A DNA stretch of 32,591 nt, taken from contig JAHCMM010000293.1 of NCBI GenBank assembly GCA_019192515.1, forward strand, positions 6,277 to 38,867, in the 5' to 3' direction. The number at the start of each line of letters is the position of its first letter. The stretch's first letter is position 1. Shown piece by piece: positions 1 through 32,591 of this stretch. The notes below the pieces were generated by a model. That model saw only the letters and a program-made list of their open reading frames with translations, was not told the DNA's origin and searched no databases. Origin of the DNA: Cyclobacteriaceae bacterium SS2 (GTDB lineage Bacteria > Bacteroidota > Bacteroidia > Cytophagales > Cyclobacteriaceae). The position numbers and the translations under genes were made by a program.

Positions 1-478
1 TATCTGTAGGTGAAGAGATAATGATTTCTCTGCATCCGGCAATCCTGGCTGGAATTCCCAACATCAACACAGTCGAAAACAAAGGGGCAGTCCCACCTGG
101 CACATATAGTCCAACTTTCTCAATAGGTACGGACCTTCGGCTACAGACCACACCAGGCATTACCTCCATCACGAGTGACTCCTGTTGCTGTGCTTTGTGG
201 AACTTATAAATATTTTCGTAAGCGGTCTTGATAGCATCCTTAAGCGTTTCGCTCACCTCCTTATCGGCAGCAGCAAATTCCTTCTCAGACACCCAAAGAT
301 CTTTTAACTCTACATGATCATATTCAAGGGCAAATTTGCGCAGTGCTTTGTCACCTCCCCGCTTCACTTTTTCCAGGACCGGCTTAATCACCTTATCGAT
401 CTTTGTCAGGTCGTAGGATGGCCTTTGCAGGATCTTCGTGAGCTTCTCTCTGTCAGGATTGTTGTGTATCGTGATCAT
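1..478 (-). CDS. hisD: Histidinol dehydrogenase, N-terminal part (cut by window edge)
   Basis: This is the first 159 codons of histidinol dehydrogenase, the NAD-dependent enzyme that oxidises L-histidinol to L-histidine in the last two steps of histidine synthesis. Translation from the ATG at 478-476 gives MITIHNNPDREKLTKILQRP and continues open to base 1. Near residues 125-150 it carries the family signature YVPGGTAPLFSTVLMLGIPA, the conserved nucleotide-site region of HisD. The zinc ligands and catalytic residues lie beyond the left edge. Its ATG overlaps the hisG stop as ATGA (475-478), so the two genes are translationally coupled and belong to a his operon that continues leftward. Confidence 0.93.
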   Translation of the reverse strand, partial: MITIHNNPDREKLTKILQRPSYDLTKIDKVIKPVLEKVKRGGDKALRKFALEYDHVELKDLWVSEKEFAAADKEVSETLKDAIKTAYENIYKFHKAQQQESLVMEVMPGVVCSRRSVPIEKVGLYVPGGTAPLFSTVLMLGIPARIAGCREIIISSPTD

Positions 479-1332
479 TGAATCATCTTCTCAATAGGTA
501 CAACTAAAATACCTTCTGCACCTGCAGCCCTCAGTTTCTCTATGCTTCCCCAAAAATCGTCTTCATTGATGACAGAATGAATACTGTGCCAACCTTTTTC
601 TGCCAGCGGAAGTACAGTCGGGCTTCTCATCCCTGGCAGCAGGTCAATAATTTTATCCAGTGATTCATCAGGAGCATTCAGCAACACGTACTTGTTGTTT
701 TTGCCCACCAGGACGGCATCCATTCGAAACACCAGCTGATCGAGCAGTTTCTTTTGTCCGTCATCCAGCTTATCTCCACCAATCAGCACAGCCTCTGAGC
801 GCATCACCTCTTCTACCTCTACAAGGCCATTGCTTAGCAGCGTACTTCCCGAGCTCACGATGTCACAAATGCCCTCTGCAAGGCCGATACCCGGAGCAAT
901 CTCCACAGATCCGCTGATCTCGTGGATCTCTGCGTTCACCTTTTTCTCCTTTAAATAGGATTTTAAAATATATGGGTACGAGGTCGCAATACTTTTCCCA
1001 TTGAAATATTCAATTCCAGGATATTCTTCTGATCGTGGGATTGCTAAAGACAACCTGCATTTTGAAAAACCTAGCTTCTTCAATACCCGGGTATTCTTTT
1101 GGGCTTCTTGCTGCACATTCTCCCCCACAATACCAATGTCCGCTATTCCATCTTCTACATATCCCGGGATATCGTCATCCCTGAGAAATAAAAACTCGAT
1201 GGGAAAATTAGACGCACTTGCTTTTAGCTTTCGGGCTCCATTATTGACTTTTATTCCACATTCTTTGAATAGTTTCAATGAATCCTCGCTTAGCCTTCCA
1301 GATTTTTGAATGGCAACTTTAAGATTTGACAT
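475..1332 (-). CDS. hisG: ATP phosphoribosyltransferase, long form
   Basis: HisG catalyses the first committed step of histidine synthesis, joining ATP and PRPP to give phosphoribosyl-ATP. At 285 residues it is the long (HisG-L) form: a two-lobed catalytic part, then a C-terminal ACT-like domain (about residues 210-285) that usually mediates feedback inhibition by histidine. The PRPP-binding loop is DIVSSGSTL at residues 157-165, and the N-terminal VAIQKSGRL stretch is typical. The ATG at 1332 is the only sensible start. Being long-form, it should not need HisZ. It is the first gene of the operon, and the 184-bp upstream gap holds a promoter-like box, a short His-containing ORF and an inverted repeat. 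Confidence 0.96.
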   Translation of the reverse strand: MSNLKVAIQKSGRLSEDSLKLFKECGIKVNNGARKLKASASNFPIEFLFLRDDDIPGYVEDGIADIGIVGENVQQEAQKNTRVLKKLGFSKCRLSLAIPRSEEYPGIEYFNGKSIATSYPYILKSYLKEKKVNAEIHEISGSVEIAPGIGLAEGICDIVSSGSTLLSNGLVEVEEVMRSEAVLIGGDKLDDGQKKLLDQLVFRMDAVLVGKNNKYVLLNAPDESLDKIIDLLPGMRSPTVLPLAEKGWHSIHSVINEDDFWGSIEKLRAAGAEGILVVPIEKMIQ

Positions 1333-1376
1333 AGTAAAATTTGGTAGTAAAAATTAGAAAATCAGGTAGTTTGAAA

Positions 1377-1448
1377 TACGCAATGGGTATATGAATTAGA
1401 AGTATCCTTTCATGAGGAATGATGGAATATGTGGAATAATATTGCGTA
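1377..1448 (-). promoter_or_regulatory. Inverted repeat in the hisG 5' region
   Basis: The arms TACGCAAT (1377-1384) and ATTGCGTA (1441-1448) are exact 8-bp reverse complements separated by 56 bp. In the hisG transcript the upstream arm would cover codons 3-5 of the candidate leader peptide. Translation of the leader could therefore compete with pairing. The mechanism is inferred; the repeat itself is directly visible. Confidence 0.4.
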
Positions 1449-1454
1449 GTTCAT
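1410..1454 (-). CDS. Candidate his leader peptide (14 codons)
   Basis: This short ORF upstream of hisG reads MNYAILFHIFHHSS and then TGA. Three of its 14 codons are His (positions 8, 11 and 12, two of them adjacent). It ends 77 nt before hisG and precedes the first gene of a histidine operon, the expected setting for an attenuation leader. A perfect 8-bp inverted repeat has one arm inside the ORF (1441-1448) and the other downstream (1377-1384). Against it: no terminator hairpin with a T-run is visible before hisG, there is no clear ribosome site, and the best promoter box sits only 5 bp upstream, which would make the message nearly leaderless. The function is inferred from position and composition only. 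Confidence 0.4.
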   Translation of the reverse strand: MNYAILFHIFHHSS

Positions 1455-1458
1455 CCCT

Positions 1459-1466
1459 CAAAGTTA
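1459..1466 (-). promoter_or_regulatory. Candidate -7 box of the his operon
   Basis: Read on the minus strand this is TAACTTTG, an exact match to the Bacteroidetes -7 consensus TAnnTTTG. A TTTG lies 23 bp further upstream, slightly beyond the usual 19-21 bp spacing. A perfect 10-bp palindrome, AGGAATTCCT (1470-1479), lies between the two elements and could be an operator or chance. Confidence 0.4.
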
Positions 1467-1516
1467 AAGAGGAATTCCTATTTTCCGAACAAATTTTTAC
1501 TGGTAAAGCCGATTTA

Positions 1517-2371
1517 TTATAAAGCTTTATCAAGACTAAAAGTCCACACAGGCACTTTGGCATGGTTTACCACGTCTTCTGCGATACTTCCTGAGAAGAA
1601 ATGCCCCACTCCTCTACGCTGACGGGTACCAATGGCAATCATGTCTGCATCAATATCTTCTGCATAAGCCACAATACCATCTTCCTCATTGGAGTGATTG
1701 TAGATCTCATAAGAGCAATTGTGTATATCAAATTCATTGATGAAATCTTCCATCTGCTTTTTATCATGACGTGTAGTCGTAAAGCTCGCTGGTGTATTGA
1801 TCTTGACAATTTTCATCTTCGCATCAAAGGCATTTTGTAGCTGCTTCAGCTTAAATACAAATGCTGGCGGCACATCCACAAAATTTGAGGCAAAAACAAT
1901 TTCATCAATGTCACTCACATGGCATTCTTTCTGAACTGTAATGACAGGGCATTTCGAAAACCTTACCATACGCTCAGCATTGCTACCAACAAGGAATTCT
2001 TCCAGACCCTCACTGCCATGTGTTCCCATCACTACCAGGTCAATTTTCTCTGTGGAGATCATATCTGATATCTCTTTAAACGGCTGACCAATGACTATTT
2101 TATAGTTAAGATCTACATCAGCATAGATGCTGTCAGCTACTACAATCTCCAATTTTTCTTCAATTGTCTGAATAAGCTTATTGATATACAGCTCATCCAT
2201 CGGGTCTATATCACTGATCCCCATTGTCTTGAATGATTCCGGTGTGGGATGCTCAAGCACGTTGATAATGGTAATACTGCATTTTTTTACCTGCTCTGCT
2301 ATTTCAGTAGCCAGGTGTAAAGCGTATTTTGCAACATCCGAAAAATCGTAAGGAACGAGAATTTTGTCCAT
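1517..2371 (-). CDS. Universal stress protein with two tandem Usp domains
   Basis: This is a 284-residue tandem UspA-type protein, probably cytosolic and ATP-binding, of the kind induced by starvation or stress. Two Usp folds follow each other, each starting with a hydrophobic strand and an acidic residue (ILVPYDFS at the N-terminus, EIVFASNF near residue 157). Each ends with the nucleotide-binding signature G-x2-G-x9-GS: GTHGSEGLEEFLVGS in the first and GTRQRRGVGHFFSGS in the second. Both look intact, so ATP binding by both is plausible. It follows menA on the same strand after 65 bp that contain a possible promoter, so it may be transcribed on its own. The exact physiological role cannot be told from sequence. 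Confidence 0.92.
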   Translation of the reverse strand: MDKILVPYDFSDVAKYALHLATEIAEQVKKCSITIINVLEHPTPESFKTMGISDIDPMDELYINKLIQTIEEKLEIVVADSIYADVDLNYKIVIGQPFKEISDMISTEKIDLVVMGTHGSEGLEEFLVGSNAERMVRFSKCPVITVQKECHVSDIDEIVFASNFVDVPPAFVFKLKQLQNAFDAKMKIVKINTPASFTTTRHDKKQMEDFINEFDIHNCSYEIYNHSNEEDGIVAYAEDIDADMIAIGTRQRRGVGHFFSGSIAEDVVNHAKVPVWTFSLDKAL

Positions 2372-2396
2372 TTTAGTAGGGTTTATTTATGAACTC

Positions 2397-2426
2397 CTAA
2401 GTTAACGAATAATAAGAATCCACAAA
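2397..2426 (-). promoter_or_regulatory. Candidate promoter of the Usp gene
   Basis: On the minus strand a TTTG (2426-2423) is followed after 18 bp by TAACTTAG (2404-2397), one mismatch from the Bacteroidetes -7 consensus and near the usual spacing. It lies about 25 bp upstream of the Usp start codon. Confidence 0.35.
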
Positions 2427-2436
2427 GTTGAATTCC

Positions 2437-3339
2437 TTAAAATTGAACCTGCCCAAATCCAAATAGCAGGACGAAGAACAACGTGGAGATGGCCATTTGT
2501 TTCAGGTATGGATCCAGATCGGAGGCTTCTTTCTTGACAGATACTGCCCGGGCATTCACAATCAACAACGGGACAACAAGAAGAAAAGCCCATGAGTACC
2601 AGGCAGTTCCTTCAAATATCACATATGTGATAGCGGAGACCATACCCAAAACCAGCAGCAGATAATGATAGATCACTGCACGGGTTCTTCCAAGCCTTAC
2701 AGGGATACTGAATTTCCCATTTTTCCTGTCAGACTCGATATCCCGAATATTGTTAAGATTTAAAACGGCTACCGAAAACAATCCTGTAGAAATAGCCGGG
2801 AGGATCAGCCAGGGAGTCAACTGTCCGCTCAATAAAAAATAGCTACCTAGTACACCAACAAAACCAAAAAACATCAAAACAAACAGATCACCCCAGCCGG
2901 AATAACCGTAAGGGCTCTTGCCCACCGTGTAATTGATAGCTGCTGCAATGGCACCAAGCCCCAGTATAAAAAACATAAGCCCCTTCATCCATTGATCTCC
3001 AAGAGCCAATACAATCAATGAAATCCCCGAAATCAGAGACAAAACCACAAAAACATAAAGCATACGCTTCATTTCCTGCTTTTCGATCAATCCGGCTTGC
3101 ACAGTCCTGCTGGGTCCTTTGCGATCCATACCATCAATCCCCGATTTGGCATCTCCATAATCATTAGCCAGGTTGCTCAGGATCTGCAAAAAAATAGTTG
3201 TGAGCACACCTAACAGAAAAATTGCAGTATCAAAATAGCCATGAGATACAGCAAGTAAAGACCCCATCAGGATGCTCGAAAGTGCCAGAGGCAATGTCCT
3301 GAGCCTAAACGCCTGAAGCCAAATATTGATTTTGCTCAT
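2437..3339 (-). CDS. menA: 1,4-dihydroxy-2-naphthoate polyprenyltransferase
   Basis: MenA attaches the polyprenyl tail to 1,4-dihydroxy-2-naphthoate in the membrane, the step that yields demethylmenaquinone. The 300-residue protein is almost wholly made of hydrophobic helices, as expected for a UbiA-family prenyltransferase. Both Asp-rich diphosphate-binding loops are present: NDYGDAKSGIDG at residues 59-70, followed by the MenA-typical KGPSRTVQAG, and NNIRDIESDRKNGK at about residues 196-209. The GPSR stretch separates MenA from UbiA and heme O synthase. It starts one base after the argS stop, so it is the last gene of the guanidino enzyme-ctlX-argS-menA operon. No functional link to its arginine-related neighbours is obvious. 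Confidence 0.94.
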   Translation of the reverse strand: MSKINIWLQAFRLRTLPLALSSILMGSLLAVSHGYFDTAIFLLGVLTTIFLQILSNLANDYGDAKSGIDGMDRKGPSRTVQAGLIEKQEMKRMLYVFVVLSLISGISLIVLALGDQWMKGLMFFILGLGAIAAAINYTVGKSPYGYSGWGDLFVLMFFGFVGVLGSYFLLSGQLTPWLILPAISTGLFSVAVLNLNNIRDIESDRKNGKFSIPVRLGRTRAVIYHYLLLVLGMVSAITYVIFEGTAWYSWAFLLVVPLLIVNARAVSVKKEASDLDPYLKQMAISTLFFVLLFGFGQVQF

Positions 3340-3340
3340 A

Positions 3341-5131
3341 TCACATACGAGTAGGTACGTCGATACCCAGTAAGCTCATCGATTGTTTGATGATCCGGGC
3401 AGTGACACCAGAAAGGATCACCCTCATTCTCAGAAGGTTTTCATCCGATTCATTGAAGATCGACACTTCCTGGTAAAATCCGTTGTATTCTTTGGCCAGA
3501 TCATAGATATATTGAGCCACCAGGTATGGCGCATACTCCTCAGCTGCCTGCTGTATAGCCTTAGGGAACTGGCTGATCTTGTAGATGAGCATCAGTTCAC
3601 GCTCGTGCAACGACCCCACCTCACCGGGTCTAAAGTCCATTGGGGTACCTATTTCTTTGGCTCGTCTCAGAATGGCAGAGATCCTGGCGTGTGTATATTG
3701 AATGAATGGCCCCGTGTTTCCCTGAAACTCGATGGACTCCTGGGGATTGAATAGCATCCTTTTCTTTGGATCTACCTTCAATAGGAAGTACTTCAAGGCC
3801 CCTAAGCCGAGCGTTTTATATAATTGCTGTGCCTCACCATCGGAAAGCCCTTCTATCTTACCCAGCTCCTCAGTTTGCTTTTGTGCCGTCTGAAACATCT
3901 CCTCCATCAGGTCATCTGCGTCCACCACAGTGCCCTCACGCGATTTCATTTTGCCAGTTGGCAGATCTACCATACCATATGAGAGGTGAAAAAGACCATC
4001 AGCATAGGGTTTCCCCAACTTCTCCATGATCTTGAAGAGCACCTTGAAGTGATAGTCCTGTTCGTTACCCACCACGTATACTGACTTATCAAATGGGAAA
4101 TCATCATGCTTCATTTCGCAGGTACCAATATCCTGCGTTACATAGACAGACGTACCATCACTTCTTAAGAGCAGTTTCTCATCCAGTTTATCGGCTGTCA
4201 GGTCAATCCAAACTGACCCGTCTTCTTTGGTAAAGAAAATCTTTTTGTCCAGTCCCTCCTTCACGATATCCTTTCCCAATACGTAGGTGTCAGATTCGTA
4301 ATACATCTTATCGAAGGAGATGCCCATGGTTTGATAGGATTGCTCAAACCCATCAAACACCCACTGATTGAGCTTCTTCCAAAGCGCAACCACTTCAGCG
4401 TCGCCCTCTTCCCACTTTCGAAGAAGCTCCTGAGCTTCCAGGATGGAAGGGGCAATTTTCTTAGCCTCCTCAGGGTCGGTGCCCTGCTCTACCAGCTTTA
4501 CAATTTCTTCTTTGTAGACCTGATCAAACCTGACATAATACTTTCCAATCAGGTGGTCCCCTTTCAACCCGGAGCTCTCCGGAGTTTCCCCACCACCATA
4601 TTTAGAATAAGCCAGCATGGACTTGCAGATGTGTATTCCCCGGTCATTGATCAGGTTTACCTTCATCACCTCGTAGCCATATGCTTCCAGGATCCTGGAT
4701 ACGGAATCACCCAGGAAATTATTTCTCAGGTGCCCAAGGTGCAATGGCTTGTTGGTATTTGGAGATGAAAATTCCACCATTACCTTTTCCCCATTGGATG
4801 GAAATACACCAAAATCAAGGTCTAGATTGATCTTGGTCAACTGCTGTGTCCAGATACGATCCTCAAGGGTAAGATTCAAAAAACCCTTTACTACCTGATA
4901 GGTCCTGATCATTTCAGAGTGAACCTTCAAATACTCTCCCAGCATTTTGGCAGATTCTTCAGGATTCTTTTTCGTGATCTTCAGGAAAGGAAAGACGACC
5001 AGGGTGTGTGTACCTTCAAACTCCCTCCTGGTGGGCTGTAGCTGCACCTCCCCTATTTCCGGTTGGTAGTCAAAAAGTGATTTAAATGCCTTGATAATCT
5101 CCCCCTGGAGCAATTGATCTATTTCAAACAT
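3341..5131 (-). CDS. argS: Arginyl-tRNA synthetase
   Basis: This class I aminoacyl-tRNA synthetase charges tRNA-Arg. At 596 residues it has the normal family layout: an N-terminal ArgRS additional domain (about 1-110), a Rossmann catalytic core with the HIGH motif as HLGHLRN (131-137) after the signature FSSPNTNKPL, a KMSKS-like loop written GKMKSREG, and a C-terminal DALR anticodon-binding domain that ends SLLGIDVPTRM. The start overlaps the end of the CtlX-like gene by 8 bp and its stop is one base from menA, so the genes are co-transcribed. The overlap with a guanidino-group enzyme is notable because both may act on arginine or its derivatives. Confidence 0.97.
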   Translation of the reverse strand: MFEIDQLLQGEIIKAFKSLFDYQPEIGEVQLQPTRREFEGTHTLVVFPFLKITKKNPEESAKMLGEYLKVHSEMIRTYQVVKGFLNLTLEDRIWTQQLTKINLDLDFGVFPSNGEKVMVEFSSPNTNKPLHLGHLRNNFLGDSVSRILEAYGYEVMKVNLINDRGIHICKSMLAYSKYGGGETPESSGLKGDHLIGKYYVRFDQVYKEEIVKLVEQGTDPEEAKKIAPSILEAQELLRKWEEGDAEVVALWKKLNQWVFDGFEQSYQTMGISFDKMYYESDTYVLGKDIVKEGLDKKIFFTKEDGSVWIDLTADKLDEKLLLRSDGTSVYVTQDIGTCEMKHDDFPFDKSVYVVGNEQDYHFKVLFKIMEKLGKPYADGLFHLSYGMVDLPTGKMKSREGTVVDADDLMEEMFQTAQKQTEELGKIEGLSDGEAQQLYKTLGLGALKYFLLKVDPKKRMLFNPQESIEFQGNTGPFIQYTHARISAILRRAKEIGTPMDFRPGEVGSLHERELMLIYKISQFPKAIQQAAEEYAPYLVAQYIYDLAKEYNGFYQEVSIFNESDENLLRMRVILSGVTARIIKQSMSLLGIDVPTRM

Positions 5132-6068
5132 GATCTTTTTTTCGTAAAAATATTTCCGCCATCATACACCTGGCACTACCTCCTCCGTAGTGTTCGATCG
5201 TATTCAATGGCGAATGTATGATCTCCCCGTTTTTTTCTAAAGCTTTCTGCTGATTTTGATCCAGTGATGCGTAAGCCCTTCCGGACATCACGATAAACCT
5301 ATCACCCCGATCGTTGCACACCTGCAAGCCATTTCCCGCAAAGCTATTCACTTGTTTCTCAGTAATGGCAATAATTTCCTTTCTTGAAGCTTTTAATGAA
5401 GACACTACAGCTTCTCGCTCCACCGCATCATCAATACTGTCCAGGCATATTACAGCAAATCCTTCTCCCACGTACATCATCACATTGGTATGATAGACAG
5501 GCATACGCTTACCGTTTACTGAATGGTTGGCGCGAAAGGTAATGGTCCGATATCCTGACTTTTCTTCAAAATCTTTGATCACAGGAATATGTGCACGATC
5601 AGACAAAGCCACATACGCAATCTTTTGGAGTCGCTCAAAAACCAGGCTTCCGGTACCCTCCAGAAAGTGTCCTTTATCTTCCCAGGACTCCAGTCGTATC
5701 AATTCAGATACCTCGTACGACTGGTCGATTTGATTGATCACAGCATCCCTTCTCTCCAGCCTTCGATTTTCGGCAAACATGGGATAGGTGTATATCTTCC
5801 CGCTTTGATGAAAAGAGATCCAGTTGTTGGGGAAAATGGCATCAGGAGTTTCAGGATGGTCCGAATCTTCAATGACTATCACTTCAATTCCCTTTGCCAG
5901 CAGTTTTTCAACAAACAGATCAAATTCCCTGAGTGCTTCCTTTTGAATTTCTGCAACTGATAGTTTTCCACCCAGATTCTGAAAATAGTTATTTACCGCA
6001 GTCTGGGCATTGCCCTGAAAATTCCTGGGCCGCACCATCAACAATGTGTTTGTGACCTGGCTATTCAT
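5124..6068 (-). CDS. ctlX: CtlX-like amidinohydrolase (arginine deiminase-related)
   Basis: This is a 314-residue cytosolic enzyme of the guanidino-group modifying superfamily (pentein fold), closest by eye to the citrulline-utilisation hydrolase type (CtlX). Family marks are an N-terminal MVRPRNF, PDAIFPNNW at residues 75-83, EGTGS at 137-141, the catalytic His in VYHTNVMM (H193), and the catalytic Cys in GGGSARCMM (C301), 14 residues from the end. All expected catalytic positions are present, so it should be active. CtlX in Francisella has been described as a citrulline ureidase; whether this protein uses citrulline, arginine or another ureido or guanidino compound is not decidable here. 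It overlaps the upstream gene by 8 bp and argS by 8 bp. Confidence 0.85.
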   Translation of the reverse strand: MNSQVTNTLLMVRPRNFQGNAQTAVNNYFQNLGGKLSVAEIQKEALREFDLFVEKLLAKGIEVIVIEDSDHPETPDAIFPNNWISFHQSGKIYTYPMFAENRRLERRDAVINQIDQSYEVSELIRLESWEDKGHFLEGTGSLVFERLQKIAYVALSDRAHIPVIKDFEEKSGYRTITFRANHSVNGKRMPVYHTNVMMYVGEGFAVICLDSIDDAVEREAVVSSLKASRKEIIAITEKQVNSFAGNGLQVCNDRGDRFIVMSGRAYASLDQNQQKALEKNGEIIHSPLNTIEHYGGGSARCMMAEIFLRKKDHV

Positions 6069-6981
6069 ATCTGCGTCTTAATGGGAGTGTGCTACATCTC
6101 AACAGTCCTTCCATTTTGGCTGCTTCGGCATAGGGTACTTCTTCTACTGTAAAGTCACGCTTCCGCAACTCATCATTCAGACGGGTAAAATTCTTTTCAG
6201 AAATGATCACATCAGGAGAAATAGAAAAAATATTGCTGTTCATGTGATACATCTCTTCTTTATCTATCAAGATAACATTTTGTTCGCCAAACATATTGAT
6301 CAGAAAGTCAGCATCTTCCCGATGTTTAAAACCATCCGGATAAATAATGGCCTGGTCATGGCCTATCGGCTGAAAACAGCAATCAAGGTGCAGGCTGTTT
6401 TCTCTGGGGTCAGTATCCGATTTATTGAGCTCAAATCCATATATTTTCCAATCCGGAAAGGATTTTTCCAGGTATTCCAACCCGGCTACATTCGTACGGG
6501 CAGTGATATACTCATCAAAGTCTTCTTTTTCTGAATACCCAACAAAGATCTTTCCTTTCCAGGGCATCACATCACCGCCCTCCATGCGTTCATACTCGTT
6601 GGGACGAAGTACTTTATTGGGATCGCATTGATCAATGATATACTGAATTCCCCTGATCTCTTCCCGTCTGTTGTGGGCGATATAAGGCACAATGATCTGA
6701 TCTCCTATGACCAACCCGACGTCCCTGGAAAAGATTTGGTTGTAGTTGCCAATGACCTGTGGACGGAAGACTTCCACATCATATTTTTTAAAAACCTGGT
6801 TTACAGCTTCCAACTCTACAAGCAGGTCTGACTCAACAGGAAATGTCCCATTGAGGATATTTTCAACAGATTTTGGATCATTGGTATTGCTTAGCTCCGG
6901 TGTACCACCAAAACTCTCCGCTGTTCCCAATATAACTGCCTCCAGTGGAGCAGTTTCATCATAAATTCCTAGTTTTATCAT
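6061..6981 (-). CDS. Guanidino-group amidinohydrolase or amidinotransferase
   Basis: This is a second pentein-fold guanidino enzyme, 306 residues from the ATG at 6981. The frame is open further upstream to 7077, but those extra 32 codons have no family resemblance and would contain the promoter box at 7000-7007, so the shorter start is preferred. Motifs in order: LEAVILGTAE (13-22), the RD pair (86-87), EGGD (134-137), HLDCCF with the catalytic His (H198), and CSTLPLRRRY with the catalytic Cys (C296). The EGGD/HLD/C-S-TLPLRR set fits arginine deiminase, dimethylarginine hydrolase and glycine amidinotransferase relatives alike, so the substrate is uncertain. It heads the operon with ctlX, argS and menA and faces a decarboxylase gene transcribed away from it. 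Confidence 0.8.
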   Translation of the reverse strand: MIKLGIYDETAPLEAVILGTAESFGGTPELSNTNDPKSVENILNGTFPVESDLLVELEAVNQVFKKYDVEVFRPQVIGNYNQIFSRDVGLVIGDQIIVPYIAHNRREEIRGIQYIIDQCDPNKVLRPNEYERMEGGDVMPWKGKIFVGYSEKEDFDEYITARTNVAGLEYLEKSFPDWKIYGFELNKSDTDPRENSLHLDCCFQPIGHDQAIIYPDGFKHREDADFLINMFGEQNVILIDKEEMYHMNSNIFSISPDVIISEKNFTRLNDELRKRDFTVEEVPYAEAAKMEGLLRCSTLPLRRRYE

Positions 6982-6999
6982 GTGATGTCCAGAAGGCTG

Positions 7000-7007
7000 C
7001 AAAATTA
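7000..7007 (-). promoter_or_regulatory. Candidate -7 box of the guanidino enzyme operon
   Basis: TAATTTTG on the minus strand exactly fits TAnnTTTG and lies 18 bp upstream of the ATG at 6981. No convincing -33 TTTG is seen at the usual distance. The position supports the shorter start for the downstream gene. Confidence 0.4.
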
Positions 7008-7115
7008 ATTGAATGTCAAATACTTCCCGGCATGGAATTATTACTATCCACGTTCTTGATTTGTTATATATTTTCACAAAATTGCGACATTGAAAAAATC
7101 CCAGAATTCGATTGA

Positions 7116-8510
7116 ATGAAAAGTTATAGTGACCTCATCGAGCAGACCTTCTATTTTCCAACCAAGGAGTTTAGAGTAGAAAATGACCAACTATTCTTCA
7201 ACAATGTAAACCTGATGAAAATCATCAAGGAATATGGGACTCCACTCAAGCTCACATATCTGCCTAAGATTTCGGAAAATATCCAGTATGCCAAGAAGAT
7301 ATTCAATGATGCTATCACGAAGCTGAACTACAAGGGATCCTATACTTACTGTTATTGCACCAAGTCGTCGCATTTTCAATTTGTCCTGGCTGAAGGGCTC
7401 AAAAACGACATTCATATTGAGACCTCTTCAGCGTTCGATATTCCTATCGTGGAAAGTCTGCTGGAGAGTGGTCACATCAAAAAAGACAAGTTCATCATCT
7501 GTAATGGATTTAAGCGCCCGCTATATCTTGAAAATATTACAGGACTGATCAACCAGGGATTCAAAAACTGTATCCCTATTCTGGACAACCTTACAGAGCT
7601 GGACTACTATGAGCAAAATGCTGAAAAGGATTTCAAAGTAGGTATTCGGGTAGCCGCTGATGAAGAACCGAATTTTGCCTTCTATACCTCCAGGCTAGGC
7701 ATCCGCTACGGTGATATCATACCTTTTTACAAGGAGCGGCTGGCAAAGAATAAGAAAGCCAAACTCAAAATGCTTCATTATTTTATCAATACCGGCATCA
7801 AGGATACGGCCTACTATTGGAGTGAATTGAGCAGGTTTATCTATATGTACTGTGAGCTGAAAAAGATCTGCCCGGATCTGGATACCATCGACATCGGTGG
7901 TGGCTTCCCAATCAAAAACTCACTGGCTTTTGAATATGACTATGCCTACATGGCAGAGCAGATTGTTTCCAATGTGCAGTGGATCTGCCATAAAAATCAT
8001 GTGGAAGTGCCAAACATCTTTACGGAATTTGGATCATTCACCGTGGGCGAGAGTGGCGCAATACTCTATTCGGTACTAAATGAAAAGCTTCAAAATGACA
8101 AAGAGCTCTGGTACATGATGGATGGTTCATTCATCACCCATATGCCTGATGTTTGGGGGCTCAATGAAAAATACATTTTGCTACCGGTCAACCACTGGGA
8201 CAACAATTTTCACAAGGTGAACATAGGAGGTCTTACCTGCGACAGCATGGACTACTATGACTCCGAAGCCCACATCGCTGAGGTTTTCCTTCCTAAATAC
8301 GATGAAGAAGAAACACTTTATTTCGGGTTTTTCCATACCGGGGCTTACCAGGAATCGTTAGGAGGGTACGGCGGAATTCAGCATTGCCTCATCCCGGCGC
8401 CCAAGCACGTGATTATTGACCTGGATGAGAATGGCGAACCTGTCCATAAACTATTCGCTGAAGAGCAAAACCACGAGCATATGATGAAGATTTTGGGGTA
8501 TAAACCTTAA
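7116..8510 (+). CDS. Arginine decarboxylase-like PLP enzyme (fold type III)
   Basis: This is a 464-residue PLP-dependent decarboxylase of the alanine racemase-fold group, most like a shortened biosynthetic arginine decarboxylase (SpeA) that would convert arginine to agmatine for polyamine synthesis. The PLP lysine is K83 in CYCTKSSH. The SpeA-type ICNGFK is at 128-133, the phosphate-binding glycines IDIGGGFP at 259-265, the catalytic Cys-Asp pair CDSMD at 375-379, and GAYQ at 409-412. Full SpeA proteins are about 630 residues; this one lacks the insertions and matches the shorter form common in Bacteroidetes. It is transcribed away from two guanidino-modifying enzymes and argS, which fits arginine use. 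No agmatinase is adjacent. Ornithine, lysine or carboxynorspermidine decarboxylase activity is less likely but not excluded. Confidence 0.82.
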   Translation: MKSYSDLIEQTFYFPTKEFRVENDQLFFNNVNLMKIIKEYGTPLKLTYLPKISENIQYAKKIFNDAITKLNYKGSYTYCYCTKSSHFQFVLAEGLKNDIHIETSSAFDIPIVESLLESGHIKKDKFIICNGFKRPLYLENITGLINQGFKNCIPILDNLTELDYYEQNAEKDFKVGIRVAADEEPNFAFYTSRLGIRYGDIIPFYKERLAKNKKAKLKMLHYFINTGIKDTAYYWSELSRFIYMYCELKKICPDLDTIDIGGGFPIKNSLAFEYDYAYMAEQIVSNVQWICHKNHVEVPNIFTEFGSFTVGESGAILYSVLNEKLQNDKELWYMMDGSFITHMPDVWGLNEKYILLPVNHWDNNFHKVNIGGLTCDSMDYYDSEAHIAEVFLPKYDEEETLYFGFFHTGAYQESLGGYGGIQHCLIPAPKHVIIDLDENGEPVHKLFAEEQNHEHMMKILGYKP

Positions 8511-8585
8511 AAGATCTTAAAACTTGTACTGAACGCCCAGACTATTTAATTGTAAAAGTTAATTTAGCGGTTCATTATTAGCACC

Positions 8586-9335
8586 TTGCATCGTAACCTC
8601 GTAATCATACCAACCTACAACGAGAAGGATAATATTGAAGAAATCATTCAATCCGTTCTCGCAATAGAAGTCCCATTTGAAGTCCTTGTGATCGACGATG
8701 GTTCACCTGACGGAACTGCGGATATTGTAAAAAAATTACATAAAAAGCATCCAAAACAAGTCCATCTGATTGAAAGAACCGAAAAGGCCGGTCTTGGCAC
8801 TGCATACATCACAGGATTTAAATATGCGGTGGACAATGAATATGACTACATATTTGAAATGGATGCTGATTTCTCTCACAATCCTACTGATCTTATCCGG
8901 TTATACAAGGCATGTGCAGAGGATGGCAATGACATGGCCATCGGATCACGATATATCCAGGGAGTAAACGTGGTAAACTGGCCAATGGGCCGGGTACTTA
9001 TGTCTTATTTTGCCAGCTTCTATGTCCGACTGATCACCGGAATGCCGATCATGGACACGACAGCAGGATTTAAATGCTACAGCCGAAATGTACTAAGCGC
9101 TATCGATGCTGACAAGATCCATTTCATCGGGTATGCCTTCCAGATCGAAATGAAATTCAATGCCTGGAAACATGGTTTTAAGATCAAAGAAGTGCCCATC
9201 GTATTTACCGAGCGCGCCCGGGGTGAATCTAAAATGTCCCGAGGCATCTTCAAAGAAGCTGTGATAGGTGTTATTGAGATGAAAATACGCAGCTTTTTCC
9301 GGTCATATGCACCGGAGCACGTCAATCAAACCTGA
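8586..9335 (+). CDS. Polyprenol-phosphate mannosyltransferase-like GT2 enzyme
   Basis: This is a family 2 glycosyltransferase of the dolichol/polyprenol-phosphate mannose synthase type, 249 residues. It would transfer a sugar from a nucleotide donor to a lipid phosphate at the cytoplasmic face of the membrane. Marks are PTYNEKDNI (9-17), VIDDGSPDGTAD (35-46), the metal-binding EMDADFSH (D93, D95), and DTTAGFKCYSR, characteristic of the DPM1 branch. It lacks the C-terminal membrane helices of the longer DPMs, so it would be a peripheral enzyme like human DPM1. It starts with TTG; no ATG lies in frame nearby. Its last 14 bp overlap the end of the convergent permease gene. Confidence 0.88.
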   Translation: MHRNLVIIPTYNEKDNIEEIIQSVLAIEVPFEVLVIDDGSPDGTADIVKKLHKKHPKQVHLIERTEKAGLGTAYITGFKYAVDNEYDYIFEMDADFSHNPTDLIRLYKACAEDGNDMAIGSRYIQGVNVVNWPMGRVLMSYFASFYVRLITGMPIMDTTAGFKCYSRNVLSAIDADKIHFIGYAFQIEMKFNAWKHGFKIKEVPIVFTERARGESKMSRGIFKEAVIGVIEMKIRSFFRSYAPEHVNQT

Positions 9336-10539
9336 TAGCTTTCACCGGCTGGATCCTGGAAATCAACGAGAGTGGGATAAATAAGGTAACACCCACAACA
9401 AGTATTGCCATCACATTCAGTAGCAACACAATCCCGAAATCCAGTGAGATAGGTACATAGCTCACGTAATAGTTAGAAGCATCTAGTGGGATTAGCCTGA
9501 AATAATATTGTGCCAGGCAAAATGAGAGCCCAATAAAGTTACCCCATAGCAATCCCTTTACGATCAGATTCAAGCCATTGAACAAAAAGATTCGCCTGAT
9601 CAGTGCATTGCTGGCCCCCAGGGATTTAAAGATCCCTATCATCTGAGTCCGCTCCAGGATCAGGATAAGTAATATGGATACCATGTTGAAACAGGCGACA
9701 AACAAAACGATAATCAGTAATATCAAAACATTGCGATTGAGCATCCTCAACCACTCAAAGATCTGGATATACTTATCGGACACTTTTTCTACATACATAT
9801 CAAAGTCTACCTTGTCAAACAAGGTCTCGGCAGCTTCAGCCTGATCATTGGGGTCTTCCAGGTAAACCTCCAGTCCACCCACCTGGTTATCTTCCCAGTT
9901 ATTGATCCTGGAAACCAATCTGATGTCGCCAAGGATCACATTTTCATCAATCTCCTCCAGGCCCGTTTCATAAACGCCAGTGATCTGGAGCTTTCTAAAT
10001 CGCAGAGGCTTTTGCACAAAAAAGATGGTGACTTCATCTCCCACATCCAATTGCAGGATATTGGAGATCTTTTCGCTGATGGCAACCTCTGTGCCGTAAT
10101 TTTCATCAGGGAATTCCGGGAACCGTCCTCGAATCAGGTGTTGCTCAAAGTCAGCACGATTAAAATTTTCATCAATTCCCTTTACCAGCACGCCCTGCAC
10201 CTCATCTTGTGTGCTGAGGAGTCCATACTTGAATGAATATGCCTGCACATAGTCAACTCCTTCTGTATTTTTTACTGTCTCCAAAAGGGTATCAGATACC
10301 ATGATGGAAGTTTCCTCTACACTGTTCGACAAAGTGTATTTACTCACCACTACATGCCCGGAAAAACTATAGATTTTACTCGTAATTACATTTTCATATC
10401 CTCCAAGTATGAGAAAGGCCAGGATCAGAGAAGACAATGCAACTGCTATACTGATGATCGCAATGCGAGTGATGGTACTTGAAAAAGAACCCTGCTCATT
10501 TTTAGTAATCCGACTTGATATGAAGTACGGTAGATTCAA
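9322..10539 (-). CDS. ABC transporter permease, LolC/LolE (FtsX) type
   Basis: This is a 405-residue inner-membrane permease of the lipoprotein-releasing kind, which with a LolD ATPase would extract lipoproteins from the inner membrane. The N-terminus MNLPYFISSR followed by a long hydrophobic helix (about 23-47) is typical. Next comes a periplasmic MacB-like domain (about 48-265), and three C-terminal helices carrying the FtsX segment MIGIFKSLGASNALIRRIFL. The start is TTG at 10539; no better start exists and MNLPYFI agrees with the family. No ATPase is next to it. It could instead belong to a general MacB/FtsX export system, but the layout with four helices and a mid-size periplasmic domain favours LolC/E. 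Confidence 0.85.
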   Translation of the reverse strand: MNLPYFISSRITKNEQGSFSSTITRIAIISIAVALSSLILAFLILGGYENVITSKIYSFSGHVVVSKYTLSNSVEETSIMVSDTLLETVKNTEGVDYVQAYSFKYGLLSTQDEVQGVLVKGIDENFNRADFEQHLIRGRFPEFPDENYGTEVAISEKISNILQLDVGDEVTIFFVQKPLRFRKLQITGVYETGLEEIDENVILGDIRLVSRINNWEDNQVGGLEVYLEDPNDQAEAAETLFDKVDFDMYVEKVSDKYIQIFEWLRMLNRNVLILLIIVLFVACFNMVSILLILILERTQMIGIFKSLGASNALIRRIFLFNGLNLIVKGLLWGNFIGLSFCLAQYYFRLIPLDASNYYVSYVPISLDFGIVLLLNVMAILVVGVTLFIPLSLISRIQPVKAIRFD

Positions 10540-10543
10540 TCTT

Positions 10544-10564
10544 TATAATTTTAACACAATTATA
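10544..10564. promoter_or_regulatory. Perfect inverted repeat in a 36-bp divergent gap
   Basis: TATAATT (10544-10550) and AATTATA (10558-10564) are exact reverse complements separated by 7 bp. They lie in the 36-bp space between the starts of the permease gene (leftward) and the muramidase lipoprotein gene (rightward). The position suits a shared, symmetric promoter or operator, but the AT-rich composition makes chance possible. Confidence 0.35.
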
Positions 10565-10575
10565 AGCGATCTGGT

Positions 10576-11736
10576 ATGAGAAGATTTTATTTTTTATGGG
10601 TATTTGGTGTGTTTTTTTGCTCCTGCACTGCCCAGCAGGGCCAAAGTGAAGATATTTTACCCGGAGCATATCAGCTCAACGAATATCTGCCACTTATCCA
10701 GGGAAAGAAAGTTGGGTTACTTGTGAATCACAGTTCCAGGGTTGGAACCTCACACCTGGTGGACACACTTCAGTCCCTTGATGTCAGGATTTTAAAGGCT
10801 TTTACTCCGGAGCACGGGTTTTCTGGTACCAAGGCAGATGGAGAGATCATTAACAATGAAGAGACACCCTATGATTTTGAGGTGATCAGCCTCTATGGCA
10901 GCAGCAAAGAACCCTCAAGAGAACAGCTGGAAGGCGTGAATGTGATGATCTTTGACATCCAGGATGTCGGGATACGGTTCTACACCTATCCAAGTACCAT
11001 GACCTATATGATGCGAGCCTGTGCCAAGTACAAAATCCCATTTATTGTGCTGGATAGGCCAAACCCACATGGTGGTTATGTAGACGGTCCGGTGATGCGA
11101 GATGAACATAAGTCATTCATCGGGATGCATCCTGTACCACTTGTGCATGGCCTCACCATTGGTGAAATGGCCATGATGATCAACGATGAAGGCTGGCTCG
11201 AAAATGGTTTGTATTGCGACCTGACGGTTGTTGCAGTGAGAAACTGGACTCATGCTACGCCATACTCGTTGCCAGTAGCGCCTTCTCCCAACCTCCCCAA
11301 TGACCTGGCCATCGCACTTTACCCCTCGTTGGGTTTCTTCGAAAGAACCATAGCCTCGGTAGGAAGAGGGACAGAACATCCATTTCAGGTGATCGGACAT
11401 CCTGACTACCCTGACAAAAGCTTTTCATTCACTCCAACACCCAATGAAGGATCCAAATACCCACCACTTGAGGGTGAAAAATGCTTCGGGGTCTCACTTG
11501 TGGGATCGCAACCCAAATACGAATTCAACCTCTCCTACCTGATTGATTTCTATCAAAAGATGAAAGGACAGACAGATAAGCCTTTCTTCACCAAAGGCTT
11601 TGAACATCATGCCGGCAACACATTACTACAGCAACAAATAGAAGCAGGCTGGACAGAAGACCGGATCCGTGCCAGCTGGCAGGAGGAGCTGAGCGCATTC
11701 CATAAGATCAGGAATAAGTATTTGTTGTATGAGTGA
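10576..11736 (+). CDS. namZ: NamZ-type exo-beta-N-acetylmuramidase (DUF1343), lipoprotein
   Basis: This is a 386-residue exported protein of the DUF1343 family. Characterised members (NamZ) release terminal MurNAc from peptidoglycan fragments. A short signal sequence MRRFYFLWVFGVFFCSC ends in a lipobox-like FCSC, so it is probably a lipoprotein anchored in the cell envelope. Core marks are KKVGLLVNHSS (44-54), FTPEHGFSG with the conserved Glu-His (E79-H80), VMIFDIQDVGIRFYTY, LDRPNPHGG, and PSPNLPNDLAIALYPSLGFFE. All are intact and full length. No MurNAc transporter, kinase or etherase genes lie beside it, so any recycling role must rely on genes elsewhere. It diverges from the LolC/E-type permease. 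Confidence 0.88.
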   Translation: MRRFYFLWVFGVFFCSCTAQQGQSEDILPGAYQLNEYLPLIQGKKVGLLVNHSSRVGTSHLVDTLQSLDVRILKAFTPEHGFSGTKADGEIINNEETPYDFEVISLYGSSKEPSREQLEGVNVMIFDIQDVGIRFYTYPSTMTYMMRACAKYKIPFIVLDRPNPHGGYVDGPVMRDEHKSFIGMHPVPLVHGLTIGEMAMMINDEGWLENGLYCDLTVVAVRNWTHATPYSLPVAPSPNLPNDLAIALYPSLGFFERTIASVGRGTEHPFQVIGHPDYPDKSFSFTPTPNEGSKYPPLEGEKCFGVSLVGSQPKYEFNLSYLIDFYQKMKGQTDKPFFTKGFEHHAGNTLLQQQIEAGWTEDRIRASWQEELSAFHKIRNKYLLYE

Positions 11737-11899
11737 GAACAAAAACAAAACTAAAAACATCAAATCCAATAAGGATAAAAGAGAAACAGCTACAACTTCG
11801 AAACCAAGAGAAGGATGGGCGAGAGAGTTTTGGAAAATGCATGCTAAAGGACAAGATCATCTCTTAATCCCGGATGTTTTTGTGGCTGAAAAGCTTTAA
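11729..11899 (+). pseudogene. Remnant resembling the C-terminal tail of a MazE-like antitoxin
   Basis: This 56-codon ORF starts inside the last codons of the muramidase gene. Its first 25 residues are Lys/Asn-rich and look like nothing in particular. Residues 26-55 read PREGWAREFWKMHAKGQD followed by HLLIPDVFVAEK, which has the pattern of the tail that follows the AbrB-like DNA-binding fold in many Bacteroidetes MazE/SpoVT-type antitoxins (P-R-x-G-W, K-M-H, a polar run, L-L-I-x-D-V). The DNA-binding half is absent and no toxin gene follows. I read it as a leftover of a lost toxin-antitoxin module. It could instead be a small live gene coupled to its neighbour. Confidence 0.4.
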
Positions 11900-11956
11900 T
11901 TATTATTCACAAACCTTTGTTGATTAAATCCTAATCATTAATAATGTACTCCAGGC

Positions 11957-13600
11957 TCAATCCAATCTCTTAAACAAGATATCCTTTACGGTACCTTCAG
12001 AGGCGACCGTGAATGAAATCACATTACCTTTACGATCTCTTTTAAAAGCATATTTAGTTCTTCTATTGGCTCCAAAAACATCTTTCTGACCTTCAGTGAG
12101 TGTGTAGCAGCAATTGTTAGGATAATGAAGTACCAACTTATCTGATTCCATCCTGAGTTCATAGATCACCTCCAGCTCATCAGAGTAGTACTCTCCCACA
12201 TAATCTTGCAGGTTTTCGTTAGGCCTTTCAGTCAGAACAATTTCTTCAAAATAGAATTCTGCGCCCCCGAAATCAACCGACATATCTATATCATCCTGTA
12301 CTCTGTAGTCAAAGTTATAGGTGACACTGGCATTATCATCCCGATGAAACTTCCCTTTGGATTGTGATACCAGATATACAGGAATCCCTCCCATACTGCT
12401 TTTTGCAAAGAGTGAATCATTCCTCAGATAAACATGCATTTTCATGTCGCTATTCAACTCCTGATAGATACCTTGAAAAGCCGCCAACTCTTTCATTGAG
12501 TGTTTATAGTCAGTCATTTGTTCTCGCTGGTCTCCGGAAGCATTCAGAAACAGATCTACCAGCTGATAACTGATCTCGACTGCATTGACATGATCTGAAT
12601 TAGCAAAAACAAACACCCCAAGATCAAGCTCTGGCAACCAAATTATTTGAGACCTCAGGCCCCAATCCCTGCCACTGTGATTAATTGTGGTCAGATTTTT
12701 ATACCTGGATACAAACACACCTCTTGCTGAGGTCATTTCCCGACCATCATTTAAAGTATCCAAAACTGTCAGGTAAGAAGGAATATACGATAGGTCATGA
12801 TCATCATTCCTGAACAACTTCATCCACTTCAACATATCCTTCACTGAGCTGTATACTCCTCCGGCACCAACACATAAGGAAAGTGACTTTGGCTCCTTGT
12901 ATTCATCACCTGATCTATAATACGGAGCAGCCCGGTTCCTGACAATACTCGACAGATCATTCTCATAAAAAGTATCATGCATCCCAAGTGGATAGAATAG
13001 CTCTTTCTCTGCGAAATGATGAATTTTCATACCAGAAACCCGTTCAATTATCAGTGCTAAAATCACATAGTTGGTATTAGAGTAGAGCATTTTATCACCT
13101 GGCCTGTTATTTATCCCATTTTGCCGAAACATTAGCTCCTGAATCATCTGGTTTGTGTATCCTGAGTATTGAAAATCGAAACCCATCAGATCCAATAAAA
13201 CATTGTGATTTCTGATTCCACTGGTATGGCTTAAAAGATGCTTTATCCGAATTGTATCACCGTAAAACTTAAGCTCAGGGATGTACTTCCTGACATCATC
13301 GTCTACCTCTAGCAGACCCTTGTGCTCAAGTACTCCTATACATGCAGAAGTAAATTGCTTGGTTACTGATGCCAGTTCGAATACTGTGGAGTCACTAAAG
13401 GGAATTTGATATTCCAGGCTGGCTAACCCCCTGGACCTGATGATTTCTTGCTTTCCATTCTTTAAGATGCCGATTGTGATACCCGGCCCCATTAGTGCAG
13501 GAACTACTTCTGTCAGAATTGAATCCACTTTGGCCCCAATATCCTGACCAATCAGATTAGAACTAACCATCAATAAAACTAAAATTAAAGCTGATTTCAT
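11957..13600 (-). CDS. Secreted serine hydrolase, beta-lactamase/penicillin-binding fold
   Basis: This is a 547-residue exported serine hydrolase of the class C beta-lactamase-related family. A signal peptide (MKSALILVLLMVSSNLIGQ) leads into the catalytic domain. The S-x-x-K motif is SVTK with nucleophile S78 and general base K81, and the Y-x-N motif is YSN at 173-175. The third motif is probably HSGRDWG near residue 315. After about residue 370 a C-terminal beta-rich region follows, as in many D-aminopeptidase or esterase relatives. The substrate cannot be told; peptides, esters and peptidoglycan stem peptides are all possible. It is AT-richer than the flanking genes and sits beside an antitoxin remnant, which hints at an accessory insertion. 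Confidence 0.88.
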   Translation of the reverse strand: MKSALILVLLMVSSNLIGQDIGAKVDSILTEVVPALMGPGITIGILKNGKQEIIRSRGLASLEYQIPFSDSTVFELASVTKQFTSACIGVLEHKGLLEVDDDVRKYIPELKFYGDTIRIKHLLSHTSGIRNHNVLLDLMGFDFQYSGYTNQMIQELMFRQNGINNRPGDKMLYSNTNYVILALIIERVSGMKIHHFAEKELFYPLGMHDTFYENDLSSIVRNRAAPYYRSGDEYKEPKSLSLCVGAGGVYSSVKDMLKWMKLFRNDDHDLSYIPSYLTVLDTLNDGREMTSARGVFVSRYKNLTTINHSGRDWGLRSQIIWLPELDLGVFVFANSDHVNAVEISYQLVDLFLNASGDQREQMTDYKHSMKELAAFQGIYQELNSDMKMHVYLRNDSLFAKSSMGGIPVYLVSQSKGKFHRDDNASVTYNFDYRVQDDIDMSVDFGGAEFYFEEIVLTERPNENLQDYVGEYYSDELEVIYELRMESDKLVLHYPNNCCYTLTEGQKDVFGANRRTKYAFKRDRKGNVISFTVASEGTVKDILFKRLD

Positions 13601-13632
13601 GTAGATAAAGTATACTGATTATATATTTAGTT

Positions 13633-13665
13633 CAAATATATATTTAATTTTCTTAAATATGTCAA
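13633..13665 (-). promoter_or_regulatory. Candidate promoter of the serine hydrolase gene
   Basis: On the minus strand a TTG (13665-13663) is followed after 22 bp by TATATTTG (13640-13633), an exact match to the Bacteroidetes -7 consensus, 32 bp upstream of the ATG. The whole stretch is very AT-rich, which raises the chance of a random match. Confidence 0.4.
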
Positions 13666-13680
13666 TATTATAGAATGAGA

Positions 13681-13688
13681 TAGTTTTG
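13681..13688 (+). promoter_or_regulatory. Candidate -7 box of the fmt cluster
   Basis: TAGTTTTG fits TAnnTTTG exactly and ends 7 bp before the fmt ATG. If it is used, the transcript would begin at or very near the start codon, so it would be leaderless or nearly so. No clear -33 element is seen. Confidence 0.33.
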
Positions 13689-13695
13689 GGCTTGA

Positions 13696-14646
13696 ATGGA
13701 AACAGAACAGAAACTAAAAATCATTTTCATGGGAACACCGGAATTTGCTGTTCCCTCACTAAGAAAACTTGTCGAAAAGCAATACAATGTCGTGGCGGTG
13801 GTCACCGCACCCGATAAACCTCAGGGCAGAGGTAAGAAACTGGGCACCTCTCCCGTAAAGGATTATGCTCTGGCAGCAAATCTACCTGTACTCCAGCCGA
13901 CAAACCTCAAATCCCCGGAGTTCATCGAGCTACTAAAATCCTACGAATCTGACCTTCAGGTGATTGTAGCTTTTCGAATGCTTCCAGAGTCCGTTTGGTC
14001 CATGCCGAAAATTGGCTCTTTTAACCTGCATGCTTCCCTCCTTCCCCAATACCGGGGAGCGGCCCCCATCAACTGGGCTGTCATCAATGGAGAGAAAGAA
14101 AGCGGTGTCACCACCTTCATGCTCAAACATGAGATTGATACGGGCAGCATCATATTCCAGGAAAAGGAGCCCATACTGGAAGATGATACGGCCGGTACAC
14201 TTTACGAACGATTGATGAACAAAGGAGCTGATCTGGTTGTGAAAACCGTTCAGGCGATCCAATCCAATGATTATCAACTGATACCTCAAACAGAGCCTGA
14301 CAAACAAAAACATGCTCCTAAGATCTTTCGTCAGGACTGCGAGATCAACTGGGCTCAGCCAGCGGAGAAAATCCGAAATTTTGTAAGAGGGTTAAATCCC
14401 TTTCCGGCAGCATGGACCACTTTAGATGGCAAGGTCCTGAAAGTGCTTTCTGTGGAAAACACAACTCAAAAAAGTACCAAAACACCTGGATCTATAGTTT
14501 CAGAACATAACCAGGTATTTGTGCACGCAAATGATTCGATCCTCCGCATAACAGAACTGCAACTGGAAGGAAAGCGCAGGATGAAGGATGAAGAGTTCCT
14601 TCGTGGTTACAACTTAGCAGAAAGTACCTTATCTTTCCCATCATGA
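13696..14646 (+). CDS. fmt: Methionyl-tRNA formyltransferase
   Basis: Fmt transfers a formyl group from 10-formyl-tetrahydrofolate to initiator Met-tRNA. The protein is 316 residues, the usual size. The N-terminal formyltransferase domain has IFMGTPEFAVPSL (10-22), the catalytic Asn and His in FNLHASLLPQYRGAAP (N110, H112), and the catalytic Asp in HEIDTG (D148). The C-terminal OB-like tRNA-binding domain begins near residue 205 (INWAQPAEKIRNFVRGLNPF). It is the first gene of a rightward cluster, and its TGA overlaps the ATG of dihydrofolate reductase (ATGA). The pairing makes sense since both enzymes depend on folate. Confidence 0.97.
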   Translation: METEQKLKIIFMGTPEFAVPSLRKLVEKQYNVVAVVTAPDKPQGRGKKLGTSPVKDYALAANLPVLQPTNLKSPEFIELLKSYESDLQVIVAFRMLPESVWSMPKIGSFNLHASLLPQYRGAAPINWAVINGEKESGVTTFMLKHEIDTGSIIFQEKEPILEDDTAGTLYERLMNKGADLVVKTVQAIQSNDYQLIPQTEPDKQKHAPKIFRQDCEINWAQPAEKIRNFVRGLNPFPAAWTTLDGKVLKVLSVENTTQKSTKTPGSIVSEHNQVFVHANDSILRITELQLEGKRRMKDEEFLRGYNLAESTLSFPS

Positions 14647-15143
14647 GAATATCTATGATTGCGGCCATGGGAGAAAACCGGGTGATCGGTAAAGACAATG
14701 ACATCCCCTGGCACTTACCAGACGACTTCAAATTTTTTAAGGATACTACAAAGGGTCACCATGTCATCATGGGACGCAAAAACTGGGAGTCACTTCAACA
14801 GCAGTTTCAACCTTTACCTGGCAGGCCAAATATCATCATCACCCGTAACAGTGGGTACAAGGCAAATGGTGCGACGGTAGTCTCCTCAGTTGGCGAAGCT
14901 TTGGAAATAGCCAAACATGCCGGTGAATCAGAGGCCTTCATCATTGGTGGCGGCGAGATCTACAGGATGGGACTTTCTCTTTGCGACACCATCTATTTGA
15001 CTGAAATCAAGGGATCATTTGAGGGCCAGGTGACCTTCCCGGATTTCTCGAAAGAGGAATTTCAGGAATTATCAAGGATACATCATCCAAAGGACGCCAG
15101 ACACAACTATGCTTTTGATTTTGTAATTTATGGGAAAAAATAA
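14643..15143 (+). CDS. folA: Dihydrofolate reductase
   Basis: DHFR reduces dihydrofolate to tetrahydrofolate with NADPH. It has 166 residues, the normal bacterial length. Visible marks are ISMIAAMGENRVIGKDNDIPWHLPDD with the active-site Trp and acidic pair, HHVIMGRKNWESL (the NADPH-binding MGR-x-x-[WY]-E-S), RPNIIITRN, and EAFIIGGGEIYRMGL with the nucleotide-binding glycines. All are intact. Translation is coupled to fmt by the ATGA overlap, and a small membrane protein gene starts 3 bp after its stop. The sequence looks like a chromosomal enzyme, not a trimethoprim-resistance cassette. Confidence 0.96.
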   Translation: MRISMIAAMGENRVIGKDNDIPWHLPDDFKFFKDTTKGHHVIMGRKNWESLQQQFQPLPGRPNIIITRNSGYKANGATVVSSVGEALEIAKHAGESEAFIIGGGEIYRMGLSLCDTIYLTEIKGSFEGQVTFPDFSKEEFQELSRIHHPKDARHNYAFDFVIYGKK

Positions 15144-15146
15144 CCC

Positions 15147-15533
15147 ATGGAAGCACACAAAAGACTACTCAGCATTCTACACATCGTGTACGGGACGATT
15201 ACTGTTCTGATCTTTCTGATCATCAGCGCCATTATTCGCACAATCTTTCCTTTCATCATGGAAGAAGCCATGACGCAGGGCCAGGAGATGGGGTTTGCCA
15301 TCGCAGGAGCTGTATTGGAAGTATTGAGGTGGGTTATTATCATCATCTTACTTCTTGGACCCATCCCCTCCATCATCGGTGGCATTGCCACCCTATACAA
15401 TAAAAACTGGGGCCTTCCGACTCTAATGGTGTCCGGTTGCCTGGGATTATTAAATATTCCGCTGGGAACCGCTCTTGGGATCTATACCATTTGGGTATTT
15501 TTGGAGGAGCAAAAAATGAATAAATCTGAATGA
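15147..15533 (+). CDS. Small integral membrane protein of unknown function
   Basis: This 128-residue protein matches no named family that I recognise. It has three likely membrane helices: residues 9-32, about 52-80, where the stretch is broken by a GPIPSIIGG turn and might be two shorter passes, and 88-115. A short charged tail, EEQKMNKSE, follows. The final helix ends LGIYTIWVFL, a pattern seen in several small uncharacterised Bacteroidetes membrane proteins. It starts 3 bp after folA and its stop overlaps the next start as ATGA, so it is co-translated with the SDR enzyme. A regulatory or structural membrane role is possible; nothing in it suggests catalysis. Confidence 0.75.
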   Translation: MEAHKRLLSILHIVYGTITVLIFLIISAIIRTIFPFIMEEAMTQGQEMGFAIAGAVLEVLRWVIIIILLLGPIPSIIGGIATLYNKNWGLPTLMVSGCLGLLNIPLGTALGIYTIWVFLEEQKMNKSE

Positions 15534-16327
15534 CCAAAATAAAAGACCAGGTGGTCTGGCTCACCGGGGCATCTTCCGGAATTGGTGAGGCGCTAGCGTA
15601 CGAATTATCTAAAGAGGGAGCAAAACTCATCCTCTCCGCCCGGAGACTCTCCGAACTTGAACGCGTACAAAAGCAATGTGCCAACCCAGACCTCACCAGG
15701 GTGTTGGTACTGGATCTCTCCGACCCTTTTTCTCTCAGTCAAAAAGCACTCGAAGCTCAAACATTTTTTGGTGACATCGACATCCTGATCAACTCCGGTG
15801 GAATTTCTCAACGTGACATGGCGATCAATACTTCCCTGGAAGTGGACAGAAAGATCATGGAGGTAAACTACTTTGGGTCAATCTCTCTAAGTAAAGCTGT
15901 TTTACCCGGAATGGTCAGGCGTAAAAAAGGTCATCACGTGGTGATCAGTTCAGCTTCAGGCATTGTTTCTACCCCACTTCGTTCAGGTTATGCTGCTAGC
16001 AAGCATGCCTTGCATGGCTTTTATGATTCACTAAGAGCCGAACACTTTAGCGACAACATTCAGGTGACTATTGTTTGCCCGGGATATATCAACACGAGCA
16101 TTTCTCTCAACGCACTCATGGGTGATGGTACCAATCAAAATAAGATGGATGATGCCCAGGCTAACGGAATAAGTGCCAAAGCATGCGCAAAAAGTATTCT
16201 GAAGGCCATCAAAAAAGATCAAGAAGAAGTATATATCGCAGGAATAAGAGAATTAATGGGCATCTACATCAAAAGATTTCTCCCTTCACTTTTTTCCAGG
16301 ATCATTAGAAAAGCCAAGGTCACTTAA
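15530..16327 (+). CDS. Short-chain dehydrogenase/reductase
   Basis: This is a 265-residue NAD(P)-dependent oxidoreductase of the classical SDR family. The nucleotide-binding motif is TGASSGIG at residues 13-20, the active-site Ser lies in VISSASGI, and the catalytic Y-x-x-x-K is YAASK. The usual NNAG is written NSGG. The arrangement, with TIVCPGYINTSIS after the active site and a basic C-terminal tail (KRFLPSLFSRIIRKAKVT), resembles the DHRS7-like branch, whose members often associate with membranes. The substrate is unknown. It is coupled to the membrane protein gene before it and lies 15 bp from the metallohydrolase after it. Confidence 0.9.
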   Translation: MTKIKDQVVWLTGASSGIGEALAYELSKEGAKLILSARRLSELERVQKQCANPDLTRVLVLDLSDPFSLSQKALEAQTFFGDIDILINSGGISQRDMAINTSLEVDRKIMEVNYFGSISLSKAVLPGMVRRKKGHHVVISSASGIVSTPLRSGYAASKHALHGFYDSLRAEHFSDNIQVTIVCPGYINTSISLNALMGDGTNQNKMDDAQANGISAKACAKSILKAIKKDQEEVYIAGIRELMGIYIKRFLPSLFSRIIRKAKVT

Positions 16328-16342
16328 TTTCCTTACCCAGAA

Positions 16343-17377
16343 ATGATCCTTTTTATATCTATCTCCGTCCCCATTATCCTATTTGCCCTGGCAGTCTTGT
16401 TCATCGGACAAACCATCAGTACACAACCTTATAGAGGTGCTATATCAGATCATTTTGATGGTAAAAAATTCGTTAATCCTGGTAACGTGACAGCCAAAGG
16501 ATTCCCTGACCTCTTCAAGTTTCTTCTAGGCAGAGACCAGGGACCCTGGACTAAAAATTATGAAACCTACGTGGGCAAAAAACCAAAATCACCCGAAAAG
16601 GGTCAGGTAAAGCTCACTTTTGTCAACCATAGTACCTTCCTCATCCAGTGGGAAAAATTTAATATCCTCACCGATCCTGTCTGGAGTGACCGATGCAGCC
16701 CGTTTACCTTCGTTGGTCCTCAGCGTATGCGACCACCCGGAATTAGGTTTGAGGACCTGCCAAAGATTGACCTGGTCCTGCTGAGTCATAACCACTATGA
16801 TCACCTGGATATCTCCACCGTACTTAAGCTTGAAGAAAAGTTTGAGCCGACTTTTATTGTGCCCCTGGGAGTAGCCTCCTACCTGAGAAAAAATGATGTG
16901 TCCAACATCATAGAACTGGACTGGTGGGAGAAGACGGATCAAAAACTGCATATCACCGCTGTACCGTCACAGCATTTTAGTGGCAGGGGATTTTATGATA
17001 GAGACAAATCTCTCTGGTGTGGATATGTATTGGAGCATCAGGGGAAAAAAGTGTACTTCGCGGGAGACAGCGGTTATGGCAGCTTCTTCAAGGAAATCGG
17101 GAAGAAACTGGGACCCATGGATATTTCAATGATCCCGATCGGGGCATATTTACCACAATGGTTTATGTCTCCTATTCATGTTTCTCCACAGGAATCAATA
17201 AAAATTCACCAGGACGTTAAATCAAAGCAAAGTATTGCCATGCATTTTGGCACTTTTCCTTTGGCAGACGATGGCATGGGACGTGCCGAGAAAGACCTGA
17301 TGGCAACCTTAAAAAAATCAAAAATCAGTCAGGAGAAATTCATGATCCCGGACGAAGGGATCCCAATAATATTTTAG
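16343..17377 (+). CDS. Metallo-beta-lactamase-fold hydrolase, NAPE-PLD-like
   Basis: This is a 344-residue metal-dependent hydrolase anchored by an N-terminal membrane helix (about residues 2-22). The MBL motif is LSHNHYDHLD (H-x-H-x-D-H), followed by VPSQHFSGR, the metal-bridging Asp in VYFAGDSGY, and a late His in SIAMHFGTF. The preceding stretch FVNHSTFLIQWEKFNILTDP, then VGPQRMRPPG, matches the N-acyl-phosphatidylethanolamine phospholipase D-like branch of the superfamily. A phospholipid or N-acyl lipid substrate is therefore likely but unproven. It is the last gene of the fmt cluster and converges on the EF-hand gene with 27 bp between stops. Confidence 0.87.
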   Translation: MILFISISVPIILFALAVLFIGQTISTQPYRGAISDHFDGKKFVNPGNVTAKGFPDLFKFLLGRDQGPWTKNYETYVGKKPKSPEKGQVKLTFVNHSTFLIQWEKFNILTDPVWSDRCSPFTFVGPQRMRPPGIRFEDLPKIDLVLLSHNHYDHLDISTVLKLEEKFEPTFIVPLGVASYLRKNDVSNIIELDWWEKTDQKLHITAVPSQHFSGRGFYDRDKSLWCGYVLEHQGKKVYFAGDSGYGSFFKEIGKKLGPMDISMIPIGAYLPQWFMSPIHVSPQESIKIHQDVKSKQSIAMHFGTFPLADDGMGRAEKDLMATLKKSKISQEKFMIPDEGIPIIF

Positions 17378-17404
17378 ATAGGGTCTACAATAGAAAAGAG
17401 TCCC

Positions 17405-17974
17405 TTAGATTGCCAGCTCTTTATCCCAAATACCAAACAACCAGTTTCCGGGCTCGTCGGCATTAGAACTCCGGAAAAAAGCACGGATCCCCACTGTCAG
17501 TTCGGTCTTACTGATTCTGTCATCTTTGTTGGTATCCAGCAACATGAAACTCCTGGCCGAATGCCTTACTTCTATGCGGAAAGCCATAAAGAAATCAATG
17601 AATTCCTTTTGCTCGATATACCCATTTTGATCCTGGTCAAACAGGTCAAATATATCTTCCGTGAGCTTTTCTACAAATGAGCCATAGTACGCTTCCTCGC
17701 CATGCACCAGCTTTTCATCGGCAAACCGGAGCCATTGCTCCAGTTCTGCTGATTCCGCAATAGGTCCGACGATATAATCTCTGAATTCCGTCCATTGGTT
17801 TTTAAACCTGTTGACCCATTTCAGGTGTTCATCCGTGCCTTCCTTCAACCCCCACAGTACACATAGGTTTACTGCAATAGCCACAAAATCACTCTCCTGG
17901 ATCAATCCATTGTTGTTGTAATCCAGCACATTGAAATAATGTGTGAGCTTCTTTGCCTGTACGTCGGTCAGCAT
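17405..17974 (-). CDS. EF-hand calcium-binding protein
   Basis: This is a 189-residue soluble protein with three clear EF-hand loops: residues 18-29 (DYNNNGLIQESD), 113-124 (DQDQNGYIEQKE) and 147-158 (DTNKDDRISKTE). A fourth, second in order, appears degenerate. The spacing, with a long helical stretch between the first and the last pair, resembles calerythrin and sarcoplasmic calcium-binding proteins, so it likely acts as an internal calcium buffer or sensor. The first two loops keep Asp at position 1, Gly at 6 and Asp or Glu at 12; the third has Asp at position 6. There is no signal peptide. It starts 4 bp after the DUF4197 lipoprotein stop, so the two are co-transcribed. Confidence 0.87.
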   Translation of the reverse strand: MLTDVQAKKLTHYFNVLDYNNNGLIQESDFVAIAVNLCVLWGLKEGTDEHLKWVNRFKNQWTEFRDYIVGPIAESAELEQWLRFADEKLVHGEEAYYGSFVEKLTEDIFDLFDQDQNGYIEQKEFIDFFMAFRIEVRHSARSFMLLDTNKDDRISKTELTVGIRAFFRSSNADEPGNWLFGIWDKELAI

Positions 17975-17978
17975 GTGA

Positions 17979-18689
17979 TCAATCCTGTTCTTTGAATACT
18001 CTCTTGAGCAAATCGGTCGTCCTGGCCAAAGGATCTTCCCTGATCTTTTGCTCTTCTTTGGCTATCAGGAAAAAAAGACCATCGAGTGCTTTTTGGGTAG
18101 CGTAATTCTCCAGGTCAGGATCTACTTTATCTACAAAAGGCACCTTATTATAGGTGTTGATGATATCTCCGTAATATTTTGTCGCATTGGTTTTATCCAG
18201 GGCATTGCCAATCACAGGCTGAAACTTTCCCCTCAGCTGATCCGAAGTAGTCCTCACCAGATATTGAGTGGCTGCATCATCTTCACCTTTGAGTATATTC
18301 CACGCATCCTGGATGGTCATCGATCGGATGGCTGTAACGAATATAGGTTTGGCCTCTTTGGCAGCCTCTTCAGCTCCCCTGTTCAGTGTCTCAATAAACT
18401 GATCCACCTGTTTATCCAGCCCAATAGACCTCAGCTTGTCTTCCACCTTTTGCACATCAGGAGGAAAAGGGATTTTTATTTGAGGATTACCCAAATATCC
18501 ATTCAGCTTCGAGGCACTGGCAGATCCTTCACTGATCCCTTTGATCAATGCTTCTTTCAAACCATTCGCTACCTCCTCCGTTGTAAGTTGATCGGATCCC
18601 AAATAACTATCCAGGGTTTGTTGTATCTGCTGGGCGGTACAACCAACCATTAAAATGCCCAGGAATATTATTTTAGTGAAAGACTTCAT
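17979..18689 (-). CDS. DUF4197 lipoprotein
   Basis: This is a DUF4197-family protein, 236 residues from the ATG at 18689. The frame extends to 18743, but the internal start gives a clean lipoprotein signal MKSFTKIIFLGILMVGC with C17 as the lipidation site, so it is preferred. The family core is evident: GLKEALIKGISEGSASASK, GYLGNPQIKIPFP, FVTAIRSMTIQDAWNILKG, and ALDGLFFLIAKEEQKIREDP near the end. DUF4197 proteins are found in the envelope of many Gram-negative bacteria, and their function is not established. It is placed just upstream of the EF-hand gene and divergently from cinA. Confidence 0.88.
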   Translation of the reverse strand: MKSFTKIIFLGILMVGCTAQQIQQTLDSYLGSDQLTTEEVANGLKEALIKGISEGSASASKLNGYLGNPQIKIPFPPDVQKVEDKLRSIGLDKQVDQFIETLNRGAEEAAKEAKPIFVTAIRSMTIQDAWNILKGEDDAATQYLVRTTSDQLRGKFQPVIGNALDKTNATKYYGDIINTYNKVPFVDKVDPDLENYATQKALDGLFFLIAKEEQKIREDPLARTTDLLKRVFKEQD

Positions 18690-18752
18690 ACCAATTGTTT
18701 TTTGCGTGATAAATGTAAGTAGAATAAATAATTTTAACCTCAAATTTTCCTC

Positions 18753-20003
18753 ATGAAGCAGACCCTGGCAGAAATCGTATCCATCGGTGATGAAATCCTT
18801 TACGGACAGACCTTAGACACCAATTCTCACTGGATCAGTGGTGCCCTGGACCAGATCGGTATAAAAGTGATCCGCAAGACAACAGTACCGGATATTGAGA
18901 CAGAAATCTTAACCGGTCTGAAAGAAGCTGAAAGCAGAGCCGATGTGATATTGATCACCGGTGGTCTGGGACCAACCAAAGATGACCTTACCAAACCACT
19001 TCTGGCCAGGTACTTTGGTGTTGACCTGATGATGAATGAAGATGCCCTGAACGATATTGAGCAGCTCTTCACCAAGGCCAACAGGAAAATGACCGAGCTT
19101 AACCGGATGCAGGCAGAGCTGCCAGCAAATTGCGACAAGATCACCAATCAACTCGGCACTGCCCCCGGGATGTGGTTTAATGAGCGTGGAAAGATCTTCG
19201 TGTCCATGCCAGGTGTACCATACGAGATGAAGCGAATGATGACAGACTTCATTATTCCACGGTTACAGGAGGAGCTGGTAAACTACTATGTAGTCCATCA
19301 GATGATCATGACGATTGGGATTCCAGAGTCTTCTTTGGCTGAAAAAATCAGTGTTTGGGAGGAAGGCCTTCCGAAACACATCAAACTGGCGTATCTCCCA
19401 ACTAAAAATACGGTGAAGCTGAGATTGACGGCTACAGGTCCGGAAAAGGCGAAGCTTGAGCATGATATCCGGGAGGAAGTCATGAAACTCACACCCCTTA
19501 TCCAAAAGTATATTTTTGGTTATGATGAAGGAAATATTGAACTTTTCATTGGAAAGATGCTCAAGGAAGCAAATAAAACGATTGCTTGCGCAGAAAGCTG
19601 TACCGGTGGATTTTTATCCCATCTGATCACATCAATTCCGGGAAGTTCTGCGTATTTTAAAGGGGCGGTTATTGCATATTCCAACGAGGTGAAACATGAA
19701 ATACTCAATGTGGAAACACAAACTCTGGAAAAATATGGTGCAGTGAGTGAAGAAGTGGTATTGCAAATGGCCAAAAATGTGAGAGAAAAACTGAATGCAG
19801 ACATCGGATTGTCCATCAGCGGGGTAGCAGGCCCTGATGGAGGCACCGAAGAAAAACCTGTCGGATTGATTTGGTTTGGGTATTCTGACAAGGAGAAGAC
19901 CATTGCCAAGAAATATAATTTTTCAAAAGACAGGATTCTCAATATTGAATTTGGTGCCAGGAAGGCGTTAGACCTATTGAGAATTAACCTTTCAGAGAAA
20001 TGA
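18753..20003 (+). CDS. cinA: CinA: MoCF-like domain plus nicotinamide-nucleotide amidase
   Basis: This is a 416-residue two-domain CinA protein. The N-terminal COG1058 domain (about 1-170) has VSIGDEILYGQTLDTNSHWI and ITGGLGPTKDDLT; members of this part have been reported to act on ADP-ribose or other nucleotide pyrophosphates. The C-terminal domain (about 255-416) has IACAESCTGGFLSHLIT and GVAGPDGGTEEKPVGL, typical of the amidase that converts NMN to nicotinate mononucleotide, a route for recycling pyridine nucleotides. Both domains look complete. The gene diverges from the DUF4197 gene and is followed by the E2 gene after 52 bp. Confidence 0.95.
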   Translation: MKQTLAEIVSIGDEILYGQTLDTNSHWISGALDQIGIKVIRKTTVPDIETEILTGLKEAESRADVILITGGLGPTKDDLTKPLLARYFGVDLMMNEDALNDIEQLFTKANRKMTELNRMQAELPANCDKITNQLGTAPGMWFNERGKIFVSMPGVPYEMKRMMTDFIIPRLQEELVNYYVVHQMIMTIGIPESSLAEKISVWEEGLPKHIKLAYLPTKNTVKLRLTATGPEKAKLEHDIREEVMKLTPLIQKYIFGYDEGNIELFIGKMLKEANKTIACAESCTGGFLSHLITSIPGSSAYFKGAVIAYSNEVKHEILNVETQTLEKYGAVSEEVVLQMAKNVREKLNADIGLSISGVAGPDGGTEEKPVGLIWFGYSDKEKTIAKKYNFSKDRILNIEFGARKALDLLRINLSEK

Positions 20004-20013
20004 CAGAATTATT

Positions 20014-20021
20014 TACCTTTG
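20014..20021 (+). promoter_or_regulatory. Candidate -7 box of the E2-CDF pair
   Basis: TACCTTTG fits TAnnTTTG exactly. It lies 34 bp upstream of the E2 start and just after the cinA stop, so the E2 gene may be transcribed from its own promoter. No clear -33 element is seen. Confidence 0.4.
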
Positions 20022-20055
20022 TTATTCGATTTTTTAGATTTAAACAAAATAATCT

Positions 20056-21336
20056 ATGGCTATCGTTGAAATGGTGATGCCTAAAATGGGTGAGAGTGTG
20101 ATGGAGGGTACTGTGCTTTCCTGGCTCAAGAAGGCAGGTGATCATATTGATGAAGACGAATCACTGTTGGAAGTAGCCACCGATAAAGTTGACACGGAAA
20201 TCCCCTCTTCCTATAGTGGTGTGGTAAAGGAGCTCCTGGCAGAGGAAGGTCAGGTGGTGGAAGTAGGCAAACCCATCGCCCTGATAGAAGTGGAAAGCAA
20301 TGGAGCCGAAAAGCCTGCGAAAAAAGAAGAGGAAGTACCACAACCTGAGGAAGTTGCCGAGCAATTAATTGAGCAGGTCAACGGGGTAAAAGAAAGTATT
20401 GCAGTTGCCGAAGATCAATCAGGACGCTTCTATTCTCCCCTGGTAAAGAATATTGCTAAACAGGAAAATATTGGTTTCGCAGAACTTGAAACCATTCCCG
20501 GAACTGGTCAGGACAACCGTGTGACCAAAAACGATATACTGGCCTATATCGAAAAAAGGAAGACTGCATCCCAGCCTGCAACGACAAAAATCTCACAACC
20601 TACACCGGTTAAACCTATTATCAGCGGAGAGGATGAAATCATTCAGATGGACCGCATGCGCAAGATGATAGCAGAGCGCATGCTGGACTCCAAAAGGATT
20701 TCCCCACATGTTACTTCCTTTGTAGAAGCAGATGTATCCAATATGGTGAGTTGGAGAGGTAAGATGAAAAAGGTGTTTATGGACAAGCACCAGACCACGC
20801 TTACCTACACTCCTATCATGATTGAGGCAGTGGTGAAAGCTATCCAGGATTACCCAATGATCAATATTCAGCTGGATGGAGATAATATCATCAAAAAGAA
20901 AGCCATCAACATTGGGATGGCCGTTGCCCTACCCAGTGGCAACCTCATCGTGCCGGTGATTCACAATGCGGATAAAATGAACCTGTTGCAGCTCACTCAA
21001 AAGGTAAATGACCTGGCGCGAAGAGCTCGTGAGAATCAACTTAAAGCCGATGATCTACAGGGAGGTACGTATACGGTTTCCAACGTTGGATCATTCGGTA
21101 ATGTGATGGGTACACCCATTATTGTACAACCCCAGGTTGACATCCTGGCACTTGGCACGATCGAAAAGAAACCATCCGTTATTGAAACAGACAAGGGTGA
21201 TTTTATCGGCATCCGACACAAAATGTTCTTATCGCACAGCTACGACCACAGGATAGTGGACGGAGCTCTCGGCGGCATGTTTGTCAGGAGGGTTGCTGAT
21301 TACCTGGAGCGTTTTGATTTGGGAAGAACCGATTAA
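20056..21336 (+). CDS. 2-oxo acid dehydrogenase E2 component (acyltransferase)
   Basis: This is a 426-residue dihydrolipoyl acyltransferase, the core of a 2-oxo acid dehydrogenase complex. There is one N-terminal lipoyl domain with lysine K44 in EVATDKVDTEIPS. A Pro/Glu-rich linker follows, then a peripheral-subunit-binding domain (FYSPLVKNIAKQENIGF to NDILAYIEKRK), a second linker, and a catalytic domain ending in SYDHRIVDGALGG, with the active-site His-Asp at H398 and D402. One lipoyl domain and overall layout suggest the branched-chain (or 2-oxoglutarate-like) type more than pyruvate, but substrate choice is not secure. No E1 or E3 gene is adjacent. The downstream metal transporter starts 11 bp after its stop. 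Confidence 0.92.
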   Translation: MAIVEMVMPKMGESVMEGTVLSWLKKAGDHIDEDESLLEVATDKVDTEIPSSYSGVVKELLAEEGQVVEVGKPIALIEVESNGAEKPAKKEEEVPQPEEVAEQLIEQVNGVKESIAVAEDQSGRFYSPLVKNIAKQENIGFAELETIPGTGQDNRVTKNDILAYIEKRKTASQPATTKISQPTPVKPIISGEDEIIQMDRMRKMIAERMLDSKRISPHVTSFVEADVSNMVSWRGKMKKVFMDKHQTTLTYTPIMIEAVVKAIQDYPMINIQLDGDNIIKKKAINIGMAVALPSGNLIVPVIHNADKMNLLQLTQKVNDLARRARENQLKADDLQGGTYTVSNVGSFGNVMGTPIIVQPQVDILALGTIEKKPSVIETDKGDFIGIRHKMFLSHSYDHRIVDGALGGMFVRRVADYLERFDLGRTD

Positions 21337-21347
21337 TCGCTGAGATC

Positions 21348-22244
21348 ATGCATATGCATGCAGGAGATAGCGACCACGGCCACCATCATGACCACAGCAG
21401 CAAGAATCTGGGGATTGCCTTCTTTCTCAATCTTTCCTTTTCAATCATTGAATTCATCGGGGGCTGGTGGACCAATAGCGTAGCCATCTATTCCGATGCC
21501 ATCCATGACCTTGGGGATAGCTTAAGTCTGGGTGTTGCCTGGTACTTTCAAAAGATCTCCAAAAAGGACCGTACCAAAAGTTTTTCGTACGGATTCCGAA
21601 GGTTTTCCGTCCTGGGATCCATCATCAACGCCATAGTATTGATAGTGGGGTCTGTTTTGATCCTGAATGAAGCGATACCCAGGCTATTTGATCCGGTGCA
21701 GCCCAATGCAGAAGGCATGATCTACCTGGCCATTGTCGGTATTGTTGTCAATGTGATTGCCGCTTCCCGCCTGAGCCATGGACATTCCCTGAACGAAAGG
21801 GTTGTGTACCTGCACCTACTGGAAGATGTCCTTGGCTGGACTGCCACTTTGATTGCCGCTATCATCATGCAATTCAGGAGTATCCCTGAGCTGGACCCGA
21901 TCCTCTCCATTGGCATTTCTATTTTCATTCTCTACAACGTCTTCAAGAATCTCAGGAAAGCCATTAAGATCATCTTACAGGGAACCCCGGAAGAGATCGA
22001 TCCTGATGCTATTCACCAGGTGCTTCAGACCATCCCGGAGATCAGGCAAACCCATGACTGTCACATCTGGTCAATGGATGGACAGTATCACATACTCTCC
22101 ATTCACGCGGTGGTAGACGAAAACAAGACCATGCAGGAGCTTGCCACCATAAAGTCCCGGGCAAAGGAGTTGCTAAAAGACTGCCATATCGACCACGCCA
22201 CCATCGAGTTTGAGACTTCTGAGGAGGATTGTCACCCTTGTTGA
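21348..22244 (+). CDS. Cation diffusion facilitator (zinc-type metal efflux)
   Basis: This is a 298-residue inner-membrane CDF transporter that exports divalent metal, probably zinc, in exchange for protons. The N-terminus is His-rich (MHMHAGDSDHGHHHDHSS), typical of the CzcD/ZitB branch. Six helices follow. The transport site residues are in SDAIHDLGDSLSLG (second helix) and YLHLLEDVLGW (fifth helix), the His/Asp pattern of zinc members. The C-terminal cytoplasmic domain holds DCHIWSMDGQYHILSIHAVV and ends in CHPC. It starts 11 bp after the E2 stop, so it is likely co-transcribed although no functional link is apparent. It is the last clearly core gene before the AT-rich block. Confidence 0.93.
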   Translation: MHMHAGDSDHGHHHDHSSKNLGIAFFLNLSFSIIEFIGGWWTNSVAIYSDAIHDLGDSLSLGVAWYFQKISKKDRTKSFSYGFRRFSVLGSIINAIVLIVGSVLILNEAIPRLFDPVQPNAEGMIYLAIVGIVVNVIAASRLSHGHSLNERVVYLHLLEDVLGWTATLIAAIIMQFRSIPELDPILSIGISIFILYNVFKNLRKAIKIILQGTPEEIDPDAIHQVLQTIPEIRQTHDCHIWSMDGQYHILSIHAVVDENKTMQELATIKSRAKELLKDCHIDHATIEFETSEEDCHPC

Positions 22245-22368
22245 ATATGTACTACCCCTTTCCGAAACCCATCCATTAGCAACGTAATCTGAACCATCGG
22301 AATGTCGGAAAATCCTTCAGACTACCTGCTGAAGATAGGGGCGGCTAAGTTGTGGGAGTAAGACGGTC

Positions 22369-23154
22369 TTATATTAATCCTTTAATTGGATGATAAGCAA
22401 CATTCACTCTATCCTTGGAAAACATTTTATAAAGTTGATTACTCACAATTATTTTATTGTCCGCTGCTCCCCCACTACCAAAGTACTCCTTAGATTTAAA
22501 TATTGAAAGGTGTTCTTCTAACATGAAATTTGGGAAAAACCCTCTGGTAATTGGCAAATATTTTTTTCTCCTACAAGATGTGCACTCCTCCATCGGATAG
22601 CCTAACAATTCCAATTCACTATTTGAAACAGGAATTTTTAATTGGACAGTTGTTTCTGAGGGAGTATCCTTTTTATGAAGCATCACTTCCATTGAATCAA
22701 CCCCCAATGGCTTAAGGACTTCATCATAGTAGTCTTTCCTAACAAAAATTTCATCTAATATCCAGTTTAATGAAAAAGTTTGTTTTTTTCCCCAATTAGG
22801 ATCTCTCTTTAGCCTCAGAGGAGCTTTTTGAACTTTCCCAATACCACAATCAGAACAATAATTACTTAAATCAAAACACGTTTCTTTATAGTTGTTTTCT
22901 GGCTGCGGGTAATCATTTAACCATTTTGAAAGAATGTTTAAATGCTCGGCATTCTTGAGATCATTCTTGTCAAAAACGGTTCCAACCCAATCAGATGCAC
23001 CCCATCTAGCAAGCATTTCTTTCAATTTGAAATAGTTATCATCCTCATCCATTTGAAACACATCATGTCCGGTCTTAATATTCAAACCATAATTCTTTAA
23101 ATATTCGACTTGCCCTTCATTCCAAAGATTCGAAATTTGATGTTTTATCTTCAT
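22369..23154 (-). CDS. Unknown protein with two CxxC motifs (possible immunity-type)
   Basis: This is a 261-residue soluble protein with no signal peptide. It has two Cys pairs, YCSDCG near residue 98 and ECTSCR near residue 192, likely one zinc site formed from two knuckles. The C-terminal region reads LSIFKSKEYFGSGG, and KIIVSNQLYKMFSKDRVNV comes a few residues later. That layout, a double CxxC plus an I-V-S-x-x-L-Y tail, reminds me of the double-CXXCG family, some members of which are immunity proteins to secreted toxins in Myxococcus. The resemblance is weak and from memory. No toxin gene is adjacent. The gene is AT-rich and isolated on the minus strand at the edge of an accessory block. 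Confidence 0.6.
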   Translation of the reverse strand: MKIKHQISNLWNEGQVEYLKNYGLNIKTGHDVFQMDEDDNYFKLKEMLARWGASDWVGTVFDKNDLKNAEHLNILSKWLNDYPQPENNYKETCFDLSNYCSDCGIGKVQKAPLRLKRDPNWGKKQTFSLNWILDEIFVRKDYYDEVLKPLGVDSMEVMLHKKDTPSETTVQLKIPVSNSELELLGYPMEECTSCRRKKYLPITRGFFPNFMLEEHLSIFKSKEYFGSGGAADNKIIVSNQLYKMFSKDRVNVAYHPIKGLI

Positions 23155-23209
23155 TGCAATTTTAAAGCTTGTAGTATCTCTGGATATTCTTGATAGATTC
23201 TTTTCGCAG

Positions 23210-23246
23210 CCTGCGCTAGCGCGCGATTACATCGTGTGCATAAATA
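23210..23246 (+). repeat. REP-like palindromic repeat, copy 1
   Basis: This 37-nt element matches a second copy at 24835-24871 in the same orientation at 31 of 37 positions, and all six differences are transitions. As RNA it folds into a nine-pair stem, GCGCGCGAT with ATCGTGTGC around a TAC loop, with two G-U pairs. It ends in GCATAAATA. It lies in a 210-bp space between two minus-strand unknown genes. It resembles the short REP sequences mobilised by RAYT transposases, but no such transposase is in this window. Confidence 0.6.
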
Positions 23247-23364
23247 TCAACCCAACAAATCTACCTTTAAAAATCCCGAAGTCAATTCAATCACCACCAG
23301 TACTGTTAGTTCTATTCGGTGAAGTCGCAACCTCCAACGAATTTAGGGCTGGTGTATTAAGAAT

Positions 23365-24807
23365 TTAAAGATTTTTTACAAAATCTATTCGAATCGTATT
23401 GTCTATGATATATTGGTAAGCCACATGGTAGCCTCCGGAATATGGATAGAAAGTAATCTCTCCAACCTGTCTTTCTTTCAGCAACGGTTCTAATCGATCA
23501 TACATCCTGTCCAGATTATCTTTATCCATTGAAATGTTCAATCTTCCAAAATCCTGTGCATTAAAGGCTGTCTTAAACATCACAGCGAATCCTGGATGAC
23601 TATAACTTGCAGTTGTTTCCATACCTGCAATTGGTAAATTCCCACCAGAGGCCACAAAACCGAGAAGCATTTGTAATACATTTGAATGAGATTTAACGTA
23701 AAATACTGGTATTGTAGCTGAATAATTTAACCTTGTAAGGAAACGCTTCTTTTGTTTTTCCTTTTCTAACTCATCCCCACCAAAAAAATCAGTATTTATT
23801 GAATAGCTTTCATAAAAGTTACTATTTGCCAAATCCAGGATCTCTTCTTCATTGAAGAGATGTTTTTGGATTTCCCGAAGGGAATCCAACTCATACATGC
23901 TTAAAGATAGGTTCTCTGAATTAGCAGCCATCAGAAAAATTCTTTCGCCATGAATGAATGATCGGAGTTTATTAAAATCAAAGCCTTCTGTATTAGGGGA
24001 GATTGCCTGATAGCTATTTGTATTTTTAGCCAGATCCAATGTGAGAAGATGAGTGGTGTCCTTCCTATCAAGGGTACAATATATTTTAGTTGAGTCTGAT
24101 ATATAGAATTTCTTGTCGTATTTTCCAGTCTTGACAGAACTCCTACTGTCTGCTTTTATGATCCCAACCTCGGCTTTCTTTTTGAAATGTTTCCAAAAAT
24201 CTGGCATCTGTATATCACCAAATGCAAATTCCTCCAACTGGTCTCCATTGAGTTTCCTGATCACTAACTCTTTAGACTTTTTTCGTGTACTGAATGTATA
24301 GAGATATTGACCATTCTCGGAACAACCAAGTAAAATTTCTTTGCTGCCAATTTTCAGATCAATTTTTTTATGACTAGCTGCCAGCGTTACTTTGTCAATT
24401 TGAAGATGGTCAATTTCCTTTAATTGGTATTTCTCAATGTTCGAGTATTGATTAAAAAATCTGTCAGAATAAGTCAGTCCAAGGATTTTGTTTGGTGGAG
24501 TAACATTAAGTGAAACCTTGTTTTTAATTTCTCCTTCATCATTCAGAAAATAGGTAACACTTTTTTCACTATCCATTGGAGCTGTTCGAAGGTTGATCAG
24601 GACATTTCCATATGCGTCGGCCACTCCCTTAATACTTTTGACATAATAGACATCATTGGGAATTTTAGCGAATTCTTCAGGTTGAGCAAGGATAAGATTT
24701 GCCGAAAAAAGTACGGAAACATAACCAGAAGTAGATTTTTCATTTAAGGTTAATAAACCAGCGAAATTGCAAATTAAATATAAATAAAAAATAACGGAAA
24801 AATACAT
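23365..24807 (-). CDS. Large unknown protein, probably exported
   Basis: This 480-residue protein is not recognised. The N-terminus is odd: a hydrophobic stretch (about 3-20), a polar gap LNEKSTSG, and a second hydrophobic stretch ending SANLILAQ at about 34-42 that looks like a normal signal peptide cleavage region. The true start may therefore lie inside, or the 5' end may be altered. The body is mostly short beta-strand-like segments separated by turns with recurrent aromatic residues, as in beta-propeller or lipoprotein-like Bacteroidetes proteins, and the end reads YPYSGGYHVAYQYIIDNTIRI. No catalytic motif is visible. It is AT-rich and lies between the two REP-like repeats, so it is part of the accessory block. 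Confidence 0.6.
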   Translation of the reverse strand: MYFSVIFYLYLICNFAGLLTLNEKSTSGYVSVLFSANLILAQPEEFAKIPNDVYYVKSIKGVADAYGNVLINLRTAPMDSEKSVTYFLNDEGEIKNKVSLNVTPPNKILGLTYSDRFFNQYSNIEKYQLKEIDHLQIDKVTLAASHKKIDLKIGSKEILLGCSENGQYLYTFSTRKKSKELVIRKLNGDQLEEFAFGDIQMPDFWKHFKKKAEVGIIKADSRSSVKTGKYDKKFYISDSTKIYCTLDRKDTTHLLTLDLAKNTNSYQAISPNTEGFDFNKLRSFIHGERIFLMAANSENLSLSMYELDSLREIQKHLFNEEEILDLANSNFYESYSINTDFFGGDELEKEKQKKRFLTRLNYSATIPVFYVKSHSNVLQMLLGFVASGGNLPIAGMETTASYSHPGFAVMFKTAFNAQDFGRLNISMDKDNLDRMYDRLEPLLKERQVGEITFYPYSGGYHVAYQYIIDNTIRIDFVKNL

Positions 24808-24834
24808 CTGGCTAGTCTTGGCTTCCAGATCAAA

Positions 24835-24871
24835 CCTGTGCTAACACGCGATTGTATCGCGTGCATAAATA
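24835..24871 (+). repeat. REP-like palindromic repeat, copy 2
   Basis: This is the second copy of the 37-nt element, same orientation as copy 1. Its stem CACGCGAT-TGT-ATCGCGTG is a perfect 8-bp palindrome. Compared with copy 1, two stem positions that were G-U pairs are now ordinary pairs. It lies in the 135-bp gap between the large unknown gene and a small membrane protein gene. Confidence 0.6.
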
Positions 24872-24942
24872 ACATTTAAGATCTGAGCGGCAATTGTAGG
24901 AGTGAGTGCAAAGGTTACTAGGAAGTCGAGGAATGAATGAAT

Positions 24943-25344
24943 TTAATCAAATCCGAAGTTAATTTGCCTTAAGTAATCTCCAATTTGATGCATTAAGTAC
25001 ACTGTAATAAGTGAATAAATTAATGTCAAACAAATGGAAATAACGATTTTAACCATGCTAAAACTTGAAGAAATCAATTTGCTTATCCTCTTTCTAAAAA
25101 AATAAATATACCCTAATCCAAAAACAGTCAAGGCAATGGCAATACCCCAATATAAATTGACCATAGTTCCATTGTATTTCATCAGAAAGTACCGGAATAG
25201 AGACCATATGTTAATTCCATGTAGTAAAAATGATATAAAGAAAGCATGTTCTTTAGAATCTATTCCTTCATTATCAGTCCTGTAAGAATAAACTGTATCC
25301 TTTAGGATTTTATACCAACCAAAATAAATTGTATCGAAAAACAT
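24943..25344 (-). CDS. Small unknown membrane protein
   Basis: This 133-residue protein has three predicted membrane helices: about residues 33-54 (HAFFISFLLHGINIWSLFRY), 63-83 (LYWGIAIALTVFGLGYIYFF) and 97-119. The short basic loop RKRISKLISS lies between the second and third. No family is recognised. It follows the toxin gene on the same strand after 68 bp and belongs to the AT-rich accessory block. Nothing shows whether it is linked to the toxin-antitoxin pair or to the large unknown gene. The ATG at 25344 is the only plausible start. Confidence 0.55.
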   Translation of the reverse strand: MFFDTIYFGWYKILKDTVYSYRTDNEGIDSKEHAFFISFLLHGINIWSLFRYFLMKYNGTMVNLYWGIAIALTVFGLGYIYFFRKRISKLISSSFSMVKIVISICLTLIYSLITVYLMHQIGDYLRQINFGFD

Positions 25345-25412
25345 TTAATTACTAGGTTCAGTTTGTATTTCACTCTTACCCTTGGGCTTCGGCTGTATAG
25401 AGTTACTAGATA

Positions 25413-25706
25413 TTATTTTATGGGCATCTGGCGGGATGAACGAATATTGATCAGTTCGATTTGCTTTTTCCTTGGTTTGATTCTATAAGTTAGAATGGTA
25501 TACTTGTTAATTGGCCCACGTCGAAGGTACTTTTGCTTTTTACTGCTCTCAAGCATCTCTGGATACTCACTGAGCAACTCAAAAAATTGATTGGATTGAA
25601 CTACAAACTTGCGGATTATTTCTTCTGTAAAATGGTCTTCAAGGTATTTAATAATTTTGGCATAGCCTGATTCAGCTCGTTTAGTCCAGACTATTTCTAA
25701 AGCCAC
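25413..25706 (-). CDS. Type II toxin, RelE/ParE family
   Basis: This is a 97-residue toxin of the RelE/ParE superfamily. These proteins either cleave mRNA at the ribosome or poison gyrase. The fold markers are an N-terminal strand LEIVWTKRAESGY, two helices (AKIIKYLEDHF and EIIRKFVVQSNQFFELLSEYP), the central KYLRRGPINKYTILTYRI strands, and the final IELINIRSSRQMP, where the ParE/RelE family usually has a basic catalytic or binding strand. The gene overlaps the antitoxin gene by 10 bp, the usual order antitoxin then toxin. The sequence looks intact. The ParE versus RelE subtype cannot be settled by eye. Confidence 0.82.
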   Translation of the reverse strand: MALEIVWTKRAESGYAKIIKYLEDHFTEEIIRKFVVQSNQFFELLSEYPEMLESSKKQKYLRRGPINKYTILTYRIKPRKKQIELINIRSSRQMPIK

Positions 25707-25924
25707 TCTTTATATTTTTCCATTACTTCATTATGTGGTACTACTTCACCTCTATCTGCCTCGGCTAGCCCTTCTTCTATTTCGGCTCGCTCTTCAACAC
25801 TGATTTCGTCCCACCAGTCCACTTCTTTCTTTTTCTTCAAAGTAATAAACTCATTCAGTGTTTTTGTATCATTTAAACCAGCAAGCCATTCAATTAGTCG
25901 TATTTTCTCTGCCTGGATATCCAT
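25697..25924 (-). CDS. Antitoxin of the RelE/ParE-type pair
   Basis: This is a 75-residue antitoxin from the ATG at 25924; the frame also opens at 25945 but MDIQAEKIRLIEWLAGL is the usual beginning in this family. The pattern is an N-terminal helix, a basic stretch LKKKKEVDWWDEIS, and an acidic helix RAEIEEGLAEADRGEV, matching the putative addiction-module component (unstable antitoxin) family common in Bacteroidetes. It would neutralise the toxin encoded by the overlapping next gene, and such antitoxins often repress their own operon. A region of about 150 bp with no strong promoter consensus precedes it. Confidence 0.8.
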   Translation of the reverse strand: MDIQAEKIRLIEWLAGLNDTKTLNEFITLKKKKEVDWWDEISVEERAEIEEGLAEADRGEVVPHNEVMEKYKEWL

Positions 25925-26094
25925 ACCATTAAACCTTTTCCACAAAGTAACGATTTCTCTTCATTCCATTGGTATATAATTAATGCAAATTTTCCAGATC
26001 AAATCGAGAGCTACTTTTACACCACCCCGATCCAAAATATTTTTCCGCTTCATAGCAACCTTTTTCCAATGACTTGCGTACCAGCCTTATCTTA

Positions 26095-26697
26095 ATGTCA
26101 ATCATACGGAAGGTCAAGGCTGTGGAACGGGTATTCGCACACCTTGAGATCGAAACAAAAGCTTTATCGGCTAGCACAGGCATGCGTTGTCTCACAGGTT
26201 GTGGCAGATGTTGCATGAAACCTGATATTGAAGCCAGCCCACTCGAATTTTTACCCCTGGCTTTTTCCTGGTTCATAGAAGGAAAAGCTGAAGAAAAGCT
26301 TAACGAACTTACCTCCAATTCATCTGGCATCTGTTTGGTATTTCAACCTGTTCATCTCTCCGACAGAAGCGGGAGTTGTGGAGATTATGCATACAGGGGA
26401 CTGATCTGTCGGTTGTTTGGCTATGCTACCTCCAGGGATAAAAACGGAGCTAGAAAGCTGGTGACCTGCAACCTGATCAAGACTGAGCAACCGGAAGCTT
26501 ACCAGGCAGCAGTTGACAAGATCTCCAACAACGAAAAAATCCCTTCTTTTATCAACTACTATCAAAAACTTTCACAAATTGATTTTCGCCTGGCGAACCA
26601 GATGATGCCAATCAATGCAGCCATCAGAGAAGCACTCCATGAAGTAATGAAACACTATAGCTACCGCAGACTTCCAAGGAAACGCAAAGCCAGCTAA
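26095..26697 (+). CDS. YkgJ-family cysteine cluster protein
   Basis: This is a 200-residue protein of the YkgJ type, a family thought to bind iron-sulfur or zinc through a conserved Cys cluster; no reaction is known with certainty. The cluster is MRCLTGCGRCC (C-x3-GC-x2-CC) near residues 30-40, with further conserved Cys in CRLFGYATS and VTCNLIK. A TTG start at 26074 is possible, but the ATG at 26095 gives a cleaner N-terminus. The protein is complete, with a basic C-terminal tail. It is the first core-like gene to the right of the accessory block and stands alone. Confidence 0.85.
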   Translation: MSIIRKVKAVERVFAHLEIETKALSASTGMRCLTGCGRCCMKPDIEASPLEFLPLAFSWFIEGKAEEKLNELTSNSSGICLVFQPVHLSDRSGSCGDYAYRGLICRLFGYATSRDKNGARKLVTCNLIKTEQPEAYQAAVDKISNNEKIPSFINYYQKLSQIDFRLANQMMPINAAIREALHEVMKHYSYRRLPRKRKAS

Positions 26698-26824
26698 CCA
26701 GTACATATAAAATACGACACACTACCCGAACAAAAGGCTTCTGATCCTTCATGAAAGTTCCAAAACAAAAAACCAATAAGGGGTAAAATCCAGTATTTAT
26801 GTAACTTCCAGAAAAGATTGAATC

Positions 26825-27295
26825 ATGGAAGCTCAAAACCCAACGTTGATGCTCAAAACCATCAAAACCATCCATTGGGCATTGGTAGGAGGACTATCAT
26901 TATTCGCATCAGTTACTGCCTTTCAATTAGGCACAAACCCTGAAACAACATTTTTCGCCCCCGAAAACCCAATTATTTTTATTCCGACCTTAGCGGGTAT
27001 CTTTCTGATTCCCACATCGCTTGTGCTATTCAATAAACAGATAGGTCAGGCAAAAGACAAGAAGGAACTAGGCAGCAAACTGACCAGCTTTCAAACAGCA
27101 CACATTGTCAAGATGGCGATGCTCGAGGGAGTGGGAATGTTTTCTATAGTGGCCTGTCTGGTCACATTTACTACAGCCAATTTCTTCATTTTCGCCCTGG
27201 TGATTATTTTGATGGCGGGTAGTGCACCGACGGCTTTTAAGCTTGGAGACAAATTGAGCCTGTCCAGAAGTGAGGTTCAGCAATTGGGCGGCTAA
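26825..27295 (+). CDS. Unknown four-helix membrane protein
   Basis: This is a 156-residue integral membrane protein with four likely helices: about residues 16-36, 48-69, 97-117 and 119-138. A basic loop (KQIGQAKDKKELGSK) separates the second and third, giving a two-by-two hairpin layout. No named family is recognised, but similar small proteins occur in other Bacteroidetes. Its stop codon overlaps the start of the acetyltransferase gene as TAATG, so translation of the two is coupled. This suggests a shared physiological context, but the sequence gives no hint which. Confidence 0.7.
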   Translation: MEAQNPTLMLKTIKTIHWALVGGLSLFASVTAFQLGTNPETTFFAPENPIIFIPTLAGIFLIPTSLVLFNKQIGQAKDKKELGSKLTSFQTAHIVKMAMLEGVGMFSIVACLVTFTTANFFIFALVIILMAGSAPTAFKLGDKLSLSRSEVQQLGG

Positions 27296-27741
27296 TGCAA
27301 TATGATATAAAACTCCTCTCACCTCCTGATATAGATAGGTTCATAGAGCTATTGCATCTTTTTGAGGAAGTTTTTGACCTTGAAAAAGCGCCTATACCGC
27401 CTAAAAAACACCTTCTTCGGGTGATGGAATCTCCTGGTTTCTTTAGCATGGTTGCAATCAGTGATCACAAGGTCATCGGGGGGTTAACAGCCTATACCTT
27501 TGAGCAATACCACTCTACACAGCCTATTGCATACATTTATGATTTGGCTGTATTGGCTTCATATCAGCGAAAAGGCGTTGGCAAGTCGCTGATCAAAATT
27601 TTCAACGATCACTGTAAATCTTTAGGATATCAGGAAGTGTTTGTTCAGGCAGATAAGGATGAACCGGACGCCGTGGAGTTCTATCGTCACACACCCATCA
27701 CCGAAGAAGAGGATGTCGCGCATTTCTACTATCGCCTTTAA
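27295..27741 (+). CDS. GNAT acetyltransferase resembling AAC(3)-I
   Basis: This is a 148-residue GNAT-fold N-acetyltransferase that uses acetyl-CoA. The sequence follows the pattern of the aminoglycoside 3-N-acetyltransferase AAC(3)-I group: YIYDLAVLASYQRKGVGKSL (motif A with the pyrophosphate loop Q-R-K-G-V-G), LGYQEVFVQADKDEPDAVEF, and EEDVAHFYY at the end, all in the order seen in AAC(3)-Ia. Length is also as in that group. Whether it modifies an aminoglycoside is not shown; chromosomal relatives may have other amine substrates. There is no integron or cassette context. A terminator lies 33 bp after its stop. Confidence 0.82.
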   Translation: MQYDIKLLSPPDIDRFIELLHLFEEVFDLEKAPIPPKKHLLRVMESPGFFSMVAISDHKVIGGLTAYTFEQYHSTQPIAYIYDLAVLASYQRKGVGKSLIKIFNDHCKSLGYQEVFVQADKDEPDAVEFYRHTPITEEEDVAHFYYRL

Positions 27742-27763
27742 TGGGCAATGACTGGCCTAATGA

Positions 27764-27797
27764 AACAAAAAAAGGCCACAAATATGTGGCCCCTTTT
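27764..27797. terminator. Bidirectional rho-independent terminator
   Basis: The arms GGCCACA (27774-27780) and TGTGGCC (27785-27791) form a perfect 7-bp stem with a 4-nt loop. On the plus strand it is followed by CCTTTT. On the minus strand it is followed by a run of seven T, the stronger reading. It ends the acetyltransferase gene on one side and, on the other, sits 29 nt after the second stop of the Gly/His-rich gene. Confidence 0.85.
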
Positions 27798-27819
27798 CAT
27801 CGGCGGTGTCTAAAATCTA

Positions 27820-28848
27820 TTATCGTGTCCTCACTGTCCTGCCGGAGCTACTCCGACCTGAACTTGATGAGCCTGATGACCTTGAAGTTCTTCCGCTGGA
27901 CGAACTTACAGTAGTTCTTGAGCTCGAGTTGGAGTTGGTGGCTATCGATCTGGAAGATGATGATGAGCTTCTGGAATTTGAGGCATTATATACTCTTCCA
28001 TTACTATTGCCATTTCCATTTCCAAATCCTGGTCCGTTACCCTGGCCTTTTCCCTAACCGCTTCCTCTGCCTACTCCTACACCATGGTCTCGAACTCCAT
28101 TGTTACCATTATTTCCATTACCAACACCGTTTCCATTACCCCGTCCTACACCAGCACCGTGATCCCTTACTCCATTGTCACCATGGTGACCATTGTTACC
28201 TCTTCCATAATCCGGACCTGGTCGTGAATCCCTGGCAGGACCATTGTTTACCCTTTCCACACGTCCGTTGTCAGTACGATCCACTCTGTATCTGGCAGCA
28301 GGATTTGGCCTGTATCTCTCCTGTCCTTTATGAACTCCGTTATCATTACCATGATGATTTCCATGGTTGTTCCCGTGATGGTTTCCATGTTGATTTCCAT
28401 GATGGTGGTGATCATGATTCACAATTACCACGTTGGGTCTGTAATAGACATGATTATACTTATAGTAATACGGGTGACCTACACGAACCCTGTAACTCAT
28501 ATAATAATCTCGGTGAAAACCACAAAAGCTTGAACATACATGGTTATAAAAAGGATAATGGTTCCTGAAGGCAGTGTTATAAATAAATCCTCCACCATCT
28601 AACCGGACATCCACAAATACACCTCCTCGTTGAAGCACCACATCAAAATACAATCTTCCACGGTCCCAGAACCTTCGGGAGTGTACCATGTGATAATCAT
28701 AATAATTTCTCTCCAGTACCCAATGCACTTCAGGAGGCATTCCCCACAGATGCTGTGTGCCATATGAAGTGTAAAATATTCCCTGCGCCTGACTCTTACT
28801 TGTAAAAGAAAAAGCTGCTATCGATAATATGATCATTAACCTTTTCAT
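27820..28848 (-). pseudogene. Gly/His/Asn-rich secreted protein, frame interrupted by an amber codon
   Basis: This is a secreted, low-complexity protein. From the ATG at 28848 a signal peptide (MKRLMIILSIAAFSFTSKSQAQG) leads into a folded aromatic region (about residues 24-140) with two Cys in VCSSFCGFH. A His-Gly-Asn run with a 4-residue period follows (HGNQ, HGNH, HGNN, HGNH), then a Gly/Asn-rich tail with a 25-residue imperfect repeat built on GVRDHGxGVGRG. A TAG at 28056-28054 ends the first open segment. The same frame then continues for 77 sense codons, keeping the alternating Gly pattern (GKGQGNGPGFGNGNGN) and turning Ser-rich, to a TAA at 27822-27820 just before a strong terminator. 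This suggests a recent nonsense change, a sequencing error or read-through. The family is unknown; metal binding or wall or matrix association is guesswork. Confidence 0.7.
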
Positions 28849-28864
28849 GAGTTCCATTCATTTG

Positions 28865-28880
28865 GTATATGGTCATATAC
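28865..28880. promoter_or_regulatory. 16-bp palindrome upstream of the Gly/His-rich gene
   Basis: GTATATG and CATATAC are exact reverse complements separated by 2 bp, 16 bp upstream of the ATG at 28848. It could be an operator or an mRNA hairpin at the 5' end. Confidence 0.35.
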
Positions 28881-29015
28881 ACAACCATAGTGCCAAAAAA
28901 TGCGCTGAATATGGTTAATTAGACTATAAGCCCCGGCTTTAAGCGTTTAGCAGGGCCAATTGCCCGATTATTTTTTCAACATTATTTTATCCTGCATGGA
29001 AAAGAAAATAGCTGA

Positions 29016-29032
29016 GACAGTTTCTTACTGTC
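29016..29032. other. Small hairpin between two minus-strand genes
   Basis: GACAGT and ACTGTC form a perfect 6-bp stem with a 5-nt loop. It lies 44 bp after the stop of the 51-residue membrane protein gene. Only a broken T-rich stretch follows on that strand, so it is at best a weak terminator. The rest of the stretch 28881-29075 shows no gene that I can support. Confidence 0.3.
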
Positions 29033-29075
29033 CATTTTAAGATATCCGATAGCTTTCTTAAGCGAAAAGGACTAT

Positions 29076-29231
29076 CTATTTGGAGGTAAATAGCAGCAAA
29101 CCGTAGGCTACGACCATGAACCAAAAGCGGTACTCCAGAAATCCAGGGATAAAGCCAAGTTGCATCAGGACAAGCAAAAGGACCAATACGACCGAAATGA
29201 TTCTCAATATGTTTCTAGTACTTCTGTTCAT
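29076..29231 (-). CDS. Very small membrane protein (51 residues)
   Basis: This short ORF starts MNRSTRNILR and then has two hydrophobic helices, about residues 9-27 (LRIISVVLVLLLVLMQLGF) and 36-49 (WFMVVAYGLLLF), separated by the turn IPGFLEYR. A basic head, two helices and a P-G-x-L-x-x-Y/x-F-W turn is the pattern of a small uncharacterised membrane protein family that I associate with Bacteroidetes genomes. It fills a gap otherwise without genes and diverges from the Sua5 gene. Coding quality is supported by the amphipathic order and by the clean start and stop, but the short length leaves some risk of chance. Confidence 0.6.
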   Translation of the reverse strand: MNRSTRNILRIISVVLVLLLVLMQLGFIPGFLEYRFWFMVVAYGLLLFTSK

Positions 29232-29282
29232 AGGTATTTGATGTGGTTCTTGCGGTAAATATAAAAGTTGTCTTGTATTTTG

Positions 29283-30269
29283 ATGATAATTGTGGAAAAA
29301 TCTCTCAGAAGCGATTTGGCAAAGATCAGTTCAGAAGTATCCGAAGCGGTAAAATACCTTGAAATGGGTGAAGTCATCGGGATCCCGACAGAGACCGTAT
29401 ATGGCCTTGCTGGCAACGCTTTGAACGAAAATGCGATCCTAAAGATCTTTGAGGTAAAAAACAGGCCCAAATTTGATCCCCTGATCGTGCATGTGGCTTC
29501 ACTTGAGCAGGCGAAGAACTTCGTGAAGGAGTTTCCGGCAAATGCCATGCAGCTAGCCAAACAATTCTGGCCGGGACCTCTCACCTTATTACTGGATAAG
29601 AAACCCAACATCCCGGACTTGCTTACGGCAGGATCTCAAAGAGTAGCCATCAGAATACCCAATCATCCTTTGACAAGGCAAATGTTGAATCAGCTGGATT
29701 TCCCGGTAGCCGCACCTAGCGCCAACCCTTTTGGCTATGTGTCACCCACCACCGCCCAGCATGTAGCAGACCAGCTCGGTGATAAAATCCCATTTATCCT
29801 TGATGGTGGACCCTGTGAAGTCGGCCTGGAATCTACCATCATTGGATTTGAAGCAGAAAAACCCATCATATACAGGCTAGGTGGTATTAAACAGGAAGAT
29901 TTAGAAGCCTGTGTGGGAAGGGTAAAGCTCAATCTCAACCTCAGCAGCAACCCGTTGGCTCCGGGAATGCTTAAATCGCATTACGCTCCGATCAAGAAAA
30001 TTGTAGTGGGAAAAGTCACCGAACTAGTCGCAAAGTATCAGCAAAAAAAGATCGGTATCATCAGTTTTAAGGATGACTTCAGCCATCTGAATGGCTCCAC
30101 GCAGATTATTTTATCGAGGCAGGGAGACCTGAATGAAGCTGCGAAAAATCTGTTTGGAGCATTGCGGGAAATGGATCAGTCCGAAGTAGACCTCATCATT
30201 ACCCAGAGGTTTCCGGAAGAAGGCCTGGGGAAAGCCATTAATGACAGGCTTCGCAGGGCTTCATCATAG
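29283..30269 (+). CDS. sua5: L-threonylcarbamoyladenylate synthase, Sua5 type
   Basis: This enzyme makes threonylcarbamoyl-AMP from threonine, bicarbonate and ATP, the first step of the t6A modification of ANN-decoding tRNAs. It has 328 residues from the ATG at 29283; a TTG start at 29268 is possible but less likely. The YrdC-like catalytic domain shows GEVIGIPTETVYGLAGNA, KNRPKFDPLIVH (the K-x-R ligand motif), PVAAPSANPFGYVSPT with the SxN motif, and GLESTIIGF. The linker APGMLKSHYAP leads to a C-terminal Sua5 domain, so this is the long form, not the short TsaC. It diverges from the 51-residue membrane protein gene. Confidence 0.95.
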   Translation: MIIVEKSLRSDLAKISSEVSEAVKYLEMGEVIGIPTETVYGLAGNALNENAILKIFEVKNRPKFDPLIVHVASLEQAKNFVKEFPANAMQLAKQFWPGPLTLLLDKKPNIPDLLTAGSQRVAIRIPNHPLTRQMLNQLDFPVAAPSANPFGYVSPTTAQHVADQLGDKIPFILDGGPCEVGLESTIIGFEAEKPIIYRLGGIKQEDLEACVGRVKLNLNLSSNPLAPGMLKSHYAPIKKIVVGKVTELVAKYQQKKIGIISFKDDFSHLNGSTQIILSRQGDLNEAAKNLFGALREMDQSEVDLIITQRFPEEGLGKAINDRLRRASS

Positions 30270-30333
30270 CTTGCACTTTATCCTGGTCAAACAAAAACCC
30301 TGAAATATTTTATTCACGCCGAAATAACAACGT

Positions 30334-30341
30334 TAACTTTG
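30334..30341 (+). promoter_or_regulatory. Candidate -7 box of pgk
   Basis: TAACTTTG fits the Bacteroidetes TAnnTTTG consensus exactly and lies 42 bp upstream of the pgk start. No clear TTTG is found 19-21 bp upstream of it. Confidence 0.42.
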
Positions 30342-30383
30342 CATTTATCTTTAATCAATCCATTTTAGCAGAAATTTCTACAA

Positions 30384-31583
30384 ATGACTACAATAGACGA
30401 TTTCAATTTCCGAAACAGAAAAGCATTGATCAGGGTGGACTTCAATGTACCCCTCAATGAAAAATATGAGGTCACTGACGAAACCAGGATTAATGCTGCC
30501 GTTCCTACCCTAAAGAAAATTCTCGACGAAGGTGGATCTACCATCCTGATGAGCCACCTGGGAAGACCAAAAGAAGGACCAACCGAAAAGTACTCTTTAA
30601 AACATATTATCCCGAACCTGTCTGATAAACTGGGTGTACAGGTGAAATTTGCCAGCGACTGCATCGGCGAAGAAGCCCTGGACATGGCCCGAAACCTGGG
30701 ATCCGGAGAAGTGCTTCTCCTGGAAAATGTAAGATTTTATAAGGAAGAAGAAAAAGGTGACGAAGAGTTCTCCAGAAAGCTCGCTATTCTGGGAGATATC
30801 TACGTGAACGATGCTTTTGGAACGGCCCACCGCGCACACGCATCCACCACTATTGTAGCCAAGTTTTTTAATGATAAGTGTGCAGGCTATGTGATGAAGC
30901 AGGAGCTGGAAAATGCTAAAAAGGTATTGGATGATGCTGAAAAACCTTTCACCGCAATTATGGGTGGAGCAAAAGTTTCTGACAAGATCCTGATCATCGA
31001 GCGACTATTGGGTGTTGCGGATAATATCATCATTGGTGGAGGAATGTCTTATACTTTCGCTAAAGCCAAAGGTGGTAAAATTGGTAAGTCTCTACTGGAA
31101 GCTGATAAAATGGAGCTGACCAAGGAATTGGAGAAGAAGGCCAAAGAAAAAGGAGTAAAACTTATTCTGCCGGTAGATACGGTTATTGCAGATGATTTTA
31201 GCAACGACGCAAAGACACAAACGGTAAAATCAGGTCAAATCCCTGATGACTGGCAGGGACTGGACATCGGTCCTGAATCCATAAAATTGTTTTCTGAGAT
31301 CCTGAAGGATTCCAAAACCATACTGTGGAATGGCCCAATGGGTGTTTTTGAATTCCCAACCTTCGCCAAAGGAACAGATGCCATCGCCAATGCAGTAGTA
31401 AAAGCTACTGAAGGCGGAGCGTTCTCCCTTATCGGTGGCGGTGACTCTGCCTCAGCGATCAACAACCTCGGCTACGGCGACAAAGTTTCGTATGTATCTA
31501 CAGGTGGTGGTGCTTTGCTTGAATACATGGAAGGAAAAGTGCTTCCGGGTGTTGCAGCATTGGAAGAAGAAAAATCACTTTAA
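30384..31583 (+). CDS. pgk: Phosphoglycerate kinase
   Basis: PGK transfers phosphate between 1,3-bisphosphoglycerate and ADP in glycolysis and gluconeogenesis. At 399 residues it is the standard length. The N-domain has RVDFNVPLN, the substrate-binding [28 protein letters not shown] and [16 protein letters not shown]. The hinge and C-domain have [43 protein letters not shown] and the nucleotide-binding [13 protein letters not shown] near the end. Everything is intact. It probably has its own promoter and converges on recQ, whose stop lies 7 bp beyond the pgk stop. Confidence 0.98.
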
Positions 31584-31590
31584 GTATAGA

Positions 31591-32591
31591 TTAAGGTTTG
31601 GGTTGATCTGATTTCAACCCAAACCTTGAATTATCCTCATAAACAATCCCCTCATCCATCAGCATTCGAATCGTCTGGATGATTTGATCCTCACTCACTT
31701 TTGGGAATACCTTTTTCAGTTGCTGGACAGTGTGTTCACCTCTGGCAAATACAGCAATCAATTCCTTATCCCCTATCTGGGTTGTTTTTCTCCGCTTTTC
31801 GATACATACATCACATACCCCACACTCTTCATCTGTCTCCTCATCAAAATATGCCTGGATCATCTGTGTTCGGCACTGTGTGGTATTCAAAGCATATTTG
31901 GCCACTGATTTGGCTTTTTCCAACGTCACCTGCCGACGCCAGGCTATCTGTTTCTTATCCAATGGTAGGTCATTGGCATCATATCGGGGAGTAAGAAATG
32001 TGATCTGTGCCTGATCGGACCCATGATGATACTCCAGCACGTCCAGCTTTTGGAGATATTCCAGGTCCTTGATCACTCTCGACACACCTTCTTTTAGCAA
32101 CCTGGCAATGTCCTGCTCCTTGATGTTCACAAAACCCACATAAAGCTCACCACCATATAGCCGCAGCAAGACCTTGATGATCGCATCAAAGTTGCCGTGT
32201 GCTACCTGAAATCGGTACAGGTCCTCTGGCTTGAGGAGCAATAAAATCCTGGACGCTTCCCGATAAGAATCTGTAATTTGGATGAGCCCCTCATCCTCCA
32301 GCTTTGACAATGCATGATAAGTCTCCACCAGCGGCAGGTTGAAGGTCGAAGTAAAATCTGCATAGATAAAATCAAAACTAGCAAGCGCATTACTCCCAAC
32401 CGCCAATTTGTAATAATTTGCCAGTGCCTGGTATACACGTTTGATAAAATCCACCTCTACAGCCGATTTCTCAGTCCTTGACTCCAGATCTTCAATATCT
32501 CCCTGGTGATAAAGGGTCACAGCATAAGCCTTCTTCTCATCCCTCCCTGCCCGTCCGGCCTCCTGGTAATAAGCCTCAAGAGAATCCGGTA
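31591..32591 (-). CDS. recQ: ATP-dependent DNA helicase RecQ, C-terminal part (cut by window edge)
   Basis: This is the 3' portion of a RecQ helicase, which unwinds DNA 3' to 5' in recombination and repair. The frame is open from the right edge, where residues read PDSLEAYYQEAGRAGRDEKK, containing helicase motif VI (Q-E-x-G-R-A-G-R-D). The RecQ C-terminal zinc-binding part follows (CRTQMIQAYFDEE, then CGVCDVC), then a winged-helix segment and a C-terminal helix-turn-helix-like stretch ending FGLKSDQPKP. No HRDC domain is obvious at this end. The gene ends in the arm of a 12-bp hairpin shared with the pgk 3' end. The start and helicase motifs I-V are outside the window. Confidence 0.94.
   Translation of the reverse strand, partial: PDSLEAYYQEAGRAGRDEKKAYAVTLYHQGDIEDLESRTEKSAVEVDFIKRVYQALANYYKLAVGSNALASFDFIYADFTSTFNLPLVETYHALSKLEDEGLIQITDSYREASRILLLLKPEDLYRFQVAHGNFDAIIKVLLRLYGGELYVGFVNIKEQDIARLLKEGVSRVIKDLEYLQKLDVLEYHHGSDQAQITFLTPRYDANDLPLDKKQIAWRRQVTLEKAKSVAKYALNTTQCRTQMIQAYFDEETDEECGVCDVCIEKRRKTTQIGDKELIAVFARGEHTVQQLKKVFPKVSEDQIIQTIRMLMDEGIVYEDNSRFGLKSDQPKP
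31593..31627. terminator. 12-bp hairpin at the pgk/recQ convergence
   Basis: AAGGTTTGGGTT (31593-31604) and AACCCAAACCTT (31616-31627) form a perfect 12-bp stem with an 11-nt loop. It begins 9 bp after the pgk stop and covers the last ten or so codons and the last base of the recQ stop codon. Neither side has a long T-run, so termination is not certain; it could also protect the 3' ends of the two messages. Confidence 0.55.

Follow-up and report, generated by a model that had tools for sequence, protein, structure and literature searches.

The hisG locus and its leader

The window, by which we mean the whole stretch of 32,591 nucleotides of DNA that was analyzed, carries on its minus strand hisG (475–1332), which certainly encodes ATP phosphoribosyltransferase in its long form (NCBIfam TIGR00070 and TIGR03455) and is the first gene of a hisG-hisD-hisC-hisB operon, the three genes that follow it on the contig being hisD, hisC, and hisB. 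The host genome is placed in Flammeovirgaceae/Cyclobacteriaceae, in the same genus as the MAG UBA7330, and a neighboring genus includes Marinoscillum furvescens. Judged solely by inspecting the translations, a series of arginine-related genes adjoins the his operon (3341–8510), comprising an argS-like gene, two amidinotransferase/deiminase-like genes, and a SpeA-like arginine decarboxylase.

Upstream of hisG, on the same strand, direct reading gives a histidine leader peptide ORF, MNYAILFHIFHHSS* (1410–1454), with the codons ATG AAC TAC GCA ATA TTA TTC CAC ATA TTC CAT CAT TCC TCA TGA and with homologous ORFs in relatives. As an earlier, sequence-only reading of this DNA had reported, the ORF has 14 codons, three of them for histidine, and 77 nt separate its stop codon from the hisG ATG (1332). 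The histidines are specified by codon 8 (1433–1431) and codons 11 and 12 (1424–1419), which delimit a His-codon region at 1419–1433 on the minus strand; a count of only three is among the lowest found in the relatives of this leader.

Immediately ahead of the leader stands the −7 box TAACTTTG (1459–1466, minus strand), an exact match to the Bacteroidota sigma-A type TAnnTTTG, which ends four bases before the ATG rather than 5 bp upstream of it as had been counted. A possible −33 element, TTG (1490–1492, minus strand), is weak, with a spacing to the −7 box of 23 that is long against the usual 19–21 in relatives, and it is absent in the sister species; among relatives, a TTG lies 17–23 nt upstream of the box in 71 of 92 box-bearing leaders. 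In Flavobacterium psychrophilum the sigma-A box occupies −12 to −5 relative to the start site (PMC9723704), and the predicted +1 in the window is therefore the A of the leader ATG (1454, minus strand). The promoter and LEADERLESSNESS, in which the box abuts the leader ATG, predict a leaderless RNA. This had been suggested before, as a nearly leaderless transcript, and the position of the box agrees with the predicted 5′ end: 77 of 110 leaders (70%) have it 2–12 nt ahead of their ATG, versus 0.9% in shuffles. Considering that leaderless mRNAs are only 3.7% of mRNAs in Bacteroides thetaiotaomicron (5′ UTR < 10 nt; PMC7366714) and 5.5% in F. psychrophilum (PMC9723704), this layout belongs to the leader and not to the phylum at large. 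No second TAnnTTTG box is visible, by reading the sequence, between leader and hisG.

Pairing elements between leader and hisG

The inverted repeat that had been noticed, with one arm in the ORF and one downstream, is exact over 8 bp (TACGCAAT, 1448–1441, with ATTGCGTA, 1384–1377), and the helix is longer than stated: UGAA-C-UACGCAAU pairs with AUUGCGUA-U-UUCA (1453–1441 with 1384–1372) to give 12 pairs (8 + 4) around one C·U mismatch, taking in the leader start codon. Arm 1, TGAACTACGCAAT (1441–1453, minus strand), thus runs from the start codon to codon 5, and arm 2, ATTGCGTATTTCA (1372–1384, minus strand), has its 3′ end 39 nt ahead of the hisG ATG. An equally good match arose in 1 of 2,000 dinucleotide shuffles of the intercistronic region. 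A second element, the stop-codon hairpin TCCT-CATGAA-AGGA (1405–1418, minus strand), is a predicted fold, weak in the window and strong in relatives. From arm 2 to hisG extends a G-poor tract (1333–1371, minus strand) with one G in 39 positions; the G content of this tract is 2.1% in the clade versus 16.9% upstream of 25 window genes, and we infer that it is the hisG ribosome loading region and possibly a rut-like sequence.

The genus has one other species (L002), whose HisG is 95% identical, and the changes between the two are unevenly spread. All four changes in the leader ORF are synonymous (P = 0.00125 under random substitution), neither arm has changed at any of its 13 positions, the G-poor tract differs at 1 of 39, and the spacer from the stop codon to arm 2 (1385–1409) differs at 18 of 25. 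By these counts the peptide, both arms, and the G-poor tract are constrained and the spacer is not; the substitutions show purifying selection acting on the leader between these two species.

Conservation and co-evolution in relatives

The hisG upstream regions were sampled from relatives and across the phylum, giving 164 distinct regions. An ATG ORF of 7–55 codons with at least three His codons is present in 134 of them (82%) versus 5.9% of shuffles, the leader being picked automatically among overlapping ATGs, with some assignments doubtful (e.g., L034 and L137). These leader-bearing regions come almost throughout from Bacteroidota. A His ORF with TTTG no more than 12 nt from its ATG occurs in 55% of regions and in 0.37% of shuffles. 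The peptides range from MIHHHSI in Bacteroidales through MNYVVKHHHHHHHHCA in the genus of Marinoscillum to forms of 27 codons that end in HHFHHSS.

The arms change between genera yet stay paired, as in UAUGAAUUAC/GUAAUUCAUA (L031), UGAGUAUAGCAA/UUGCUAUACUUA (L037), and UGAAGUUGCUCAU/AUGAGCUAUUUCA (L038). In the window clade, matched arms beat mismatched ones over 11 groups (permutation p = 5e-6); the same test gives p = 1.7e-6 over 109 leaders and p = 0.006 over 49 other terminator-less leaders, all with genera taken as independent despite shared ancestry, a bias that the strong divergence of the arms limits and does not remove. The stop-codon hairpin co-evolves as well, with p = 0.0035 in the clade and none of 20,000 permutations as good in the other terminator-less leaders. 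A duplex-energy scan over a wide stretch of the leader lacked specificity (12 of 110 below z = −2); the arm signal emerged after restriction to the ORF start, with swapped arms as control. The comparison with relatives that the sequence-only reading had proposed thus returned both a conserved His ORF and covarying arms.

Several lineages carry elements of their own. At the loci with 27-codon leaders (L044, L056, L115, and others), a nearly invariant ACATATCGCCC lies ~15 nt past the stop-codon hairpin, and several relatives have a similar CATAT(C/T)GCC within their leader ORF; ACATATCGCCC may mark a pause site or pair with GGCUGUUGAUAU. The same 27-codon-leader loci have a third arm, ACAGCC, able to compete with the leader-start AACAGCC for GGCUGUU, which suggests a true three-arm switch there. 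In the window clade, a search for a third arm that would compete for arm 2 gave none (p = 0.48), whereas the 27-codon-leader relatives have GGCUGU...ACAGCC. A perfect Shine–Dalgarno-like AAGGAGG sits within the stop-codon hairpin of L006, L008, L046, and others, in a phylum that mostly does without its use.

Two architectures

An intrinsic terminator lies between leader and hisG in 39 of 134 leaders, versus 1 of 134 in shuffles, and leaders of this type belong to Flavobacteriales, Bacteroidales, and some Cytophagales. The end of their ORF and the 5′ terminator arm co-evolve, a pairing that was equaled in none of 20,000 permutations (e.g., CUCAAGCG with CGUUUGAG), and on this comparative evidence the pairing is the classical antiterminator; co-evolution of their start-codon arm is marginal (p = 0.07). 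The type reaches its smallest form in some Bacteroidales (L077, L078, L079, L081, and L085), in which the minimal seven-codon leader MIHHHSI is followed by an intrinsic terminator before hisG.

In the window clade and most sampled Cyclobacteriaceae the terminator is absent. That no obvious T-run terminator precedes hisG had been remarked from the outset, and two scans of the interval between leader and hisG indeed found no intrinsic terminator; none was found in the first 420 nt of hisG either. For the ORF end, no co-evolving partner lies downstream (clade, p = 0.08; other terminator-less leaders, p = 0.98). On the HisG tree, the terminator label changes 5 times versus ~26 in shuffles, with the root uncertain and support patchy.

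The same genome carries a trp leader, MLRKNTYWYWHFTHSNKM, upstream of trpE (L188, G000:C111), five nt after a TAGTTTAG box and followed, before trpE, by the strong intrinsic terminator CCCGCTGTTCGCAGCGGGTTTTTTT (CCCGCTG-TTCG-CAGCGGG-T7); the absence of a terminator is therefore specific to his. The two leaders are alike in that the ORF comes right behind a −7-like box, and the trp leader also has an arm, ACATAC, near its start with the complement GTATGT after its stop; it differs from the his leader in having kept a strong intrinsic terminator. The sister species and a number of related genera have the trp leader and its terminator as well. At a further locus (L201, G000:C111:7544-7731), the trp terminator is separated from the start codon of trpE by an insert of ~190 nt that the sister species lacks. 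Since four more sites of the genome hold partial copies, the insert looks like a mobile repeat that shifted the trpE start.

Proposed mechanism

Three general features of attenuation are found together at this locus: a His-codon ORF precedes the operon, it is kept as coding, and an RNA pairing overlaps it. Conservation of the ORF, co-evolution of the arms, and purifying selection strongly support what the sequence-only reading had at its core, a His leader peptide and a pairing switch before hisG. On this comparative basis, a real histidine-sensing leader before hisG, a variant of ribosome-mediated attenuation, is very probable. Our main reading, to which we give a probability of about 75%, is that the leader peptide attenuates the hisGDCB operon in response to histidine and does so without an intrinsic terminator.

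We propose that transcription would start at the leader ATG and that the first ribosome would load on the 5′-terminal AUG, as the promoter suggests. When charged tRNA-His is short, this ribosome would wait at the first His codon (codon 8), where it would cover about RNA nt 4–33, that is, arm 1, and keep the RNA open. When histidine is plentiful, the ribosome would finish and leave, and arm 1, with the start codon, would then pair with arm 2, hiding the 5′ AUG and stopping further initiation on the leader, while the hairpin would close over the stop codon. Co-evolution shows both helices to exist, and their timing is what we infer. Up to this point, the steps jointly command high confidence.

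What follows is more tentative. In the closed state fewer polymerases would reach hisG, transcription being cut short, probably by Rho, within a leader that is untranslated, rich in C, and poor in G, and a stalled ribosome would hold the leader open and prevent this early end. Premature, probably Rho-dependent, termination is favored as the output, if at somewhat less than even odds, because homologous leaders are transcription attenuators, no occlusion of the ribosome-binding site was observed, each of the six genomes examined has rho (TIGR00767), and the leader is C-rich. Of the 122 nt of its RNA, 28 are C and 8 are G, which is within the top 2% of window stretches; the His codons impose part of this composition, and the hint that it gives for Rho is weak. 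Rut sites allow no call from sequence in Bacteroidota, and since the G-poor tract is single-stranded in both states, structure alone predicts no state-dependent loading of Rho.

Alternative explanations

The same sensor and switch could instead act on translation of hisG, where the sequence-only reading had suggested that control might lie. Unpairing of arm 2 would lengthen the single-stranded stretch ahead of hisG from 39 to ~77 nt and so offer a better standby or S1 loading site, and the closed helix would end that stretch at −39. In most of the clade arm 2 does end 29–45 nt ahead of the hisG ATG, near the edge of an initiating ribosome, and the 39-nt tract is almost invariant and nearly G-free; we nevertheless regard a translational output as rather unlikely. 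No partner for the hisG start region co-evolves with it in leader or intercistronic segments (p 0.18–0.99; in the clade, p = 0.25 for the ORF and 0.96 for the intercistronic region), and folding with a stalled ribosome and folding without one predict equal accessibility for the hisG start region (0.584 vs. 0.578, p = 0.65), which leaves the earlier suggestion unsupported, with the proviso that a longer single-stranded standby region would escape both of these tests. Occlusion of the ribosome-binding site by the leader, as in translational attenuators of the erm type, was rejected as a general feature by the stalled-ribosome folding and the pairing permutation. It is also conceivable, if improbable, that a ribosome stalled near the 5′ end mainly shields the mRNA from decay, in which case the half-life of hisG mRNA and not its synthesis would be regulated. 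Stalled ribosomes near 5′ ends do make mRNA more stable in other bacteria, and the leader is predicted to lie at the extreme 5′ end; the closed state, however, pairs that end, which usually protects RNA.

Attenuation by termination might, of course, be classical after all, with an intrinsic terminator that was missed as an atypical hairpin or one within hisG. Sister lineages have a terminator at his, and the same genome has one for trp, but neither the two scans nor the search of the first 420 nt of hisG found any, the ORF end has no co-evolving partner downstream, and the absence extends over the clade and is clustered on the tree (5 changes vs. 26 in shuffles), all of which makes a missed terminator quite improbable. 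Very little, in turn, speaks for a decayed remnant that lost its terminator and whose leader and arms now regulate nothing: the leader has fewer His codons than its relatives and no output element was found, yet the ORF has changed only synonymously (P = 0.00125), the arms show 0 changes in 26 positions against 18 in 25 for the spacer, and the arms co-evolve across genera. As for a chance ORF beside a chance repeat, the features are short and a count of three His codons among 14 is in itself nothing rare, but the frequencies of the His ORF (5.9% of shuffles vs. 82% observed) and of the ORF with its TTTG (0.37% vs. 55%) leave coincidence with a negligible share, and conservation already refutes it.

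Relation to known systems

Leader-peptide attenuation of the his operon is textbook knowledge in enteric bacteria. The enterobacterial hisL (RF00514) resembles the window leader in its His-rich peptide before hisG, in the ribosome position on the His codons as sensor, and in its alternative pairings; the window differs in having neither an intrinsic terminator nor an antiterminator, in a leader that is predicted to be leaderless, and in the use of the leader start codon as a pairing arm. The system tnaC is a Rho-dependent leader-peptide system, and tnaC-type systems would share ribosome-controlled access of Rho with the his leader if the termination step proposed here, with its probable role for Rho, is right. 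An Rfam scan of the window gave no match at gathering thresholds, His_leader (RF00514) and T-box included, and below threshold a single unrelated match on the other strand; a scan of the his loci of 13 relatives gave no match. In a literature search with most subscription journals outside its reach, we found no His leader described in Cyclobacteriaceae and no terminator-less form.

Closer relatives of the window leader are found within the phylum. A structured 5′ element without an Rfam family was reported upstream of hisG in F. psychrophilum and other Flavobacteriaceae (PMC9723704), and attenuation by His leaders in Bacteroidota had hitherto only been hinted at by the structured 5′ elements of F. 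psychrophilum. The Flavobacteriaceae element, here of the terminator type (L161–L176), agrees with the window in phylum, gene, His leader, and a promoter near the ATG, and has an intrinsic terminator and an ORF-end antiterminator where the window has neither. Outside the phylum, the mycobacterial polycysteine attenuators, as far as they are summarized in a later paper, are leaderless short ORFs that attenuate downstream translation (Canestrari et al., 2020, cited in PMC9031893). By that summary they share with the window leader a short ORF, leaderless there and predicted to be so here, repeated codons for the regulated amino acid ahead of biosynthetic genes, and, on the model proposed here, control of downstream genes through the speed of elongation, and they differ in phylum, in responding to cysteine, and in acting on downstream translation, whereas the window shows no occlusion of the hisG start.

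Implications

With less than even confidence, we put forward a regulatory helix that would join the 5′-terminal start codon of a leader to a site ~40 nt before the structural gene, a leader ribosome, translating or stalled, and the closed RNA being mutually exclusive, with neither a terminator nor occlusion of the downstream ribosome-binding site; such a helix may have replaced an ancestral terminator in much of Cyclobacteriaceae, where trp kept its own. The architecture of the window leader is shared by a relative that can be cultured, Marinoscillum furvescens DSM 4134 (locus L058/L003). More broadly, His leader attenuation appears to be phylum-wide, built on leader ORFs that are predicted to be leaderless, and to come in two architectures, one apparently classical with a terminator and one without. 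The second architecture asks what replaces the terminator in a bacterium that uses intrinsic terminators elsewhere.
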